From: Bacteroidota bacterium
GTDB taxonomy: Bacteria; Bacteroidota; Bacteroidia; Flavobacteriales_D; Crocinitomicaceae
Length of the DNA: 64,000 nt
Assembly (NCBI GenBank): GCA_006226425.1
Contig: SBGX01000031.1
Location: forward strand, 62,001 to 126,000
Reading direction: 5' to 3'
Shown here: positions 1-64,000 of the stretch, piece after piece
Position numbering within the stretch: position 1 is the stretch's first letter
Layout of the letters: each line of letters opens with the position of its first letter
Position numbers and translations under genes: made by a program
The notes under the pieces: model-generated
Told to the model about the DNA's origin: nothing
The model's database searches: none
Seen by the model: only the letters and a program-made list of their open reading frames with translations

Positions 1-789
1 TTGCAACTCCAGGTTCACCAATTCTTCATTCTGGTGATTTTTTAGTCGAATATTTAATTCATTCTTCACACCGATTTTAAAATTCGGATCGGCAAACCAA
101 ATAGAGTCCACACTTACATTTTCACTAACCTGTGGCACCAACTGGATCGGATAGTACATTCCGAGGGTATCTTTGGGCAAGGTCTTCAGTTGAAAGCGAT
201 TTCGCTGAAAGTCGGAAAGCATGATATATTGCCCCCCTTCTTCTCCCGCATTTTGGACTCCTTCATTCATCCATTTGACGATTTCACCCATGGATTTATT
301 TAGGGGAGAAAAATCGATGCGATCCAATTGATCCAGTGCATTTTCTTTTGTCAACAAACGTTGTTCAAAGGCTTCCAGATTATTGGTTAACACCATGAAT
401 TTGCTATCCGGTTCCGCCTGATCGATCAGTTTTCGAGCCTGTTCCTTGGCCATGGAGAGCAAGCTTCCATCCGCTCCTTTTTGAGACATGGAAAATGAAT
501 TATCAACATAGATGGCCAGCACGGCATTTCCTCGATCTGTCTCACTGGAAAGCGGAATATATGGCTGTGCAAAGGCCAGTACCAAAAAGGTGATGGCCAG
601 CAATCTGGAAATCAAGACCAACAGGTGCTTTAGTTTTCTGGTGGATTTACTTTCTTCTTCAAGCTGTCTCACAAATTGTAAGCTCGAAAAATAAAGTACT
701 TTGTAACGGCGGAAATTGAATAAATGAATGATAATCGGAATACTCAGCAGCAGCAATGCATATAAGAAAGCCGGATATTCAAATTTCAT
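1..789 (-). CDS. BatA-like membrane protein with N-terminal double-TM domain (partial)
   Basis: Read by hand on the minus strand: an open frame of 263 codons starts with ATG at 789 and runs off the left edge without a stop. The N-terminus (MKFEYPAFLYALLLLSIPII) is a membrane segment followed by the FNFRRYK basic stretch, and a second membrane segment lies near residues 55-75. This is the arrangement of the BatA/aerotolerance N-terminal domain of Bacteroidota. A von Willebrand A-like region follows, with YVDNSFSM near residue 95 resembling a degenerate MIDAS motif (D-x-S-x-S). The family is anchored in the inner membrane; its exact role is unsettled. It is the last gene visible of a minus-strand train. 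The C-terminal part cannot be judged. Confidence 0.8.
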   Translation of the reverse strand, partial: MKFEYPAFLYALLLLSIPIIIHLFNFRRYKVLYFSSLQFVRQLEEESKSTRKLKHLLVLISRLLAITFLVLAFAQPYIPLSSETDRGNAVLAIYVDNSFSMSQKGADGSLLSMAKEQARKLIDQAEPDSKFMVLTNNLEAFEQRLLTKENALDQLDRIDFSPLNKSMGEIVKWMNEGVQNAGEEGGQYIMLSDFQRNRFQLKTLPKDTLGMYYPIQLVPQVSENVSVDSIWFADPNFKIGVKNELNIRLKNHQNEELVNLELQ

Positions 790-793
790 ATTT

Positions 794-801
794 CAAAGAT
801 A
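794..801 (-). promoter_or_regulatory. TAnnTTTG-type -7 element upstream of the BatA-like gene
   Basis: The minus strand reads TATCTTTG five bases before the ATG at 789, with a TTG 18 bases further upstream. This matches the Bacteroidota primary-sigma promoter form. With a start this close, the transcript would have almost no leader. Confidence 0.5.
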
Positions 802-857
802 CGAGTATCCGCCAAATAACAAGTTTAGCCAGTCAATATTTTAAAGAATATCAAGGA

Positions 858-1607
858 TTAAAAGTCCTCAAAGGCACCTAAACCAAAAAGTGCAAAATCA
901 AACCTGGCCGGATCTTTGGGATCAAAGACCCTCAAACTTTCTTGAATTTCCTCCAGAGCTTTCCAGTCATTTTGCTTTCTCTTCAGTAATCCCAGTTTCC
1001 TGGAAATATTCCCCGTATGCACATCCAATGGAAGCATTAATTCGGAAGTGGGGATGGTATCCCAAATCCCAAAATCTACTCCCCGACCATCCTTCCGTAC
1101 CATCCACCTTAAAAACATATTGATTCTCTTCGCAGCAGAACCTCTGGACGGGTCCGACAAATGTTTTTCGCTTCGTTGCTCATGTTCGACGGACAAGAAA
1201 GCTTCTCTAAAGGCTATGATCCGTTCTTTCATCGCTCCTTCTTCTACCGAAAACGCTTTCTCCAATCCGCCCTGCTCATATAGGTTCTTCAAGGATCTGA
1301 AAAAGAAGTCAAGATCGGTCGCATTGAATGTCCGATGAACGAAGTCAATTTTACGACCGGATTCATAATTCATGACATACTCGTATGGGGCTGCACCCAT
1401 TACAGTCATTAGTTTCTCTCCACTGCGAATGATACTCTTCCGATTCCCCCAGGCAATAGTTGCTACCAGAAACGCACTGATCTCAATATCTTCTTTGCGG
1501 GTAAATGAATGAGGTATTTGGATGGGGTCGCTCTGAACAAAATCGGGATGATTGTATTTATCTGCCTTTTCTTCCAGAAATTCTTTCAGAAGTTCCTCGG
1601 TCATCAT
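858..1607 (-). CDS. TIGR02757 (DUF2400) family protein
   Basis: A 249-residue protein that I recognise as the TIGR02757/DUF2400 family, which is conserved in Bacteroidota and has no settled function. Recognisable family stretches are SAFLVATIAWGNRKSI near residue 45 and LMLPLDVHTGNISRKLGLL near residues 190-210. It has no signal peptide or membrane segment, so it should be cytoplasmic. Its ATG directly follows the stop codon of the ABC ATPase upstream (TAG then ATGATG), so the two are almost certainly cotranscribed and translationally coupled. A second in-frame ATG follows the first and could be the real start. The length is full for the family. Confidence 0.85.
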   Translation of the reverse strand: MMTEELLKEFLEEKADKYNHPDFVQSDPIQIPHSFTRKEDIEISAFLVATIAWGNRKSIIRSGEKLMTVMGAAPYEYVMNYESGRKIDFVHRTFNATDLDFFFRSLKNLYEQGGLEKAFSVEEGAMKERIIAFREAFLSVEHEQRSEKHLSDPSRGSAAKRINMFLRWMVRKDGRGVDFGIWDTIPTSELMLPLDVHTGNISRKLGLLKRKQNDWKALEEIQESLRVFDPKDPARFDFALFGLGAFEDF

Positions 1608-2264
1608 CTAGGCCAGCAGTTTTCCATCCTTCATCACGAGTTTACGGTCAGCCATATTGGCCAAACTTTCATTATGAGTCACAATGACAAATGTCTGTCC
1701 AAAACGGTCTCTTAAATCGAAAAACAAGCGATGCAATTCTTCTGAATTTTTTGAATCCAAATTCCCCGAAGGTTCATCCGCAAATACAACCGCTGGCCGA
1801 TTGATCAGTGAGCGCGCCACTGCTACTCGCTGTTGCTCTCCTCCTGAAAGTTCTTTCGGACGGTGTCCAGATCTTGCCGAGATTCCCAGCAAGTCAAAAA
1901 GTTCACCTGCTCTCTTCTGAGCTTCCGGCAAACTATCTCCTTTGATAAGTGCAGGCAAGACCGCGTTCTCCAATGCCGTAAATTCCGGCAATAATTGGTG
2001 GAACTGAAAAATAAAGCCTATTTCCTGATTTCTGAAACGGGCCAACTTCTTTTCTGAAAGTGAAAAAGGATCTGTCCCATTGATCTGTACGCTTCCCTGG
2101 TCTGGTGATTCCAGGGTTCCCAAGATTTGAAGTAAAGTGGTCTTTCCGGCACCGCTGGAACCTACTATAGAAACCACTTCTCCCTCTTTAATTTCGAGAT
2201 TTACATCTGACAGGACTTCCAGATCTCCAAAACGCTTATATATTCCCGAAGCTTTAAGCATCAT
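1608..2264 (-). CDS. LolD-like ABC transporter ATP-binding protein
   Basis: A 218-residue ATPase with all ABC motifs: Walker [12 protein letters not shown] near residue 36, Q-loop in [12 protein letters not shown], signature [15 protein letters not shown] near residue 140, Walker [18 protein letters not shown], and the H-loop in VTHNESLA. The size and the LDSKNSEEL stretch place it in the LolD/MacB ATPase group, which drives lipoprotein release or other envelope export with a FtsX-like permease. No permease gene is adjacent, so the partner must be elsewhere and the substrate is not certain. Its start overlaps the ribBA stop by 4 bases (ATGA), indicating coupling. Confidence 0.85.
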
Positions 2265-3478
2265 TCTTTGGTCATCTTGAGGGTATGCCCCATTTTGTCC
2301 TTTTTTGTCTTTAAATACAACTCGTTATGCTCGTTGCTTTCAATTTCGATCGCTACATTCTCAGTAATCTCCAATCCGTAACCAACCAATCCGGTTCGCT
2401 TCGTTGGATTGTTAGTCATCAAGCGCATTTTGCTCACCCCCAAATCCCGAAGAATCTGAGCTCCAATCCCATAATCGCGTTCATCGCCTTTGAATCCGAG
2501 TTTCAGGTTGGCTTCCAGGGTATCGAATCCTTCTTCCTGCAGTTTATATGCCTTTAGTTTATTGATCAATCCAATGCCTCGACCTTCCTGATTCATATAG
2601 ACAATCACTCCCTTTCCTTCCGCTTCGATCATACTCATTGCCTTCTCTAGCTGTGGACCACAATCACATCGGCAAGATCCAAAAATATCTCCAGTGATAC
2701 AAGATGAATGAACCCGAACAAGGATTGGTTCTCCCTCTTCCCATTCTCCTTTTATCAGCGCTAGGTGTTCCTTGTCGGAAATTTTTTCCCGGTACGCCAC
2801 TAGCTTAAAATCTCCCAGTTTCGTTGGCATTTTGACGTCCACCAGTCGATCGATGAGTGTATCATGCATCAAACGATACTCAATCAAGTCGGCAATACTG
2901 ATGATTTTCATATCAAACTTCCGTGCAATTTCTACCAATTGTGGAAGTCGCGCCATGGTTCCGTCTTCATTCAAAATCTCTACAATCACTCCGGCTCGTT
3001 CAAATCCTGCCAATTTGGCCAGATCAATTGCCGCTTCTGTATGCCCTGCTCTTCTCAGCACCCCTCCTTTTTTCGCTTTCAAAGGGAAGATATGTCCCGG
3101 TCTCCCGAGGTCTTCCGGTTTCGTCGCCGGATCGATTAGAGCATGAACGGTTTTCGCTCGATCACTGGCCGAAATTCCAGTCGTACAACCATGTCCAATC
3201 AAATCCACGGAAACGGTAAAAGGTGTTTCATGCGAGGCTGTATTTGCCTTGACCATCAGGTCCAGTTCCAGGTCTTCACAGCGGCTTTCAACCAGAGGTA
3301 CACAGATGAGTCCACGACCATGAGTGGCCATAAAATTGATTGATTCCGGAGTGATATTCCGGGCAGCGGTAACAAAGTCCCCCTCATTCTCACGATCTTC
3401 GTCATCAACAACGATGACGGTCCCTCCAGCCTTGATATCCTCAATGGCTTCCTCAATGGTGTTCAATTTTATTTCCAC
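2261..3478 (-). CDS. ribBA: Bifunctional 3,4-dihydroxy-2-butanone-4-phosphate synthase / GTP cyclohydrolase II
   Basis: This enzyme feeds both branches of riboflavin synthesis. The N-terminal RibB half has the [10 protein letters not shown] acidic motif and the [14 protein letters not shown] stretch. The C-terminal RibA half has [21 protein letters not shown] with the zinc cysteines, then [11 protein letters not shown] and MTNNPTKR. An open frame extends upstream to a GTG at 3547, giving 428 residues, but a promoter lies inside that extension and family proteins begin near [12 protein letters not shown] therefore choose the GTG at 3478 (about 405 residues); a TTG at 3487 is the alternative. 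The gene ends with a 4-base overlap with the ABC ATPase. No FMN riboswitch is visible. Confidence 0.92.
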
Positions 3479-3495
3479 GGCACTCAATTTGAGTG

Positions 3496-3527
3496 CAAAA
3501 ATACGCTTTTTTGAGAGTTCTATCAAA
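3496..3527 (-). promoter_or_regulatory. Promoter of ribBA (TTTG-N20-TATTTTTG)
   Basis: On the minus strand TTTG (3527-3524) is followed after 20 bases by TATTTTTG (3503-3496). This matches the Bacteroidota consensus. It lies between the glycosyltransferase stop at 3551 and the proposed ribBA start at 3478, so riboflavin synthesis can be transcribed independently of the upstream glycosyltransferases. Confidence 0.7.
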
Positions 3528-3550
3528 TTCAGGGGAGGCCGAAACACCCC

Positions 3551-4759
3551 TTATTCAATTTCTGGATTCATCATTTTAGCCAGGCCCCGATTGATCTCCT
3601 TCCAATTGTATCTCTTCCTAACAAAATGATTCCCTTTTTTGGCAATTTTTGCGGACAATTCTTCATTCTGAAGCAGTCTTTCGATTTGCTTGACTGTTTC
3701 CTCAGAATCATCAGCCAACAGAATCTCTTCCTCTGATTCGGCCAGAATGGCATTATTTGCTAAACTACTTGTTACACAGGGAAGTCCCAATGCCATTGCT
3801 TCCAGTAATTTGTTTTGCATACCGGAACCAATGCGCATGGGAGCGACAAATACCCGGGCCGATCGATAACTTGTTCGGATGTCATCCACCCAACCACCAA
3901 TATGGACGGAATCACTCGCCAATGCCTGTACAATCTTGCTGGGATTCACCCCGGAAATCAATAAGCTGATCCCTGGATTTTTTTTCTTCAGAATCGGCAG
4001 CACCTCCTTCACCAAAATTTCAGCTGCCTCCACATTTGGTTCATAGCTCATATTTCCGACAAAAACCAGATCGTACTCTTTCTGCTCAATTTTGGCCGGA
4101 ACTTCGAAAAAGCTGTCATCTACCCCGTTCGGAATGACTTCTATTTCTTCTTTATTCGGATGATAAATAAACTGTTTATCCTGCTCAGAAATGATTGTCG
4201 CATATTCAAAATAGTTCAGGATTTTCCGTTCATAATTGAGCAGTCGATTACTTTCTTCCCTTACCAAAGGCTTGAAAAACCATCCCGCCTGATCAATCCT
4301 ACGTTCCATCCCTTTTGACAAAGCATCCATTAAATCGAGCGTTTTCGGACAATTATGATAATGTTTCACGTACTCAGCGCTTCGAATCAGTTGACAATAA
4401 ATATGATCGGGTTTAATCTCCTCCAGTAAATACCCTATTTTTCGTTGGATTTGTCCCTGACTAAAATACAGTACCTGGAATGGTTTCCGTCCAAACAATC
4501 CGGTAAATAACTTCCACCATTTGACCAATGGATGCAGTCGAAAGATATGTATTTGCTTACAATAGGAACTTAGTTTTTGATAAAACTCCGTCTTGATTTC
4601 ATGCTCGGAGGTACAAAGCAGATAGATATCAAAATAGGCCGATAAATCCCTGATCTGGTAGAAAGCCCGTAACTTATCCCCTTTTTCAATCGGGTATGGA
4701 AAACGAGACAAACAAACGACCAGTTTCTTCTTAGAGTATTTTTTTGCTGATGAAGGCAC
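3551..4759 (-). CDS. Glycosyltransferase, GT4 type, related to the stp1/TIGR03087 group
   Basis: A 402-residue GT-B glycosyltransferase. The N-terminus (LSRFPYPIEKGDKLRAFYQI near residues 17-36) is the acceptor-domain signature of the sugar-transferase group TIGR03087. The C-terminal donor domain carries VFVGNMSYEPN near residue 235 and the nucleotide-sugar loop RIGSGMQNKLLEAMALGLP near residues 315-335, including the Glu expected for the retaining GT4 fold. It has no signal peptide or membrane span, so it should act at the cytoplasmic face. Its start overlaps the end of the other glycosyltransferase by 29 bases. The pair probably makes part of a surface glycan; donor and acceptor cannot be read from the sequence. 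Confidence 0.85.
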   Translation of the reverse strand: MPSSAKKYSKKKLVVCLSRFPYPIEKGDKLRAFYQIRDLSAYFDIYLLCTSEHEIKTEFYQKLSSYCKQIHIFRLHPLVKWWKLFTGLFGRKPFQVLYFSQGQIQRKIGYLLEEIKPDHIYCQLIRSAEYVKHYHNCPKTLDLMDALSKGMERRIDQAGWFFKPLVREESNRLLNYERKILNYFEYATIISEQDKQFIYHPNKEEIEVIPNGVDDSFFEVPAKIEQKEYDLVFVGNMSYEPNVEAAEILVKEVLPILKKKNPGISLLISGVNPSKIVQALASDSVHIGGWVDDIRTSYRSARVFVAPMRIGSGMQNKLLEAMALGLPCVTSSLANNAILAESEEEILLADDSEETVKQIERLLQNEELSAKIAKKGNHFVRKRYNWKEINRGLAKMMNPEIE

Positions 4760-5924
4760 TAAGCTTTTCAGATATTTTGTTTAGTCCGTAATCTTCCCTG
4801 ATGAATTCTCTTCCATTGTTCCCCAAACGGATTCTTTCTTCCTTGCTTTTGTAAAGAAATTTCATCTGTACCAGGAATTCTTCTACCATATTCGCAGACA
4901 AAAAATGCTTCTTAGTATGAATTCCGATCCCCTCTTTTCCTTTGTCCGTGGAAATGATCGGCACCCCGACGCCTAAAGCCTCCAAAATCTTGATCCTCAC
5001 TCCCGATCCTGATTTTAAGGGAACGATCATTGTACCGTGTTTACTAATGAACTCACGTGTATCTTTTACCCGACCATGAATGACCAGGTTTTTGCTTTTC
5101 AGCTTTTTCATGGATCGCGACATGTTCGAACCGGCAATGTGAATGCGTGCTTCCGGTAGTATTTTGTACAACTCCGGACCTATTTCCTTGATGATCCATT
5201 TGACGGCTTCGTAATTCGGTTTCCAATTCATGGAACCAACGAAACAGAAATCAGGATTATCATAGTCTACCTCATAATCGTTGTTTGGCTCCATGTGGAC
5301 CGGAATCACCGTCATGGGCGTCTTAATTCCCCGACGTTTAAAGAAATCGTGATCCTGCACGGTAATGCTGAGTATTCCATCGACCCGATTCAGGTATTTC
5401 AATTCAAAACGCTTCATCGTATTCGCCAATTTGCGATAGTAGAAACGTTTGAAAATAGATCTTTCCTTCTTAATAGCCTGTCTCCACAACTTGTACTCCA
5501 CATTGTGCGTACGGACCAGAATACGAGCATCCGAATTTGCTCGGATTGCCTTTAGATAAGAAAGTAAAAATGCACTTTCCAGGATAACCAGATCGTAATC
5601 GTCTTCCCGTAAGGTACTGATCAAACGTTCTTCAAAACTCTTTTTATAAAATCGGCGTACCTGGTATGACTTGGCGGAAAACAAGGATAGAAATACCCGA
5701 TAAAAACGAACTCGTGTATCAATGAAAACGGCCTCAGCCTGAATCTTGTTCATCACGTCTTCAGGAAATTCTTCCTGTTTAAACGGATGCTTTGGGGTTT
5801 CTATCGTCAGGTTCTTGACTTCATACCCCAAATGAAGCATATTCTGCAACAATCTCATCATTGCGAGTCGCCCGCCATCATTGGTAGGATAAATCGGCTT
5901 ATTTGTTACGTGAAGTACTTTCAT
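4731..5924 (-). CDS. Glycosyltransferase, GT4 type
   Basis: A 397-residue GT-B enzyme with the family start MKVLHVTNKPIYPTNDGGRL (GG sugar-acceptor loop). The donor domain has CFVGSMNWKPN near residue 230 and LKSGSGVRIKILEALGVGVP near residues 310-330. It is distantly related to the neighbour at 3551-4759, sharing the VGNM/VGSM and SGSG motifs, which suggests an old tandem duplication. It overlaps that gene by 29 bases and the LptF/G-type permease upstream by 4 bases (ATGA). The coupling to an LPS-export permease gene makes a surface glycan role likely, but this is inference. Confidence 0.85.
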   Translation of the reverse strand: MKVLHVTNKPIYPTNDGGRLAMMRLLQNMLHLGYEVKNLTIETPKHPFKQEEFPEDVMNKIQAEAVFIDTRVRFYRVFLSLFSAKSYQVRRFYKKSFEERLISTLREDDYDLVILESAFLLSYLKAIRANSDARILVRTHNVEYKLWRQAIKKERSIFKRFYYRKLANTMKRFELKYLNRVDGILSITVQDHDFFKRRGIKTPMTVIPVHMEPNNDYEVDYDNPDFCFVGSMNWKPNYEAVKWIIKEIGPELYKILPEARIHIAGSNMSRSMKKLKSKNLVIHGRVKDTREFISKHGTMIVPLKSGSGVRIKILEALGVGVPIISTDKGKEGIGIHTKKHFLSANMVEEFLVQMKFLYKSKEERIRLGNNGREFIREDYGLNKISEKLSAFISKKIL

Positions 5925-7360
5925 TTTGAGCCAAACTTAAACATTTTTTTCCAGGTTTCTTTATCAAAAACACGTGAGTCCATCGCCGCACTTCTCAACA
6001 ATATAAATGCCACCGGTGCCAGCACAAAGGTGGCCAACCAGACCCCTAATACAGGACTCAAGGTTCCCGATTCAGCCAGGTTGCTTCCCAACTCGGTAAT
6101 CACATAATAGACTAGAAATAAGAGTGCTGCAATGACCACCGGGGCACCAAAGCCTCCTTTTCGAACGATCGCTCCCAGAGGGGCTCCGATAAAAAAGAGC
6201 ACCACGATGGCCACAGGCAAGGCCAACTTGCGATGGAACTCGATCTCAAACTGGCGAATACTTTTTTCAAAGGTCTTCATGAATTCTTTCTGTCCATCCA
6301 AATTCTGATTCACTCTCCGAATCTTGCTCACCGCTGATTCATACGCACGAATTTTATCCAAATCATTGATGGAAGCAACGTCTATCGCCTCTTTGGGCGC
6401 CAATGAATCGGGCAAATGCATATTTCTTTCGGTAATCCCGTTCAAACTCTTCGTTCTCAAATAGGCATGCTCATTTTTCAATGAGAGTAAAAAATTGTTC
6501 CGAATTTTTCTGGCGTTTCGTTGAATCGAATCCATTGCTTTTGAAATCTGAAAAACGTTCCACATTTCGTACTGATTTTCAAATAATTTTTCATTGGATC
6601 GACTCATTGTAAATCCACGGATATCAATCTTGTAACTCGCCTGTTTAAATGAACTCCTTCTCCCAGGATAAAAACTTCCGGAACGGAACATCTCGGATCG
6701 ATTATTGACAAAAAGTTCTTCGATTACCTCTCCCTGATTCAGGTTGAAATAAAGGTAATTGCCACTTTCAGATTTATACACTTCTCCCGATTTCGCCTTC
6801 ACAGTCTTGATCACATTCGGACTGCTGTGATCATGGATCACAATGTCCTTAAATTCCTGATCATTTCCCTCGGAAATCTTAATGGAATACCCGTCCAACA
6901 CGGAGCTGTAGGTTCCCGGAGTAAGTATGGTAGCTATTTTTGTTTCCTGAATATCATAGATCAGCGCTCTCCATTTTAAATTAGCTACCGGAATAACAAA
7001 ATTGGCAAAAAGAAAGGTGCAAAAGCCCAAAATCACCACGATGACGGTCAAAGGTTTTAGAATCCGAAACAGGGACAATCCGGCTGACTTTAAAGCCGTT
7101 AGTTCATTATTCTCCGCCAGGTTCCCCATTGTCATGATCGACGAAAGCAGCATGGCTAAAGGTAAAGCCAGAGGGATCAGGGTCGCTGAAACGTACATGA
7201 ACAATTCGAGAATCACCAGAAAATCAATTCCTTTCCCAATCAGATCATCTATGTACTTCCATAGAAATTGCATGATCAACATGAACATGGAAATACAAAA
7301 TGTAATAATAAAGGGGCCCGTAAAAGAACGAATACTAAATATATACAGGCGCTTGAACAT
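5921..7360 (-). CDS. LptF/LptG family permease (YjgP/YjgQ)
   Basis: A 479-residue integral membrane protein of the LptF/LptG family, the permease half of the LptB2FG transporter that extracts lipopolysaccharide from the inner membrane. Membrane helices are visible near residues 13-33, 55-75 and 100-120, then a long periplasmic region, then three C-terminal helices near 380-465. The N-terminal LYIFSIRSFTGPFIITF and the cytoplasmic-side ENNELTALKSAGLSLFRI coupling segment are typical. It exceeds the E. coli proteins (about 360) because of a long charged insert before the last three helices, which is common in Bacteroidota. It is coupled to the glycosyltransferase downstream. F and G cannot be told apart here. 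Confidence 0.9.
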   Translation of the reverse strand: MFKRLYIFSIRSFTGPFIITFCISMFMLIMQFLWKYIDDLIGKGIDFLVILELFMYVSATLIPLALPLAMLLSSIMTMGNLAENNELTALKSAGLSLFRILKPLTVIVVILGFCTFLFANFVIPVANLKWRALIYDIQETKIATILTPGTYSSVLDGYSIKISEGNDQEFKDIVIHDHSSPNVIKTVKAKSGEVYKSESGNYLYFNLNQGEVIEELFVNNRSEMFRSGSFYPGRRSSFKQASYKIDIRGFTMSRSNEKLFENQYEMWNVFQISKAMDSIQRNARKIRNNFLLSLKNEHAYLRTKSLNGITERNMHLPDSLAPKEAIDVASINDLDKIRAYESAVSKIRRVNQNLDGQKEFMKTFEKSIRQFEIEFHRKLALPVAIVVLFFIGAPLGAIVRKGGFGAPVVIAALLFLVYYVITELGSNLAESGTLSPVLGVWLATFVLAPVAFILLRSAAMDSRVFDKETWKKMFKFGSK

Positions 7361-7368
7361 AGGCCGAA

Positions 7369-7752
7369 TTATGCTCCAAGTACTCTCCTCAACTCTCCGA
7401 TGCTGGCTTCCCAGAACATTTTAACCTCATCTTCGTCTCCGTCTTCCGCAAAATCAGTGATTTTCAGAATTAGTGCCCTGGTCATCGGATCAATGTTATA
7501 AGTGATCTCAAAGTAATAATCTTCCTCCTCATCCTCGTCATAGGACCATTTCCAACGAATATGAGAACCATTCTTCTTACTGATCAGGCGTGCCTCTTCT
7601 TCACTTCCATCCCAAATAAAACTGAAAGTATCGTCTTTTATATTGACATCGTCCGCAAACCATTCGGATAAACCGCTAGCCGTAAAAATGAGGTTTTCGA
7701 ACACTTTCACCGAAGTCTTCAGCAAAAATTCCAATTCTATCTTCTCCTTCAT
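7369..7752 (-). CDS. START-like domain protein
   Basis: A 127-residue soluble protein that I recognise as the short START-like (SRPBCC-fold) family of Bacteroidota. Features are the start MKEKIELEFLLKTSVKVFEN, the TASGLSEWFADDV stretch near residue 27, and a C-terminal helix ending MFWEASIGELRRVLGA that would cap the hydrophobic cavity. The ligand is unknown. It is first in the minus-strand train and lies 8 bases upstream of the LptF/G gene, so cotranscription is likely. It is rich in Asp and Glu near residues 70-85. Confidence 0.8.
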   Translation of the reverse strand: MKEKIELEFLLKTSVKVFENLIFTASGLSEWFADDVNIKDDTFSFIWDGSEEEARLISKKNGSHIRWKWSYDEDEEEDYYFEITYNIDPMTRALILKITDFAEDGDEDEVKMFWEASIGELRRVLGA

Positions 7753-7930
7753 GTATTCTTAAATAGGTAATGTGCCTCACTCAGGTAGGCGAATTCAGCC
7801 GCACAAGATACGCAAATCTTTTCAATTAGCCGTTATTCTTCCCTCCCTCATAAGCGCTAAAAAGTTCTCCTCATAACGCCCCAATTACTCTACCCATTCA
7901 ACTTTTTATTTCTATGTCAGCTTCAATTTG

Positions 7931-7938
7931 TAGTTTTG
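7931..7938 (+). promoter_or_regulatory. -7 element upstream of the methyltransferase gene
   Basis: TAGTTTTG lies 42 bases before the ATG at 7981, with TTTC 18 bases upstream of it. It overlaps the 5' end of a longer in-frame reading frame that begins at 7936, which argues for translation from 7981 rather than from that upstream codon. Confidence 0.55.
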
Positions 7939-7980
7939 CAGGTCATTTGGTCTCAGTGCCATCTAAGTTTATTTCAAATT

Positions 7981-8730
7981 ATGGCTTTAATTCATACGTT
8001 CGAAAGCAGTGGAAACTTTCTGTTCAGATACCGGGGACAATTCCCTTTGATCTTGTTTTTAACGGCTGTTCCTGTTATTTATTTTACAGACTATTCACTC
8101 CTTGATAAATACCCGGAGCTGAAATGGGGATTGACCATTTTTGCCGTCTTGCTCTCTTTTTTGGGGCAATACATCCGAGCAGTTGCCATTGGAACGAGTC
8201 ACAAAGCCACCTCTGGTAGAAATACGAAAGAACAGGTTGCGGATGCTCTGAATACAAGTGGAATTTACTCGACATTAAGACACCCCCTCTATCTTGGAAA
8301 CTATTTCATGTGGATCGGGATCATCGTTTACACCTTTAACGTTTGGTTTATCGTGATTTGTAGTCTGCTTTTCTGGGTCTACTATGAGCGAATTATGTTT
8401 GCGGAAGAGCGATTTTTGGAACGGAAGTTCGGACAGGAATATCTGGATTGGTCTCTTACGATTCCCGCTTTCATCCCAAGTTTTAAAAACTATAAAAAGG
8501 CAGAAATTCCCTTTTCATTCAAGACCATCCTACGTCGCGAATACTCTGGAATTTCAGCGACTATCATCAGCTTTGTCTTTATTGATTTTTTCAAGAATCT
8601 CTTTGCAAGTGGTGAAGCAAATGTGACCAACATTCAGTTGATTTTATTGGTGGTCGCCGTGCTCTTTTCTCTGATTTTGAGAAGTTTAAAACACTACACA
8701 AAAATATTATTTGAAGAAGACCGTTCGTAG
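7981..8730 (+). CDS. Membrane methyltransferase of the isoprenylcysteine/phospholipid methyltransferase type
   Basis: A 249-residue polytopic membrane protein. The SAM-binding signature of this class is clear: LRHPLYLGNYFMWIG near residue 100 followed by EERFLERKFGQEYLDW near residue 145. Helices surround both motifs, and two more C-terminal helices are present (near residues 185-205 and 220-240). Substrates in the class range from isoprenylcysteine to phospholipids and small amines, and none can be chosen here. I start at ATG 7981 because the promoter overlaps the longer frame from 7936. The gene stands alone between a divergent operon and a tRNA. Confidence 0.75.
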   Translation: MALIHTFESSGNFLFRYRGQFPLILFLTAVPVIYFTDYSLLDKYPELKWGLTIFAVLLSFLGQYIRAVAIGTSHKATSGRNTKEQVADALNTSGIYSTLRHPLYLGNYFMWIGIIVYTFNVWFIVICSLLFWVYYERIMFAEERFLERKFGQEYLDWSLTIPAFIPSFKNYKKAEIPFSFKTILRREYSGISATIISFVFIDFFKNLFASGEANVTNIQLILLVVAVLFSLILRSLKHYTKILFEEDRS

Positions 8731-8753
8731 TTCTTCTTAATTTAAAAAAATGC

Positions 8754-8761
8754 TATATTTG
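8754..8761 (+). promoter_or_regulatory. -7 element of the tRNA-Met gene
   Basis: TATATTTG lies 40 bases before the tRNA 5' end and just after the stop of the methyltransferase gene. No clear -33 box is seen at 19 bases. Confidence 0.55.
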
Positions 8762-8801
8762 CAGCCGCGAAACAATTAAAATTGCTTCGCATTCTACAGA
8801 T

Positions 8802-8875
8802 GGCGCGGTAGCTCAGTTGGTTAGAGCGCTGGATTCATAACCCAGAGGTCGGGAGTTCAAATCTCCCCCGCGCTA
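8802..8875 (+). tRNA. tRNA-Met (anticodon CAT)
   Basis: A 74-base cloverleaf. The acceptor stem GGCGCGG pairs with CCGCGCT (first pair G-U) and ends with discriminator A. The D arm is GCTC...GAGC. The anticodon loop TTCATAA carries CAT with an A-C mismatch closing the loop. The T arm has GGGAG, TTCAAAT and CTCCC. The paired acceptor end (no C1-A72 mismatch) argues for an elongator rather than an initiator. A tRNA-Ile with lysidine-modified CAU cannot be excluded by eye. CCA is not encoded. Confidence 0.93.
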
Positions 8876-8878
8876 CGA

Positions 8879-8912
8879 AAAAAGCCCGGTTTTACCGGGC
8901 TTTTTCTTTTCA
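8879..8912 (+). terminator. Rho-independent terminator after tRNA-Met
   Basis: A-run, then AGCCCGG, a TTTTA loop, CCGGGCT and a T-rich tail. It directly follows the tRNA. Being symmetric, it could also stop transcripts arriving from the minus strand, but the converging PD40 gene ends a few bases further on. Confidence 0.9.
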
Positions 8913-8932
8913 CAAAATCTTTCTTCTTATTA

Positions 8933-10303
8933 TCATTCCTCGATTGGAAGCTTGATCTGCTTCATGTCCAACTCAAAGATGTCGATATTTCCGCGTAATT
9001 CGTCCAGGCTAATTCCCGCATAAAGTGCCTTTTTCAGCTTGGCGTAATATTGAAAATGTGTATCATCATTTACCGTATTGATCTCTATTCCCAGATTCAC
9101 AGGCTTGCTCCAGGTATTTCCTAGATTTTCTGAGACGAAAATGTCGTAACCGCCCATTCCCGGATGCCCAGTAGAGCTAAAAAAGAGGTAGCGCCCGTCC
9201 GGAGTAATGAAAGGAGTTGTTTCCATATAAGGCGTATTAATACTATCCGAAACCGGAACCGCTTCTCCCCACTTGCGTCCGGAACGCTCAACCATGTAAA
9301 TATCTGTCATGCTTTTATCTCCCTTTCGATCCGACACAAAATACATCCGGTTTCCATCTGCAGTCATGGTTGCGGCACCATCAAAGAACGATGTATTGAT
9401 CGATTTGTTTTTGATCATTTTAGGCGTTTGCCATTTACCCTTGTTAGATAGCACAATCTCAAAAATGTCCGAACTCATCGTTGGTTTTTCGGCATCATCA
9501 ATCGCCGTGTTGTTGACAGTCATCAATCCGTTCAATCCATCGGGAGACAACCACGAGATACAATCAAAGCCATTGGAGTTCAGGCGATACATATCATTGC
9601 TGAGACTGTCCCAATCCTTTGTCTGTTCGTTCCAAACCACCACATAGTTGTCCTCAAAGTATTGACCATCGTCCGGATTACTCATTCCTCCGGTAGTGTT
9701 CTCTCTTCTGGAGGTGAAATACAGTTTTTTCCCTCCATCAATGAGAATCGGGGCATAGTCACTAAACTCCGAATTCACAGCTTGGGAAAGTACTTTTCTT
9801 TTATTGCTCTTTCCTGCTTTTTGCTGTTCCAGAATATAATCACAGGACGCGATCATCACTTCAATCCGTAAATCATTCATTCGCGTCTTAGGCAATTTAG
9901 TTGCCAGATACTCGTACAATTTCTTCGCTTCATCAATCTTTTCCAAACGGTGCAGACAGAAGGCTTTCAGAATGACTACATCCAAATGTTCTTCCTTACT
10001 CATCCCCTCCGCCTTGAGTACCAATTCATAGGCTTCCCCATAATTGTCCATCTCAAAATGACACTTCCCCTGCCAAAAATATACCAGGTGGTTATATTTG
10101 TCTTTGATTCCCGCAGCAATGAAATCTCTCAGGGAATTCTGGTACTTACCGGCAAAAAACTTATTCTTTCCTTCTTCAATTAATAAGAGAGCTGCTGTTC
10201 TCTTAATCAGGCTTGTACTGGAATCTGTCGGAAGTGGGTTTACATGACTTCTCCCGAACAAAGAAAAACTGAACAGGACGCTCAGCACTAATACATACTT
10301 CAT
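8933..10303 (-). CDS. Secreted TPR/PD40 beta-propeller protein
   Basis: A 456-residue exported protein. I start it at the ATG near 10303, which gives a clean signal peptide (MKYVLVLSVLFSFSLFGRS); an open frame continues upstream to a GTG at 10450 but encodes nothing like a leader. Residues about 30-160 form TPR-like helices (NSLRDFIAAGI, FWQGKCHFEMDNYGEAYEL). The rest holds PD40/WD40-like propeller blades: LYFTSRRE, MYFVSDRKGD and LFFSSTGHPGMGGYDIFVSE. In Bacteroidota this architecture often precedes an OmpA domain (as in gliding and type IX secretion components), but no OmpA domain is present. It is probably periplasmic or outer-membrane associated; the function is not known. Confidence 0.8.
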   Translation of the reverse strand: MKYVLVLSVLFSFSLFGRSHVNPLPTDSSTSLIKRTAALLLIEEGKNKFFAGKYQNSLRDFIAAGIKDKYNHLVYFWQGKCHFEMDNYGEAYELVLKAEGMSKEEHLDVVILKAFCLHRLEKIDEAKKLYEYLATKLPKTRMNDLRIEVMIASCDYILEQQKAGKSNKRKVLSQAVNSEFSDYAPILIDGGKKLYFTSRRENTTGGMSNPDDGQYFEDNYVVVWNEQTKDWDSLSNDMYRLNSNGFDCISWLSPDGLNGLMTVNNTAIDDAEKPTMSSDIFEIVLSNKGKWQTPKMIKNKSINTSFFDGAATMTADGNRMYFVSDRKGDKSMTDIYMVERSGRKWGEAVPVSDSINTPYMETTPFITPDGRYLFFSSTGHPGMGGYDIFVSENLGNTWSKPVNLGIEINTVNDDTHFQYYAKLKKALYAGISLDELRGNIDIFELDMKQIKLPIEE

Positions 10304-10371
10304 TCTTGATGTTTTTCGGATCAGGATATAAAAATAGCAATTTGCGCCAAATCCTGACAGCTCCCCTTGAT

Positions 10372-11181
10372 TTATTCCATCTTGGATTTGACCATGGCCA
10401 GCGTAGCCGCGACACTCGCCAAAATCGGAGCAAAAGAAGCACAAATCCACAGAGAAAAGTGGACGACAAATTGACTGATCACATCAATCGGAGCCTCTGT
10501 CACCCGTTGCCAGTCAAACAGTGCCGACAGATTTACTGGAACCAGAATCATCAAGGAATAAATTGATCCCAAAGCGATTGCCAGTCCCCGATGACGCCTA
10601 ATATACAGGATGCTATCATGAACGCTTAACTTTCGACGCTCGTTCACATAGTCCATAAAACTGAAACCATAATAGTAAAACCCGAGGAGGTAGGTCAAAT
10701 AAAACACCGGGCTTTCTCGTGGATTCTCCCAGCCAATGAAAGCGATGATCAGAATAATTACGAAGAAGAAATAATACCACATGAAATTGCGGGTGACGAT
10801 CTTAACCCCTCGCTTAATATCTGAGATCAACTGTTGAAAGTCAAAATCATAGGTCTTTCCGCTAATCAGTTTCTCTGTTTTCATCGAAAGGAAAGCCAGC
10901 AAAGGAGATAACAATGCAACCACCAGGTACTTGGAAAAGTTCATCAATAAAATAGCGATGGAGATCTCGATAAAAAGCTTGATCAGGTACCAAACAATAT
11001 CGTTCATCGTTGAAATATCACTGGTAAAAACGTGCGAACGGATCATGTTCCCGGCCTGGTAGATTCCAAGCATCAAGATAGCCGGAAAGATCACATACCA
11101 ATATAGCTTATGCTTCCGGATAAAAAGCAAAGCCTCCCAGCAATAATACAGTCCGTTGAAAAATTCCTTCGCGAAACGCAC
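10372..11181 (-). CDS. EI24/CysZ-like membrane protein
   Basis: A 269-residue integral membrane protein with four or more hydrophobic segments (near residues 25-45, 70-105, 135-155 and 205-250). The start FAKEFFNGLYYCWEALLFIRKHKLYWY resembles the EI24 domain family, whose best-known bacterial member is the sulfate permease CysZ, and the Y-x-F-x-x-x-D-Y stretch (YYGFSFMDYV near residue 170) is also typical. Many Bacteroidota homologues have unknown substrates and there is no cysteine-synthesis gene nearby, so sulfate transport is only a possibility. It is encoded upstream of the PD40 gene on the same strand. Confidence 0.7.
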   Translation of the reverse strand: MRFAKEFFNGLYYCWEALLFIRKHKLYWYVIFPAILMLGIYQAGNMIRSHVFTSDISTMNDIVWYLIKLFIEISIAILLMNFSKYLVVALLSPLLAFLSMKTEKLISGKTYDFDFQQLISDIKRGVKIVTRNFMWYYFFFVIILIIAFIGWENPRESPVFYLTYLLGFYYYGFSFMDYVNERRKLSVHDSILYIRRHRGLAIALGSIYSLMILVPVNLSALFDWQRVTEAPIDVISQFVVHFSLWICASFAPILASVAATLAMVKSKME

Positions 11182-11236
11182 AGGCGAAAATAAGCATTGT
11201 TCCCATTAATTGAAAAACAAATCCTCGGGGAATAAT

Positions 11237-11244
11237 TATCTTTG
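11237..11244 (+). promoter_or_regulatory. -7 element of purB
   Basis: TATCTTTG lies 16 bases before the ATG at 11261 and inside a longer in-frame ORF that begins at 11210, so it helps to fix the start at 11261. Confidence 0.6.
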
Positions 11245-11260
11245 CAAAAAAATGTTGTCT

Positions 11261-12613
11261 ATGGAATTGCAAGACCTGACGGCTATTTCTCCCATCGACG
11301 GGAGATACCGTACTAAAACCAGTGAGTTGGCTGCCTATTTTTCAGAGTTTGCCCTGATCAAATATCGGGTACTGATTGAGGTAGAATACTTCATTGCGCT
11401 TGCTGAATCCGGAACAAAACCCATTGATTCCTTTCCTTCTTCCCGATTTGAAGAACTTCGGAACATCTATCGAAACTTCAATATCTCAGATGCCCAATGG
11501 ATCAAGGAAAAGGAAGCGGTGACCAACCACGATGTGAAAGCTGTTGAATATTTTGTCAAACAAAAGCTACAAGATCTGGGTGAAAGCGAACTCCTGGAAT
11601 TCGTACACTTTGGTCTGACTTCTCAAGACATTAACAACACCAGTATTCCCCTATCCCTGAAAGACGGGATGGAACAAGTGATCATTCCTTTTCTGGAAAA
11701 ACTTGCGAATAAACTGGAAAATTTCTCACGCGAATGGAAAGACATTCCCATGCTGGCCAAAACGCATGGACAACCTGCCTCTCCAACAAAGCTGGGAAAA
11801 GAATTCAAAGTGTTCCAGGAACGTATTGACGTTCAATTGAAACAACTCCGATCCATTCCGTATTCTGCCAAATTCGGTGGTGCAACTGGTAATTTTAACG
11901 CGCATCATGTTGCGTATCCTGAAAAGGACTGGATTTCCTTCGCGAATAACTTTGTCAATGAGCGTTTGGGATTACAACGCAGCCAGACGACTACGCAGAT
12001 TGAACACTATGATAACCTGGCGGCCCTCTTTGACTGCCTCAAGCGAATCAACACGATTATTATTGACCTGAACCGGGATTTGTGGACGTACATTTCCATG
12101 GAATACTTTAAGCAAAAACTCAAAGAAGGAGAAGTCGGCTCTTCCGCCATGCCACATAAGGTCAACCCGATTGACTTTGAAAACTCGGAAGGAAATCTAG
12201 GGCTCGCGAATGCATTGTTAGAGCATCTGGCCGCCAAGCTCCCTGTATCACGCTTGCAAAGGGATCTCACGGATTCTACAGTTCTGAGGGCCATCGGAAC
12301 ACCGCTGGGACACCAACTCATTGCGCTGAAATCGACCTTAAAAGGTCTGGACAAATTACTTTTGAACGAAAAAGTGCTGAATCAGGATTTGGAAGAAAAC
12401 TGGGCCGTGGTTGCCGAAGCCATTCAGACGGTTTTAAGACGTGAGTCTTTCCCACAACCGTACGAAGCGCTTAAAGCCCTGACCCGGAAAAACGAACAGA
12501 TCACCAAAGAAAGTGTACACCGCTTCATTGAGGAATTAAACGTCTCGGATAGCCTAAAAGAAGAACTGAAAAGGATTACACCCCAAAACTATACCGGGAT
12601 CGAACTTGTTTGA
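11261..12613 (+). CDS. purB: Adenylosuccinate lyase
   Basis: A 450-residue member of the fumarase/aspartase superfamily that acts twice in purine synthesis, on SAICAR and on adenylosuccinate, releasing fumarate each time. The start MELQDLTAISPIDGRYR is typical for PurB. TNHDVKAVEYFV near residue 88, FVHFGLTSQDINNTS near 120, the TKLAKTHGQPAS-like MLAKTHGQPASPT near 165, and the flexible catalytic loop signature GSSAMPHKVNPIDFEN near 290 are all present. I prefer ATG 11261 over the upstream start at 11210 because of the promoter. The gene stands alone, without other pur genes. Confidence 0.97.
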   Translation: MELQDLTAISPIDGRYRTKTSELAAYFSEFALIKYRVLIEVEYFIALAESGTKPIDSFPSSRFEELRNIYRNFNISDAQWIKEKEAVTNHDVKAVEYFVKQKLQDLGESELLEFVHFGLTSQDINNTSIPLSLKDGMEQVIIPFLEKLANKLENFSREWKDIPMLAKTHGQPASPTKLGKEFKVFQERIDVQLKQLRSIPYSAKFGGATGNFNAHHVAYPEKDWISFANNFVNERLGLQRSQTTTQIEHYDNLAALFDCLKRINTIIIDLNRDLWTYISMEYFKQKLKEGEVGSSAMPHKVNPIDFENSEGNLGLANALLEHLAAKLPVSRLQRDLTDSTVLRAIGTPLGHQLIALKSTLKGLDKLLLNEKVLNQDLEENWAVVAEAIQTVLRRESFPQPYEALKALTRKNEQITKESVHRFIEELNVSDSLKEELKRITPQNYTGIELV

Positions 12614-12645
12614 TTTTTTACTATTTTGTAACCAAAAAATAAAGA

Positions 12646-14238
12646 ATGAAAAACACGTTAATAACATCACTTTTTGTTATACAGGCAGTTTGTGTCACTG
12701 GACAACATGACATAAAATGGGGTGAGACCATGGAATACAAGAAAAGTTTCGGTTTCTTTTATCCGGTTTCCAAAACAGATTTCTTTGCCGTAGATTACAA
12801 AAAAAAACAGACATACTTACAAAAGTATTCTGATTTTAAATTAAAAAATGAGGAAGAAGTCAATTTTGAAATTGAGGGTAAAAAAGGAGATATTCAAACC
12901 TTAGCCATTATAAATCAAAAACCTACCTACTTTCTTTCCTTGAAAAAGGGAAAAAACGTTTCATTGTATTCCTTACAATATGGGGGAAATTGTAAAAATA
13001 TTGGAGGTCCAAAAAAATTGATGGAATATCAACCATCTAAAAAAAAGAGTAAACTTGAGGATGATTTCCATTTCACCTTTTCCGAAAACGGTCTATTTAC
13101 ATGTGCCTACTACGATATTCCTGGTTCAAAAGAGGTCAATAATGGAATTGGCTATAACATCTTTTCCAGTGAATTAGAATCATTCAGAAAAGGAGAGTTT
13201 GAGTTTCCCTTTAGCGAAGAGCAAATGGAATTTTCCTATAGGTTTCTAGCCAACAATGGAGACTACTTTGTTCTTGCAAAAATTTTTAAGGATAGTGATC
13301 GGAAAAAAAATCGCCTTGTTAAGGGACAGAAATTCGTACAGCAAATAATGGTCTTTCACTTCTCGAAAGACGGCGTTAAGCAGTATGATATTTCGCCTTC
13401 AATCAAAGAGGATATTAAAAGTTCTCAAACCGATTTTTCATGTTACTTAAACGAACGTGACGAGCTTGTTGTAAGCGGAATTTTTCAAGTTCGAGATCGA
13501 GAAGAAAAGGATGAATCTTTACCTCGAGGGGTTTTCATCTATAAATTAAATACTAAAAACAAAAACGTTATTGTAAACTCCTGGAAATTTTACAGGGATG
13601 CTCATGAATCCGACGAGGAAATATTTATTGAGACCAAAACCCCTAAAGATATGCTGGATAAAAGGATAAAACCTAGCCTTCAATTTCAGTTTAAAGTGCT
13701 TAGCTGTAATGAACTTGACAATGGAGATATTGTAGGGGTTATGCAAAACCAGTACAGGACAACTACATCAAGAAGTGCCGGTAATAGTACGATCACAACC
13801 ACAAGGCACCATTTTGATGATCTTCGCGTTTTCAAAATGAATGTACAAGGTGACCTGCGATGGGTGAAAAGCATCCCAAAAAGACAAATGGAAATTGATG
13901 TCGAGACGGGATATAATTCTGCTGTCTCCTTTATTAAAAATGGTAAATTATATCTCCTCTTTAATGATAATTTGAAAAATTACAGTTCGTCCTCCGGCTT
14001 ATACCATCTTAATAAGAAATTATACCTTGCCGAATCTAAAAAAACGGAGTATAGTTTTGCCGAAGTTGAAATGAATCTTACGGATGGAGAATATACGCGA
14101 AAAACCCTTTTTGATTTTAATGATCATAAGATGTTTGCATTCCCAGGAAAATTTCAAATTAATCGAGGAAGCAATGTTATGATGATGATATTCATGCAAG
14201 GAAACAACGTTAAGCACGGTTTACTGCCTTTGAACTAG
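12646..14238 (+). CDS. Secreted protein of unknown function, first of a tandem paralogous pair
   Basis: A 530-residue protein with a probable signal peptide (MKNTLITSLFVIQAVCVTGQ) and no further membrane span. I do not recognise a named domain. It is clearly a paralogue of the next gene: both begin the mature part with DIKW, both have a Y-x-IPGSK motif near residue 155, and both share KRQ, FNDNLKNY and YTRK in the C-terminal third. Alternating beta-rich segments of the form hydrophobic-x-G/N-x-x-hydrophobic suggest a beta-propeller-like fold (inference). Its DNA is visibly richer in A and T than its neighbours, with many AAA codons and homopolymer A runs, unlike its paralogue. Confidence 0.75.
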   Translation: MKNTLITSLFVIQAVCVTGQHDIKWGETMEYKKSFGFFYPVSKTDFFAVDYKKKQTYLQKYSDFKLKNEEEVNFEIEGKKGDIQTLAIINQKPTYFLSLKKGKNVSLYSLQYGGNCKNIGGPKKLMEYQPSKKKSKLEDDFHFTFSENGLFTCAYYDIPGSKEVNNGIGYNIFSSELESFRKGEFEFPFSEEQMEFSYRFLANNGDYFVLAKIFKDSDRKKNRLVKGQKFVQQIMVFHFSKDGVKQYDISPSIKEDIKSSQTDFSCYLNERDELVVSGIFQVRDREEKDESLPRGVFIYKLNTKNKNVIVNSWKFYRDAHESDEEIFIETKTPKDMLDKRIKPSLQFQFKVLSCNELDNGDIVGVMQNQYRTTTSRSAGNSTITTTRHHFDDLRVFKMNVQGDLRWVKSIPKRQMEIDVETGYNSAVSFIKNGKLYLLFNDNLKNYSSSSGLYHLNKKLYLAESKKTEYSFAEVEMNLTDGEYTRKTLFDFNDHKMFAFPGKFQINRGSNVMMMIFMQGNNVKHGLLPLN

Positions 14239-14308
14239 AAGTCACAAAAACTGGGGCTCGAAGAATTTTATTTTTGTTATTTTTAGACATACTCAAGTTC
14301 TCCTTTAT

Positions 14309-15880
14309 ATGAAATTCTTCGTTTCTGCGTTTTTTATTTTAGTTGCGTATAATCATACTGTGGCCCAATTCGACATCAAATGGAGTGAATTGATGCGGGT
14401 CGGCGGACATGTAAACCGTGTTTATCCGGTTGCCTATTCCGATTTTTACACCACCCGTTATCAAGGCACCAGACTCTATTCTTCCCTATATCTGACGAAC
14501 CATTCCGGATTCAAGGAAACAGCCAAGGGAAAGGTCGCTCCCAAACTTGATCGGGGTTTTGGAATCATTGAACAGGTTGAATTAATCAAAAACACCCCGA
14601 TCGTTTTTATTTCAGATAAAAAGGACGGGGTTCATAAAATGTACTATCAAAAGTACAGTTCCGCTTGTGAGCCAATAGGATTACCAAAAGAAATTACTTC
14701 GTATGAAATGCCACGCCAGCGAAAGCGCAAAGGAGATTTCTGGATTCATTTCTCGGCCAACAAACAGTTTTTCTGCATCGATTATGAAATCCCCGGTTCT
14801 AAAACGGAGCATGACCGCTTTGGCTACCGGGTATATTCGGATGAATTCGAATTGATCTCCCAGGGAGAATACGAATTACCCTACCCCTCTCGCCTGGTGA
14901 CTATCACCAATAATCATGTCTCCAACAACGGAAATTACTTCCTCACGGCCAAAGTGTATAAGGACGATGACAGCAGAAAGTTATTCAAATCCCTTGACAA
15001 TCTTGAGAAGGTAGTTCTCATCCACATCACTCCTGAAGGAATGGAGGAGTTTGACCTCGAATTGGAGGATGAAAAGCGAATTTCAGACCTGTCGATCGGA
15101 TCGAATGAACAAGGAATCCTGACATTTACCGGACTTTATGGGAATAAAAAAGGAGGCACCAAAGGAGCTTTCTTCTATAAATTCGATTATCAAAACAAGA
15201 AAGTACTGGTCCGTTCCTGGAAACCCTTCTATGAAGTTTCGGACATGGATGATTGGACCGAAAAGGATTTGAAACGTGAGAAAAAACTGGAGAAAAAGGG
15301 GCGTAGTATGCTCGACCTTCACCAATTCGATATTCGCGACCTGTATGAACTGGAAGATGGAAGTCTCATTGGTATGATCGAAAGGTATTATGTACGCGTG
15401 GTGACGACTTATGATCAGCAAACCAATCGCTCATCAACCACATATTACTATCACTACGAAGACATCAAAGTCTATAAGATCAATCCCGGAGGGGAAATCA
15501 TGTGGATCAAGGACATCCCAAAAAGACAGGTTTCTGCAAACGACGATGGCTATTTAAGTTCCTTTTCATCTTTCGTTACAGGAGGGAAACTTTATGTCAT
15601 GTTCAATGACAATTTGAAAAATTACAACGAGTCGAGTGGTATCTATGAAACTGGCGATGCTCCATTTACTGCCAACTATCGGAAAAAGAAAAATACGGTG
15701 GCCCTGGTGGAAATGGATCTCGAAAACGGAGACTACACGCGAAAAAGCTATTTCGGTCGCAAGGAAACGGAAGCCCTCGCCGTCCCCAAGAAATTTGTGT
15801 TGAATCCGGATAAAAAGGAACTCACCATGATCCTTCGAATTGGAAAGAAAGAAAAGTACGGAATACTTTCACTTGAGTAG
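14309..15880 (+). CDS. Secreted protein of unknown function, second of a tandem paralogous pair
   Basis: A 523-residue exported protein with a signal peptide (MKFFVSAFFILVAYNHTVAQ, cleavage probably after AQ). It matches the preceding gene over its whole length (DIKW at the mature start, EIPGSK near residue 165, IPKRQ, FNDNLKNY near 435, YTRKSYF near 480) but has normal base composition for the window. It has no sorting tail of type IX secretion and no lipobox, so a periplasmic or Sec-released location is most likely. The charged stretch with EKKLEKKGR near residue 330 is probably a loop. No function can be assigned. About 70 bases separate it from the first copy. Confidence 0.8.
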   Translation: MKFFVSAFFILVAYNHTVAQFDIKWSELMRVGGHVNRVYPVAYSDFYTTRYQGTRLYSSLYLTNHSGFKETAKGKVAPKLDRGFGIIEQVELIKNTPIVFISDKKDGVHKMYYQKYSSACEPIGLPKEITSYEMPRQRKRKGDFWIHFSANKQFFCIDYEIPGSKTEHDRFGYRVYSDEFELISQGEYELPYPSRLVTITNNHVSNNGNYFLTAKVYKDDDSRKLFKSLDNLEKVVLIHITPEGMEEFDLELEDEKRISDLSIGSNEQGILTFTGLYGNKKGGTKGAFFYKFDYQNKKVLVRSWKPFYEVSDMDDWTEKDLKREKKLEKKGRSMLDLHQFDIRDLYELEDGSLIGMIERYYVRVVTTYDQQTNRSSTTYYYHYEDIKVYKINPGGEIMWIKDIPKRQVSANDDGYLSSFSSFVTGGKLYVMFNDNLKNYNESSGIYETGDAPFTANYRKKKNTVALVEMDLENGDYTRKSYFGRKETEALAVPKKFVLNPDKKELTMILRIGKKEKYGILSLE

Positions 15881-15993
15881 GCTATTCCCGTTTAATCTCT
15901 AAAAGCACCCATTTATCAATTTATGCGTGCATAATAATAAATGTACAATAAATTGGTACGGCTTTTGTTTATATTAGTACTAAACAACAAGCC

Positions 15994-16143
15994 ATGAAGA
16001 CACAAATTAGCCAACTTATCAGAATGACCAAGGGCAAGCAAAAGAAGGTAAGACCTTTGGATCAAAGTTTATTGCAGAAAGGAATTCGTCACGCAAGTAA
16101 CTTTCCCGGAACCGTTAAAATCACCCTGGAGACAGGACACTAA
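15994..16143 (+). CDS. Small basic protein, 49 residues, hypothetical
   Basis: A short frame read by hand: ATG at 15994, stop TAA at 16141-16143, beginning MKTQISQLIRMTKGKQKKVR and ending VKITLETGH. It is basic in the first half (KGKQKKVR) and has no membrane segment. It fills most of the gap between two converging genes and overlaps the stop codon of the TonB receptor by 4 bases. Upstream there is an AT-rich stretch but no clear TAnnTTTG box. Its even amino-acid make-up looks protein-like, but conservation is needed to be sure; it could also be noise. Confidence 0.4.
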   Translation: MKTQISQLIRMTKGKQKKVRPLDQSLLQKGIRHASNFPGTVKITLETGH

Positions 16144-18617
16144 AAGTCTCCTCCTCCCTGTTCATTTCCGGAACCTGCATCCTTTTTCAACTCATATTTC
16201 CCGAATTTATAACTCAGGGTCACGAAGAATCTGCGCGTATTCTGCTTAAAGCGCAAGGTTTGATAGCTACCGGGTTGATCAATCACAATATTGAACTCCC
16301 TTGTATTGAATACATCTGAGAGACGACAGCCCAAATTCCATTTTCCTTCCAGGAAGGATTTATTCAGTGCAATATCGACTACATAACGTGGCAAAATATT
16401 TCCCTGTGCCGTTACCCTTCCTGAATTATAGTTCGCATTCAGTTGCAAACTCATCGTCTTTTTCCAAAATTCAAAACGTCCGGTATATTTTACATTCCAG
16501 AAAAAACCGCTGTTATTCAGGTCCAAACCGGAACTTTCATCCTGATAGCGGATACTATTTCCACTTCCCGATAATACGTGCTTCATCCAGGGCAATGGTT
16601 TATAAGTCAACACAAAATCAGGTCCCCAACTCGTATTGCGATCAATGTTTCCAAAAGTTACCGCCGTTGCTCCGTTATCATAGAACTCTTTGACCCGGGA
16701 GATCACATTGTTGCTAAGTCGGTAAAAGACTCCGACAGTCAGATTGATTTTCTCCTTATTCAGGCTGTAACCAGCATTGAATGCATGAATGAAGGAGGGA
16801 TTCAAATCCGGATTCCCTCGGCGCAGGTTATAAGGGTCTGCATAACTTGTAAATGGATTGAGCTGACCCGAACGAGGTCGATTGATTCGCTTGCTATAAC
16901 TCATACTCCACTCATTTACTTCATTGGGCGCATACTTTAAAAAAGCCGAAGGGAACAGGTTATTAAACTCCTTTCGATAATTGATGGAGGAACTCTCCAG
17001 GACTGGATCCTGAACGGCATGCTCGGCTCTCAAACCTACCTGTGCTTTCAATTTATTGAATTCACGACCGTAATTTCCGTAAACAGAGTATAACTCTTCT
17101 CCGAGGCTATAGACAAAATTGGAAAGTGTGTCCTCATAGTAAATTGCCGTGAGGCTATCCTGGGTTTCCGAATAGGTATCGATCCCGGAATTTCTTAAAA
17201 TAACCTTCGCCCCCAACTCCAGTTTGTCCTGATGTTTCAAAGCGCGGATATAATCCGACTGAATCGTTGTCAATTGGTTATCTCCTTTGTTTTCAAGACG
17301 CTGGACCAGGTCTCTTCTCACGTCATTTGCTCCGTTGATCAGCAAGTAATCCTGTTCATAAAACCCCTGCACCTGATTCATTCCCACGGAGTGATTGAGA
17401 CTTGTCATCCAATTTCCTGTCCCCTCCTTGAAATCCATCGTATAGCTCAAACTTAGGTCTCCACTCTGATTTTCCGAAGGATCGTAAGAGCCTCTGTTCC
17501 AATTTTGCTGTAACGCATTCTGCTGGTCAAACACCCGGTTTTCCAGTAAGCCGGAACGCACGCGCTGTCCCTGATTCCCAGTCACCGAAAATCCCAGGGT
17601 ATTCCGGTCATTCAAATAGAAGTCTGCTCCCAGCCGAAGTGTGTGATTTTCATTGAGGTCTGTTCCGTTCCGAAACTGATCCAACACAAAGGTGCTGTCT
17701 TCCAGTTCGCGCAACAAATTACTTTCAAAGCCTCTTTCTCCCGTATATCTTCGATAGGAATACGTACCATAGAGATTGAAACGGGCATTTCGGTAACTTA
17801 ATCCAGCAGAACCATTGGTAGTCGTTCCGGTAGCCATCGTTAGGCTCACATTTCCATTAATTCCTTTTAACTTATTCTTTTTCAAGACAATATTGATGAT
17901 GCCAGATGTTCCGTCCGGATCATACTTAGCCGAAGGATTGGTCACCACCTCTACCCGTTCAATGGAACTTGCCGGAAGTGCATCCAGTAAACTCTGCCCA
18001 CTCATCCCTGAAAGGGCGCTCGGCTTCCCATCGATCAGAATCGTGACATTCTGGTCTCCACGAAGAGAAATGTTTCCGTCCTGATCTACGTCGATTAACG
18101 GAACATTATTAAGGACATCATTTACGGAGCCCCCCTGAACAGAAAGGTCCTGGCTGACGTCATACACTTTCTTGTCGATATCATTTACCAACAAATCCCT
18201 TTCGGCACGCACCCGAACTTCTTTCAAATCTTGTGTGTCAGGACTTAATAATACATCTCCCAAAATTCGCTGTGGCTTCTCTTTAGTAAAATTAATTCCT
18301 GAGATCAGCTTCTTTTGATAAGACGAGAAACTAATGATAATGTAGTAATCTCCCAAAGGGATTTCATCCAATTTAATTTCTCCCTTTTCATCCGTATAGA
18401 CGCCAGCACGAACTGTAGAATCACTAATTGCAAACAAACGAACGGAAGCATATGGGACAGGTACTCCGGATATTGAATCCTGCACTTTTCCAACCAACAA
18501 GCCAATTCGCTCTGGTTTTTTCTGCGAAAATGCGGTATTCAATAATATCATGGACAGAAGTACGAGCAATACCCGCCATCCATTTGCACGGAATGTATCC
18601 GAAAAAGCTTTAGTCAT
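16140..18617 (-). CDS. TonB-dependent receptor-like outer-membrane protein
   Basis: An 825-residue outer-membrane protein. A signal-anchor-like leader (residues about 10-32) precedes a carboxypeptidase-regulatory-like beta domain (GKVQDSISGVPVPYASVRLF, near residues 43-125). A TonB plug follows, with VNDVLNNVPLIDVDQDGNISLRGDQNVTILIDGKP near residues 160-200. The remaining 550 residues form an outer-membrane barrel of the OMP_b-brl_3 type rather than the classical TonB barrel, ending with RRFFVTLSYKFGKY and a short Gly-rich tail. The ligand is unknown. It lies 1 base downstream of a MarR gene, so this regulator probably controls it. Confidence 0.88.
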   Translation of the reverse strand: MTKAFSDTFRANGWRVLLVLLSMILLNTAFSQKKPERIGLLVGKVQDSISGVPVPYASVRLFAISDSTVRAGVYTDEKGEIKLDEIPLGDYYIIISFSSYQKKLISGINFTKEKPQRILGDVLLSPDTQDLKEVRVRAERDLLVNDIDKKVYDVSQDLSVQGGSVNDVLNNVPLIDVDQDGNISLRGDQNVTILIDGKPSALSGMSGQSLLDALPASSIERVEVVTNPSAKYDPDGTSGIINIVLKKNKLKGINGNVSLTMATGTTTNGSAGLSYRNARFNLYGTYSYRRYTGERGFESNLLRELEDSTFVLDQFRNGTDLNENHTLRLGADFYLNDRNTLGFSVTGNQGQRVRSGLLENRVFDQQNALQQNWNRGSYDPSENQSGDLSLSYTMDFKEGTGNWMTSLNHSVGMNQVQGFYEQDYLLINGANDVRRDLVQRLENKGDNQLTTIQSDYIRALKHQDKLELGAKVILRNSGIDTYSETQDSLTAIYYEDTLSNFVYSLGEELYSVYGNYGREFNKLKAQVGLRAEHAVQDPVLESSSINYRKEFNNLFPSAFLKYAPNEVNEWSMSYSKRINRPRSGQLNPFTSYADPYNLRRGNPDLNPSFIHAFNAGYSLNKEKINLTVGVFYRLSNNVISRVKEFYDNGATAVTFGNIDRNTSWGPDFVLTYKPLPWMKHVLSGSGNSIRYQDESSGLDLNNSGFFWNVKYTGRFEFWKKTMSLQLNANYNSGRVTAQGNILPRYVVDIALNKSFLEGKWNLGCRLSDVFNTREFNIVIDQPGSYQTLRFKQNTRRFFVTLSYKFGKYELKKDAGSGNEQGGGDF

Positions 18618-18618
18618 C

Positions 18619-19062
18619 TTAACTTCTCAATTTATCCAGAAGATGACTTAGGTTTTCAGCTTCTTCATTACTTAATTTGTTGATATACAGAAATTCATCA
18701 TCAAAGTCGACGTCAATTTTGGCCAGAATATCCAGTCCCTTTTGTGTAATATTTACATAGACTACTCTCCGATCCTTCTCACAACGCACCCGCTCAATCA
18801 ATCCTTTATCGATCAACTTATCCATCAAACGGGTTGTGTTCGGGGACTTTTCGACCATTCGTTCTTTCACAGTATGGATGTTCAAAGCTTCTCCAGCTCC
18901 TCTCAGAATCCTTAAAATGTTGAATTGTTGCATGGTCAGGTCAAACTGATCCATGTATTCCTGTTGTCTGGCTCCTAACCAATTAGATGTGTAGCGGATG
19001 TTGACCACCACTTTATGCATAGGACTTCTGAACCTACTTTTGATCGCTTCTCCAATTTCCAT
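18619..19062 (-). CDS. MarR family transcriptional regulator
   Basis: A 147-residue winged-helix regulator. Characteristic parts are the dimer helix at the start, FDLTMQQFNILRILRG near residue 42, the recognition-helix region NIHTVKERMVEKSPNTTRLMDKLIDKGLIER near residues 60-90, and the beta-wing CEKDRRVVYVNITQKGL. It is encoded immediately upstream of the TonB receptor and cotranscribed with it. A perfect inverted repeat lies in the spacer of its own promoter, so autorepression of the pair is likely. The effector is unknown. The ATG at 19062 fits the family N-terminus but leaves almost no leader after the promoter. Confidence 0.9.
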   Translation of the reverse strand: MEIGEAIKSRFRSPMHKVVVNIRYTSNWLGARQQEYMDQFDLTMQQFNILRILRGAGEALNIHTVKERMVEKSPNTTRLMDKLIDKGLIERVRCEKDRRVVYVNITQKGLDILAKIDVDFDDEFLYINKLSNEEAENLSHLLDKLRS

Positions 19063-19066
19063 GGTA

Positions 19067-19097
19067 CAAATTTAAATACCTGGGTATTAATTTCAAA
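19067..19097 (-). promoter_or_regulatory. Promoter of the MarR-TonB receptor operon
   Basis: The minus strand reads TTTG (19097-19094), 19 bases, TAAATTTG (19074-19067), an exact match to the Bacteroidota consensus TTTG-N19-TAnnTTTG. The -7 box ends 4 bases before the ATG, implying a leaderless or nearly leaderless transcript. Confidence 0.8.
19075..19088. promoter_or_regulatory. Palindromic operator candidate for the MarR regulator
   Basis: AATACCTGGGTATT is a perfect 6-2-6 inverted repeat. It sits within the 19-base spacer between the -33 and -7 boxes of the MarR promoter, where a bound dimer would block sigma. MarR operators are typically palindromes of this size. Confidence 0.75.
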
Positions 19098-19121
19098 GCA
19101 TTCTTTTGTTTTTGGAACATT

Positions 19122-20189
19122 TTAACGAATTCCTTCCTTCTTCAACCAGGCTGAATAGACCCTTGCTTTGCTCAAATGGCCTGCATAATCGTTTGAAAAA
19201 TAATGCTTTCCCGAATAGTTCGGTTGTGCCACCATATAGAAATAATTGGTTTTGGGCGCATCCAATACAGCTTCGATAGCCTTGATTGGAGGCATATTGA
19301 TCGGTCCGGGAGGCAATCCTTCATACAAATATGTATTATAAGGACAATCCTTATCCCGATGTTTATAAGTTAATCGCTGTACTCCATTCAAAGCATCTCC
19401 CCAGCAAAAACGAAAAGTAGGATCCGACCTCAGTTTCATCCCAATCCGAAGCCTATTCAAATAGAGTGAAGCTATGGTCTTCCATTCTTCGGAATGTCTC
19501 CCTTGTTCTGCATAGACAATACTTGCAAGGGTAACGACTTCCCAGGCTTCCCGGAAGCCTTTTTGCTTCATTTTCTGTTTTCGCTCCGGAGTCCAAAAGG
19601 CCTGATAATTTTTGTGCATGCGTTCCACAAACTGTTCCGGACTTACATCCCAGTACATACGATAGGTATTCGGCACAAAAAGAACTCCAATTAAATCATC
19701 CGACAGATCATATTTGGCCAGGGTCTCATCCTGCATGATGAAATTCACCAGGCTGGCACTATCCATTTGTACGCATTGAGCTACCTTGGACGCCATGTCA
19801 TAAATGTCCCGACAATTGTTAAAGACCACATTGACCTCTTGCTCAGCATTTCCGTTTCCTGCGGCATTTTTAGTAAAACCATTCAACAAATGCCGATACT
19901 TTGTCCCTGGGGCAATTCGGTACTTCCCTCCAGCCAACTTCTCACTGTTCAGGGATTTATATTCAGCTACCTGGTACAGGTCATCCGGACTATCTATAAT
20001 CTTCTTCTCTTGCAGTTTCCGAACCAGGCCATCCAGTCCACTTGCTTCTTCAAAGAAAAAACTGGTCTCTACCGTATTCAGTGTTTTTCTGTTCCCGGCC
20101 AGATACAAACTGATTTTCGGCCAGGCTAGTATCAGGCCTACCAGGATGACTGCCCCGATGATCAGCTTTTTCACGATGGATTTAGACAT
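19122..20189 (-). CDS. mltG: Endolytic murein transglycosylase MltG
   Basis: A 355-residue YceG/MltG-family protein that cuts nascent peptidoglycan near the membrane. A single N-terminal membrane helix (LIIGAVILVGLILAWP, residues about 9-25) is followed by a LysM-like region and the catalytic domain. The active-site segment is ASIVYAEQGRHSEEWKTIASLYLNRL near residue 220, with the catalytic Glu in YAEQ. Later signatures are MKLRSDPTFRF, YNTYLYEGLPPGPINMP near residue 290, and YFSNDYAGH. The usual ASIVEKE motif is changed to ASIVYAE, which keeps one Glu. It overlaps the GNAT gene upstream by 19 bases. Confidence 0.93.
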   Translation of the reverse strand: MSKSIVKKLIIGAVILVGLILAWPKISLYLAGNRKTLNTVETSFFFEEASGLDGLVRKLQEKKIIDSPDDLYQVAEYKSLNSEKLAGGKYRIAPGTKYRHLLNGFTKNAAGNGNAEQEVNVVFNNCRDIYDMASKVAQCVQMDSASLVNFIMQDETLAKYDLSDDLIGVLFVPNTYRMYWDVSPEQFVERMHKNYQAFWTPERKQKMKQKGFREAWEVVTLASIVYAEQGRHSEEWKTIASLYLNRLRIGMKLRSDPTFRFCWGDALNGVQRLTYKHRDKDCPYNTYLYEGLPPGPINMPPIKAIEAVLDAPKTNYFYMVAQPNYSGKHYFSNDYAGHLSKARVYSAWLKKEGIR

Positions 20190-20695
20190 AGTTGATAGAT
20201 TCGTTCGTTGATTTGTTCTACTTTACTCTGCCGGGAGGCCTCTTTCGTCCCAATCCATTTGAAATCACAGGATTCAAACAGGTTTTTACTGGCCGAGTTG
20301 TCTTCCTGTACATGGGCGATCAGATGTTCAAATACCTTCTGTTTTTGCAAATAGCTTACCATTAGCATCAAGCTCTCTTTGGCATATCCTTTTCCTCGCT
20401 CATCAGGATCTGCAATTAAAACGCCAACGGACAATTTTCCCTTTGCTGGCTCTGCATCAAATACATCCAGGGTTCCGAGCTTCTTTACATCTTCGTTCCG
20501 ACAAATGATGAAGCGTTGCTGCCCATCTTCCTCCAGGGTATCTTTCCGATCTACAAAATTCTCAATTTCTTCTTCCGTATATGGGTTCTGAGTTTCCGAC
20601 ACTTTCCAGTTTTCAGGATCATTTTCCCAGCGCATCAGGTCCGAAACATCTTCCATCTCGGGAGTTCTTAAATGTACGCGTTTACCTTTGAGCAT
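20171..20695 (-). CDS. GNAT family N-acetyltransferase
   Basis: A 174-residue acetyltransferase of the RimJ/RimL type. The start MLKGKRVHLRTPEMEDVSDL is typical for the group. The acetyl-CoA loop appears as IADPDERGKGYAKESLMLMVSYL near residues 95-115, followed by LIAHVQEDNSASKNLFESCDF, the usual beta-5/alpha-4 region. The open frame continues 14 codons upstream to 20737, but the ATG at 20695 fits the family and shortens the overlap with the upstream gene to 14 bases. The acceptor amine is unknown. The tight overlap with mltG and the unknown gene suggests one operon. Confidence 0.85.
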   Translation of the reverse strand: MLKGKRVHLRTPEMEDVSDLMRWENDPENWKVSETQNPYTEEEIENFVDRKDTLEEDGQQRFIICRNEDVKKLGTLDVFDAEPAKGKLSVGVLIADPDERGKGYAKESLMLMVSYLQKQKVFEHLIAHVQEDNSASKNLFESCDFKWIGTKEASRQSKVEQINERIYQLCLNPS

Positions 20696-21182
20696 TTCTA
20701 ATCTCTTCAATCCGTTTTTCGACAGACTCATGATCATAATCTGGAATTCCCTGATATGACTCCGGTAAATTTAGTCCAAAAACGCGATTGATTCGTCCCT
20801 TTGCCTCTAATTCTTCCAACAGATCAAAAATCAGGCACAATTCTTTTCGTTCACTTAGTACTTCCAGAATCGGACTTAGACAGCTACTTTGTCCCGCAAT
20901 GATCTCTTCCTGCTGAGCAAAAACTTCTTTCAAATCGAGACTTCGTTCTTCATGAAGTTGATAAATCAATGCCGGGATTTTTTTTCGTTCAAGCAAACGA
21001 ATCATCTGGTCCACGGGGACTCCCAAATCCTTTCCACTTACCTTGAGACTATAAAACAGAGCATCCTGGGAAATACCGATATGCGGGGGAATTCGATCAG
21101 CATAAAGTACCCAAAGCAAGGCTTCTTGCCTAAGCGAAATAAGCTCTTCAGCGCTTATTCTTTCAAAGCTCAATGCGACCAT
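20682..21182 (-). CDS. Conserved-looking hypothetical protein between dapF and a GNAT gene
   Basis: A protein of 166 residues from the ATG at 21182 (174 from 21206) that I do not recognise. It is acidic, soluble and probably all-alpha: helices are suggested by SAEELISLRQEALLWVLYA near residue 10 and by the C-terminal YDHESVEKRIEEIRNAQR. It overlaps dapF by about 20 bases at its start and the GNAT gene by 14 at its end, so it is embedded in a translationally coupled run, which supports its being real. A regulatory or scaffold role would be a guess only. Confidence 0.7.
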   Translation of the reverse strand: MVALSFERISAEELISLRQEALLWVLYADRIPPHIGISQDALFYSLKVSGKDLGVPVDQMIRLLERKKIPALIYQLHEERSLDLKEVFAQQEEIIAGQSSCLSPILEVLSERKELCLIFDLLEELEAKGRINRVFGLNLPESYQGIPDYDHESVEKRIEEIRNAQR

Positions 21183-21945
21183 CAAATACAAATTTAGCAG
21201 GCCCAATTAAATAAATCGGATCGAAGCTTTCACCTTCCTTCACAAAGCGAACCTTTAAATAGCCTCCCTTTGTTGTCAAAGCAATCTCCATTTCACCTGA
21301 TAGACCATTCTTTCTCGCATACGCCAGCGCTACTGCAGTCACTCCCGTTCCGCAGGACAAGGTTTCGTCCTCCACTCCTCGTTCATAGGTATAAACCATC
21401 AAGTCTTTGGGGCCCAAAAGTTCTACAAAATTGACATTGATTCCCGCTTCCTGATAAGGTGCTGAATAGCGGATTCGAGCTCCCTCTCCAACAACATCCA
21501 CATCCTTCAAATTGTTCCGAAAACTGATATAATGAGGTGATCCGGTATCCAGTACAAAGTGATTTTTATCAAGTTGCTCCATTGAATGGACCGCTAACAT
21601 TTCCAGTGCGACCTCGGCCCCCTGAATCTCGGCCCGATGGATTCCATCAATTGCTTCAAAACAACTTTCTTCTTCGATGATTCCAATCTGACGTGCAAAC
21701 ATCACGGAAGATCGGGCTCCGTTTCCACAGAAACTCTGAGAACCATCGGCATTATAGTAATCCAAATAAAAATCACTGTTATCTGATTTACGCAATACAA
21801 TGAGTCCATCTGCACCGATTCCAAACTTTCGATCACACAAGTAACTGATTTTTTCCGCTGTAAGTTCAGGAACTTCCTGATGAATTCCGTCGATCATGAC
21901 GAAATCATTCCCGGTTCCTTCATATTTGGAAAAAGAGAGTCTCAT
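21163..21945 (-). CDS. dapF: Diaminopimelate epimerase
   Basis: A 260-residue enzyme that converts LL- to meso-diaminopimelate for lysine and peptidoglycan. The start MRLSFSKYEGTGNDFVMIDG is the family signature. The two catalytic cysteines are visible in SFCGNGARSS near residue 75 and in LSCGTGVTAVALAY near residue 205. DRKFGIGADGLI near residue 40 is also conserved. An upstream in-frame start at 21993 would add 16 residues and overlap the dipeptidase gene; the ATG at 21945 lies just past the pepD stop and fits homologues. It shares the operon with mltG, which fits a cell-wall theme. Confidence 0.96.
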   Translation of the reverse strand: MRLSFSKYEGTGNDFVMIDGIHQEVPELTAEKISYLCDRKFGIGADGLIVLRKSDNSDFYLDYYNADGSQSFCGNGARSSVMFARQIGIIEEESCFEAIDGIHRAEIQGAEVALEMLAVHSMEQLDKNHFVLDTGSPHYISFRNNLKDVDVVGEGARIRYSAPYQEAGINVNFVELLGPKDLMVYTYERGVEDETLSCGTGVTAVALAYARKNGLSGEMEIALTTKGGYLKVRFVKEGESFDPIYLIGPAKFVFDGRIEL

Positions 21946-21947
21946 TC

Positions 21948-23402
21948 TTAAGATTCCGGGGTACTTTTCATTACGTCCAGCAAATAAGACCAAAATTTCT
22001 GCACCGAAGAGATTTGTACTTTCTCATCCGGAGAATGTGCCGCACGAATATTTGGTCCAAAGGAAATCATATCCATTTCCGGAAAATGAGCCCCTAAAAT
22101 ACCACATTCCAATCCGGCGTGACAGGCTTTGATTTGCGGTTCTTCCTGGAATTTTGTTCGATACAGATCTGCCATCAATTTCAAAATCTCGGAATTTGGA
22201 TTTGGTTGCCAGCCTGGATAATCTCCTGTCTGAACCACCGCACACCCCATATTTTCAAAGGTTGAACGAATCGAATTTGCCACATCATCTTTCGTACTTT
22301 CCACACTGGAACGTTGCAGCGACTGGCTAATAAACTCTCCATCACGAATCAATATCCTCGCCAAACTAGAAGAGGTTTCCACCAAACCTTCAATGTCCGG
22401 ACTCATCCGAAATACTCCGTTATGAACTGCATAAATGGCATTCACAATCTTAATGCAATCTTCGTAACTCAAGGCACCCGATGGATTTTCAATCGTATTC
22501 CATTCGATCTGCATCTCTGTCTCAATGCTCTCAAATTCTTTCTTCAATGTTTCCTGCATCCGCTCCATCAGTGCTTCAAATCGTTCGCGATCTGATTTTA
22601 CAATGGACAAATGAGCCGTTGACTCTCTCGGAATAGCGTTTCGAAGACTTCCTCCATCGACCATGCTCAATTGAACAGACATTAAGGAAATAGCCTGGTA
22701 GATGATTCGATTCATCAATTTATTGGCATTCGCGCGCCCCTTGTCAATATCCATTCCGGAATGTCCTCCCAACAAACCACGGATTCGAATTTCATAGGAA
22801 ATGGAGTCTTCCTGGATGGGAACTTCATTATAACGATAAGAAGTATTGGTATCAATTCCTCCGGCACATCCAATAGACAATTCGTCATCATCCTCGGTAT
22901 CCAGATTCAATAAAATTTTACCTGAGATATTTTTGGGGTCCAGTTTCATCGCCCCGGTCATCCCTGTTTCTTCGTCAATCGTGAAAAGGGCCTCAATCGG
23001 AGGATGGGAAATTTCATTCGAAGCCAAAATAGCCATAATCGCAGCTACTCCCATACCATTATCTGCTCCTAGTGTGGTTCCGTTCGCACGCACCCAATCC
23101 CCATCGACAAGCATTTCAATCCCCTGCGTATCGAAGTCGAAATCGGTATCACTGTTTTTCTGATGAACCATGTCCAGATGCGATTGCATCACCAGCGTTT
23201 TACGATTCTCCATTCCTGGGCTTGCCTGTTTCTTGATAATGACATTTCCAATGGCGTCCTCAAGCGTTTCGAGCCCCAAGGATTCTCCAAATTGCTTCAT
23301 GAAAGCACGTACGCGCTCTTCTTTCTTTGATGCTCTGGGAACTTCATTTAAATCTGCAAAATATCCCCAAACTGCTTTGGGTTCCAATGTTCTTACTGAC
23401 AT
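21948..23402 (-). CDS. pepD: Aminoacyl-histidine dipeptidase (M20, PepD type)
   Basis: A 484-residue cytoplasmic zinc dipeptidase that hydrolyses Xaa-His and other dipeptides. Metal ligands are visible in order: MQSHLDMVHQ near residue 77, GADNGMGVAAIM near 115, IDEETGMTGAM near 145 with the catalytic and bridging Glu pair, LNLDTEDDDELSIGCAGG near 170 for the next Asp, and IRAAHSPDEKVQ near 460 for the last His. The lid domain contains RGLLGGHSGMDIDKGRANAN near 215. Length and motif order match PepD. It lies 6 bases from the TatA/B-like gene stop and 2 bases before dapF. Confidence 0.93.
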   Translation of the reverse strand: MSVRTLEPKAVWGYFADLNEVPRASKKEERVRAFMKQFGESLGLETLEDAIGNVIIKKQASPGMENRKTLVMQSHLDMVHQKNSDTDFDFDTQGIEMLVDGDWVRANGTTLGADNGMGVAAIMAILASNEISHPPIEALFTIDEETGMTGAMKLDPKNISGKILLNLDTEDDDELSIGCAGGIDTNTSYRYNEVPIQEDSISYEIRIRGLLGGHSGMDIDKGRANANKLMNRIIYQAISLMSVQLSMVDGGSLRNAIPRESTAHLSIVKSDRERFEALMERMQETLKKEFESIETEMQIEWNTIENPSGALSYEDCIKIVNAIYAVHNGVFRMSPDIEGLVETSSSLARILIRDGEFISQSLQRSSVESTKDDVANSIRSTFENMGCAVVQTGDYPGWQPNPNSEILKLMADLYRTKFQEEPQIKACHAGLECGILGAHFPEMDMISFGPNIRAAHSPDEKVQISSVQKFWSYLLDVMKSTPES

Positions 23403-23408
23403 GTATTT

Positions 23409-23834
23409 TTAACTTTTGTTTTCTGTTTTCTCCTGATCCGCCTGTTTTCCTTCTTCCGGAGAATCGTTCTTCTCTACTTCCTCTCCTTCTGATTTCTTCT
23501 GTAATTCCTGCTGACGCTGGTAAAAATAGTTGGATCGGTTGTAGCGCATCGTGTCATCGATTTCCTGACTGAACTTTTCGACCGGTTCTCTGATTTCCTT
23601 TTCCAGATTATCCCCCTGCTCCAACAATTGATCCAGGTTCAGGTCCTTTTTCATTTCCGCACCGGACCGTTTAATTTCATCCTGAATATCCTGTGAGGCA
23701 TCCTTGATCTGGCGAATAGTCTTCCCAAAAGTACGGGCAATTCCCGGAATACTCTTGGAACCGAAAAACATCAGGATAAAGACCAAAATCAGTAGTATTT
23801 CCGACCCCGCAATATCATTCAGAAAAAGTATCAT
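23409..23834 (-). CDS. Twin-arginine translocase subunit, TatA/TatB family
   Basis: A 141-residue protein with one N-terminal membrane helix (SEILLILVFILMFFGSKSIP, residues about 10-30), including the hinge FGSKSIP, and an amphipathic helix (GIARTFGKTIRQIKDASQDI). These are the defining parts of TatA/TatB/Hcf106. A long charged tail rich in Glu and Lys follows. The length and extended tail are nearer to TatB, but TatA and TatB cannot be separated safely. The Tat system exports folded, often cofactor-containing proteins. tatC is not in the window. Confidence 0.88.
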   Translation of the reverse strand: MILFLNDIAGSEILLILVFILMFFGSKSIPGIARTFGKTIRQIKDASQDIQDEIKRSGAEMKKDLNLDQLLEQGDNLEKEIREPVEKFSQEIDDTMRYNRSNYFYQRQQELQKKSEGEEVEKNDSPEEGKQADQEKTENKS

Positions 23835-23890
23835 AATGGTCCTTTTTTTGGAGTTTCAAAATTACAAATAAATAGGCAATGCATGGCTTC

Positions 23891-23922
23891 CTTGCGTAAT
23901 TTTAAAAATGTTCGTAGTTTTG
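23891..23922 (+). promoter_or_regulatory. Promoter of the SRP RNA gene
   Basis: CTTG (23891-23894), 20 bases, TAGTTTTG (23915-23922). The -7 box ends about 4 bases before the RNA 5' stem begins. Confidence 0.65.
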
Positions 23923-23926
23923 CGCC

Positions 23927-24022
23927 GGGGTAAGTCTTTCACGACCAGCTCCCTCAGAATCCTCCAGGACGGGAACGTAGCAAAGGTATGGGGTTGAGCG
24001 GTGCGATGAAAGTAGCTTACCC
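23927..24022 (+). ncRNA. ffs: Signal recognition particle RNA (bacterial small type)
   Basis: About 96 bases forming a long hairpin whose outer arms GGGTAAG (23928-23934) and CTTACCC (24016-24022) pair. The tip region CAGGACGGGAACGTAGCAAAGGT resembles the conserved Ffh-binding tip of bacterial SRP RNA, including the AGCA of the symmetric loop, and GGTGCGATGAAAGTAGC on the 3' arm is typical of Bacteroidota versions. A T-run follows (24023-24029) and a promoter precedes it. The RNA works with Ffh and FtsY in cotranslational membrane targeting. Confidence 0.82.
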
Positions 24023-24082
24023 TTTTTTTAGTTCCTTTTTTAATAGGTTTTGAAGAGACGTTAAACTTAGAATCAGAATATT

Positions 24083-24739
24083 ATGAAATTTTTTATTGAT
24101 ACTGCAAATTTAGAAGAGATTAAACAAGCCAATGATTTGGGGATTTTGGACGGGGTTACTACCAATCCTTCACTTATGGCCAAAGAAGGAATTGCAGGGG
24201 AATCCAATATCCAGCAACACTATGTCAATATTTGTAACATTGTTGGTGGAGACGTAAGTGCAGAAGTAATCTCCACAGATTACGAGGGAATCATTCGGGA
24301 AGGTGAAGTTCTTGCTGCTTTGCACAAAAATATTGTGGTAAAGGTTCCTATGATCGCAGATGGCATCCGTGCGATCAAATATTTCTCATCAAAAGGTATT
24401 CGGACGAACTGTACCTTGATTTTTTCTCCCGGGCAGGCTTTATTGGCCGCCAAAGCAGGTGCCACTTATATTTCACCCTTCGTTGGAAGATTGGATGATG
24501 TCTCGACTAGCGGGGTAGATTTGATTGCTCAAATCAAAGCCATTTTCAACAACTATACTTTTGATACTCAAATTTTGGCAGCTTCTGTTAGACATCCAAT
24601 GCATGTCATCGATTGTGCCATGATTGGTGCCGATGTCATGACTGGCCCACTGAGTGCCATTATGGCTCTGGCCAAACATCCTTTAACAGATAACGGACTT
24701 GAAAAATTCCTGGCTGATTACGCGAAACTAAATTCCTAA
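24083..24739 (+). CDS. Transaldolase / fructose-6-phosphate aldolase-like protein
   Basis: A 218-residue short-type transaldolase (TalC/MipB family, class I aldolase barrel). The start [20 protein letters not shown] and [13 protein letters not shown] are signatures. The Schiff-base lysine lies in IVVKVPM near residue 87. [31 protein letters not shown] near residues 112-142 is the conserved beta-strand 5-6 region. It connects the pentose-phosphate pathway and glycolysis. Discrimination between true transaldolase and F6P aldolase needs the active-site Gln/Glu/Tyr pattern. It starts 60 bases after the SRP RNA and its stop abuts the stop of rnz on the other strand. Confidence 0.93.
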
Positions 24740-25651
24740 TCAACAGGTATAAACAGATCCGTCCTCGACGACTTCTGAATTTTCAAAAATAGCACGAGCT
24801 TCCTGTTCATGCTCTTCCGAATCGGCATAGCGCGAGCTAATATGTCCTAGTAGTAGACGTCCTACTCCCGCCGCCTGTGCAAAAGTTGCCGCCTGTCCGG
24901 CAGTAGCGTGTCTGGTCGCCCTGGCCCTTTCTGCATGCCTCTGTGTGAAGGTCGCTTCATGATAGAGTAAATCTGCTTCCCGGGCATGAATGACATTATC
25001 CATATTTAGAGCCGTATCAGAAAAATAAGCATAAGAAGCCGATTTTTTCGGAGGAAACGTGTATTTGGAAGCTGGAAACAAGCGTCCCTCTTCATCCTGA
25101 TAATCTTCTCCCCTTCTAAAAAAGGGAATGGCTTGTAGCGAAAGTTGATCCTCTCTAAACAGTTCTCCGTTGATCGTATATTCTTTCTGCTTTTCCGAAA
25201 TCCGGAAGCCACAGGTTTTTACCCGATGCTTTAGAGGAAAGCTGGTGATTTCTATAAATCGATCTTCATAAATCAGCTCGGCACCGTCATTCTTCGTTGG
25301 ATGAAAATGAATGTAAAATGCATAACGGTGTCCGCTTGCCTTTTGCTGTAGCTCAATGATTCCCTTCAATTCTTCAGGTCCGAAAATGTGAATTTCTTTC
25401 GTTCTCCCCAACAGATTCATAGTGCTCAGTAGGCCAATCAAACCAAAATAATGATCTCCGTGAAGGTGAGAAATTAACACCAAACTGATGCGCTGAAACT
25501 TAATTCCATATTTTCTCAATTGCACCTGTGTTCCCTCCGCACAATCGATTAATATATGCCGTTCATTACAGTTCAGATACTGAGCTGTCGGGTTTCTTCT
25601 CGAAGTCGGCAAGGCGGCTCCGGAACCCAGAATCGTTAAAGAAAAAGGCAT
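24740..25651 (-). CDS. rnz: Ribonuclease Z
   Basis: A 303-residue metallo-beta-lactamase-fold nuclease that matures tRNA 3' ends. The zinc motif SHLHGDHYFGLIGLL lies near residue 60. GSGAALPTSRRNPTAQ near residue 10 and LIDCAEGTQVQLRKYGI near 35 are typical for RNase Z. The C-terminal metal ligands are in YFSDTALNMDNV, LLYHEATFT and LLLGHISSRYAD near residue 265. Since the tRNA in this window lacks an encoded CCA, RNase Z processing followed by CCA addition fits. It is likely cotranscribed with the STAS gene, which ends 1 base upstream. Confidence 0.95.
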   Translation of the reverse strand: MPFSLTILGSGAALPTSRRNPTAQYLNCNERHILIDCAEGTQVQLRKYGIKFQRISLVLISHLHGDHYFGLIGLLSTMNLLGRTKEIHIFGPEELKGIIELQQKASGHRYAFYIHFHPTKNDGAELIYEDRFIEITSFPLKHRVKTCGFRISEKQKEYTINGELFREDQLSLQAIPFFRRGEDYQDEEGRLFPASKYTFPPKKSASYAYFSDTALNMDNVIHAREADLLYHEATFTQRHAERARATRHATAGQAATFAQAAGVGRLLLGHISSRYADSEEHEQEARAIFENSEVVEDGSVYTC

Positions 25652-25652
25652 T

Positions 25653-25997
25653 TTATTTCTCTTTCATAAAGGCTTGTGCCTCCTCGAGCGTATCCACAAT
25701 CGTAAAAATACGATCCAATTGAGCAATGGAAACTAATTTCATGATCGTTGCATTGAGACCACAAAGCACAAATTTTCCGCTCGAATCCTTGCATAGCCGA
25801 TTTGCCACCAAAATAGCACTCAATCCAGAAGAGTCACAATATTTTGTTTTCCCTAGATTAAGGACGATTGAGTTGATTCCTTTTTTATTCAGTAAAACGA
25901 ACTCACTCTTTAATTCGCTGGCCTTTGTTGCGTCCAATTTATCCACGTTACTTGTAACGGTGGAGTACTGATTGGAATGAGAAATCTCAAAGTTCAT
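25653..25997 (-). CDS. STAS domain protein (anti-sigma factor antagonist-like)
   Basis: A 114-residue single STAS domain. The conserved phosphorylation-loop motif is KYCDSSGLSAILVANRL near residues 57-73, with the Ser expected to be phosphorylated in SpoIIAA-type antagonists (DSSGL). Start at ATG 25997 (MNFEISHSNQY) is preferred because a -7 element lies upstream inside a longer frame from 26048. No anti-sigma kinase or phosphatase is encoded nearby, so its partner must be elsewhere. It is followed after 1 base by rnz. Confidence 0.87.
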   Translation of the reverse strand: MNFEISHSNQYSTVTSNVDKLDATKASELKSEFVLLNKKGINSIVLNLGKTKYCDSSGLSAILVANRLCKDSSGKFVLCGLNATIMKLVSIAQLDRIFTIVDTLEEAQAFMKEK

Positions 25998-26027
25998 GAA
26001 CGGATCTTCTATGCGTTGATATTGGAT

Positions 26028-26035
26028 CAAAAATA
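26028..26035 (-). promoter_or_regulatory. -7 element of the STAS-rnz pair
   Basis: The minus strand reads TATTTTTG 30 bases before the ATG at 25997. No good -33 box is seen. Confidence 0.45.
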
Positions 26036-26104
26036 ATAAAAATATCATAGCTTGTTCGCGCTCATCTGACTTCTTGCATTAATCCTTATTTTAGCAGTCG
26101 AACA

Positions 26105-27694
26105 ATGAGACATCAGCTGAATTTACTTCTCAGGAACAGCCTTCCTTTTCAGTTTTTCCTTTTCTTACTGGGACTTTCTCTACTCATGCACTGGTTTGAG
26201 ATAATCAAGCTTGCTCCCACAGGGTCTCATATTTGGCGGCAGTGTGATTCCCTTTCCATCGTACAGAATTATTTCTACGATGGTCAAGCTCTTTTAAGTC
26301 CAAGAACAAATGATTATCGCGAAGCCATGCGAGATGTTTCTCTAACAGAATTTCCGATCATCTACTATCTTGACTCCTGGATTTGGAAACTTACAGGGGA
26401 AAATTTTTGGTCTCCCAGATTGCTTAATTTATTTTTTCTGATCGCCGGACTTTGGGGACTTTTTAAGGGGATGTCTTTGCTGAAAATTAGAAAGCCGCTC
26501 CTGTTTGCCGTTTTGGCCCTGGTCATGGCCTCTCCCGTCTTATCACATTATGCGGTGAATGTACTTCCCAATACGGCTGCCATCGGACTCACTTTTCTCT
26601 CCTGGTATTTCTTTTATCGCTATGATCAAGAAGGGACAAAAAAACACCTGCTTATTGCTATCCTTTTATTGAGCCTGTCCGGACTACTAAAGATTACGCT
26701 CATCTTCAGCTTTGTTATCTACCTGTTTATACTACTTTATCGCTGGTATCAACGCAAAGAGACACCTTATTTTCCCCTTTTGCTTTTATTCGCAGGACTG
26801 GGAATTATTTATCTCTGGACGCACTACCTAAACGGCTACAATCATGAATCTGCCGCAGCCTCACTATTTGAATCTTTCAGCGTTTTTGCGCATAGTTCCG
26901 AAGAAATAAAGGCTGTTTGGAATGGCGGATTCAAAGACCACTGGATTTTAATTGAACATCGCGTCTTTTGGTTTGGCTTCTGCATCCTGTTTCTATTCAA
27001 CTTTTATCAGATCATTCGTCATAGAAACTGGTTGGTTTTATGGATTCACTTGCTTTTAATGGGAAGTTCCACTATTTACTTCCTGGTCTTCTTTATGAGT
27101 TTCGAAAATCACGATTATTATTTACTTGATCTGATTCCTCATATCACCGTTCACCTCATTACAACAGCTTACTACCTGAGCCGACTTTCGACGAAATGGC
27201 CCGTCCTACTTTTTCAGCTGTTTGCATACACTTCTGTTGTGATCGGCTCCGGACATGTTGTGGCCAGGAATCTGGATATTCAGAAAGGAATGGCCAAGCT
27301 GCAAAGTCATTTGGTAGATCGCTATTCCTTTGGGTTCCACCAGTATTTTCGCTATGATTCTTCCCTCCGCTGGCCCCTCAAACAATATCGGAAGCAATTA
27401 AGACAACTGGGAATTAATCGACAGACAGCTGTCATTTGTGTGCCTGATCAAAGTCCAAATATTTCGCTCTACTATTTCAACCTTCGGGGACAAAGTAATT
27501 TCCATCTGCCACTCATGGAACCAACTCAGGAGTTGAGTCAAAAAGCCCGGGAAGGATATCAATTTTTGATCTTACAAAAGAATCTGGATCAGGGACTGGA
27601 AGAACGGCTTAAAACAATCGATTTCTATAAAATTTGGGAAGATCAGCTAATCACCGTATATCGGATCACAACACTCGCAACACCCAAAAAATGA
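26105..27694 (+). CDS. GT-C-like membrane glycosyltransferase
   Basis: A 529-residue polytopic membrane protein with about ten hydrophobic segments. The first periplasmic loop contains the sequence GSHIWRQCDSLSIVQNYF near residue 40, the acidic loop pattern (RQxDS) seen in dolichyl/undecaprenyl-phosphate-sugar dependent GT-C enzymes of the PMT/ArnT type, followed by DVSLTEFPIIYYL. The C-terminal 130 residues are soluble and probably periplasmic. Donor and acceptor are unknown; glycan or lipid decoration is the usual role. It stands alone, divergent from the STAS gene, with about 110 bases between the two starts. Confidence 0.65.
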   Translation: MRHQLNLLLRNSLPFQFFLFLLGLSLLMHWFEIIKLAPTGSHIWRQCDSLSIVQNYFYDGQALLSPRTNDYREAMRDVSLTEFPIIYYLDSWIWKLTGENFWSPRLLNLFFLIAGLWGLFKGMSLLKIRKPLLFAVLALVMASPVLSHYAVNVLPNTAAIGLTFLSWYFFYRYDQEGTKKHLLIAILLLSLSGLLKITLIFSFVIYLFILLYRWYQRKETPYFPLLLLFAGLGIIYLWTHYLNGYNHESAAASLFESFSVFAHSSEEIKAVWNGGFKDHWILIEHRVFWFGFCILFLFNFYQIIRHRNWLVLWIHLLLMGSSTIYFLVFFMSFENHDYYLLDLIPHITVHLITTAYYLSRLSTKWPVLLFQLFAYTSVVIGSGHVVARNLDIQKGMAKLQSHLVDRYSFGFHQYFRYDSSLRWPLKQYRKQLRQLGINRQTAVICVPDQSPNISLYYFNLRGQSNFHLPLMEPTQELSQKAREGYQFLILQKNLDQGLEERLKTIDFYKIWEDQLITVYRITTLATPKK

Positions 27695-27742
27695 AACTAA
27701 TTGATCCACCTACGTTATGCGCAGACAAGCCGAAATATTTTC

Positions 27743-27750
27743 TAATTTTG
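27743..27750 (+). promoter_or_regulatory. -7 element before the gene at 27767
   Basis: TAATTTTG lies 16 bases before the ATG at 27767, consistent with a short leader for the three-gene run that ends with murQ. Confidence 0.55.
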
Positions 27751-27766
27751 CTCAAATAGTCAAAAC

Positions 27767-28288
27767 ATGGATATCCTTCTTCAAATTGCCCTGATTATCC
27801 TCCCTGCCGGAGGCGTTTTAATGACGACCATTTACTTCCTCCGAAAGCAGGAAAGCAAAGAGATAAAAAGCCTCCAACTGGAACTGAGAAAAGAACGTCA
27901 AAAATTCTTTCTTCCCAGTCGTGTAGAGGCATATCAACGCGCTGTGTTGTTGATGGAACGAATTTCGCCTATGGCGCTTGTGATGAGGTTGCACAATCCA
28001 GGACTTCCTGCTAAGGCCCTTCAGGCAGATCTTTTGAAAACGATTCGGGAAGAATATGACCACAATGTAGCTCAACAAATCTTTGTTTCACCCGGTGGAT
28101 GGCAAATGGTCAGAACTTCCAAGGAAGAAACGATCAAAATTATTAACCTGGCTGGGAGTCAGATGGGAGATACAGCGACTGGCATGGATTTAAGTTCAAA
28201 AATACTGGAAATTTGTGCTGAAGTTGGACAACTTCCAACGGAGATCACTATTGAATATTTGAAAAAGGAACTTCAGGAACTATTTTAG
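27767..28288 (+). CDS. Membrane-anchored protein of unknown function, Bacteroidota type
   Basis: A 173-residue protein with one N-terminal membrane helix (residues about 5-25), then a charged helix (KEIKSLQLELRKERQKFF) and a mainly helical cytoplasmic domain with SRVEAYQRAVLLMERI near residue 52 and REEYDHNVAQQIFVS near 95. I believe this arrangement is common in Bacteroidota but cannot name a function. It starts a tight run (3 bases to the phosphoribosyltransferase, then 0 to murQ), so it may be cotranscribed with cell-wall recycling. Confidence 0.72.
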   Translation: MDILLQIALIILPAGGVLMTTIYFLRKQESKEIKSLQLELRKERQKFFLPSRVEAYQRAVLLMERISPMALVMRLHNPGLPAKALQADLLKTIREEYDHNVAQQIFVSPGGWQMVRTSKEETIKIINLAGSQMGDTATGMDLSSKILEICAEVGQLPTEITIEYLKKELQELF

Positions 28289-28291
28289 AAT

Positions 28292-28798
28292 ATGTCTCAA
28301 AAAGAACACATCCTGGAAAACCGTCAGATTAGGCAAAAAATGCTTCGCATAGCCTATCAGTTGCTTGAAAACAGTACGGAATTCAGGAATATTCATCTGA
28401 TTGGCATTCAGGGAAATGGTTTTGCCCTTTCCGGACTACTTAAGTCTTTGCTGGAAGAGCATGGACAACAGGAAATTCAACTGAGTAAGTTGGAGATCAA
28501 TAAAGAAAATCCGGGGAAACACCCCATTCTTATTCTGGATGGCCCAAAAAATCCATCGGAAACTCTTTGTGTACTCGTTGATGATGTATTGAATTCCGGA
28601 CGAACGATGCAATATGCGCTGATCCCCATTCTACAATTGGAAGTTGCCGGAATCAAAACAGTCGCACTCGTGGATCGAAGACACCGGAAGTATCCCATAA
28701 AATGTGACTTCGTAGGACTTTCATTGTCCACAACCCTTCAGGAACGCGTCGAAGTAGTCATCGACTCCAATGAACAAATTTCTGCTTTCCTGACCTAG
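28292..28798 (+). CDS. Phosphoribosyltransferase, PyrR-like
   Basis: A 168-residue type I phosphoribosyltransferase. The PRPP-binding loop is VLVDDVLNSGRTMQYAL near residue 97, and HLIGIQGNGFALSGLL near 36 is the pyrophosphate loop region. The layout resembles PyrR (uracil phosphoribosyltransferase/attenuator), and DRRHRKYPIKCDFVG near residue 130 is also PyrR-like. No pyrimidine genes or attenuator are nearby, so a regulatory role is doubtful and nucleobase salvage is more likely. The stop is followed directly by the murQ start. Confidence 0.85.
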   Translation: MSQKEHILENRQIRQKMLRIAYQLLENSTEFRNIHLIGIQGNGFALSGLLKSLLEEHGQQEIQLSKLEINKENPGKHPILILDGPKNPSETLCVLVDDVLNSGRTMQYALIPILQLEVAGIKTVALVDRRHRKYPIKCDFVGLSLSTTLQERVEVVIDSNEQISAFLT

Positions 28799-29605
28799 AT
28801 GAAAAAGATAACCGAAAAAGAAAGTCTGTATCACGACCTGGAAAAGATGTCCAGTTCGGAGATTATCCAGTCAATAAATCAGGAAGATGCCAAAGTTCAT
28901 GAGGCCGTAGGTGCTATTCTGGACGACATCTCCCAATTTGTCGATGAGGCCTTTACTCGGATGTCTGAGGGAGGACGACTTTTCTACATCGGAGCAGGAA
29001 CAAGCGGACGACTGGGAATTTTAGATGCGAGTGAGTGTCCTCCTACCTTTGGAGTATCACATAACCTGGTAATCGGATTGATCGCTGGTGGGGACCAGGC
29101 CATTCGAAAGGCTGTTGAATTTGCAGAAGACGACCGAAACCAGGCCTGGAAGGACCTCGAGGCATATCAAATCGGAACGTCAGATATTTTAGTTGGTATC
29201 GCTGCTTCCGGAACGACCCCTTACGTACTGGGAGGTATTGAAAAAGCCAATCAAGAAGGAATTCTTACTGCTGGAATCAGCTGCAATCCTGAAAGTCCTT
29301 TGTCTCAACTTGCTCAACACAACCTCTGCCCGGTGGTTGGTCCTGAATTTCTTACAGGTAGCACGCGAATGAAGTCCGGAACTGCTCAAAAAATGGTTCT
29401 GAACATGATTTCCACTTCCCTCATGATCAAACTCGGGCACGTCCAGGGAAACCGAATGGTAGATATGCAGCTGAGCAATGACAAGCTCGTTGACCGGGGA
29501 GTCAGAATGATTCAGGAAAAACTGGATTTAGACTATGAGACCGCTAAAAAAGAACTTCTAAAGTATGGAAGTGTTCGGGAGGTCTTGAAAACTCATCAGT
29601 CATAG
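28799..29605 (+). CDS. murQ: N-acetylmuramic acid 6-phosphate etherase
   Basis: A 268-residue SIS-domain enzyme that splits the lactyl ether of MurNAc-6-phosphate in peptidoglycan recycling. Signatures are GGRLFYIGAGTSGRLGILDASECPPTFG near residues 58-85, the catalytic Glu region RKAVEFAEDDRNQAW near 103, and LTGSTRMKSGTAQKMVLNM near 185. It is a little shorter than the E. coli protein (about 298), as is usual in Bacteroidota. No MurNAc kinase or transporter is adjacent. It directly abuts the phosphoribosyltransferase gene. Confidence 0.95.
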   Translation: MKKITEKESLYHDLEKMSSSEIIQSINQEDAKVHEAVGAILDDISQFVDEAFTRMSEGGRLFYIGAGTSGRLGILDASECPPTFGVSHNLVIGLIAGGDQAIRKAVEFAEDDRNQAWKDLEAYQIGTSDILVGIAASGTTPYVLGGIEKANQEGILTAGISCNPESPLSQLAQHNLCPVVGPEFLTGSTRMKSGTAQKMVLNMISTSLMIKLGHVQGNRMVDMQLSNDKLVDRGVRMIQEKLDLDYETAKKELLKYGSVREVLKTHQS

Positions 29606-29718
29606 TTCCTCCGTCAGGAATAAACACCTGTTTCCTTAAGTACGATTACCTAATATTTAGTAAAATAAGGGTTTAGGAGACATAGTTGCTTATTTTAGGT
29701 TTACCAAAAAACTCAACT

Positions 29719-30162
29719 ATGAATCATTTTAAAAACCTAAACAGTGATGATCCCGAAGCAAACGGATTTACACTGGTATCAGAATCGGAAGCATTTCAAA
29801 TGAGTCCGGAAGAAGCTCTTACAGACGAGTTCTGTTATTTTTATCACAAAGGTCTCTATCATGCCCAATGGAAGTACATACATACCGATGGTCGATGGTG
29901 GGGTAAAGCTGAATTTGGACCTTTTTGGTTTGAAAAAGTCAAATGGCATCCCAAATTGAAATTTCGCGCCGAGATTAATCGCATTTTTTCCTGGGATTTA
30001 ATTTGTGAAGTCGACATGAAGCCCGGTCAGGTATTAAATATCTGGGGAACCGTTTTCGAAACTGCCTGGAACATCACGACTAAGGACGACTTAATTGCGG
30101 AAATCAACCAGGCACGGAAGCTCGACACGCCTTTTGAGCAATCAGCAGTAATAGCTAGGTAG
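29719..30162 (+). CDS. Hypothetical soluble protein, Trp- and Phe-rich
   Basis: A 147-residue protein, read from ATG 29719 (a longer frame from 29686 has no support). I do not recognise it. It is rich in aromatics (YFYHKGLYHAQWKYI, GRWWGKAEFGPFWFEKVKW near residues 38-75), suggesting a small beta-rich domain, and ends with a helix. It has no signal peptide or membrane span. An AT-rich region with TTATTTTAG lies upstream. A terminator hairpin follows the stop, so it is probably a single-gene transcript. Confidence 0.65.
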   Translation: MNHFKNLNSDDPEANGFTLVSESEAFQMSPEEALTDEFCYFYHKGLYHAQWKYIHTDGRWWGKAEFGPFWFEKVKWHPKLKFRAEINRIFSWDLICEVDMKPGQVLNIWGTVFETAWNITTKDDLIAEINQARKLDTPFEQSAVIAR

Positions 30163-30192
30163 ACAAGCACTCAACATTTTTTTATCAGAACT

Positions 30193-30218
30193 CCGGAAGT
30201 TGAATGCTTCCGGGTTTT
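30193..30218. terminator. Hairpin terminator between convergent genes
   Basis: CCGGAAG, a 7-base loop, CTTCCGG then GTTTTAA. It lies between the stop at 30162 (plus) and the CDF stop at 30217 (minus), overlapping the latter by a base or two. It could serve mainly the plus-strand gene. Confidence 0.6.
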
Positions 30219-31095
30219 AATCCGGTTCAATGTGAATCAGAACATGACCTAGATTGGGGATTTTCGCTCTCAGATGATCCTTCAAACAATGTGCTATTTC
30301 ATGTCCTTCCCGAACCGAAAGCTCTCCTTCTACGATGGCATGCAAATCCACATGATAGCTGGTTCCTGCTTTGCGAATGAAACATTTTTCTGTTCCCAGT
30401 ACCCCCTGAACCTCCAGTGATTCCTTCCTGATCTCTTCCAGGAGGTCATCGTACAGGTGTTCATCCATAATCTCACCCAAAGCCGGCCTAAAAATCAGAT
30501 AGCTATTATAAATAATGAAGCCAGAAGCTAGTAATGCCGCCCAATCGTCTGCCGTCTCATAGCCTTCTCCAAAAATCAAGGCAATAGAAATCCCGACAAA
30601 GGCCATCACCGAAGTAATGGCATCGCTTCGATGGTGCCAGGCATCGGCTTTAAGCGAAGAACTATTCGTCTCTTTACTCTTCTTAAGGACAATCCTGAAT
30701 GAGATTTCTTTCCAAAGAATAATCCCTACGAGAATGATCAAAGTCCATGATTCCGGGGCTTTATGGGGTGTTTGGATGTTCTGTATGCTTTCATAGGCAA
30801 TAATGGTGGCAGAAGTCACCAGAAACGAAACCACCAAAAATGTAATAAGTGGTTCTATTTTCCCATGACCATAAGGATGATTCTCATCAGCAGGCCGTTT
30901 AGCATATTTTAGTCCAAATAGCACCAACAGAGATGAAAAAACATCTGTCGTTGACTCAATGGCATCTGCGATCAGTGCGTAAGAATTGCCAAAGAAACCG
31001 GCTAGCCCCTTAATGAGCGCCAGACTGGTATTTCCGATGACACTGAAATAACTTGTTCGAATCGCTGTTTCTTCCTTATTTATTCTTTCTGGCAT
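30217..31095 (-). CDS. Cation diffusion facilitator (CDF) transporter
   Basis: A 292-residue inner-membrane transporter of the CDF family that exports divalent metals by proton antiport. Site A appears as SYALIADAIESTTDVFSS near residue 38 and DAWHHRSDAITSVMA near 150, the second with the canonical H-x-x-x-D. The PADENHPYGHGKIEPL loop near residue 70 is a family signature. The C-terminal cytoplasmic domain (ISEIMDEHLYDDLLEEIRKE onward, with HVDLHAIVEG and HVLIHIEPD) is the usual dimerising metal sensor. In site A the first His of HSxxD is replaced (ESTTD), which may change metal preference among Zn, Fe and Mn. Confidence 0.93.
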   Translation of the reverse strand: MPERINKEETAIRTSYFSVIGNTSLALIKGLAGFFGNSYALIADAIESTTDVFSSLLVLFGLKYAKRPADENHPYGHGKIEPLITFLVVSFLVTSATIIAYESIQNIQTPHKAPESWTLIILVGIILWKEISFRIVLKKSKETNSSSLKADAWHHRSDAITSVMAFVGISIALIFGEGYETADDWAALLASGFIIYNSYLIFRPALGEIMDEHLYDDLLEEIRKESLEVQGVLGTEKCFIRKAGTSYHVDLHAIVEGELSVREGHEIAHCLKDHLRAKIPNLGHVLIHIEPD

Positions 31096-31223
31096 TGAAG
31101 CTCCACTTTTACAGGCCCCTTGCTATCGAGACACATTCTTTCTTTGTTCTCTACATATCTGATCCTAGCCTACTCATAAAAACAACATCCCAAAAGTGAT
31201 TTCGAATTGTGATTTTATTTACG

Positions 31224-31688
31224 CTACGCCTGGCTCATACGATAATTCCGTATTTCCACACCATTTACCAAATTTATGTTTTCCCTGATTACTTTGAATC
31301 CTTTCGCTTCAAAAAATGGCCTGGCCGTCTTACTGACATCGGAGGACAAACTTTCAAAACCTCGCTTCAATGATTCGGCTTTTAATTTTTCATAGATTAA
31401 ACTAGCTATCCCCTGCCTTAAAAAGGCTTTATGAACATAGAGAAAATCCAAATAATTTCCATTTTCCAGAGAACCGAAACCAAGCATTTCCTCATCCCTT
31501 TCTACAATCAAGACGAACTGTGTATCCAAAAAAGATTTCCACCTTTCCACATTCTTTACCGAAGTTATCCAGGCATCAATTTGTTCCTGATTGTAATCGT
31601 TTCGACAAGTACTTTTTATGGTTTCCACAAACAAGTGCTGCATCTTGCCCAAATCATTCAAATTTGCTACTCTACATCTCACTTCCAT
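31224..31688 (-). CDS. GNAT family N-acetyltransferase
   Basis: A 154-residue acetyltransferase. The acetyl-CoA binding loop is VHKAFLRQGIASLIYEKLKAES near residues 83-105 (R/Q-x-x-G-I/x-A form), followed by LSSDVSKTARPFFEAKGFKVI, the usual motif B region. It resembles the YafP/ElaA-like single-domain group. The substrate is unknown. It lies about 130 bases upstream of the CDF gene on the same strand. The region from 31689 to 31891 upstream holds only AT-rich intergenic DNA and the flavin reductase promoter. Confidence 0.85.
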   Translation of the reverse strand: MEVRCRVANLNDLGKMQHLFVETIKSTCRNDYNQEQIDAWITSVKNVERWKSFLDTQFVLIVERDEEMLGFGSLENGNYLDFLYVHKAFLRQGIASLIYEKLKAESLKRGFESLSSDVSKTARPFFEAKGFKVIRENINLVNGVEIRNYRMSQA

Positions 31689-31861
31689 TTGTTCATCCTT
31701 TTTATTCGGACCACAACTTTATAAAGATACCGCTTTATTTTTCATCGGTTGACAAAGTCACATATCGGACCATCTTAGTCACTTATTTACCCTTATGGGT
31801 CAGGGCAATATAAAATGGGGGATGCTTTCTTAAAATTGTTCAAAACTCCTTTAAACAGAGG

Positions 31862-31892
31862 TTTCAATTGACTTAAAAAGCCCTTATCTTTG
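31862..31892 (+). promoter_or_regulatory. Promoter of the flavin reductase-DUF3127 pair
   Basis: TTTC (31862-31865), exactly 19 bases, TATCTTTG (31885-31892). The -7 box ends on a GTG that opens the longest frame, so translation should begin at ATG 31898 or 31910. Confidence 0.7.
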
Positions 31893-31897
31893 TGCCC

Positions 31898-32800
31898 ATG
31901 CAAAAGATGAAGTCGATTGATCCAAAAGAGCTTGCTATACCGGAAGTTCACCAACTCCTGTTGGGTTCCGTGGGTCCCAGACCGATTGCTTTTGCTTCGA
32001 CCATTAGTTCTGATGGAATTCCGAACCTTTCACCATTTAGCTTTTTCAATGTCTTTAGTGCCAATCCACCGATCTTGGTTTTTTCACCAGCCAGAAGTGG
32101 AAGAACCAAGTTACAAAAAGACACTTATCACAATGTAAAAGCAGTTCCTGAAGTGGTCATTAATGTGGTTACCATGGACATGGTTCAGCAAATGAGTTTG
32201 AGTAGCTCTCCTTACCCACCGGAGGTAAATGAGTTTGTGAAATCCGGCTTTACTCCCGTCAAATCGGAGGTCGTGGCTCCTTCTCGCGTTCTGGAATCCC
32301 CTGTTCAATTTGAATGCAAAGTCAATCAGGTCATTGAACTTGGAGATGGTGGTGGTGCCGGGAACCTCATTATTTGCGAAGTTGTGCGGATTCATGTGAA
32401 TGAAGAATTGTTCAACGAAGCCGGAAGGATTGATCAGAAAAAAATCAATCTGGTTTCTCGAATGGGGGGTAACTGGTATTGCCATGCAAATGAGCATTCC
32501 ATGTTTGAAGTTCAGAAACCACTAACAACCATTGGAATCGGTTTTGATCAAATTCCATCGGATATACTACAAAGTGAAATTTTATCTGCAAATGACCTGG
32601 GCTTACTCGCAAGTGTCGAAGAATTGCCCGATGAAACAGCAGTGAATGAATACAAGCTTCTTGAACTCAGTGAATTATTCATTGAACTGGAAGACCAAGC
32701 TGTCGAGTTAGAACAGGCCCTCCACCGGGAAGCTAAAAAACGTTTAAGTGAAAATCAGGTGACAGAAGCATGGATGACGCTTTTGTCCTTTAACAATTAA
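31898..32800 (+). CDS. Flavin reductase family protein (FMN-binding split barrel)
   Basis: A 300-residue protein whose first 200 residues form a flavoredoxin/flavin-reductase split barrel: GPRPIAFASTISSDGIPNLSPFSFFNVFSANPP near residues 28-60 is the FMN-binding signature, followed by KDTYHNV and EFECKV-type stretches (VQFECKVNQVIELGD near 145). The last 100 residues are helical and acidic, extending beyond the usual length. The reductant and partner oxygenase are unknown. ATG 31898 is chosen because the promoter ends at 31892; ATG 31910 (MKSIDPKEL) is also possible. It is followed after 4 bases by the DUF3127 gene. Confidence 0.85.
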   Translation: MQKMKSIDPKELAIPEVHQLLLGSVGPRPIAFASTISSDGIPNLSPFSFFNVFSANPPILVFSPARSGRTKLQKDTYHNVKAVPEVVINVVTMDMVQQMSLSSSPYPPEVNEFVKSGFTPVKSEVVAPSRVLESPVQFECKVNQVIELGDGGGAGNLIICEVVRIHVNEELFNEAGRIDQKKINLVSRMGGNWYCHANEHSMFEVQKPLTTIGIGFDQIPSDILQSEILSANDLGLLASVEELPDETAVNEYKLLELSELFIELEDQAVELEQALHREAKKRLSENQVTEAWMTLLSFNN

Positions 32801-32804
32801 GATT

Positions 32805-33200
32805 ATGTTCAAATTACAAGGAGTCGTTAAAGTCGTTAACCCAACTGTTCAGATATCGGATAAATTCTCAAAAAGAGAATTCGTTGTAACCGATAATTCT
32901 TCCATGTATCCACAGGATATTTTGTTCCAATTGGTACAGGATAAATGCTCTCTGTTGGACGGGATTAACGTGAACGACCAAATCGAGGTTTCTTTCAATA
33001 TTCGTGGTCGTGAATGGACAAATCCGCAGGGAGAAGTCAAATATTTTAACTCACTGGACGCCTGGAGACTTGATAAAGTCGGAGCTGGAGGTGGAATGCC
33101 TGCTGGAGGTCCTTCGGACATGGATTTGGGTGGAAGTACCAATGCCAGCCCGAATGTTGAAACAAACGTTCAGGAAGAAGACGACGATCTGCCATTCTAA
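32805..33200 (+). CDS. DUF3127 protein with SSB-like C-terminal tip
   Basis: A 131-residue protein of the DUF3127 family. The N-terminal 95 residues look like a small OB-fold (GVVKVVNPTVQISDKFSKREFVV, then DQIEVSFNIRGREW). After a Gly/Pro/Ser-rich linker it ends EEDDDLPF. This acidic tip with terminal Pro-Phe is the hallmark by which single-stranded DNA-binding proteins recruit repair and replication partners. The combination strongly suggests an SSB-like role in DNA metabolism, although that is inference. It follows the flavin reductase by 4 bases and its stop nearly meets that of the converging gene. Confidence 0.85.
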   Translation: MFKLQGVVKVVNPTVQISDKFSKREFVVTDNSSMYPQDILFQLVQDKCSLLDGINVNDQIEVSFNIRGREWTNPQGEVKYFNSLDAWRLDKVGAGGGMPAGGPSDMDLGGSTNASPNVETNVQEEDDDLPF

Positions 33201-33203
33201 GGC

Positions 33204-34418
33204 TTAATCAATGCTCCAATGAAAGGCTTGTCGTAAGAGAGACATCTCCCGGTAGGGTAGCCTCTTCATGGAAATTTTCAATTTGGACTGCACGTCCTCC
33301 ATTTCCAATTCTATTGGTGAAATCATTTGAATTCGATATGACTTGTACCCGTAGTCAGTCTTGAATTCAATGGTATCCGCCTGCTCATTCAATCGATAAG
33401 GGAAATCCGTTTTCTCCCCCCGTTCATTTTCTACAATTAGGTAATGACGGCGATGAAAATAAAGGCGTTTCCATGGCTGTACCATGTGTTCTCCGAAGGG
33501 TTCCAATTGATATGCGCCGTGATAGATCGGACGTTTAGAAAGGTCATCATTGTAATTTCCTGACAACAGATATGGCGCCGTACTTTCAGCAATCAGTGTG
33601 GCAATAAGCAGGAATTTGAGTAGAAAATAGCGAGGTTTGTTCATCAAATTTGAGAATAGCTGTTCATCCGGCAGAGTCTCCTGCCCTCTTCCCCACAATA
33701 CCGCCAACACAGAACGATAGGAAAGCAGTAGAAAACCACACAACAAAAGCAGAAATCCGGCATGAACTTTAACCGAAATGTCAAACGAAATATTGATTGC
33801 ATACACATGGATCAACACTCCAAATGCAATGATTAAGCCCAATAATTGGGTCCGCCGAAACAATAGCAAAAGTGCTGGAATAACTTCCATCAGACCGGAA
33901 AACAGGCTGTATTCGTATGACGCTCCTACGGTCGTCCAATAAAGTAGATCCGGGTCAAGATCACCAACCAGCGTATACATCGTGTTGGGTTCAGGCAAGA
34001 AGAACTGCCATTTAAACACCTTATTCAAACCGTACATTAATAACTGCAAAGACAGGTAATACGTTCCGATTTGAAACACCCACTTTTTCAATATGGAGAT
34101 CTTTCTTCGAAGCAAAAAATGGAACAGTATTGCAATCAATTGGGCGATGATAAGCAAGTTAAACAAATGGACATAGAGTAGCGTTGAATCCGATTCAAAA
34201 CCGGTCAGAAGATGTCCGGATTCACTGATTCCAAAAACATGCTCTGCCGTAAACAATGCCAGGTACCGATAGAAGGGCAGAAAAATAGACGCCGGATCAT
34301 GAAAAAGCGTGTATCCCACCGGAAAGCTGCTTATATAGAGGAAAACAAAAATGTTCATCCACAGAGCAAAAGCATACATCGAACTTCGCCACCAGGTACT
34401 TCTGAAAATTGCCATCAT
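33204..34418 (-). CDS. Polytopic membrane protein, DoxX/HTTM-like
   Basis: A 404-residue membrane protein with about eight hydrophobic helices in the first 270 residues and a soluble C-terminal domain. The motif LLMYGLNKVFKWQFFLPEPN near residue 120 resembles the DoxX-like pattern (Y-G-x-x-K) and TMYTLVGDLDPDLLYWTTVGAS is typical of long DoxX-related proteins in Bacteroidota. The C-terminal 130 residues (YRLNEQADTIEFKTDYGYKSY) would be outside the membrane. No enzyme function can be assigned. It ends 3 bases from the DUF3127 stop on the opposite strand. The start ATGATG allows two positions. Confidence 0.65.
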   Translation of the reverse strand: MMAIFRSTWWRSSMYAFALWMNIFVFLYISSFPVGYTLFHDPASIFLPFYRYLALFTAEHVFGISESGHLLTGFESDSTLLYVHLFNLLIIAQLIAILFHFLLRRKISILKKWVFQIGTYYLSLQLLMYGLNKVFKWQFFLPEPNTMYTLVGDLDPDLLYWTTVGASYEYSLFSGLMEVIPALLLLFRRTQLLGLIIAFGVLIHVYAINISFDISVKVHAGFLLLLCGFLLLSYRSVLAVLWGRGQETLPDEQLFSNLMNKPRYFLLKFLLIATLIAESTAPYLLSGNYNDDLSKRPIYHGAYQLEPFGEHMVQPWKRLYFHRRHYLIVENERGEKTDFPYRLNEQADTIEFKTDYGYKSYRIQMISPIELEMEDVQSKLKISMKRLPYREMSLLRQAFHWSID

Positions 34419-34459
34419 ATACCTGCATACAACCGAAATCCGATTGCGTTCAGCGAAAA

Positions 34460-35059
34460 TTATTTACTCCAGAGTTCTGGCAACTCCCCACGTCGTTCCG
34501 TTATTTTCCCTTGCTCATCAAAGGAAACTTCGTAAACCGTTTTTTGATCTTTGTATAAAGCCTGATAAGCCAGTTGCCCGGAAGCATACCATCGGGACTG
34601 TAATCCTTCTTTCTGATGAAGGCCCCCATAAAAATTATCAACGTATGGCTTTCCGTCCTGATACCACATGCGTTCACTTCCCAGTGAAAAACCATCTTTC
34701 TGATGAAAATCAAAATCCAGTGTTCCGCTGGCATAATAGCCTATTTGCCAGTCTACCCAACCAGAATCAAGATGCATAAAGCGGTATTTATGTTCATTTT
34801 CGGGAAGCACCTGGACCACCCAACCATTATACACTTTACCGTTCAGTGAATAGATGTACTCCCCCATTCCTTTGTCATCGACAACAAGTTTTGATCGCAG
34901 TGCCGAAAGATCTTGTTTCACCTCTTTCTGGAGCAAATCCAGGGACGGAACTTCTGGATCGCGCTGATAAGGGACCTCTTGGGGTAAATGTTGGGCACAG
35001 GCCGATAAGAATACCAGAGAAGCACTTCCCAGAAATAAAATTCGCTTAATGCCCATCAT
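34460..35059 (-). CDS. Lipoprotein with MORN-variant repeats
   Basis: A 199-residue lipoprotein. The signal peptide ends in a lipobox (SLVFLSACAQ, Cys near residue 21), so it is probably outer-membrane or periplasm anchored. The C-terminal half has repeats of the YwqK/MORN-variant type: WQIGYYASGTLDFDF, ERMWYQDGKPYVDNFYGG, LQSRWYASGQLAYQALYKD. These repeats make short beta-hairpins; their role in Bacteroidota lipoproteins is mostly unknown. The first codon may be the second Met. It lies 40 bases upstream of the DoxX-like gene on the same strand. Confidence 0.85.
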   Translation of the reverse strand: MMGIKRILFLGSASLVFLSACAQHLPQEVPYQRDPEVPSLDLLQKEVKQDLSALRSKLVVDDKGMGEYIYSLNGKVYNGWVVQVLPENEHKYRFMHLDSGWVDWQIGYYASGTLDFDFHQKDGFSLGSERMWYQDGKPYVDNFYGGLHQKEGLQSRWYASGQLAYQALYKDQKTVYEVSFDEQGKITERRGELPELWSK

Positions 35060-35075
35060 ACTAAGATACGAAGAT

Positions 35076-35927
35076 TTAGGTAATCCCGGAAGTATTCAAA
35101 TTCCCTAACGTGGTCACAAAAATCTGATAGTCGTGTTTCCGTATTTTTAGAGAAAGTTTTGCCTGAATATGTAGGTTATAAATATCCAATGAACGCGTCT
35201 TCGCTTCTATCTGACCAATTTTCAGGATGTCTACAGAAATAAAACTCCCCTTTCTGTTAAACAAATAAGAACTCTGTCCCGGATCGGCATCCTTGTAAAA
35301 CGCAGTCTGTAAAAATGCTTTTTTGTCCAGATCCAGTAAATTTTCAATCGAATTGAGATGATGTATAAACCAGAGAACCGTATTGGAATCAATCAGCAAG
35401 CGATTCAAACTATCCCTGGAAAGAATTCGGGCATTATTGATGATCGCCGGGCCATAGAAGTTTCGTTTGTAGGAATATACATGATCATAAGTGATAGCGT
35501 AACGCAACTCAAAGGTATGGATGATCGGATGGAGCTTCATCAACAGCGGATCAGGACTAGAGCCTGATACAAAACGCATAACATTCGCCTGGAAGAACAG
35601 GGAAAACACAATGGCCTGCACAGGTGTTTCAAACAACTGAAAACCTCCGTCACCCGTACTAATAAAATTCTTCCGAAAGTCTTCAATGCGATCTCCATAC
35701 TTATGAAAATGAAAGGCTTCATGATCCAAACAGTTCTGACAGGTTTTCTGATACAAATGCTCCAAAACCACCGGCACATAGATTTGCTCGGCATGTGGAA
35801 ACTGACTGTATTTGTAAATGTCAAAACCGAGAATTACTCGTCGGTACAAATAAGCTTCCGGCAATTTCCTGATGTTTTCCTCATCATGCAATTCTTCCAG
35901 TAACTTTTCAGCTTTAAATTCTTTCAT
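35076..35927 (-). CDS. Orphan protein resembling a class III nucleotidyl cyclase domain
   Basis: A 283-residue soluble protein. By eye, residues 30-170 follow the class III cyclase layout: VILGFDIYKYSQFP near 31-44 supplies an Asp (D36) like the first metal ligand, STGDGGFQLFETP near 90-102 matches the GDG hairpin with the second Asp (D93), and ITYDHVYSYKRNFYGPAIINNARILSR near 145-171 matches the strand-loop-helix with the conserved Gly and Arg. The transition-state Asn seems to be Ile in my alignment (two Asn follow it). The C-terminal 100 residues are of unknown type. It could be an active cyclase, a pseudoenzyme, or a convergent look-alike. No cyclic-nucleotide effector gene is adjacent. 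Confidence 0.55.
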   Translation of the reverse strand: MKEFKAEKLLEELHDEENIRKLPEAYLYRRVILGFDIYKYSQFPHAEQIYVPVVLEHLYQKTCQNCLDHEAFHFHKYGDRIEDFRKNFISTGDGGFQLFETPVQAIVFSLFFQANVMRFVSGSSPDPLLMKLHPIIHTFELRYAITYDHVYSYKRNFYGPAIINNARILSRDSLNRLLIDSNTVLWFIHHLNSIENLLDLDKKAFLQTAFYKDADPGQSSYLFNRKGSFISVDILKIGQIEAKTRSLDIYNLHIQAKLSLKIRKHDYQIFVTTLGNLNTSGIT

Positions 35928-36077
35928 AGGTCCTTGTTACAGATACCCTCTGGCCGAAAAGACGGATTCCCGGGAACTGTAGAGTTTGTTTTTTCCATCT
36001 GAAATTTAAGAAAAAAAATGATCCAGGCAAATGAACCCTTTTGAAAGCCATCTGTACCGAATGGAAAATTTTAAATC

Positions 36078-36623
36078 ATGAAAAAGTACGTCTTTATCCT
36101 TTTGACCCTTTGTATCGGACAGCAGTTTCAGGCCCAAACCAAAATGATTGCCTGGAAAAGCCACAGTAGTGTACGTAGTAGCGAATTCCTTACAGAAAAT
36201 TTTAACCTGGGAATAATCAGCATGGACTTTGACGAAGAAGTCAAACTACGGGAACGTCGCCTTAAGGAGGCTCACCAGGTGCATACCAAAATTCCTATTC
36301 AAACGAATACAAAACATGTTATTCACAAGGAAAGATTGGCCAAGGATCAGAAATCTATGAAACGTGTTCATGCGAAAGGACAAGTTGTTCCACGAAAAGA
36401 CATCAAAACACAGGAACGAATTATTTATCCCACTGACAGCCTCCAAAGGGGGAAGCAAAAGCTGGAACGTCCCGGAAATCATTACAAAATTGAAGGAAAC
36501 GAAGCCCGTCCAATGCTAAAAGGACAGCAAATCCAAAAAGGTCTGGGATCTAACTATCATCTGTTTTTCTCCCTAATAGCTCTTTTTCTGCTCGGTGGAA
36601 TCATTGTGCATCAGCGGCCTTGA
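36078..36623 (+). CDS. Exported single-span protein, hypothetical
   Basis: A 181-residue protein with a signal peptide (MKKYVFILLTLCIGQQFQAQ, cleavage after AQ) and a C-terminal membrane helix (LFFSLIALFLLGGIIV, residues about 160-176) followed by HQRP. The middle is polar and very basic, with many Lys, Arg, His and Gln and little hydrophobic core, so it is probably disordered. I do not recognise it. The layout suggests a periplasmic, membrane-tethered protein. The gene stands between converging and diverging neighbours, 6 bases from the stop of the GT2 gene. Confidence 0.65.
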   Translation: MKKYVFILLTLCIGQQFQAQTKMIAWKSHSSVRSSEFLTENFNLGIISMDFDEEVKLRERRLKEAHQVHTKIPIQTNTKHVIHKERLAKDQKSMKRVHAKGQVVPRKDIKTQERIIYPTDSLQRGKQKLERPGNHYKIEGNEARPMLKGQQIQKGLGSNYHLFFSLIALFLLGGIIVHQRP

Positions 36624-36629
36624 ATCATT

Positions 36630-37697
36630 CTAGATCCTCCGCCCCTTCCACGATAGCTTCATAAACATGCGGGAAATTGGAAGAATTAACAAGTAAAGCG
36701 GATACAACAGACTGAAAACGGGAACAAAGGCCAATAATTTTCCTCTCGAAAAGCGCCTCAGATACGGAATGAACATCATGAGATCAAAGACAATTTTGAT
36801 CAGCAAAATGAAGGCAAGCGACGGATTATAACAAATGACCAGGATGGGATACAAATGATACATCAATCCCAATAAAGCCATCCAAAACATCGTTCTGTTC
36901 GAGACCCCTCCTAATTTCGACAACCAACGCAAACGTTGCTGAATCACCTCCATAAACGTGCCTGGCAATGACGTCCAGACGGCCAGTTCCGACTTCATAG
37001 AGGTCTCAATAGTACGATCATCCCGGATAAAATCACTCAACAAAAAAAGATCATCACCACTGGCATGCGTCCGATGACTTAAATCTGTCGAGGACTCCAG
37101 GTACGAGGATTTTAAAAACAAGAGATTTGCCCCGCTGCAGGTCAATTGTCGGTTATATCCGGAAAGCCCCCAATGGAGATTAAACAGGTAGGCATAGTCC
37201 AGTTCAAAAAATGGAGAAAACCACCTGGAATTACACATGGTCACCGGAAGAATCAGCAAATCACAGGCTTTCTCCTTTTCCAGATGCATGAAATAATCGG
37301 CTGGAACGCGAATATCAGCATCCCACGTGAGGATGTATGTTCCAGAAGCTTCTTCTACTCCCTTTCTAAGCGCCTGCTTCTTCCCTGCTTCATCATCCCC
37401 CAACTTTAACTGCCTAACAGGTAGTGAAAATTCGTGGCTTTCAACCAATTCTGAGCTTCGATCACTCGAATGATCGTCTATAAAAATGAGTTCTTTCGGT
37501 TTCACAGATAATCTCTGAATGCATTTGAGTAATTCAATCAGTGCTTTTTCTTCATCCCGATATGGAATTAATACCGAAACTTCCACTGTCCTGATGGATG
37601 CCCTTTCCTTCAGGGGTGGTCTACCCGCTCGGGAAACGCCCAGTAGATGAATGTAAAGCAACAAGAACGCAAAAATCAAATATCCACCAACAATCAT
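36630..37697 (-). CDS. Glycosyltransferase family 2, membrane-associated
   Basis: A 355-residue GT2 enzyme. An N-terminal helix (residues about 2-22) is followed by the GT-A domain: VSVLIPYRDEEKALIELL near residue 40, LIFIDDHSSDRSSELVE near 70, the metal-binding TWDADIRVP near 125, and the acceptor-site QQRLRWLSKLGG (Q-x-x-R-W) near 260. Three further helices close the chain. The Q-x-x-R-W motif places it with processive or lipid-linked GT2 enzymes. It overlaps the flippase-like gene upstream by 4 bases, so the two probably build and move a glycolipid together (inference). Confidence 0.87.
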   Translation of the reverse strand: MIVGGYLIFAFLLLYIHLLGVSRAGRPPLKERASIRTVEVSVLIPYRDEEKALIELLKCIQRLSVKPKELIFIDDHSSDRSSELVESHEFSLPVRQLKLGDDEAGKKQALRKGVEEASGTYILTWDADIRVPADYFMHLEKEKACDLLILPVTMCNSRWFSPFFELDYAYLFNLHWGLSGYNRQLTCSGANLLFLKSSYLESSTDLSHRTHASGDDLFLLSDFIRDDRTIETSMKSELAVWTSLPGTFMEVIQQRLRWLSKLGGVSNRTMFWMALLGLMYHLYPILVICYNPSLAFILLIKIVFDLMMFIPYLRRFSRGKLLAFVPVFSLLYPLYLLILPISRMFMKLSWKGRRI

Positions 37698-38638
37698 GTC
37701 CGCTCTGGTTTAAATTGAAAGAATGGAAGCCCAACAAGGGCGGTCACCCCCTGATTGATTCCCCACAAACAAACTGATGCCAGTAAAACAGCTTCCAGAT
37801 TCTCCGTATAAGCTGAAAAGACCCAAAGTGCCATCGATTCCCGAATCAGTAATTTCCCAAACCAAAGAGAAGGTAGCAAAGTGGACCACAAATAAACCTG
37901 CCAAACATATCCGAAAGCGCTCCAATCAATTTCAACTCCAAAGGCATGGAGCAACAATACGAACTGGAAAGAAAAAACAAGGTAGCGGCAAGAACTCAGC
38001 ACCAGTAATTTTAACCTGGTTACCATGGAAGTATTGAGTCCTCGTGAAAAGGAAACAGACCAGCTCAAATTTTTCATGAAAGCAGGCAGTTTTTTCAGCA
38101 TCAAATACAAGTAGAAAATCACTCCAAAAATAATCGAAGCTCCTCCCCAAATGTAGATCAGGTTTACTTCCTGAAGCCTGGGAATTCCAATCCAAAACAG
38201 GGAAAGGATTCCGAAGAGAATGCTCGAAATAAATTGGGACGCATTTCCAAGCAAGGTTAGACTGACAATTTCCGGACGTTTCTCTGGCTCAAAATACAGC
38301 ATCCGACCGACAAAATTTCCCAGTAAATTGGGCGTTACGAATCCCGTTAAAATCCCAGAAAGAAAAGATCGAAGTCGAATTCGAAAAGGGCTTTCAACCC
38401 TACTGGATCGAAGGACGACTTCCCACTTCAGATACTCAAAAAACCAGTTCACAAACATCAGTAGAACCACTAGTCCCACATAGCGAAAATCGACCTGAAT
38501 GATCGCCAGTTTATCAGCATCAAGTGTCGAAATTTGCTCACAAAGCAGATAGATGACCCCAGCAAACAGGATAATTTTGAAAAAAAAGAGAAGGAGCTTT
38601 TTATTTTTTATAGCTTTGGTCAAAATTCCAACTTTCAC
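37694..38638 (-). CDS. UPF0104/LPG-synthase-TM family membrane protein
   Basis: About 314 residues with eight or so helices; it belongs to the YbhN/UPF0104 group (lysylphosphatidylglycerol synthase TM region). Signatures are [15 protein letters not shown] near residue 75 and [23 protein letters not shown] near 95-120. It is likely a lipid or lipid-linked sugar translocase, in keeping with its coupled GT2 gene. The start is uncertain: the frame is open to 38707, but no ATG fits, and a GTG at 38638 (just after a minus-strand -7 element) or a TTG at 38623 is more likely. The divergent ruvC begins at 38639. Confidence 0.78.
38611..38618 (+). promoter_or_regulatory. -7 element of ruvC, inside the divergent gene
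   Basis: TAGCTTTG lies 20 bases before the ruvC ATG at 38639. It falls in the first codons of the flippase-like gene on the other strand. Confidence 0.5.
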
Positions 38639-39193
38639 ATGGTCTCGGACAAAATTATCCTTGGTATTGACCCCGGTACAACCGTCATGGGATACGGGAT
38701 CATCCATGTCAAAGGTAAAAAATTTGACTTACTCAATTTCGGGATCATCCAACTTTCCAAACTTCCAACTCATCCGGACAAACTCAAACGCATTTTTGAA
38801 CGCGTAGACGGACTCATTAAAGAGTATAAACCGGATGAAATGGCCATTGAAGCTCCATTCTTCGGAAAAAACGTTCAATCCATGTTGAAACTGGGAAGAG
38901 CCCAGGGAGTGGCCATTGCTGCCGCTTTGAAATCAAATATTCCATTTGAGGAATACACTCCGCGTAGAATTAAACAAGCAGTAACGGGAAGCGGACAGGC
39001 CTCCAAAGAACAAGTGGCAGCCATGCTTCAAAATCTACTCAAATTTGAGGAAATGCCCAAATACATGGACGCCACGGACGGATTAGCCGTCGCACTCTGT
39101 CATCATTTCTCAAAAGGGATTGGAGAACACAATAAAAGTGGTTCGAATGACTGGAAAAGTTTCCTAAAAAACAACCCGGACCGAAAACGTTGA
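38639..39193 (+). CDS. ruvC: Holliday junction resolvase RuvC
   Basis: A 184-residue endonuclease that resolves Holliday junctions with RuvAB. Catalytic acidic residues appear in [15 protein letters not shown] near residue 8, [24 protein letters not shown] near residues 70-93, and [13 protein letters not shown] near 140-152. The start at ATG 38639 ([13 protein letters not shown]) fits homologues and a -7 element; the longer frame from 38534 does not. ruvA and ruvB are not in the window. Its stop is 2 bases from the stop of the converging helicase. Confidence 0.96.
38650..38657 (-). promoter_or_regulatory. -7 element of the flippase-GT2 pair, inside ruvC
   Basis: The minus strand reads TAATTTTG 12 bases before the proposed GTG at 38638. 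It lies in the first codons of ruvC. Only a weak -33 match is visible. Confidence 0.45.
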
Positions 39194-39195
39194 GT

Positions 39196-40707
39196 TTATT
39201 CGTCGTCCAACTCGTTTCGGAGTCTCTGTCTTAATTTCCGGTTGTAGGTTTCCAGCAAGAACTTAAAATAGTTCGGAGTACTTTTTGAAATACACTTGGT
39301 ATAAGCTTTCAAACGATGCTCTACATGTTCCTGAAGCATTTCCAGCAAATCAAGTCCATCATATAAGTCCTCTGCCGCTGTCTGAATTGCCTGAAAATGA
39401 TTTTCCAAGGATAAATCAACTGCCTGTTTTCCTTTGATGTTGTTATCTATACATTCATAGTAGATCTCTTTCATATCAAAAGATTCCAGCATCTCTACAT
39501 TCAAACGCTCTTTCAAAGGCTTGTTGAACTCAAATTCTACCTCAAACTCAATGTCATCGGCCTCTGAGAGTCTTGCCTCCAGGAAACGATCAGGGAAGCG
39601 GAATGCATCCTGCCAGTTAATGTAATCCTGCCAAAGTCCGAATCTACGAACGTTATTTCCCAGATCAATCAACTTAAACCGGCTCTTATTCGGTAACCGC
39701 CTGGAACCACGTCCAATCATCTGGTGGTAAAGCGTCAACGATCTTGTCGCCCGGTTCAGGATTATGGTTTCAACAGTCGGCTCATCAAAACCAGTTGTCA
39801 AAATTCCGACGGAAGTCAAAATGGCATCCGGGGTTTCTTTGAACCAGCGCAGTACATCTTTACGGTCCCGATCACTGAAGGTTGAATCCAGGTGTCTGAT
39901 TTTGTACCCTCTTTTCTTGAATGTCTCTTCCACAGCAATCGACGTTTCGATTCCAGAATTGAAGATCAGCGTCTTATCTCCGATCGCTACCTCTTCATAG
40001 GCAAACAGTAATTTTTCCTGCATGAAGTAGTTTCCATACACCAGTTCTGAACTGCTTACCGTGAAATCACCGTTCGATCCAATCTTCAATCCATGCAGAT
40101 TTACATCATAAGTAAATGTCTCTGCGTCAGATAAATACCCGTTATCAATCAAAGAAGAGATACACTCTCCAACCAACAGTTTATCGTAATTATCATTGAG
40201 CGGCAGGGCCTTGTTGGAACTCAAAGGAGTCGCTGTTACCCCCAAAATATTGGCCGACTCATAATACTGAAAAATCTTCCGGAAGCTATTGTAATGCGCT
40301 TCATCCACAATGACCAATCCAACCCCTTCGATAAAGTTTTCATCGTCTTGCAAACGGTTGTTCAGGGTTTCAACCATGGCAATGTAACAAGGGTAATCCT
40401 CGTCCTCATCCAGTTTCTTTACATCGCTGCTGATGATCTTATTTTCAACACGAATTGCCGAAAGTTGCTTGGAAGTCTGCACGGACAATTCGATCCGGTG
40501 AGTCAGAATCAATACTTTTTTCTCGAAATGTTTTATGTATCGTCGCGCAATTTCCGAAAAGATCACTGTCTTTCCTCCCCCGGTTGGTAACTGAAACAAA
40601 AGATTAAATCGGTTGTCCTGTTCTTCAAACTCTTTAAGAATGGCCTCCACAGTATCTTTTTGAAATGGATACAGGGTCTTGGCTTTGTACAGGTCCGTGT
40701 CAATCAT
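39196..40707 (-). CDS. DEAD/DEAH box helicase (SF2, type III restriction-subunit-like)
   Basis: A 503-residue superfamily 2 ATPase. Motif I is LPTGGGKTVIFSEIA near residue 42, motif Ia LTHRIEL, motif II IVDEAHYNSFRKI near 135, motif III VTATPL near 158, motif IV-V LILNR..., ILTTGFDEPTVET near 305, and motif VI YHQMIGRGSRRLPN near 330. The C-terminal 130 residues are Bacteroidota-specific and helical. It matches the ResIII-like/SSL2 group, used in DNA repair or unwinding. There is no methyltransferase or specificity gene nearby, so it is not a restriction system. It converges with ruvC. Confidence 0.9.
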   Translation of the reverse strand: MIDTDLYKAKTLYPFQKDTVEAILKEFEEQDNRFNLLFQLPTGGGKTVIFSEIARRYIKHFEKKVLILTHRIELSVQTSKQLSAIRVENKIISSDVKKLDEDEDYPCYIAMVETLNNRLQDDENFIEGVGLVIVDEAHYNSFRKIFQYYESANILGVTATPLSSNKALPLNDNYDKLLVGECISSLIDNGYLSDAETFTYDVNLHGLKIGSNGDFTVSSSELVYGNYFMQEKLLFAYEEVAIGDKTLIFNSGIETSIAVEETFKKRGYKIRHLDSTFSDRDRKDVLRWFKETPDAILTSVGILTTGFDEPTVETIILNRATRSLTLYHQMIGRGSRRLPNKSRFKLIDLGNNVRRFGLWQDYINWQDAFRFPDRFLEARLSEADDIEFEVEFEFNKPLKERLNVEMLESFDMKEIYYECIDNNIKGKQAVDLSLENHFQAIQTAAEDLYDGLDLLEMLQEHVEHRLKAYTKCISKSTPNYFKFLLETYNRKLRQRLRNELDDE

Positions 40708-40848
40708 GCTTCAAAATTGGGGCTACAAAAATAGGCATCTTTTATGGTTAATCAAAATAAGCGGGAAGACAATCCAGAGATCGCCAATACGTGAAAAGCT
40801 ATTTTCCATTAATTATAAACAAATTGAAAACGAGACCCATTTAAACAT

Positions 40849-40856
40849 TATTTTTG
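40849..40856 (+). promoter_or_regulatory. -7 element of trxB
   Basis: TATTTTTG lies 26 bases before the ATG at 40883. TTG occurs upstream but at 22 bases, so the -33 match is imperfect. Confidence 0.5.
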
Positions 40857-40882
40857 CTTCACTTTTGAAATTATAAAATGCA

Positions 40883-41830
40883 ATGAGCGACGTAGAAAAA
40901 ATAAACTGTTTGATTATCGGTTCAGGACCAGCTGGTTACACCGCTGCCATTTATGCAGCACGCGCCGATATGAAGCCTGTGATGTATCAGGGAATGCAAC
41001 CAGGCGGACAATTGACAACGACCAATGAAGTAGAAAATTTCCCTGGATATCCGGATGGCGTTACTGGTCCAGAAATGATGATTCAACTCGAAGCACAGGC
41101 AAAGAGATTTGAAACCGATATTCGTTTTGGATTCATTGATAAAGTCGATTTTTCAGGAGAACCTCTGAAATGTTGGACCGAAAACGGTCATGAAATACAT
41201 GCGAATACGGTGATTATTTCTACCGGAGCATCAGCCAAATATCTCGGACTTCCCTCCGAGCAAAAGTTCCTGGAATCAGGGGGCGGAGTTTCAGCATGTG
41301 CCGTTTGTGACGGATTCTTCTATAGAGGTCAGGAGACTGTGATCGTAGGGGCCGGAGACTCTGCTTGTGAAGAAGCTCATTACCTTTCAAAACTTTGTAC
41401 GAAAGTGACTATGTTGGTGCGTCGGGATGAATTCCGAGCTTCCAAGATCATGGCAGACCGAGTCAAAAACACTCCGAATATTGAAATCCTGTTCAATACG
41501 GAAACGGTTGAAGTACTGGGAGACGATGGCGTTACCGGTGCACGAGTGAAAAACAGCCAAACCGGAGAAGAAAAGGTCATCCCATGTACCGGATTTTTTG
41601 TAGCTATCGGACACAAACCGAATACGGATATTTTCAAGGATTACATCAACCTGGACGAAACCGGATACATCAAATATGAACAACCAGGAACAAGTAAAAC
41701 AAATGTTCCCGGAGTATTTGTTGCCGGAGATGCTGCTGATAAAACTTATCGACAAGCGATTACGGCCGCTGGTACAGGATGTATGGCCGCCCTGGATGCC
41801 GAGCGTTATTTGGCGGCCAAGGGACATTAA
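40883..41830 (+). CDS. trxB: Thioredoxin-disulfide reductase
   Basis: A 315-residue low-molecular-weight thioredoxin reductase. The FAD site is IIGSGPAGYTAAIYAARAD near residue 10, the redox pair is in SACAVCDGFFYRG (C-x-x-C) near 138, the NADPH site is VIVGAGDSACEEAHYLSKL near 155, and the second FAD motif is VPGVFVAGDAADKTYRQAITAAGTG near 275-300. It reduces thioredoxin with NADPH in the cytoplasm. It is a single gene with its own promoter, followed by a 117-base gap before the TPR gene. Confidence 0.97.
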   Translation: MSDVEKINCLIIGSGPAGYTAAIYAARADMKPVMYQGMQPGGQLTTTNEVENFPGYPDGVTGPEMMIQLEAQAKRFETDIRFGFIDKVDFSGEPLKCWTENGHEIHANTVIISTGASAKYLGLPSEQKFLESGGGVSACAVCDGFFYRGQETVIVGAGDSACEEAHYLSKLCTKVTMLVRRDEFRASKIMADRVKNTPNIEILFNTETVEVLGDDGVTGARVKNSQTGEEKVIPCTGFFVAIGHKPNTDIFKDYINLDETGYIKYEQPGTSKTNVPGVFVAGDAADKTYRQAITAAGTGCMAALDAERYLAAKGH

Positions 41831-41947
41831 TCGAAATTTGTAAACGTATTTTCGGAGCAGAATAACAAACTTCTGTTGAAAAGATATTTTCGGAATCTGC
41901 TTCGAATTGCTTACATTTAGTTCTGTAAGCTAAAAAGTCAGTACTTC

Positions 41948-43348
41948 ATGTTTGAAGAGAACGAAGAAGAATTCGACCGCGATTTCAGAGAGGACATTGA
42001 GCGTTTTGAACGCTCTTTACAGGGAGAGGAATTCGGATTCATGGATGCCGACCGCATTGAAATGTTGGTTGACCATTACCTGATCCATAGTTCGTACTCC
42101 AAAGCTGCTACCTGCTGTGATATCGGAATCAGTCAATTTCCTTTTAACCACATTTTCCTGCTTCGTAAAGCACAGGCACTTTCCGCCCAGGGTAAACTGA
42201 AAGAAGCATTGGGTCTGCTGAATGAGTATGAGCAAACATCTGTGATCGGTTGTGAATTCAATCTCACCAAGGCTTCCATTTTTAGTCAGCTAAAAGATTC
42301 AAAACGAGCGATTCGATATTTTCGGGAGGCACTGAATGATTCCGACATTGAGGACAAGGATGAAATTTACCTGGACCTGGCCATGGAATATCAGCAACAG
42401 GGAGACTATCAATCCGCCATCCAGGTTTTGCAGGAGGCAATCCATCAAAATCCGAAGAACGAAGGGGCTATTTACGAACTGGCCTATTGCTACGATCATA
42501 CCAAAGAAATCGAAAAAGCCATCAAATGCTATTCCGACTTCATTGATGAAAACCCCTATTCGTTCACGGCATGGTACAATCTGGGAAATGCCTATTCCAA
42601 GGAGGAAAATTATGAAAAGGCGATCTGGGCTTACGATTACTGCATCGTGATCAATGAAAGTTTCTCTCCCGCTTATTTCAATCTGGGGAATGCTTGTCTT
42701 TCACTCGAGCGTTACCAAACGGCCATCGAATACTTTGAAAAGTGTATGGAACTTGACGGAGAAGATGGTCTGGCCCTCTGCTATATCGGCGAATGTCAGG
42801 AACAATTGGGAAATCTGGAACTCGCCCGGCATTACTACTTGAGAAGCATTGAATTCATCCCGGAACTTCCGGAAGCCTGGCTAGGGCTGGGAATCGTCAA
42901 GGATTTGGAAGGCCAGACAGAAGATGCGATTCAATTGATCCGAAAAGCCATTGACTTCGAACCAACGAACGGAAGCTTCAGACATGTCCTGGCAGGAGCT
43001 TATGAAAAGTTAGAACTCCTGGACGAAGCTGAAGAAGCTTATTTACTCGCTATCGAACTCGATCCCGAAAATGAAGATATCTTCACTGATTACGTTGAGT
43101 TTCTTTCCGAACAAAATTCATTAATTGACGCACTTCACTTTACTGAAAAAAGTGAATTCCCTGAAAGCATGGAATTTGTTAAGAATTTGTGCCGTGTCAA
43201 CATTTTATGGCAGCTCAACCGAAAAGAAGAAGCATTGAGCACCCTTATTTACTGCATTTCGGAAGATGAAAAAAGAGCCAAACACCTATTTACTCTTTAC
43301 CCTGAGCTTCAAAACGAAAGTAAAATAGTAAATTTGTTCGCCAACTAA
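41948..43348 (+). CDS. Tetratricopeptide repeat protein
   Basis: A 466-residue protein made almost wholly of TPR helices. Clear repeats include YLDLAMEYQQQGDYQSAIQV near residue 137, AIYELAYCYDHTKEIEKAI near 175, AWYNLGNAYSKEENYEKAIW near 210, AYFNLGNACLSLERYQTAIE near 243 and AWLGLGIVKDLEGQTEDAI near 312, about ten in all. It has no signal peptide, so it should be a cytoplasmic scaffold. The N-terminus is very acidic. It starts a run with the phosphosulfolactate-synthase-like and WD40 genes (9 and 3 bases apart), which suggests a shared function. Confidence 0.9.
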   Translation: MFEENEEEFDRDFREDIERFERSLQGEEFGFMDADRIEMLVDHYLIHSSYSKAATCCDIGISQFPFNHIFLLRKAQALSAQGKLKEALGLLNEYEQTSVIGCEFNLTKASIFSQLKDSKRAIRYFREALNDSDIEDKDEIYLDLAMEYQQQGDYQSAIQVLQEAIHQNPKNEGAIYELAYCYDHTKEIEKAIKCYSDFIDENPYSFTAWYNLGNAYSKEENYEKAIWAYDYCIVINESFSPAYFNLGNACLSLERYQTAIEYFEKCMELDGEDGLALCYIGECQEQLGNLELARHYYLRSIEFIPELPEAWLGLGIVKDLEGQTEDAIQLIRKAIDFEPTNGSFRHVLAGAYEKLELLDEAEEAYLLAIELDPENEDIFTDYVEFLSEQNSLIDALHFTEKSEFPESMEFVKNLCRVNILWQLNRKEEALSTLIYCISEDEKRAKHLFTLYPELQNESKIVNLFAN

Positions 43349-43357
43349 AGACATAAC

Positions 43358-44179
43358 ATGAATTTTGATCTTCCATATATACCGGAACGAGCCGAAAAAC
43401 CACGATCCAAAGGAGTCACCATGATGATGGACAAAGGACTGGGAATACGTGAAGCAGAGCACTTCATTGAGGCCAGTGGACACCTGACGGACGTAGTAAA
43501 ATTTGGATTTGGGACCTCCTTCGTTACCAAAAACCTAAAAGAAAAGATCAAACTCTATCAAAGCCATGGAATTCGTCCCTACTTTGGAGGAACACTATTT
43601 GAAGCTTTTTATGCTCGCGGTAAATTCAATGATTATTTAAGAACTTTGGATGAGTACGGATTGGATCTGGCTGAAATTTCAGATGGTTCCATCATCATCA
43701 ATCACGAGGAAAAATGTGAGTTGATCAACCGAATGTCCAAAGACCGTACGGTTTTGTCAGAGGTTGGTTCCAAAGATAGCGGGATTCTTATTAGCCCGGG
43801 AAGATGGATCAAAATGATGACTTCCGAACTCGAGGCAGGTTCCTGGAAGGTGATTGCTGAGGGACGTGAATCAGGAAACGTTGGGGTCTTCAGACCCAAT
43901 GGAACGGCCCATACTCTACTCATTAACAAGATCATCGCCAAGGTCAAGCCGGAAGATATTTTGTGGGAAGCCCCTCAGAAAAATCAACAGGTTTGGTTTA
44001 TTAAGCTATTCGGAGCAAATGTGAATTTAGGAAACATTGCACCGAACGAAATCATTCCTTTGGAATGTTTGAGACTTGGATTGCGGGGTGATACTTTCTT
44101 TGAATTTCTTCCACAAGACTACGCTGAACGACTGAAACAGGTGGCCAGTGATGATGAAGTAGAAGACGACGACGAATAA
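43358..44179 (+). CDS. Phosphosulfolactate synthase-like protein (ComA family)
   Basis: A 273-residue TIM-barrel protein that I recognise as the ComA family, which adds sulfite to phosphoenolpyruvate to give phosphosulfolactate. Signatures are SKGVTMMMDKGLGIREAEHFIE near residue 18, DVVKFGFGTSFVT near 47, RPYFGGTLFEAFYARGKF near 75, LDLAEISDGSIIINHEEK near 105, and WKVIAEGRESGNVGVFRPNG near 165. It ends in an acidic tail (EVEDDDE). In methanogens the enzyme opens coenzyme M synthesis and in Bacillus it makes spore sulfolactate; the role here is open. No ComB/ComC is adjacent. The barrel sits between two repeat-protein genes. Confidence 0.85.
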   Translation: MNFDLPYIPERAEKPRSKGVTMMMDKGLGIREAEHFIEASGHLTDVVKFGFGTSFVTKNLKEKIKLYQSHGIRPYFGGTLFEAFYARGKFNDYLRTLDEYGLDLAEISDGSIIINHEEKCELINRMSKDRTVLSEVGSKDSGILISPGRWIKMMTSELEAGSWKVIAEGRESGNVGVFRPNGTAHTLLINKIIAKVKPEDILWEAPQKNQQVWFIKLFGANVNLGNIAPNEIIPLECLRLGLRGDTFFEFLPQDYAERLKQVASDDEVEDDDE

Positions 44180-44182
44180 AGC

Positions 44183-45073
44183 ATGTTATTTCGCCCTCAA
44201 GTTGAATTAAAAGGGCATTCCGGTGCTGTCTATACCCTTTGTGGTTCTTTTCCTTTTATTTACTCTGGAGCGGCTGACCGTTTCGTTGCCAGGTGGAATC
44301 TGGAATCCGGCCAACAGGAGGCATTCAGCATTCGCTGCGATGCCAGCATCTATGGATTGGTTGAAATTACTGACAGAAATCTCCTTTGTATGGGACTGAG
44401 TAATGGCTCTTTGCACATTATCGACCAGTTCAAAAAACAGGAAATCAGACATCTAAAAGCCCACCAGTCCGCGGTCTTTTCCATCCTTGAAAACCAGGAA
44501 TTAAAGCAGCTATACACCACAGATATGGAAGGAAACCTGGCCATCTGGAGTCTTCCGGATTTTAAATTAGAACTCTTCCTTCCTTTGGATACAGGAAAAA
44601 TCAGAAGTCTCAAGTTACACGATCAAAAGTTGTTCCTGGCTGGTCAGGATGGTTTTATTCGGATCTTTGATATGAACAATTTGAATGAACTGACGAACTG
44701 GAGGGCACATGAGGGAGGAGTCAATGAACTTCTTATTGACCATGAGGGAAAAATCATCAGTGCCGGAAAAGATGCCCACATCCGAATATGGGAAAAACAC
44801 GAAACTAACTACCGCCTGTTCAAGGAAATTCCAGCGCACCATTACGCCATCTATAGTCTCTGCTTCCTGAATGACGGGAAATACATGGCCTCAGCCAGTC
44901 GGGACAAATCCATTAAAATCTGGGACTGTGATTCCTGGAAGGTACTCCAAAAGATGGAACGAAAAGACGAAGGACACCAACATTCCGTCAATTTCCTGCT
45001 GAAAACATCAGAAAATTCTTTCGTTAGTGCCGGTGATGACGGCCGGATCATCTATTGGAAGTCACCGGCCTGA
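44183..45073 (+). CDS. WD40 repeat beta-propeller protein
   Basis: A 296-residue protein with about seven WD40 blades and no signal peptide. Blade endings of the W/x-D type are visible: FVARWNLES near residue 35, GNLAIWSLPDF near 118, GFIRIFDMNN near 155, AHIRIWEKHE near 200, KSIKIWDCDSW near 245 and GRIIYWKSPA at the C-terminus; GH dipeptides precede several (LKGHSGAVY). Propellers of this sort are protein-binding platforms. It follows the ComA-like gene by 3 bases and ends the trio. The partner could be the TPR protein (inference). Confidence 0.92.
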   Translation: MLFRPQVELKGHSGAVYTLCGSFPFIYSGAADRFVARWNLESGQQEAFSIRCDASIYGLVEITDRNLLCMGLSNGSLHIIDQFKKQEIRHLKAHQSAVFSILENQELKQLYTTDMEGNLAIWSLPDFKLELFLPLDTGKIRSLKLHDQKLFLAGQDGFIRIFDMNNLNELTNWRAHEGGVNELLIDHEGKIISAGKDAHIRIWEKHETNYRLFKEIPAHHYAIYSLCFLNDGKYMASASRDKSIKIWDCDSWKVLQKMERKDEGHQHSVNFLLKTSENSFVSAGDDGRIIYWKSPA

Positions 45074-45080
45074 TAGCACC

Positions 45081-45446
45081 TTATTTTTTACGTTTTTTGC
45101 TTGATTTGGCTTGAGGATTAAAATCCAGGCAAAGCTGTATCCAGTACTCGAGATCGTCTTCCAAATCAAATCCCTGAGGCGTGACGAAAGTATAGCCCTT
45201 CATCGGCCTTCCTGTAAAATCCATGGGAAGACACTCTTCCCGTTCGATGGCCTGCTCATAGGCCTCCTCTCCAATTCTAGCCATCAATAAATTGTCATCC
45301 AGTTTTTTATCTCTATGGATTCCACAAAGCATTTTATCGTCCACTTTAAAACACAATCCGCCCATCATCCGAAGTTCAGAGAATTCCACATTTTTTTCTT
45401 TCAGGCAATTTCGTATGCGATCCGCCAAAAACTCATCATAAGCCAT
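45081..45446 (-). CDS. TfoX/Sxy N-terminal domain protein
   Basis: A 121-residue protein matching the stand-alone TfoX N-terminal domain: FSELRMMGGLCFKVDDKMLCGI near residue 21-42 (the M-x-G-x-x-F-x-x-D pattern) and GRPMKGYTFVTPQGF near 78-92. It ends in a basic tail (KSSKKRKK). In gammaproteobacteria TfoX activates competence, but short stand-alone versions in Bacteroidota are of unknown role, so competence should not be assumed. It converges with the WD40 gene. Confidence 0.87.
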   Translation of the reverse strand: MAYDEFLADRIRNCLKEKNVEFSELRMMGGLCFKVDDKMLCGIHRDKKLDDNLLMARIGEEAYEQAIEREECLPMDFTGRPMKGYTFVTPQGFDLEDDLEYWIQLCLDFNPQAKSSKKRKK

Positions 45447-45517
45447 AAACCATCTATTTTGAATCAGTTAAGTCAATCTATTGGAGAACTAAATTGCATA
45501 TTTTTTTTGATTATCCC

Positions 45518-45525
45518 TATATTTG
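45518..45525 (+). promoter_or_regulatory. -7 element of the large secreted protein gene
   Basis: TATATTTG lies 22 bases before the ATG at 45548, with ATTG 21 bases upstream of it. Confidence 0.5.
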
Positions 45526-45547
45526 TTATCAATCCTAATCACAAGCC

Positions 45548-48466
45548 ATGAGCGTTCTATTCCCCTTTCGAAAAGTTCCACTATTATTATCCGCTTCTCT
45601 ACTATATTTTTCTATGAGCTATGGTCAGGGATACATCTGGTCCAATCACATTGGCCACGGAGTTGTTGGGGAACTAAACATTGACGTTGGCAAATCCATT
45701 GTTGTCATGGAAGACGGAACTCACTATGTTGCAGGTGCTTCTGATGGTGGTTTTTTGGGAAAATTCGACGCCGATGGCAATGAAATTTGGTCGAGCCACA
45801 TGAGTAGTGTCACCAATGGACTCATCGATATCAGTCAAATCGTAGCCGATGCTGATGGCAATGTCTACATGGTCGGAATTTTTGAACTAAGTATTAAATT
45901 CAAAACAGGATCCGGAACCATTGAATTGACTGGGTCAGGACAAGATCAGGAAGATATTTTTGTAGCTAAATTCAATCCACAGGGTAAAGCCCTTTGGGCA
46001 CGCGGGGCAGTTGGAAGCGGAAGATTTTCGGCCTACCAATTAGCACTTGACAAGGACAATAATGTGTATGTTCCCATGAATATCAAAGATATCGCCAATA
46101 TCAATGCGGGCGGGGGAAACACAGTGAACGTCGATGGGATTGATCATGACATTTTTCTCGTCAAATACGACTCAGACGGGAACTACCTTTCGAATACCCA
46201 ATTTGCCAGTTTCAATTCCAAAAATTGTCGGGTCATTGAAATTGATGATTTGGGGCGAATTTACCTGGGAGGACGTGCATTTACCTTTGACATCGATCCC
46301 GGTCCTGATCAGGTAAATGTGAACAACTGCTTCCTTGCGAGGTTTTCAAGTGACATGACATTGGACTGGGCTTTTAGTCTGAGCGGCTCCTGGACAGCAC
46401 CCTTTGACATCGAAATCGGATCTGATTATAGCATGTATGTCGGTGGGACCTCCGGAACAACCTACTTCGACTATGAAAATGCCGCCGGACTTGTTTCTCC
46501 CCGGGGAAGCACAGATGCCTTTGTTGCCAAATACGATTCTCTGGGTAAATTCTTATGGGTTGCCGGAATGGGAGGTGACGACCAAAGCAGTGAAGAAAGT
46601 GTGCGATCTCTCAAAGTTGATCAACATGGTCAAGTCGCTTGTATTGGAACTTTTTCTGCAGATAATTTTTCTGATTTTGATCCGGGTCCTGACACCCTGC
46701 AATTACCTGGCAAGGGCCTGAACGATATTTTCTACGTGACACTTGACAGCCTGGGACAACTTGCCTGGGCGGGAGCCATCGGAGCATCAAACAGCGATCA
46801 GGGCTATTCAATTGGAATCGATCAATATGAAAACATCTATGGAACAGGTGCTTTTCTATTCACAGCAGACTTTGACCTGGGAGCCGATACCAAAAACATG
46901 ACAGCCAACGGTTCCGCAGACCTCTTTATCTCCAAATATTGTCTCCATCCTCCACGAATGGCAGATAGCATAGCTGGTGGAAACGAAGCTTGTCGAGGTT
47001 TTAGCAAAACATTCTCTACCATTGGTTTATTCAATGCAGATAGCTACGAATGGACAGTGCCAGCAGGTGCTACGATTTCTTCCGGACAAGGAAGCAACAC
47101 GATTACTGTTCTTTTTGGAAGTTCTGCTCAGGACGGTGTAATCACTGTCAAGGGAATCAATCCTTGTGGATCTGGCAAAGCCTATGAATTAGCTGTTACC
47201 ATTATCAATTCCCCTCCTATTCAACCTAGTAATCTGAGTGGAACATTTGAAGTTTGTCAGGGAACCGCCGGTATTGAATTTCAAGTTGATCCAATGACTG
47301 ATATTTTGGGCTATGAGTGGACACTTCCGGATGGAGCTAATATCACTCAGGGCGATAACAGCAATCACATCACCGTTCACTTCACGAAACAGGCAATCAG
47401 TGGAAACGTTTCGGTAGCGGCCATCAATGGTTGCGGAACGGGAACTCCTATTTCTCAAAGTATCCAAATCAATCCGCTCCCGGTTCAAACTGTACTTGTC
47501 TCGATGCCAGATCGCGTTTGTGCCGGAGATACGGTTAACGTCACCTGCGAAAGTGAATTCGCGGATACCTACACCTGGTCCATCCCAGGAGCCTGGGTCA
47601 TTGTCGGAAGTGATAATCAGGCCAGTGCTCAAATTGTGATGAACGAAAGTCCCGCACTTCAGTTCTCCGTCAAAGGAACAAACAGTTGTGGAGATGGGAC
47701 GAGTAAGACCTTTCCTGTATTTATGGATACTGAAATTCCTGGCAAGCCAGGAGAAATTGTTGGTACCGAGAGCATTTGTGCACCGGATGGTACCTTTGGC
47801 TATTCGATCAATGCCGTAAGCGGAGCTTCTTCTTATCAATGGAACTTGCCACCGAATACGACACTTGTTTCTGGTGGAGGAACCTCCGTGCAAATTGATT
47901 ACCCTGAAAATGCGGAAAGTGGAACAATCGAAGTAAGTGCCTCCAATGCTTGCGGGGCCAGTGAAATTTCAAGCATCCAGATCAACGTTGGGCAGAACCC
48001 GGTCACTCCGGTGATCACGCAGCAGGGAGATAGTTTATTGGTGGATACAGAACTCCATGTTCAATGGTATGATCAAAATGGAGAAATTGTTGGGGCTACT
48101 CTCCCCTACTACATTCCTGCGTTTAATGGATTCTACTACTGTATCGTCGACGACGGTACCTGCTTTTCAGAGGCTTCCAATGAGATTGAAATCACCACTC
48201 TTTCTATTGATCAGTTAAACAACATTTCATTTAGGATTGCCCCGAACCCGGCTTCTGATGAATGTATTGTCCAGCTTAAAAGTGTCAATAAACACACTCG
48301 GATTAATTTACGAGACATCAGTGGAAAGAGCGTTTCCGTTCCGATCGAACAAATTGGGAATTCCACTTACCGCTTGTCATTGCAGCATTTGCGGAGAGGA
48401 ATTTACCTCATCGAATTGAACGAATCAGGCAGAATTCTAATAAGTCAAAAACTGATTAAGCTATAA
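45548..48466 (+). CDS. Large secreted PKD-type protein with type IX secretion sorting tail
   Basis: A 972-residue exported protein. A signal peptide (LLLSASLLYFSMSYGQ, to about residue 27) is followed by about 430 residues of SBBP-like beta-propeller repeats with GNVYMVG, GRIYLGGRA, DAFVAKYDSLGKFLWV and ENIYGTGAF elements, which are often found in surface adhesins. Four or five PKD/Ig-like repeats follow (residues about 470-800), each with a Cys pair (SIAGGNEACRG, FEVCQGTAG, DRVCAGDTV, ESICAPDG). The C-terminus (IAPNPASDECIVQL to LKRGIYLIEL-like LRRGIYLIELNESG, SQKLIKL) is a type A sorting domain. It should be on or outside the cell surface. Confidence 0.9.
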   Translation: MSVLFPFRKVPLLLSASLLYFSMSYGQGYIWSNHIGHGVVGELNIDVGKSIVVMEDGTHYVAGASDGGFLGKFDADGNEIWSSHMSSVTNGLIDISQIVADADGNVYMVGIFELSIKFKTGSGTIELTGSGQDQEDIFVAKFNPQGKALWARGAVGSGRFSAYQLALDKDNNVYVPMNIKDIANINAGGGNTVNVDGIDHDIFLVKYDSDGNYLSNTQFASFNSKNCRVIEIDDLGRIYLGGRAFTFDIDPGPDQVNVNNCFLARFSSDMTLDWAFSLSGSWTAPFDIEIGSDYSMYVGGTSGTTYFDYENAAGLVSPRGSTDAFVAKYDSLGKFLWVAGMGGDDQSSEESVRSLKVDQHGQVACIGTFSADNFSDFDPGPDTLQLPGKGLNDIFYVTLDSLGQLAWAGAIGASNSDQGYSIGIDQYENIYGTGAFLFTADFDLGADTKNMTANGSADLFISKYCLHPPRMADSIAGGNEACRGFSKTFSTIGLFNADSYEWTVPAGATISSGQGSNTITVLFGSSAQDGVITVKGINPCGSGKAYELAVTIINSPPIQPSNLSGTFEVCQGTAGIEFQVDPMTDILGYEWTLPDGANITQGDNSNHITVHFTKQAISGNVSVAAINGCGTGTPISQSIQINPLPVQTVLVSMPDRVCAGDTVNVTCESEFADTYTWSIPGAWVIVGSDNQASAQIVMNESPALQFSVKGTNSCGDGTSKTFPVFMDTEIPGKPGEIVGTESICAPDGTFGYSINAVSGASSYQWNLPPNTTLVSGGGTSVQIDYPENAESGTIEVSASNACGASEISSIQINVGQNPVTPVITQQGDSLLVDTELHVQWYDQNGEIVGATLPYYIPAFNGFYYCIVDDGTCFSEASNEIEITTLSIDQLNNISFRIAPNPASDECIVQLKSVNKHTRINLRDISGKSVSVPIEQIGNSTYRLSLQHLRRGIYLIELNESGRILISQKLIKL

Positions 48467-48484
48467 TTTTCTTTCTCCCTACAA

Positions 48485-49273
48485 ATGGAAGAAACAGTCT
48501 TTCAGGAAGGTTTAAACGCCTCCCATTTCCTTTGGAACGGAGATTTTCACGGTATTCATCAATTTCCGGAACAAATTCCCATTCACATCTCTGATTGGAG
48601 TCTAATCCGTGGAAAACGGCTGGGGATCATGGCAGAACAGGCGATTATTCAGTCCTTTCAAAAGCATCCGGATTATACTTTCCTGGGAGCTAATATTCAA
48701 ATCAACTCGGAGCAACAAACACTTGGGGAACTAGATGTGATTCTCAAGCAGGGCGAACGAATAATCCACCTGGAAATTTGCTACAAATTCTACCTTTACG
48801 ACGCGAAATTCGAGCACTCAGAAATCCCCTATTGGATTGGTCCGAATCGAAAGGATAGTTTGGCAGAAAAGGTTCAGAAAATCCGGGACCGACAATTCCC
48901 ATTGATTCAATCACCCGAAGCACAGTCCAAATTGAATCTGCCGAAAGAACTACAAGTATCCCAATACTCCTATTTTCTGGCAGAATTATTTACACCGGAG
49001 CAATTCGATATTTCCAAACAGCATTCCATCAACAATAAATGTATCAGGGGGCACTTCTATCGCCTGGAAGAACTATACAAATTCAGCAACGATCGTTTCC
49101 ATATCCTGGAAAAACGCGACTGGATCAATACCCCACATAGACAGGCTCCCTGGTTGACTTACCGGGAATTTATGGTCTTGGCTCAAACATCTATCAACGA
49201 CAGAAAAAGTCTTCTCTATTGGAGGATGGACTCAGAACAAAAAATTCACAAATCATTTGTCTGCTGGTGGTAA
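48485..49273 (+). CDS. DUF1853 family protein, PD-(D/E)XK-like
   Basis: A 262-residue protein of the DUF1853 family. The core reads LGELDVILKQGERIIHLEICYKFYLYD near residues 78-105, the E-x-D ... E-x-x-x-K pattern of the PD-(D/E)XK nuclease fold, then PYWIGPNRKDSLAEKVQKI near 117-135. Whether it cuts nucleic acid is not known. It starts 18 bases after the big secreted gene, but has no link with it in function that I can see. Confidence 0.8.
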   Translation: MEETVFQEGLNASHFLWNGDFHGIHQFPEQIPIHISDWSLIRGKRLGIMAEQAIIQSFQKHPDYTFLGANIQINSEQQTLGELDVILKQGERIIHLEICYKFYLYDAKFEHSEIPYWIGPNRKDSLAEKVQKIRDRQFPLIQSPEAQSKLNLPKELQVSQYSYFLAELFTPEQFDISKQHSINNKCIRGHFYRLEELYKFSNDRFHILEKRDWINTPHRQAPWLTYREFMVLAQTSINDRKSLLYWRMDSEQKIHKSFVCWW

Positions 49274-49282
49274 TCCTTCTAT

Positions 49283-49480
49283 TTACTTCTTCTTTCCGAC
49301 AAGCAAATCTCTAACATCCACGTCCAAAATATCCGCAATGTCATTCAATATTTTCAAACTCGGCTGTCTCCTATTTTGAACATAAGAATTCACCATATTG
49401 TAACTTTTTTTTAACCTTTCAGCTAACCAAGTTTGCTTAATACCTTTCTCTTCAAGTACTTCTTTAATCCGATTCATCAC
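49283..49480 (-). CDS. Small XRE-type helix-turn-helix regulator
   Basis: A 65-residue protein that is a single Cro/CI HTH: the helix-turn-helix is IKQTWLAERLKKSYNMVNSYVQNRRQPSLKILNDIADILDVDVRDLLV spread over residues 14-60, and the tail is GKKK. No effector domain is present. It is a lone gene with a strong promoter about 60 bases upstream. The first Met (49480) or second (49477) could be used. Its targets are unknown; the closest candidate gene is the GIN lipoprotein, but the direction is not shared in an operon. Confidence 0.85.
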   Translation of the reverse strand: MMNRIKEVLEEKGIKQTWLAERLKKSYNMVNSYVQNRRQPSLKILNDIADILDVDVRDLLVGKKK

Positions 49481-49547
49481 ACAAAATCAATTACAACATT
49501 AGGATAAGTTAGGGAAAAGGAGTAGAGTTTTTAAAACTTATTTGATA

Positions 49548-49578
49548 CAAAATTAGCAATTTATAATCTAATACCAAA
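49548..49578 (-). promoter_or_regulatory. Consensus promoter of the XRE regulator
   Basis: On the minus strand TTTG (49578-49575), 19 bases, TAATTTTG (49555-49548): an exact consensus match. It leaves a leader of about 60 bases before the ATG at 49480. The rest of 49481-49772 is very AT-rich and shows no convincing gene. Confidence 0.75.
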
Positions 49579-49772
49579 CAAAACTTTGCTCTGCCCCCTT
49601 TCTTCTAACATAACAAATGAGGTTGAAATATGTTCAAATCAGGAAAAGCAAAAACTACATCCAAATATTCACACTTTTTCACTCAACTAATAACATTTTT
49701 GAGTATTATATCTCTCAATACAAGTGAAAATGCTGTGAAAGATGAACGATATCGACTATTCTATTTACACTC

Positions 49773-50492
49773 TTATTTTTTATTGACTCTGGAGGCTCCA
49801 GAAATACTTATTTCATCAATCTGCCCATCTCCCTTATAATTCAGAGTACTGGCTCCTGAGGCTTCTATATCCAGACTTTTGTTCACGGTCAACGATGTTT
49901 GGCTTGCCCCTGAAATCCTGATATTCAAATCATCACAAGAGAATCCGTAATCTTTCAGCGTACTCGCACCAGATACTTCAGCATCCAGCTTTTTTGCCTT
50001 TCCCCAGGTAGATGCAGTAGAAGCTCCACTTTGTTCGATTCGGAGCGAATTAGCATCAAATTCTCCGGTGAAGAAACTTGCTCCCGATAAATCCAGATCA
50101 AGCTCCTCCCCTTTCCAGGCGTTTTTAGCCTCCACATGTGCCGCTCCCGAAAGTTCAAGTTCTTTAAGGTTTTCAACTCGGACATATACATGAATCGTTG
50201 CATGTGACTTGATTCGAACGTTATTTTTCATTCGAATTCTTAAATTTCCTGAAACCACGTCCGTAAGAATGTACTTGTGAAGATTCGAATTGGCTTCTAC
50301 CTTCACTTCATGCTCTCCCTGTTCAAAGATTAATTCCACCTCTAATCCGTGCGAAACTTCAATTCCTGTAAAATCACTTACGTATCGGATCTCCGTTGTA
50401 ATTTCACTAGAGGGGGTCACCCGTTCTTTCTGGCAAGATGCCGTAAACCATACCCCTGCGATTAAACTCAATAATAAACTACTTTTCATCAT
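49773..50492 (-). CDS. GIN-domain (DUF2807) lipoprotein
   Basis: A 239-residue lipoprotein. The leader ends in a lipobox (GVWFTASCQKE, Cys near residue 20). The mature part is a DUF2807/GIN domain, a two-sided beta-helix with repeats such as LSGASFFTGEF, QSGASTASTWGKAKKLDAEVSGAS, ISGASQTSL and ASGASTLNYKG; the GAS triplet recurs at the turns. The family is annotated as putative adhesin head, but its biological role is open. Start may be the first or second Met. It lies downstream of the sigma/anti-sigma cluster on the same strand, 60 bases from the STN gene. Confidence 0.9.
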   Translation of the reverse strand: MMKSSLLLSLIAGVWFTASCQKERVTPSSEITTEIRYVSDFTGIEVSHGLEVELIFEQGEHEVKVEANSNLHKYILTDVVSGNLRIRMKNNVRIKSHATIHVYVRVENLKELELSGAAHVEAKNAWKGEELDLDLSGASFFTGEFDANSLRIEQSGASTASTWGKAKKLDAEVSGASTLKDYGFSCDDLNIRISGASQTSLTVNKSLDIEASGASTLNYKGDGQIDEISISGASRVNKK

Positions 50493-50553
50493 TTCAATTT
50501 TTAATGTTCCTTTCTCTTAGGACAACGAAATGAAGAAGTACCCTACCTCACAA

Positions 50554-52305
50554 TTAAAATAATCTGAATCCCATCTGAATCCCCAACCAGGCCTTGAAAT
50601 TGTAATTTTTAGACTGTTCAAAAATGCTTGAATATGGCCCCAAATCATAGAGTCTTTCAAACTGGTTCCCTGCGTTCATTGGTGATTGTAAAAGTCGAAC
50701 AGAAGGACCTATGAAAAATGCCAGTTTTCGCTTCAACTGCCAGTTAAGTCCCATATTCACAGAATGAAGGAATTGTGTTTTACCCCCCAATTGATAGGCG
50801 CGAAGCAATTGGCTTTGAAGGTCCAGGTAAATCTTTGTTTTCCGTCCCAGACGAACAGAACTCCCCAATCCGTACCCCAATCCCCAGTGGGTCAATTCCT
50901 TCCCGGAAAAACGCAGCGCATAGCTAAAAATGTTATAAAACGAATTTACACCCGTCCGAAATGCCACCTGATATGGCCAGGCTTCATTAACTCCCAATTC
51001 TAATTGGTGCAGCCCCTTTCTTGAATAAGAAAACAAACCGAAAGGTGTTCCTGAAATGCTATCGCTAAAATTGAATAGTGCGAGCTGAGCTCCATTCATT
51101 CTCTGTGCAACATTCATTATCGGGGCCAATTGAAGTCCTTGAAATTGATCTCCGGCCACATTTCCAAATCCAGAAATCTGAGTTCCCCTGGATCCATTAC
51201 CACAACGATTCCAAAGTCCTGCAATCTGCATTCCGCTCAAGCTTGTTCCTACCGAATTATACACCCCGCTGATCTGGGTTCCCCTCAAATTTCCACGAAC
51301 GCGATTGTGAACCCCACTTATTTGGGTTCCCATAAAATCTGCGTCATTCAAATTCGTAACTCCAGCGATCTGAAGTCCCTGCTGCTTTCCTCCCACCAGA
51401 TTAAATATTCCGGCTATTTGCAAATAGCTAACAGAATCCCATACCATGTTAAAAAGCCCTCCTATTTCCATCCGTCTGACAGCTCCATTAAAACCTCCCA
51501 ACACATTGAAGGAATAGTCTACCTCGGTAATCCCGCTCAATTTTCCATTCGTTCCAATATACGGCAGCAATGAGACCTGGCTCCTTCTTAGAATGCGCTC
51601 TTTGAAATTGGAAATATTCGCCTTTTGTTCCTCGGAAAGCTCAAATTCACGCAGTCGATTCATCCATTTTTTTAAGTTCCCTGATAAGCGCTTGCTCAAA
51701 GCCGAATCCTCCTGTAAAAGTGGCTCCAATTCGATGGTCAACAGCTGATGACCGCTACCCCGATAATTAAAACTGGTATCCCGATAGCCCTCTTTCCGGA
51801 CCGTCAATACCAGTTCTTTTCTCTTTTTAAAATCGAGTTGATAATATCCGTATTCATCCGACACGGCTGAAATCAAGCTTAAAGAATCGAACACACTGGC
51901 ATAGGTCACTTTTCTTCCACTTTGTGCATCTACAATGTATCCACTGATACTCAAGCCAGCATCTTCTACTTTTGCTCCGGGCTTCAGCACAATATAGTTT
52001 CCCCGTTCCTTATACGTTAATTTCCCTTGAAAAAGATCATCCAAAATTTCACGTGTGGTGCGATCTTTATAAAAACGTACGAGACGATCATTTTCCGGGA
52101 CCAAATCTGTTCGATAGGCAAAAGTATATCCTCCCAATTTTTCCATTTTCGAAAGGACTTCTTTGGTGGACTCCCCCTTCAGCTCGAGGCTCATAGGGCG
52201 TTCCAGAGGGGGAATCTTTCCCTGCCCAATCGATAAAAAGGGAAAAAGGATCAGGCAAAATAGCCCCAAAAACAATTTATTCAAATCAGTTGCATGCCTT
52301 CCCAT
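50554..52305 (-). CDS. STN and carboxypeptidase-regulatory-like protein with (G-x-Q-I-x-G) repeat domain
   Basis: About 583 residues from ATG 52305 (596 from 52344). A signal peptide (to about residue 30) is followed by an STN secretin/TonB short domain (LELKGESTKEVLSKMEKLGGYTFAY onward), a carboxypeptidase-regulatory-like domain (ISGYIVDAQSGRKVTYASVF near residues 120-190), a helical stretch, and about seven repeats of roughly 20 residues with G-x-Q-I-A/S-G-x-x-N (LQIAGVTN, TQISGVHN, TQISGVYN, MQIAGLWN). The last 170 residues look like barrel strands ending IQMGFRLF, with the terminal Phe usual for outer-membrane proteins. There is no plug or TonB barrel. It overlaps the FecR gene by 20 bases. 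Confidence 0.8.
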   Translation of the reverse strand: MGRHATDLNKLFLGLFCLILFPFLSIGQGKIPPLERPMSLELKGESTKEVLSKMEKLGGYTFAYRTDLVPENDRLVRFYKDRTTREILDDLFQGKLTYKERGNYIVLKPGAKVEDAGLSISGYIVDAQSGRKVTYASVFDSLSLISAVSDEYGYYQLDFKKRKELVLTVRKEGYRDTSFNYRGSGHQLLTIELEPLLQEDSALSKRLSGNLKKWMNRLREFELSEEQKANISNFKERILRRSQVSLLPYIGTNGKLSGITEVDYSFNVLGGFNGAVRRMEIGGLFNMVWDSVSYLQIAGIFNLVGGKQQGLQIAGVTNLNDADFMGTQISGVHNRVRGNLRGTQISGVYNSVGTSLSGMQIAGLWNRCGNGSRGTQISGFGNVAGDQFQGLQLAPIMNVAQRMNGAQLALFNFSDSISGTPFGLFSYSRKGLHQLELGVNEAWPYQVAFRTGVNSFYNIFSYALRFSGKELTHWGLGYGLGSSVRLGRKTKIYLDLQSQLLRAYQLGGKTQFLHSVNMGLNWQLKRKLAFFIGPSVRLLQSPMNAGNQFERLYDLGPYSSIFEQSKNYNFKAWLGIQMGFRLF

Positions 52306-53314
52306 AAATACCAATTTGATCCTTTTCCTGCTTGATCTCAACATCCAATAATTCCTTGATAATGTTCAAAATCGTCGCCAGGTCTTCATTTTTGAATGTC
52401 ACACTCAGAGGACATTTTTCAATTTCCGGGTTCATTACACGAATCTTGCGATGGAAGAATTTGCCAAGCACATCAGCTACCTCACTCAAATTGGTTCCGT
52501 CAAAGCGGAAGACAACATCCTGACGTTGATCCGGTTTGGCATAGCGACTTATCAGGCTACTGCTAATCACGTAAAAGGCACTATCTCCGGCGGCCATGTC
52601 TAATACCTGACTATTCAACTTCAACTGAACAGAACCTTCTTCCACCAGCACTTTTACGGTGTCATCCTTAGTGGTAATATGAAAAACCGTTCCCAAGTCC
52701 CATACTTCCATTTCACGCACCTGCACCATGAAAGGCTTTTCCTCATCATGCTCTACTTCGAAGCTTGCACTCCCTTTTAATGATACTTTTCGATCGCGTT
52801 GACCATAATGATCGTCCAAATGCACAGAACTTCCCGCACTCAAACGAATTCGGGAATGATCATCCAATTCGAAGTATTTTTCTTTTTCACCAGACTCCAA
52901 AAGCAATTCTTGATTCTTTTTTGGAGTTTCTTTGGCAATATTTTTCTTGCCCGATGGTCCCTGAGGATCAGGGGATCGGAACAAAAAACCGATCATTAGT
53001 ATAATTCCCACGAAAGCTGCGGCAGCCATCGCCAATCTCAAGTATCGAATTTTCCCATTTGCTTTATTTTCCTGATCAACAGTCAATCTGCTTCGGATCG
53101 CCTCCCAGGAAGCAAGCAAATCAGGATCCTGAAAATCGCTTAATCCGTGACTTAAATTAAAGACCCGTTCAAAATCTCTAAACAATTCTTTATTTGATTC
53201 ATTCAAACCTTTCCACTCGTCGAGCTTCATGGCCTCCTCCGGAGCAGCTTCCCCCTTGAGATAGCGAACGATTAAATCCTCCATCTCCGAATTATTCCAT
53301 GTTTTCATTTCCAT
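52286..53314 (-). CDS. FecR family anti-sigma factor
   Basis: A 342-residue FecR-type regulator. The N-terminal cytoplasmic part (residues 1-85) would bind the sigma factor; a single helix (LAMAAAAFVGIILMIGFLF, about 90-110) spans the membrane; the periplasmic FecR domain (YFELDDHSRIRLSAGSSVHLDD, then VEVGTVFHITTKDDTVKVLVEEGSVQLK-like stretches) follows. The last 80 residues (FDGTNLSEVADVLGKFFHRKI) are the DUF4974 STN-like tail. It overlaps the sigma gene by 10 bases and the STN-protein gene by 20. Signal transfer from the outer membrane to the sigma factor is the family role. Confidence 0.92.
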   Translation of the reverse strand: MEMKTWNNSEMEDLIVRYLKGEAAPEEAMKLDEWKGLNESNKELFRDFERVFNLSHGLSDFQDPDLLASWEAIRSRLTVDQENKANGKIRYLRLAMAAAAFVGIILMIGFLFRSPDPQGPSGKKNIAKETPKKNQELLLESGEKEKYFELDDHSRIRLSAGSSVHLDDHYGQRDRKVSLKGSASFEVEHDEEKPFMVQVREMEVWDLGTVFHITTKDDTVKVLVEEGSVQLKLNSQVLDMAAGDSAFYVISSSLISRYAKPDQRQDVVFRFDGTNLSEVADVLGKFFHRKIRVMNPEIEKCPLSVTFKNEDLATILNIIKELLDVEIKQEKDQIGIYGKACN

Positions 53315-53868
53315 AAATTCAAGATGATAAGGATTAAAAATTCCGGCAAATACTCTTGCAATTCGCTCCTCAGTATTTTAAGCGCCTTTCCAATGTGTTT
53401 CTCTACCGTCTTAACAGAGATATCAAGCCGATCAGAAATTTCTGAATAACTTAATTCTTCCTGGCGACTGAGTCGAAAAACTTCTGCACATTTTTCTGGG
53501 AGCTGTTCCAGCCCCCGCTCGATTCGCTCCCCAAGCTCTCCACTTAAAACCAGGTCTGTAGCTAATTCTGTTGAGGGTGACCGATCCTCTATTGAACTGA
53601 TTTCCTGCATACGACTTCTTTTTATTCGTTTGATCTCGTTCAGGCAATGATGATAGGTTGAACGATAGAGATACGCTCTTACATTCTCCCTGATGTGCAA
53701 CTCATTGCGTTTTTCCCAAAGACGCACGAATAAACTTTGGACCAAATCCTCCGCCTGCCGCTGATCCTGCATAATGGTATACGCATAGCGACACAGGTCC
53801 GTGTAATAACTACGGAACCATTCAGCTAACTCTTCCTGAGTTATTTCTTGAGCTCGGTCCAATATCAA
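53305..53868 (-). CDS. ECF RNA polymerase sigma factor, FecI-like
   Basis: A 187-residue sigma-70 family ECF factor of the Bacteroidota FecI type. Region 2 includes YTIMQDQRQAEDLVQSLFVRLWEKR near residues 35-58; region 4 contains LPEKCAEVFRLSRQEELSYSEISDRLDISVKTVEKHIGKALKIL in residues about 128-170. The C-terminus (FLILIILNLWK) is hydrophobic. The start is not an ATG: the frame opens with TTG at 53868 and another TTG lies at 53862, near a promoter-like TAGTTTCG. It is the first gene of the module and probably autoregulated. Confidence 0.92.
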   Translation of the reverse strand: MILDRAQEITQEELAEWFRSYYTDLCRYAYTIMQDQRQAEDLVQSLFVRLWEKRNELHIRENVRAYLYRSTYHHCLNEIKRIKRSRMQEISSIEDRSPSTELATDLVLSGELGERIERGLEQLPEKCAEVFRLSRQEELSYSEISDRLDISVKTVEKHIGKALKILRSELQEYLPEFLILIILNLWK

Positions 53869-54006
53869 ACGTCTTTTCTGAACTTCTTAAAAAGAAGACA
53901 ACGAAACTATTCGCTCCCCCCACTCGGTTCAACAACAAAATTACAACTCGTGGCCAATGTCCCCCACTTATTCAATGAAAAATGCTTATCTTTTCAAAAA
54001 AATGAC

Positions 54007-54420
54007 ATGAAAAAAAGTGCCCTAATTATTGCTTCGTCCCTGCTTCTTTTTGCCTGTGGTGAAGCCACCACAGATGCGGATCACGAAAATGAAGTCGTGC
54101 ATGAAGAGGAAGAGCAGCAGGAAGTTGAGCCTCAGGCGAAAGCTGAAATGAAAGATTTCATTTTGGGGAAATGGCTTCAAATCGGTAAGTCATGTGACTC
54201 CAATGGCGAAAATTGTGAGCCAATGGCGAAAGAATCTACGTGGGAGTTCCGTGCGGATAGTGTTACGTGGAGTAAATTCACCCTGGATTACCTCGTTCGA
54301 AACGACACAATTCTAATTTCAGGCTCACCCTATGCCGTAGCCTCCGATTGGAAAGACACTATTACCTTCCATGCCGTAAAAACGAATCGCTATATGAAGC
54401 TGGTTCGATTATCGGAATAG
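54007..54420 (+). CDS. Small lipoprotein of unknown function
   Basis: A 137-residue lipoprotein from ATG 54007; the longer frame from 53848 overlaps the sigma gene and is not needed. The leader MKKSALIIASSLLLFACGE has a lipobox with Cys near residue 18. A very acidic linker follows (EEEEQQEVEPQ near residue 38). The rest is a small beta-rich domain with GKWLQIGKSCDSNGENCEP, lipocalin-like in appearance (WEFRADSVTWSKFTL). The Cys pair near residue 63-70 may form a disulfide. It is divergent from the sigma factor. Its role is unknown. Confidence 0.78.
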   Translation: MKKSALIIASSLLLFACGEATTDADHENEVVHEEEEQQEVEPQAKAEMKDFILGKWLQIGKSCDSNGENCEPMAKESTWEFRADSVTWSKFTLDYLVRNDTILISGSPYAVASDWKDTITFHAVKTNRYMKLVRLSE

Positions 54421-54424
54421 CTAA

Positions 54425-55234
54425 TTAAGAGCTAAAAACCAACTCTTTAGACAACATAAAAAGCGCCATTGCCAGGATGAAATACGCAAAATAGCGCTTC
54501 AACTGATCTTGCTTGAGGCCCTTCGAAAGACGGGCCCCTAGCAAAATTCCAATGATCATCAATGCCGAGAAAGGCAAAATAAGTCCCCAATCCATCGAAA
54601 CAGTTCCAATTGACCCCAGGAAGCCAAATGCTGTATTCAAAGCGATGATACTTAAGGAAGTTCCGATCGCCTGACGTACTTCAACAGCCGCAAAAAACAG
54701 TAAAGCAGGTACGATTAGGAAACCTCCTCCAGCCCCTAGAAATCCGGTCACAAAGCCCATAAAAACTCCCTGAAGTACCAATGGTCCCCAGGTAATCTTT
54801 GTCGATTTTTGCTCCACTTCCCCTGGAGTTTTCTTTTTGCGCAGCATGAAGAAAGCAGCTAAAAGCATCAACAGAGCAAACAAGACCAAAATTAAGATGG
54901 AACGTGTTAGTTCGAAACTTCCAAGATCAAGGATTTTCTCCGGAACAATAGGAAAAAGATACCTACGAGTTAACAAAACTGAAACGATCGAAGGAATTCC
55001 AAACCAAAGCAGTAATTCCATTCGCACATTGCCCATCCGAAAATGACTAATGCTCCCGACCAAACTTGATCCGGCGATCATGAACAGGCTATACACTACT
55101 GCTACAGATGCATCAATCCCAACTAAATAAACCAATATGGGTAAAATGAGGATGGACCCGCCCCCTCCTAATGTGCCCAGGACCAGACCTGTTACCAAAG
55201 CCAGTCCATAAGCAATTGCTAAATAAATTTCCAT
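54425..55234 (-). CDS. Sulfite exporter TauE/SafE family protein
   Basis: A 269-residue membrane protein with about eight helices. Each half begins with a Gly-rich loop: GLVLGTLGGGGSILILPILVYLVGID near residues 17-42 and GFVTGFLGAGGGFLIVPALLFFAAVE near 165-190. This duplicated pattern is the TauE/SafE signature. Substrates are often sulfonates, sulfite or sulfoacetate, but many members remain unassigned. The stop converges with the lipoprotein. It lies 3 bases from the thioredoxin-like gene, so the two are cotranscribed. Confidence 0.9.
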   Translation of the reverse strand: MEIYLAIAYGLALVTGLVLGTLGGGGSILILPILVYLVGIDASVAVVYSLFMIAGSSLVGSISHFRMGNVRMELLLWFGIPSIVSVLLTRRYLFPIVPEKILDLGSFELTRSILILVLFALLMLLAAFFMLRKKKTPGEVEQKSTKITWGPLVLQGVFMGFVTGFLGAGGGFLIVPALLFFAAVEVRQAIGTSLSIIALNTAFGFLGSIGTVSMDWGLILPFSALMIIGILLGARLSKGLKQDQLKRYFAYFILAMALFMLSKELVFSS

Positions 55235-55237
55235 GCC

Positions 55238-55798
55238 CTACACTTTTACATCTGCGGACATCATAGCTTCCAGTTCGGCGAAGAAACTTTCGCCTTTATC
55301 TTCATTATACCAACGTTGCAGAGCTTCGTCGATTTCTGCCTTTTCCAGGCCTTGTTCCACCAATTCCTTTCTAAATTGCATCGCCTTTTGTGGCCGGGGG
55401 CCCCATACGAACACATCATTTCCCGATTCGTCTCGCATGATTAGTTTGGGAATGGCTTTTCCTCCATTCGTCAGATACTTGTCTATCTCCGATTGACCGT
55501 CTCTGAGTTGAATCTCTAATTTGATTTGATCATTCTGATCTGCTAAACGCTTTATTAGCGGACTAATCATCGCTGAATCACCACACCAGGGCTCGGTAAT
55601 CAATACCCAATGCTTCGCCTGAAGTGAATCGAGTTTTCGTACCAGATCATCCGGAACTTTTATCGTCTTTAACCAGCGGTTTTGGCGACTTTTATTCAGT
55701 TTTACAAAATTCCGGTACTTTTCTTCATGATACGGACTTGTTGTCATGCTTCCGGAAAGAACTTCGTCAAATAATGCTTGAAAATTGTCAAATGTCAT
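55238..55798 (-). CDS. Thioredoxin-family protein, single-Cys type
   Basis: A 186-residue cytoplasmic protein of the thioredoxin_9-like group. The active-site region is WVLITEPWCGDSAMISPLIKRL near residues 65-86, that is C-G-D-S in place of C-x-x-C, so it has only one active-site Cys. A cis-Pro-containing GKAIPKLIMRD follows near 110. Bacteroidota have many such proteins; their reductant and partner are unknown. It is the first gene of a pair with the TauE-type exporter (3 bases apart). Confidence 0.85.
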   Translation of the reverse strand: MTFDNFQALFDEVLSGSMTTSPYHEEKYRNFVKLNKSRQNRWLKTIKVPDDLVRKLDSLQAKHWVLITEPWCGDSAMISPLIKRLADQNDQIKLEIQLRDGQSEIDKYLTNGGKAIPKLIMRDESGNDVFVWGPRPQKAMQFRKELVEQGLEKAEIDEALQRWYNEDKGESFFAELEAMMSADVKV

Positions 55799-55881
55799 TG
55801 TATGTGTTTTTTTGTAAAATTACTTCCTTCCGACCAAAATTGGAGCCTGGAGTACTTCAATAAACACGGATTATTGACTTC

Positions 55882-56610
55882 CTAATTCTTTCGTTTTTTC
55901 AACTGGCTTCGGAGGTCTGTGGCATGAAAATCACGAGTAAGCAAAATATATGCTTCGGTGTATTGCCCAAATTCATCCCGAACTACCAGTTCTTTATCCT
56001 CTTGAGCCTCCAGAATCCTTGAAAACTTAAACACCACACGTCCTGGAACATCTACTTTTCCATAAATGATCGTGCGCTGATTAAGAATCAGTTTTTCGCT
56101 TTTAATACAGGAAACAATCCGGTCATTTTGCGTATGGGGATAAATTAAAAAGGCGCTTCCTGAATCGCTCAGTAATTTGGCTATTTTGTCGATCAATACT
56201 TCAGGTGGCAGATGGACATCCTGTCTTGCCAAATCCCGCCTCTGTTCACCGGAAGCATAACCCGCTTCATAAAACGGTGGATTGCTCACAATCAGATCAA
56301 ACTTTTCACCCGGATTCCAGTCAAGCAGATCTTCATGTAAAACCTTGATGCGTTCCTGATACATGCTATTTTCTGCATTCTGACATGATTCTCGATAAGC
56401 TTCCTGATCTTTTTCAATGGCCGTTACATGCATCTCGGGATTGAGCTGAGCCATCATCAAAGACAGAACTCCCGTCCCACTGCCAATATCCAATCCACTT
56501 CCTTTCTGGTTTTTGGACATCAAAGCGCCTAAAACCAGTGCATCCGTACCGACCTTCATGGCCGATCTTTCCTGCCTGATCTCAAATTGCTTGAAACGGA
56601 AAACAGACAA
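55882..56610 (-). CDS. tRNA1(Val) (adenine37-N6)-methyltransferase-like protein (TrmN6/YfiC)
   Basis: A 242-residue SAM-dependent methyltransferase. It begins RFKQFEIRQERSAMKVGTDALVLGAL, a near-exact family signature, followed by motif I LDIGSGTGVLSLMMAQ near residue 45 and the adenine-N6 catalytic motif DLIVSNPPFYEAG near 110 (N-P-P-F). It modifies A37 of tRNA1(Val) in E. coli. The start is a TTG at 56610, which fits the family N-terminus; no ATG is in position. The ettA stop lies 4 bases upstream, so the two are likely cotranscribed. Confidence 0.9.
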   Translation of the reverse strand: MSVFRFKQFEIRQERSAMKVGTDALVLGALMSKNQKGSGLDIGSGTGVLSLMMAQLNPEMHVTAIEKDQEAYRESCQNAENSMYQERIKVLHEDLLDWNPGEKFDLIVSNPPFYEAGYASGEQRRDLARQDVHLPPEVLIDKIAKLLSDSGSAFLIYPHTQNDRIVSCIKSEKLILNQRTIIYGKVDVPGRVVFKFSRILEAQEDKELVVRDEFGQYTEAYILLTRDFHATDLRSQLKKRKN

Positions 56611-56613
56611 AAA

Positions 56614-58299
56614 TTACTTAACTAGCTTACGATACTTAATTCGTTTGGGACCTTCATCCCCCAGTCTTTTCTTCCGATTCTCCTCATAGTCGGAATAAGA
56701 TCCTTCAAACCAATACACCTGTGAATCTCCTTCAAATGCCAGGATATGTGTACAAATTCTGTCCAGGAACCACCTGTCGTGAGAAATGACCACGGCACAT
56801 CCGGCAAAATTCATAATCCCCTCTTCCAAAGCTCGTAACGTATTCACATCAATATCGTTGGTAGGCTCATCTAGCAAAAGCACATTGGCCTCAGTTTTGA
56901 GCGTCATAGCCAAATGAAGACGGTTTCGCTCTCCTCCCGAAAGAACACCAACCTTTTTATTTTGGTCTGATCCCTGAAAATTGAATTTGGAAACATACGC
57001 TCTGGATGAGACTTTTTGTTTTCCGATCTCAATGAATTCATTGCCTCCCGAAATCACTTCAAATACCGTTTTGTCCGGATGAATGTCCTCATGAGTTTGA
57101 TCGACATAACCAATCTGAACCGTATCTCCTACCTGAAAACTACCTGAGTCCGGTGCCAATTCACCCATGATCATTTTAAAGATGGTCGTTTTACCAGCCC
57201 CGTTCGGCCCGATCACCCCAACGATTCCCGCCGGTGGAAGTTTGAAATTCAGATCATCATATAACAACTTCTCCCCAAATGCCTTGACTACATGTTCTGC
57301 ATCAATAACATTTGTTCCCAGTCTCGGACCATTCGGAATTGGAATTTCAAGTACTGCTTCTTTATCCTTCAACTCTTCGGCTAACAACTTGTCGTAGTTT
57401 GCTAAACGGGCTTTGCTTTTCGCTTGTCTTGCTTTCGGATTCATACGCACCCAATCCAACTCTTTCTCCAGCATTTTCTGACGCTTGGAAGCCTGCTTCT
57501 CTTCTTCTTTCAAACGTTTGGACTTCTGATCCAGCCAGGAAGAATAATTTCCTTTCCACGGAATTCCTTCCCCGCGATCCAACTCTAGAATCCATCCAGC
57601 TACATTATCCAGGAAGTACCGGTCGTGGGTTACAGCGATCACCGTTCCCTTATACTGTTGAAGGTGTTGTTCCAACCAATCAATCGATTCGGCATCCAGG
57701 TGGTTGGTCGGCTCATCTAGTAATAGAATGTCTGGGTTTTGCAGCAGCAAACGACACAAAGCCACTCGTCTACGCTCCCCTCCAGAGAGCGTTTCAATCA
57801 GCTGATCATCGGGTGGACATCTCAATGCGTCCATTGCTCGCTCTAATTTCGTATCCAACTCCCAGGCATCCAGTGCGTCAATTTTATCCTGCACCTCTCC
57901 CTGCCGGGCGATCAGTTTTTCCATCTTGTCCGGATCGTTCAACACTTCTTCGTCCATGAAGGAATTGTTGATTTCCTCATATTCTTTAAGAATATCCACG
58001 GTTTCCTGAGCCCCTTCCATCACGATCTCGCGAACCGTCTTCTTTAAATCCAATTCAGGCTCCTGTGCGAGATAACCAACGGAATACCCATCAGCAAAGA
58101 CCACTTCTCCCTGGTATGATTGATCCAGACCGGCAATGATTTTCATGACCGTGGATTTACCGGAACCATTTAAACCAATAATTCCAATTTTCGCCCCATA
58201 AAAGAAGGAAAGGTAAATATTCTTAATGATCTGTTTTCCCTGCGGGGTCGTCTTCGAAACCCCCACCATGGAAAAAATGATTTTATTATCTTCTGACAT
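56614..58299 (-). CDS. ettA: Energy-dependent translational throttle protein EttA (ABC-F)
   Basis: A 561-residue ABC-F ATPase with two full nucleotide-binding domains. Walker A sequences are GLNGSGKSTVMKIIAG near residue 42 and GPNGAGKTTIFKMIMG near 355; signatures are ETLSGGERRRVALCRLLL and GVLSGGERNRLHLAMTL; Walker B sequences are DILLLDEPTNHLD and NVLLLDEPTNDIDV. The arm region between domains and the P-site tRNA interaction linker (MLEKELDWVRMNPKARQAKSKARL near 280) fit EttA. It gates entry of ribosomes into elongation according to ATP level. The C-terminus ends RIKYRKLVK. It precedes the trmN6-like gene. Confidence 0.95.
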   Translation of the reverse strand: MSEDNKIIFSMVGVSKTTPQGKQIIKNIYLSFFYGAKIGIIGLNGSGKSTVMKIIAGLDQSYQGEVVFADGYSVGYLAQEPELDLKKTVREIVMEGAQETVDILKEYEEINNSFMDEEVLNDPDKMEKLIARQGEVQDKIDALDAWELDTKLERAMDALRCPPDDQLIETLSGGERRRVALCRLLLQNPDILLLDEPTNHLDAESIDWLEQHLQQYKGTVIAVTHDRYFLDNVAGWILELDRGEGIPWKGNYSSWLDQKSKRLKEEEKQASKRQKMLEKELDWVRMNPKARQAKSKARLANYDKLLAEELKDKEAVLEIPIPNGPRLGTNVIDAEHVVKAFGEKLLYDDLNFKLPPAGIVGVIGPNGAGKTTIFKMIMGELAPDSGSFQVGDTVQIGYVDQTHEDIHPDKTVFEVISGGNEFIEIGKQKVSSRAYVSKFNFQGSDQNKKVGVLSGGERNRLHLAMTLKTEANVLLLDEPTNDIDVNTLRALEEGIMNFAGCAVVISHDRWFLDRICTHILAFEGDSQVYWFEGSYSDYEENRKKRLGDEGPKRIKYRKLVK

Positions 58300-58403
58300 A
58301 ACTTAATTCGTGTAAATACTGAAAGTACAAACATAACTAAAAATGACTTAAAACGCGTTGATATGGCTCATTTACAGGGCTTTTATTTTCGCCTTTTTTT
58401 CCT

Positions 58404-58411
58404 TATTTTTG
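58404..58411 (+). promoter_or_regulatory. -7 element of the fused E1 gene
   Basis: TATTTTTG lies 18 bases before the GTG at 58429, with TTTT 19 bases upstream. It falls inside the in-frame ORF beginning at 58363, which argues against an ATG there. Confidence 0.65.
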
Positions 58412-58428
58412 CACAAATTTCAAGTAGC

Positions 58429-60870
58429 GTGAAAGAATCCACAGACATCCAAAATACCGCAATCGATTTTGAAACCTTCCGTAAAGAAGTCCTTCGTGAT
58501 TTCGAGCTGGCCTGCCTTTCTAGAGAGGCCTCTTTGCTTGGTCGAAAAGAAGTTTTGACGGGAAAAGCGAAATTCGGGATTTTCGGTGACGGGAAAGAAT
58601 TGGCTCAACTCGCCCTGGCGAAACAATTCAGGGATGGGGATTTTCGTTCAGGATATTACCGGGATCAGACACTGATGCTGGCCATTGGTCAACTGACCGT
58701 TCAACAATACTTTTCCGGACTTTACGCTCATACAGACGTGGAGGTGGAGCCTCAATCAGCCGGACGGCAAATGGGAGGACACTATTCAACGCGGAACCTG
58801 GATGAAAAAGGACACTGGAAGAATCTCATGCAGCAGAAGAACAGTTCAGCGGACATTTCTCCTACTGCGGGACAAATGCCCCGATTGGTTGGATTGGCTC
58901 AGGCTTCTAAAATTTACAGAAATCACCCGGAGCTAAAGAACCTGGACGCTTTCCAGATTTTTTCGGATAATGGAAATGAAGTTGCTTTTGGAACTATTGG
59001 AGATGCCAGTACTTCCGAAGGACCTTTCTGGGAAGCCATTAATGCTGCAGGTGTATTGCAAATCCCAATGGTTATGTCCGTTTGGGATGACGGCTATGGA
59101 ATTTCAGTTCCCCGGGAAAAACAAACAACGAAAGGAAGTATCTCGGAAGCTCTTTCTGGTATGCAACGAACGGAAGAACTTGAAGGATACGAAATATTCG
59201 TAACCAAAGGTTGGGATTATCCACACCTGGTAGAAACTTATCAAAAAGCAGTCAAAGTAGCCCGAGAAGAACACGTTCCGGTTCTGGTTCATGTCAAAGA
59301 AGTTAATCAACCGCAAGGGCACTCTACTTCAGGCTCGCACGAACGCTACAAATCTGCCGAACGACTCCAGTGGGAAAAAGACTTCGATTGTATCGAAAAA
59401 TTTAAGTCCTGGATTTGTTCCTTTGAAGCAGATGGTAATAAGCTAGCTACGGAAGAAGAGCTGGATGCCATTCGTGAACAATGCAAGAAACAAGTTCGAA
59501 CAGAGAAAAATGACGCCTGGAAAGCCTTTACAGATGTACTGAAAAAGGAATTAGAGGAGGCTATTCAATTCATGAGTGCCGTAGCGAATGAGTCCAGTCG
59601 CGGAGAAGAAATTCAACAGGAAATTCAGCAACTTCAAAAAGGACTTGATCCCATCCGCAAAGATATCTTATCAACTGCACGCAAAGTATTGCGTATGGTA
59701 GCAGGAGAAAATATTCCTTCCAGAGAACAATTGGCACTTTGGATTCAGGGGCAACTGGAAATTAACTGGGAACGATACAGCTCAACACTTTATTCTGAAT
59801 CAGATCAAAGTCCACTTCTGATCAAAGAAGTTGCACCGATCTATACCGATGAGAGCAATATGGAGGACGGACGAGTCATTCTTCGGGAGAACTTCCGTCA
59901 AATTTTTGAGAAATATCCAGAATCACTTGTTTTTGGTGAGGATGCAGGGCACATTGGAGGAGTAAATCAAAGCCTTGAAGGACTTCAGGAAGTTTTTGGT
60001 GAATTGCGTGTTTCCGATGTTGGAATTCGTGAATGTACTATCATCGGTCAGGGAATTGGTTTGGCCATGCGTGGATTGCGACCAATTGCTGAAATTCAAT
60101 ATCTGGACTACCTTCTTTACGGAATTCAGGTGATGTCAGATGATCTGGCCACCGTACAATATCGGACCAAAGGGGGGCAAAAGGCGCCATTGATTGTGAG
60201 TACCAGAGGACACCGTTTAGAAGGAATCTGGCACAGCGGTTCCCCCATGGGAATGATCATTAATGCCTTGCGTGGAATTCACGTTTGTGTTCCTCGAAAC
60301 ATGACCAAAGCAGCAGGATTCTACAATACCCTGATGGCAGGTGACGATCCGGCATTGGTCATTGAGCCATTAAACGGATACCGAAGCAAAGAAAAAATGC
60401 CCTCAAATCTGAGTGAAATTAGAACGCCTCTCGGAGTTGTTGAAACTGTTCAGGAAGGGAGCGACGTTACACTGCTCTCATACGGTTCTACTTTTAATCT
60501 TTGTGCTTTGGCTGTTCAGGAATTGGAAAAATTGGGGATTTCAGTTGAACTCATTGATGCCCAAACCTTGATTCCTTTCGATACGAATCATGATCTTAAG
60601 AAATCAATTGACAAAACAAATCGTTTGCTAATTGTGGATGAAGATGTGAGCTCGGGGGCAACGGCCTATCTACTGGATAAAATTCTGGTCGAACAGGAAG
60701 CTTATTTCGGTCTTGACAGCGCTCCTCAAACACTTAGTGCACAAGATCATCGACCTGCTTATGGAACGGATGGAGATTACTTCTCCAAACCAAATATTGA
60801 GGACATCATTGAGAAAGTTTACGAGATGATGCATGAAGCGAATCCACAGCGTTTTCCTGCAATCTATTAG
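58429..60870 (+). CDS. Alpha-ketoacid dehydrogenase E1 component, fused alpha and beta subunits
   Basis: About 813 residues from a GTG at 58429. The N-terminal alpha half has the thiamine-diphosphate region GTIGDASTSEGPFWEAINAAGVL near residues 190-215 and QSAGRQMGGHYST near 105. The C-terminal beta half begins near residue 480 with DGRVILRENFRQIFEKYPESLVFGEDAGHIGG and continues with VSDVGIRECTIIGQGIGLAMRGLRPIAEIQY. This E1alpha-E1beta fusion occurs in Bacteroidota as pyruvate, branched-chain or 2-oxo acid dehydrogenase. No E2 or E3 is adjacent, so the substrate is uncertain. No ATG lies near; the upstream ATG at 58363 gives a hydrophobic, unlike extension. Confidence 0.88.
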   Translation: MKESTDIQNTAIDFETFRKEVLRDFELACLSREASLLGRKEVLTGKAKFGIFGDGKELAQLALAKQFRDGDFRSGYYRDQTLMLAIGQLTVQQYFSGLYAHTDVEVEPQSAGRQMGGHYSTRNLDEKGHWKNLMQQKNSSADISPTAGQMPRLVGLAQASKIYRNHPELKNLDAFQIFSDNGNEVAFGTIGDASTSEGPFWEAINAAGVLQIPMVMSVWDDGYGISVPREKQTTKGSISEALSGMQRTEELEGYEIFVTKGWDYPHLVETYQKAVKVAREEHVPVLVHVKEVNQPQGHSTSGSHERYKSAERLQWEKDFDCIEKFKSWICSFEADGNKLATEEELDAIREQCKKQVRTEKNDAWKAFTDVLKKELEEAIQFMSAVANESSRGEEIQQEIQQLQKGLDPIRKDILSTARKVLRMVAGENIPSREQLALWIQGQLEINWERYSSTLYSESDQSPLLIKEVAPIYTDESNMEDGRVILRENFRQIFEKYPESLVFGEDAGHIGGVNQSLEGLQEVFGELRVSDVGIRECTIIGQGIGLAMRGLRPIAEIQYLDYLLYGIQVMSDDLATVQYRTKGGQKAPLIVSTRGHRLEGIWHSGSPMGMIINALRGIHVCVPRNMTKAAGFYNTLMAGDDPALVIEPLNGYRSKEKMPSNLSEIRTPLGVVETVQEGSDVTLLSYGSTFNLCALAVQELEKLGISVELIDAQTLIPFDTNHDLKKSIDKTNRLLIVDEDVSSGATAYLLDKILVEQEAYFGLDSAPQTLSAQDHRPAYGTDGDYFSKPNIEDIIEKVYEMMHEANPQRFPAIY

Positions 60871-60890
60871 AATTCAATCATACATAAATA

Positions 60891-60922
60891 AAAAACCCGT
60901 GTCGTTTCGACACGGGTTTTTT
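60891..60922. terminator. Bidirectional terminator between converging genes
   Basis: AAAAACCCGTGTCG, a TTT loop and CGACACGGGTTTTTT. The perfect stem with A and T tracts serves the E1 gene (stop 60870) and the converging gene on the minus strand (stop 60945). Confidence 0.9.
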
Positions 60923-60944
60923 ATTGAATTATTTTCTCAGATGA

Positions 60945-61994
60945 TTAATGAACAATCAGCTTGCGGCTAATACTTGACTGCTCTCCCTGAATCATCATAA
61001 TGTATTGTCCACGTGGCAACTCTCCCAAACTAATCTTCCCTTCAACTACTTTGCCCTGCGCTCTAACTTTTCCAAGGATATCCAGTAAGACATAAGTTTC
61101 AGCATCCGGACTGGTCATCAACATCACATCTTTTCCGCGTTGAACCGGATTCGGGTACAAGCTCCAGTTGGACTTTGCACTTTTTTCTTTAACAGATACA
61201 TTCTGTTGTGGTGCAAAACGATAAACCACCCCATCTCCGGCCACTCCGGAATAATCATTGGAAATTACTTCCAGGTTGGTATTGTTCACATAATCGGCCA
61301 TTTCATTCCCTGGTCCTCCAGACAATGTAATTCCTGTCAACAATGAATCAATCAAGGGAACCGCCACGGCAAGTGCCACCGTATTTTCTTTTACAAAGAA
61401 ATCATCACTGATATTCTGTGGACCATAATGGTATTCAATGATATTCGTTCCCTCATGAATCCAAATTTGGAATGACATAAACGAAGTGTTTGTCTTCAAT
61501 GAATCATATTCACGGTGCAAGCCCACCTGATCGTATTCAATCTTAAAAATGCGACTTCCCGCATTTCCTTCCGTCATATAACTAATCTTGGAGAAACCGG
61601 AATTCGAAATTTGTCGGTCAACGATATCAAGAGAGGTAGGCACCATCACAATGTTTGGATTAGCTGTCACGCTGAAACCATCTCCCTCATAAGTAATGGC
61701 CTCCCCGACACTGTCCGTCAAAAACACGATCCCATCAAAATAAATGGCAATCGAATCCAGTGTAAAACCATTGTGCTGAAATTCAAAGCCTAAAGGCATG
61801 TGTAAAGCTGGATTTGAAAGGATATCAAAAAAATCAGGATCCTCCCAAACACTGTCCTTATAGATTTCAGTTGCCCCACTCAGAGGCGTATACGTCTGAT
61901 TCAGCTTACTATAATCAAAAAATTGAGCCACCGCTCCGTAAGCAAAAGCAGTTAGCATCATTAAAGTTGTGGTAAATTTTCTCATACGCTTCAT
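60945..61994 (-). CDS. Secreted protein with type IX secretion sorting tail
   Basis: A 349-residue exported protein. The signal peptide (LMMLTAFAYGAVAQF, to about residue 23) may start at the first or the fourth codon. The mature part contains a beta-sandwich-like domain (LHMPLGFEFQHNGFTLDSIAIYFDGIVFL near residues 65-90, then FQIWIHEGTNIIEYHYGP) of a kind often seen in Bacteroidota surface proteins. The last 75 residues (WSLYPNPVQRGKDVMLM, LGKVRAQG, LPRGQYIMMIQGEQSSISRKLIV) are a type A sorting domain that directs type IX export. The function is unknown. It is divergent from the mini sorting-tail gene. Confidence 0.88.
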   Translation of the reverse strand: MKRMRKFTTTLMMLTAFAYGAVAQFFDYSKLNQTYTPLSGATEIYKDSVWEDPDFFDILSNPALHMPLGFEFQHNGFTLDSIAIYFDGIVFLTDSVGEAITYEGDGFSVTANPNIVMVPTSLDIVDRQISNSGFSKISYMTEGNAGSRIFKIEYDQVGLHREYDSLKTNTSFMSFQIWIHEGTNIIEYHYGPQNISDDFFVKENTVALAVAVPLIDSLLTGITLSGGPGNEMADYVNNTNLEVISNDYSGVAGDGVVYRFAPQQNVSVKEKSAKSNWSLYPNPVQRGKDVMLMTSPDAETYVLLDILGKVRAQGKVVEGKISLGELPRGQYIMMIQGEQSSISRKLIVH

Positions 61995-62106
61995 TTTAGA
62001 TTGTAAAATAAGTAAAAACTTGATCCCTCATGCTAAAATCAGGCCAAAATTTGCAGTCCGATCCAAATTTTACTATTTTAGATATGATCTAACACTAGCC
62101 AAGACG

Positions 62107-62466
62107 ATGAAACGTTTGCTCTTCCTGTTCTTACTTTCCACTGGTACATGTTTTTCGCAACTAAACTACCATGTCGATTTAAGTACGGATTCTCCATGTG
62201 GTCCTTTAAGCGTAAAAGAAAAAGCAGAAGTAGATGATTTTAAAGTGTATCCAAACCCAACACGGCAGTGCTTCATTCTTGAACATCTAGGGCAAATTCA
62301 ACGAATCACGTTATTAGACCTGACCGGTCGAGAAATTCACAACGAAAAAATTCAGTTTAGCAAACATCAAATTTGTCCCTCGTCCCCCATCCCTGCCGGG
62401 ACATATATCCTATGTCTTTATACAAATGAAACAAGGCTTCGGCATAAACTCCGCATCATTCCATGA
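62107..62466 (+). CDS. Miniature secreted protein: signal peptide plus type IX sorting tail
   Basis: A 119-residue protein from ATG 62107. The signal peptide is MKRLLFLFLLSTGTCFSQ. Only about 25 residues separate it from a type A sorting domain (KVYPNPTRQCFILEHL near residue 45, ITLLDLTGREIHNEK, SPIPAGTYILCLYTNETRLRHKLRIIP). There is thus no cargo domain. A longer frame from 61969 exists but overlaps the divergent gene. It overlaps the next gene by 4 bases (ATGA), so it is coupled to it. It could be a truncated gene, a carrier-like peptide or a small surface protein. Confidence 0.8.
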   Translation: MKRLLFLFLLSTGTCFSQLNYHVDLSTDSPCGPLSVKEKAEVDDFKVYPNPTRQCFILEHLGQIQRITLLDLTGREIHNEKIQFSKHQICPSSPIPAGTYILCLYTNETRLRHKLRIIP

Positions 62467-64000
62467 GTCTGAAAAAACTTCTTACGGTCTTCTTTCTACT
62501 GGTCGCCTTTACCGCAAGTACCCAGTTCATGCTGGAACCGATCCACAAGGATACCATTCGTCTGATGTGTCAGGCCAACGGAGGGGCGGTTCAATGGCAG
62601 CTATCCAGTGATTCCATTAACTGGCAGGATATTCCGGGGGCTCAGGACAGTTCTTATATCCATGTTGTCAATACCCTGGAGCTTCCAGTTTACATTCGAT
62701 CAAGGATTCAGGAAGAACAATGTGATCCTTATTTCTCGAGCACGATTCAACTCGCTAGCGAAATTCCATCGTACTACTGGTCAGACAATGATGCCTGGAA
62801 TAGCGGCATGAAACCCCAGGATGGAGAACTGGCTCAGATTCCTGAAAATAGGCGCATTTTACTGGACGAAAACACCGCCCAACTCAGCGGACTCGAAATT
62901 AGAGGAATTCTAGAGTTCATGCATCGCGATCTCGAATTGCAAAGTGACTATGTCCTGGTACAGGGTCGGCTACAGATTGGCAGCAATGAAATTCCCTTTG
63001 CAGAACAAGCTCTGATAACACTTACCGGGTCTGATTCAGAACAAAGCATTATGGACATGGGAACCCGGGGTATCCTCGTGATGGGAGGACAACTTGAACT
63101 GCATGGGACTCCTCCCCAACAGGTCTGGACCAAAATTGCAGCACATGCCAATGCAGGAAGCACCCAGATTGAACTCATTGAAGCAACTGATTGGTCTGTC
63201 GGAGACCAAATCGTACTCGGTCCAACGGATTATTACGAAGCGGCCAACGGAAATTCTGTTAGTCAGCGACTTACACTTACCAACATCGCTAATAATCAGC
63301 TTCAGTTTTCAGAAGCCCTACTCGCACATCGATGGGGACTACTACAATATGCCGGGTCAAATGGAATTTCCCTAGATAGCAATCAGCTTATTTCTCCTCC
63401 AATCCCTGATACAGACAGTACACATACCCCTAGAATTCTGGATGAAAGGGCTGTCGTTGGACACTTAAGCAGAAACATAGTCATTCAGGCGCCCGATGAT
63501 AGTTTGTGGCAGGAACAGGCCTTTGGAGCCCACATTATGATCATGGGAAGCAATGCGCAGGCCAGGTTTGACGGAGTAGAAATCAGAAGAGGAGGTCAAC
63601 GAGGGCGAATTCGTCGCTACCCCGTCCACTGGCACATGCTTAGCTACAGTGGTCCCCAAACACTGGGTGATGCCGAAGGGCAATACATCCGAAACTCCGT
63701 GATTAATGAATCTCGAAACCGGGGAATCGTCATTCATGGCACCAATGGCCTGGAAGTTCGGAAAAACGTTATCTATCATGTAGAAGGACACGGCATTTTC
63801 ACGGAAGATGCCGTTGAACGAAGAAATCTCATTGACAGTAACCTCGTGTTACACGTGCGCAATCCCAACTTGCCACAGAATTTGGCCCTGAAACAACATG
63901 AAGTCGGACAACGTGGTGCTTCTGGTTTCTGGATCAGTAATCCCGATAATACAGTCACGAATAATCATGCTGCTGATTGTGGTACTAATGGTTTTTGGTT
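62463..64000 (+). CDS. G8-domain/right-handed beta-helix secreted protein, CEMIP/TMEM2-like (partial)
   Basis: Read by hand from ATG 62463; the frame is open for 512 codons to the window edge. A signal-like leader (LKKLLTVFFLLVAFTAS) precedes an Ig-like stretch. A G8 domain lies near residues 100-230 (DGELAQIPENRRILLDE, LSGLEIRGILEFM, YVLVQGRLQIGSNEIPF). From about 370 the pattern of the animal CEMIP/TMEM2 beta-helix is clear: RRYPVHWHM near 385, VIHGTNGLEVRKNVIYHVEGHGIFTEDAVERRNLID near 422-458, GFWISNPDNTVTNN near 488, and GTNGFWF near 508. Those animal proteins bind or cut hyaluronan; here the polysaccharide is not known. The C-terminal end, and any sorting tail, is outside the window. Confidence 0.82.
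   Translation, partial: MSLKKLLTVFFLLVAFTASTQFMLEPIHKDTIRLMCQANGGAVQWQLSSDSINWQDIPGAQDSSYIHVVNTLELPVYIRSRIQEEQCDPYFSSTIQLASEIPSYYWSDNDAWNSGMKPQDGELAQIPENRRILLDENTAQLSGLEIRGILEFMHRDLELQSDYVLVQGRLQIGSNEIPFAEQALITLTGSDSEQSIMDMGTRGILVMGGQLELHGTPPQQVWTKIAAHANAGSTQIELIEATDWSVGDQIVLGPTDYYEAANGNSVSQRLTLTNIANNQLQFSEALLAHRWGLLQYAGSNGISLDSNQLISPPIPDTDSTHTPRILDERAVVGHLSRNIVIQAPDDSLWQEQAFGAHIMIMGSNAQARFDGVEIRRGGQRGRIRRYPVHWHMLSYSGPQTLGDAEGQYIRNSVINESRNRGIVIHGTNGLEVRKNVIYHVEGHGIFTEDAVERRNLIDSNLVLHVRNPNLPQNLALKQHEVGQRGASGFWISNPDNTVTNNHAADCGTNGFW

Follow-up and report, generated by a model that had tools for sequence, protein, structure and literature searches.

A canonical ComA in a Crocinitomicaceae genome and a candidate ComA/ComB route to cysteate for sulfonolipid synthesis

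The window analysed here, a 64,000-nucleotide stretch of contig SBGX01000031.1 (positions 62,001 to 126,000, forward strand) from a Crocinitomicaceae bacterium of the Bacteroidota (assembly GCA_006226425.1), contains three closely spaced genes on the forward strand. These encode a TPR protein (41948-43348; 466 amino acids), a ComA-like protein (43358-44179; 273 amino acids) and a WD40 beta-propeller protein (44183-45073; 296 amino acids). The TPR and WD40 repeats were recognized by family search, while the middle product scores 305.7 bits against PF02679 (cut-off 25.2). The open reading frame coordinates give 9 bases between the TPR and ComA-like genes and 3 bases between the ComA-like and WD40 genes, and thus both the arrangement and the ComA-like label proposed in the initial annotation of this DNA are borne out. 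Just 3' of the WD40 gene is a forward-strand gene (45548-48466) whose 972-residue product carries the TIGR04183 sorting tail of type IX secretion, along with an SBBP-repeat match below the cut-off. On the reverse strand, some 10 kb from the ComA gene, lies a TauE/SafE-family exporter gene (54425-55234; PF01925, 154 bits), the predicted product of which could transport sulfite or sulfonates.

The middle gene product most closely resembles, among solved structures, ComA of B. subtilis (1u83; 174 bits) and of M. jannaschii (1qwg; 170 bits). Over the stretches compared, its identity amounts to 44.4% with the M. jannaschii protein and 40.1% with that of B. subtilis, compared with 43.1% between those two. 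The window protein matches 71 of the 100 positions at which these two agree, 47 of the 50 residues invariant in the pair and nine copies from other Bacteroidota classes, and all 36 residues invariant among 32 other canonical sequences (the two solved proteins, from M. jannaschii and B. subtilis, and 30 relatives). A structure model of moderate quality (pLDDT 71.8, built from 10 sequences) has 1qwg as its top match (TM 0.76 and 0.82), with 9cm1 and 1u83 in second and third place.

It could be argued that the window protein has shifted to a different reaction, possibly one like that of HSA32, and is not a phosphosulfolactate synthase, an option that the initial annotation had also raised. Indeed, its score against TIGR03849, the archaeal ComA equivalog model, is 256.3 bits, below the cut-off of 280, and it is thus not filed as an archaeal equivalog; the four other canonical Bacteroidota ComA proteins scanned fall short in the same way (247-267 bits). 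Drift of this kind, however, is at odds with the retention of all the canonical invariants. A second group of ComA-family paralogues, here termed type-B and including the copy of genome G050, which presumably resemble plant HSA32, shares the PF02679 family with the window protein but separates from canonical ComA in the tree with a support of 100; the five compared keep just 20-21 of the 36 invariants, and one type-B copy scored 94.9 bits against TIGR03849. At the positions of D25, K139 and Q211/N226 in the window protein, type-B copies carry Gly, Gln and Phe. The lysine K139, replaced by Gln in type-B, aligns with Lys137 of M. jannaschii ComA, which we take to be catalytic. An HSA32-like role was therefore rejected, and a change to some other reaction appears very unlikely. 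Judged by its residues, the middle gene encodes a canonical, ordinary ComA-type protein that is probably active as a phosphosulfolactate synthase.

The position of ComA between two genes for repeat proteins, described in the initial annotation as an unusual tie to scaffolds, suggests that the TPR, ComA and WD40 proteins could form a functional scaffolded complex. Such a complex would fit the 9- and 3-base gaps and the conserved TPR-ComA adjacency. Each of the 80 named relatives that ranked best among the matches listed has a TPR gene on the upstream side of ComA, at a distance of at most about 310 bases (in L200 the two genes overlap). Within the class of the window a TPR gene is present at most 390 bases upstream in 29 of 35 ComA loci. 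In contrast, none of the 24 loci from other classes that yielded a row in tblastn, by which neighbours were counted, has a TPR gene upstream of ComA (a 25th locus, L090, the divergent copy of G200, yielded no row). The TPR gene, moreover, does not depend on comA, as a homologue was found in 20 of 20 genomes without ComA and ComB and, within the 1.5-kb flanks seen, adjoins aroE (a shikimate dehydrogenase-type gene) or PopT (PF04018) in 12 of them; PopT is also beside the TPR homologue in one of four genomes with ComB but no ComA.

The WD40 gene is more narrowly distributed still. It lies within 200 bases downstream of ComA in 27 of the same best 80 listed relatives, all among the 29 nearest, and 1.8-1.9 kb from ComA in two more; the relatives with this neighbour bear the titles Fluviicola, Crocinitomicaceae, Flavobacteriales or other metagenome names. 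The trio is thus present in many genomes, not this one only. Among the 35 same-class ComA loci, however, only L032, from the same family as the window, has the WD40 neighbour, and beyond the nearest relatives its slot is taken by PopT or VTT-domain genes. The aroE gene is often next in relatives that lack WD40, and is downstream at 28 of the 35 same-class loci. Because TPR homologues keep their aroE or PopT neighbours when comA is missing, the block is probably best written TPR-[ComA]-[PopT/VTT]-aroE, with ComA as an apparently optional element. The persistence of TPR homologues without comA, together with the lineage-restricted WD40 gene, led us to set aside a scaffolded system as the main story; the association with repeat scaffolds lacks specificity, and a TPR-ComA-WD40 complex seems very improbable. 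The link of either neighbour to ComA is probably mostly incidental, and neither has an established role in sulfonate chemistry.

The initial annotation noted that no coenzyme M genes were visible. This holds within the window but not for the genome, which encodes a ComB (PF04029; 256.8 bits) at G000:C1:34358-34996, on the same contig and 27 kb before the window start, and the apparent absence is therefore an effect of the window. In a set of 395 genomes from across the phylum, ComA was detected in 99, ComB in 213 and both in 98, G300 alone having ComA and no ComB match. The ComA-positive set includes G019, with a match below the family cut-off, the divergent G200, and three genomes (G050, G058 and G328) in which only type-B-shaped matches, judged by match coordinates, are present. 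The dependence is one-sided, as 115 of the 395 genomes have ComB alone. The presence of ComB in 98 of 99 genomes with ComA is nevertheless a further observation that a ComA shifted to another reaction would leave unexplained. The ComA, ComB and CFAT (cysteate-fatty acyltransferase) genes are unlinked. Linkage of ComB to sulfonate genes was considered and proved uninformative; its recurrent neighbours at the loci inspected are gcvT, ftsK, S1/P1-nuclease-like and SNF2-helicase genes, joined in the genome of the window by a thiolase gene.

The same genome encodes a 424-residue CFAT, which scores 579 bits against SulA (7u7h), with 66% identity, and 551 bits against 28eh, titled ‘Cysteate-C-fatty acyltransferase', versus 238 bits against the serine palmitoyltransferase Spt (3a2b). 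Lys281 is reported by Radka et al. (PMC9304779) to separate SulA from Spt, and the equivalent position holds Lys in all 20 CFATs aligned, that of the window's genome included, and Ala in Spt. By these comparisons the enzyme is a cysteate-fatty acyltransferase of the SulA/CapB type.

A review (PMC10191378) describes CapA or an archaeal-type synthase as the supplier of cysteate for sulfonolipids. The window's genome shares with the CapA-CapB capnine pathway of Capnocytophaga and relatives, as that review presents it, a SulA-type condensing enzyme with Lys281, but differs in having ComA and ComB and no protein over the CapA cut-off. Its two PALP matches at E≤1e-10 comprise a weak one and a full-length protein resembling cystathionine beta-synthase (CBS), and it is the latter that scores best against the CapA model NF053679, with 465.6 bits (cut-off 600). 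The archaeal-type cysteate synthase that the review assigns to Alistipes and Odoribacter is likewise a source of cysteate other than CapA; in contrast to that system, TIGR03844 gave no match at E≤1e-15 in the window's genome, and none over the cut-off in 38 genomes. A predicted ComA, ComB and CFAT are therefore present in a genome where no protein was found to exceed the CapA cut-off or that of TIGR03844.

The CBS-like protein might itself make cysteate, since its 466 bits are not far below the weaker scores of CapA-like proteins. Of six ComA-minus genomes inspected, five have a CapA-like PALP gene directly 5' of CFAT, and the five proteins score 661, 649, 632, 546 (G012) and 509 (G037) against the CapA model, the last two being below the curated cut-off of 600. 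The CBS-like protein also scores 484.4 bits against the cystathionine beta-synthase model, below its cut-off of 510, and CBS-like proteins occur as second matches in CapA-plus genomes too.

The distribution of these genes was compared across the phylum. CFAT, called at E≤1e-85, was found in 139 of the 395 genomes and CapA-like proteins in 49, the latter called at E≤1e-134, a cut that we placed between short CapA-like and longer CBS-like matches; the CapA-like label rests on this cut, and two of the five members scanned are below the curated CapA cut-off. Among the 139 genomes with CFAT, 81 have only ComA, 49 only CapA, none both and nine neither. Within the class of the window (98 genomes), ComA is present in 35 genomes, CapA-like proteins in 49 and both in none, CFAT accompanying every one of the 35 and the 49; seven further CFAT-plus genomes have neither route, and seven genomes without CFAT lack both ComA and CapA. 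In other classes ComA is found in 46 of 48 CFAT-plus genomes. When only CapA-minus genomes are counted, 81 have ComA and CFAT, 18 ComA alone, 9 CFAT alone and 238 neither.

Kinship constrains how these counts can be read, as Fisher tests on the co-occurrence counts ignore it. Mapped onto a phylogeny of 53 TPR proteins, representing 53 of the 98 same-class genomes, CapA requires two changes and ComA five. Four independent pairs differ in ComA, with CapA opposite in one or two and never in the same direction, which is not significant. Independent evolutionary switches between ComA and CapA are thus few, and the pattern could be a coincidence of few events. Two groups of genomes also depart from it. 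In the 18 genomes with ComA but without CFAT, 13 of which contain a match that is canonical in type as judged from profile coordinates (five of these 13 were residue-checked), ComA must serve something else, or CFAT has diverged. The nine CFAT-plus genomes without ComA or CapA include three of genus g19 that keep ComB. Four members of family f7 (G064, G158, G162 and G178) have CFAT and no ComA, ComB or CapA at the cut used; these possibly have another cysteate source.

A ComC-like dehydrogenase shows a related distribution. Strong matches to Ldh_2 (PF02615, the ComC family), defined by a post hoc cut of at least 390 bits, are present in 32 of 35 ComA-plus genomes of the window's class versus 0 of 63 ComA-minus genomes, seven of which have weaker PF02615 matches (310-344 bits). 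No PF02615 match was obtained in the remaining three ComA-plus genomes of the class, which are that of the window and those of its family- and order-mate (G041 and G045). In genus g19, two ComA-plus genomes (G099 and G214) have the strong Ldh_2 and three ComA-minus genomes do not; these three (G261, G363 and G379) keep ComB and CFAT and have no CapA. In other classes just 2 of 18 ComA-plus genomes tested have Ldh_2 at 390 bits or more, and the ComA-Ldh_2 pattern is therefore confined to the class of the window.

These observations lead us to lean towards the view that ComA and ComB feed cysteate and sulfonolipid synthesis in the window's genome, standing in for CapA. In such a route the ComA of the window would join PEP and sulfite to give phosphosulfolactate, which ComB, encoded elsewhere in the genome, would dephosphorylate to sulfolactate. 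Sulfolactate would then be oxidized to sulfopyruvate, a step that the ComC-like Ldh_2 may catalyse in most same-class families and a dehydrogenase other than Ldh_2 in the window's order, and transamination of sulfopyruvate would yield cysteate. The CFAT/SulA-type enzyme would condense cysteate with a fatty acyl thioester to form 3-ketocapnine, the start of the sulfonolipid, with ComA and ComB taking the place of the phosphoserine-dependent cysteate synthase CapA. We infer from sequence that the enzymes are catalytically active as described, that a dehydrogenase and an aminotransferase act in between and that the product flows into lipid. Indirect support for the earlier suggestion of a ComA product destined for a sulfonolipid precursor comes from ComB, CFAT, the mutual exclusion of ComA and CapA and the Ldh_2 pattern; the case rests on the fit of these several parts, not on one test. 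The proposed route resembles the coenzyme M pathway of methanogens and the spore sulfolactate system of B. subtilis in the canonical ComA residues, in ComB and, for most same-class relatives, in the ComC-family Ldh_2. The window's genome differs from the ComA-ComB-ComC system in its unlinked genes, its Bacteroidota host, the lack of an Ldh_2 match and a TIGR03849 score below the cut-off.

An alternative that we regard as possible, though distinctly less probable, is that sulfolactate is itself the end product of ComA and ComB, either a solute or an exported metabolite, with cysteate derived from the CBS-like protein, from cysteine oxidation or from uptake. This would account for the absence of Ldh_2 matches from the genome of the window and from its two order-mates and the scarcity of Ldh_2 in other classes, for the 18 ComA-plus genomes without CFAT, for the CapA-model score of the CBS-like protein (466 bits) and for the exporter gene at 54425-55234. 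It leaves unexplained, however, why, of the 91 genomes in the class that have CFAT, 84 carry just one of the two genes ComA and CapA and not one carries both, why the seven same-class genomes without CFAT lack the two together, and why Ldh_2 follows ComA within the class; the CBS-like proteins, furthermore, are not peculiar to genomes without CapA. The weak points of a ComA/ComB supply of cysteate are the same missing Ldh_2 in the window's order and in most other-class ComA-plus genomes, the chance that the CBS-like protein might do the work of CapA, the 18 genomes with ComA but no CFAT and the nine with CFAT but neither route.

What is unusual here, as far as gene content can reveal, is not the presence of scaffold genes, but that ComA and ComB, accompanied in most same-class families by a ComC-like enzyme, occupy the place that CapA has in related families with the same acyltransferase. 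A broader version of the proposal, for which the evidence tips the balance by very little, is that a third, ComA/ComB-based cysteate route underlies sulfonolipid synthesis in many families of Bacteroidota, belonging to the window's class and to at least one other, and stands in for CapA and the archaeal-type synthase; in Crocinitomicaceae-like bacteria and most other-class ComA-plus genomes it would operate through a not yet known sulfolactate dehydrogenase. The proposal addresses the cysteate source of bacteria that have the acyltransferase but not CapA. If correct, sulfonolipid potential could be predicted in many more Bacteroidota, and part of the coenzyme M pathway would serve lipids. Sulfonolipids are reported to be necessary for gliding motility (PMC10191378) and to trigger choanoflagellate development (PMC3463246). 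In the open-licence literature no paper contained ‘phosphosulfolactate' together with ‘sulfonolipid', or ‘sulfolactate' together with ‘capnine'; titles and abstract starts revealed no earlier proposal of a ComA/ComB route to sulfonolipids, which may nonetheless stand in papers on CapA, Chryseobacterium sulfonolipids or Flavobacterium CFAT.

Two further settings of ComA-family genes were observed. In family f24 (loci L072, L073, L075-L078, L080 and L082) ComA is located amid glycogen-type genes, with a starch-synthase-domain gene downstream (at L082 this match is from tblastn only) and GlgB or 4-alpha-glucanotransferase genes upstream. At five loci from other Bacteroidota classes (L074, L079, L081, L088 and L091) a second ComA-family copy lies directly 3' of an MmgE/PrpD gene, with DUF2249 and HTH genes near four of the five. 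The three of these copies that were residue-checked (L074, L081 and L088) lack the canonical residues, and the MmgE/PrpD-adjoining genes are a possible bacterial HSA32-like locus.
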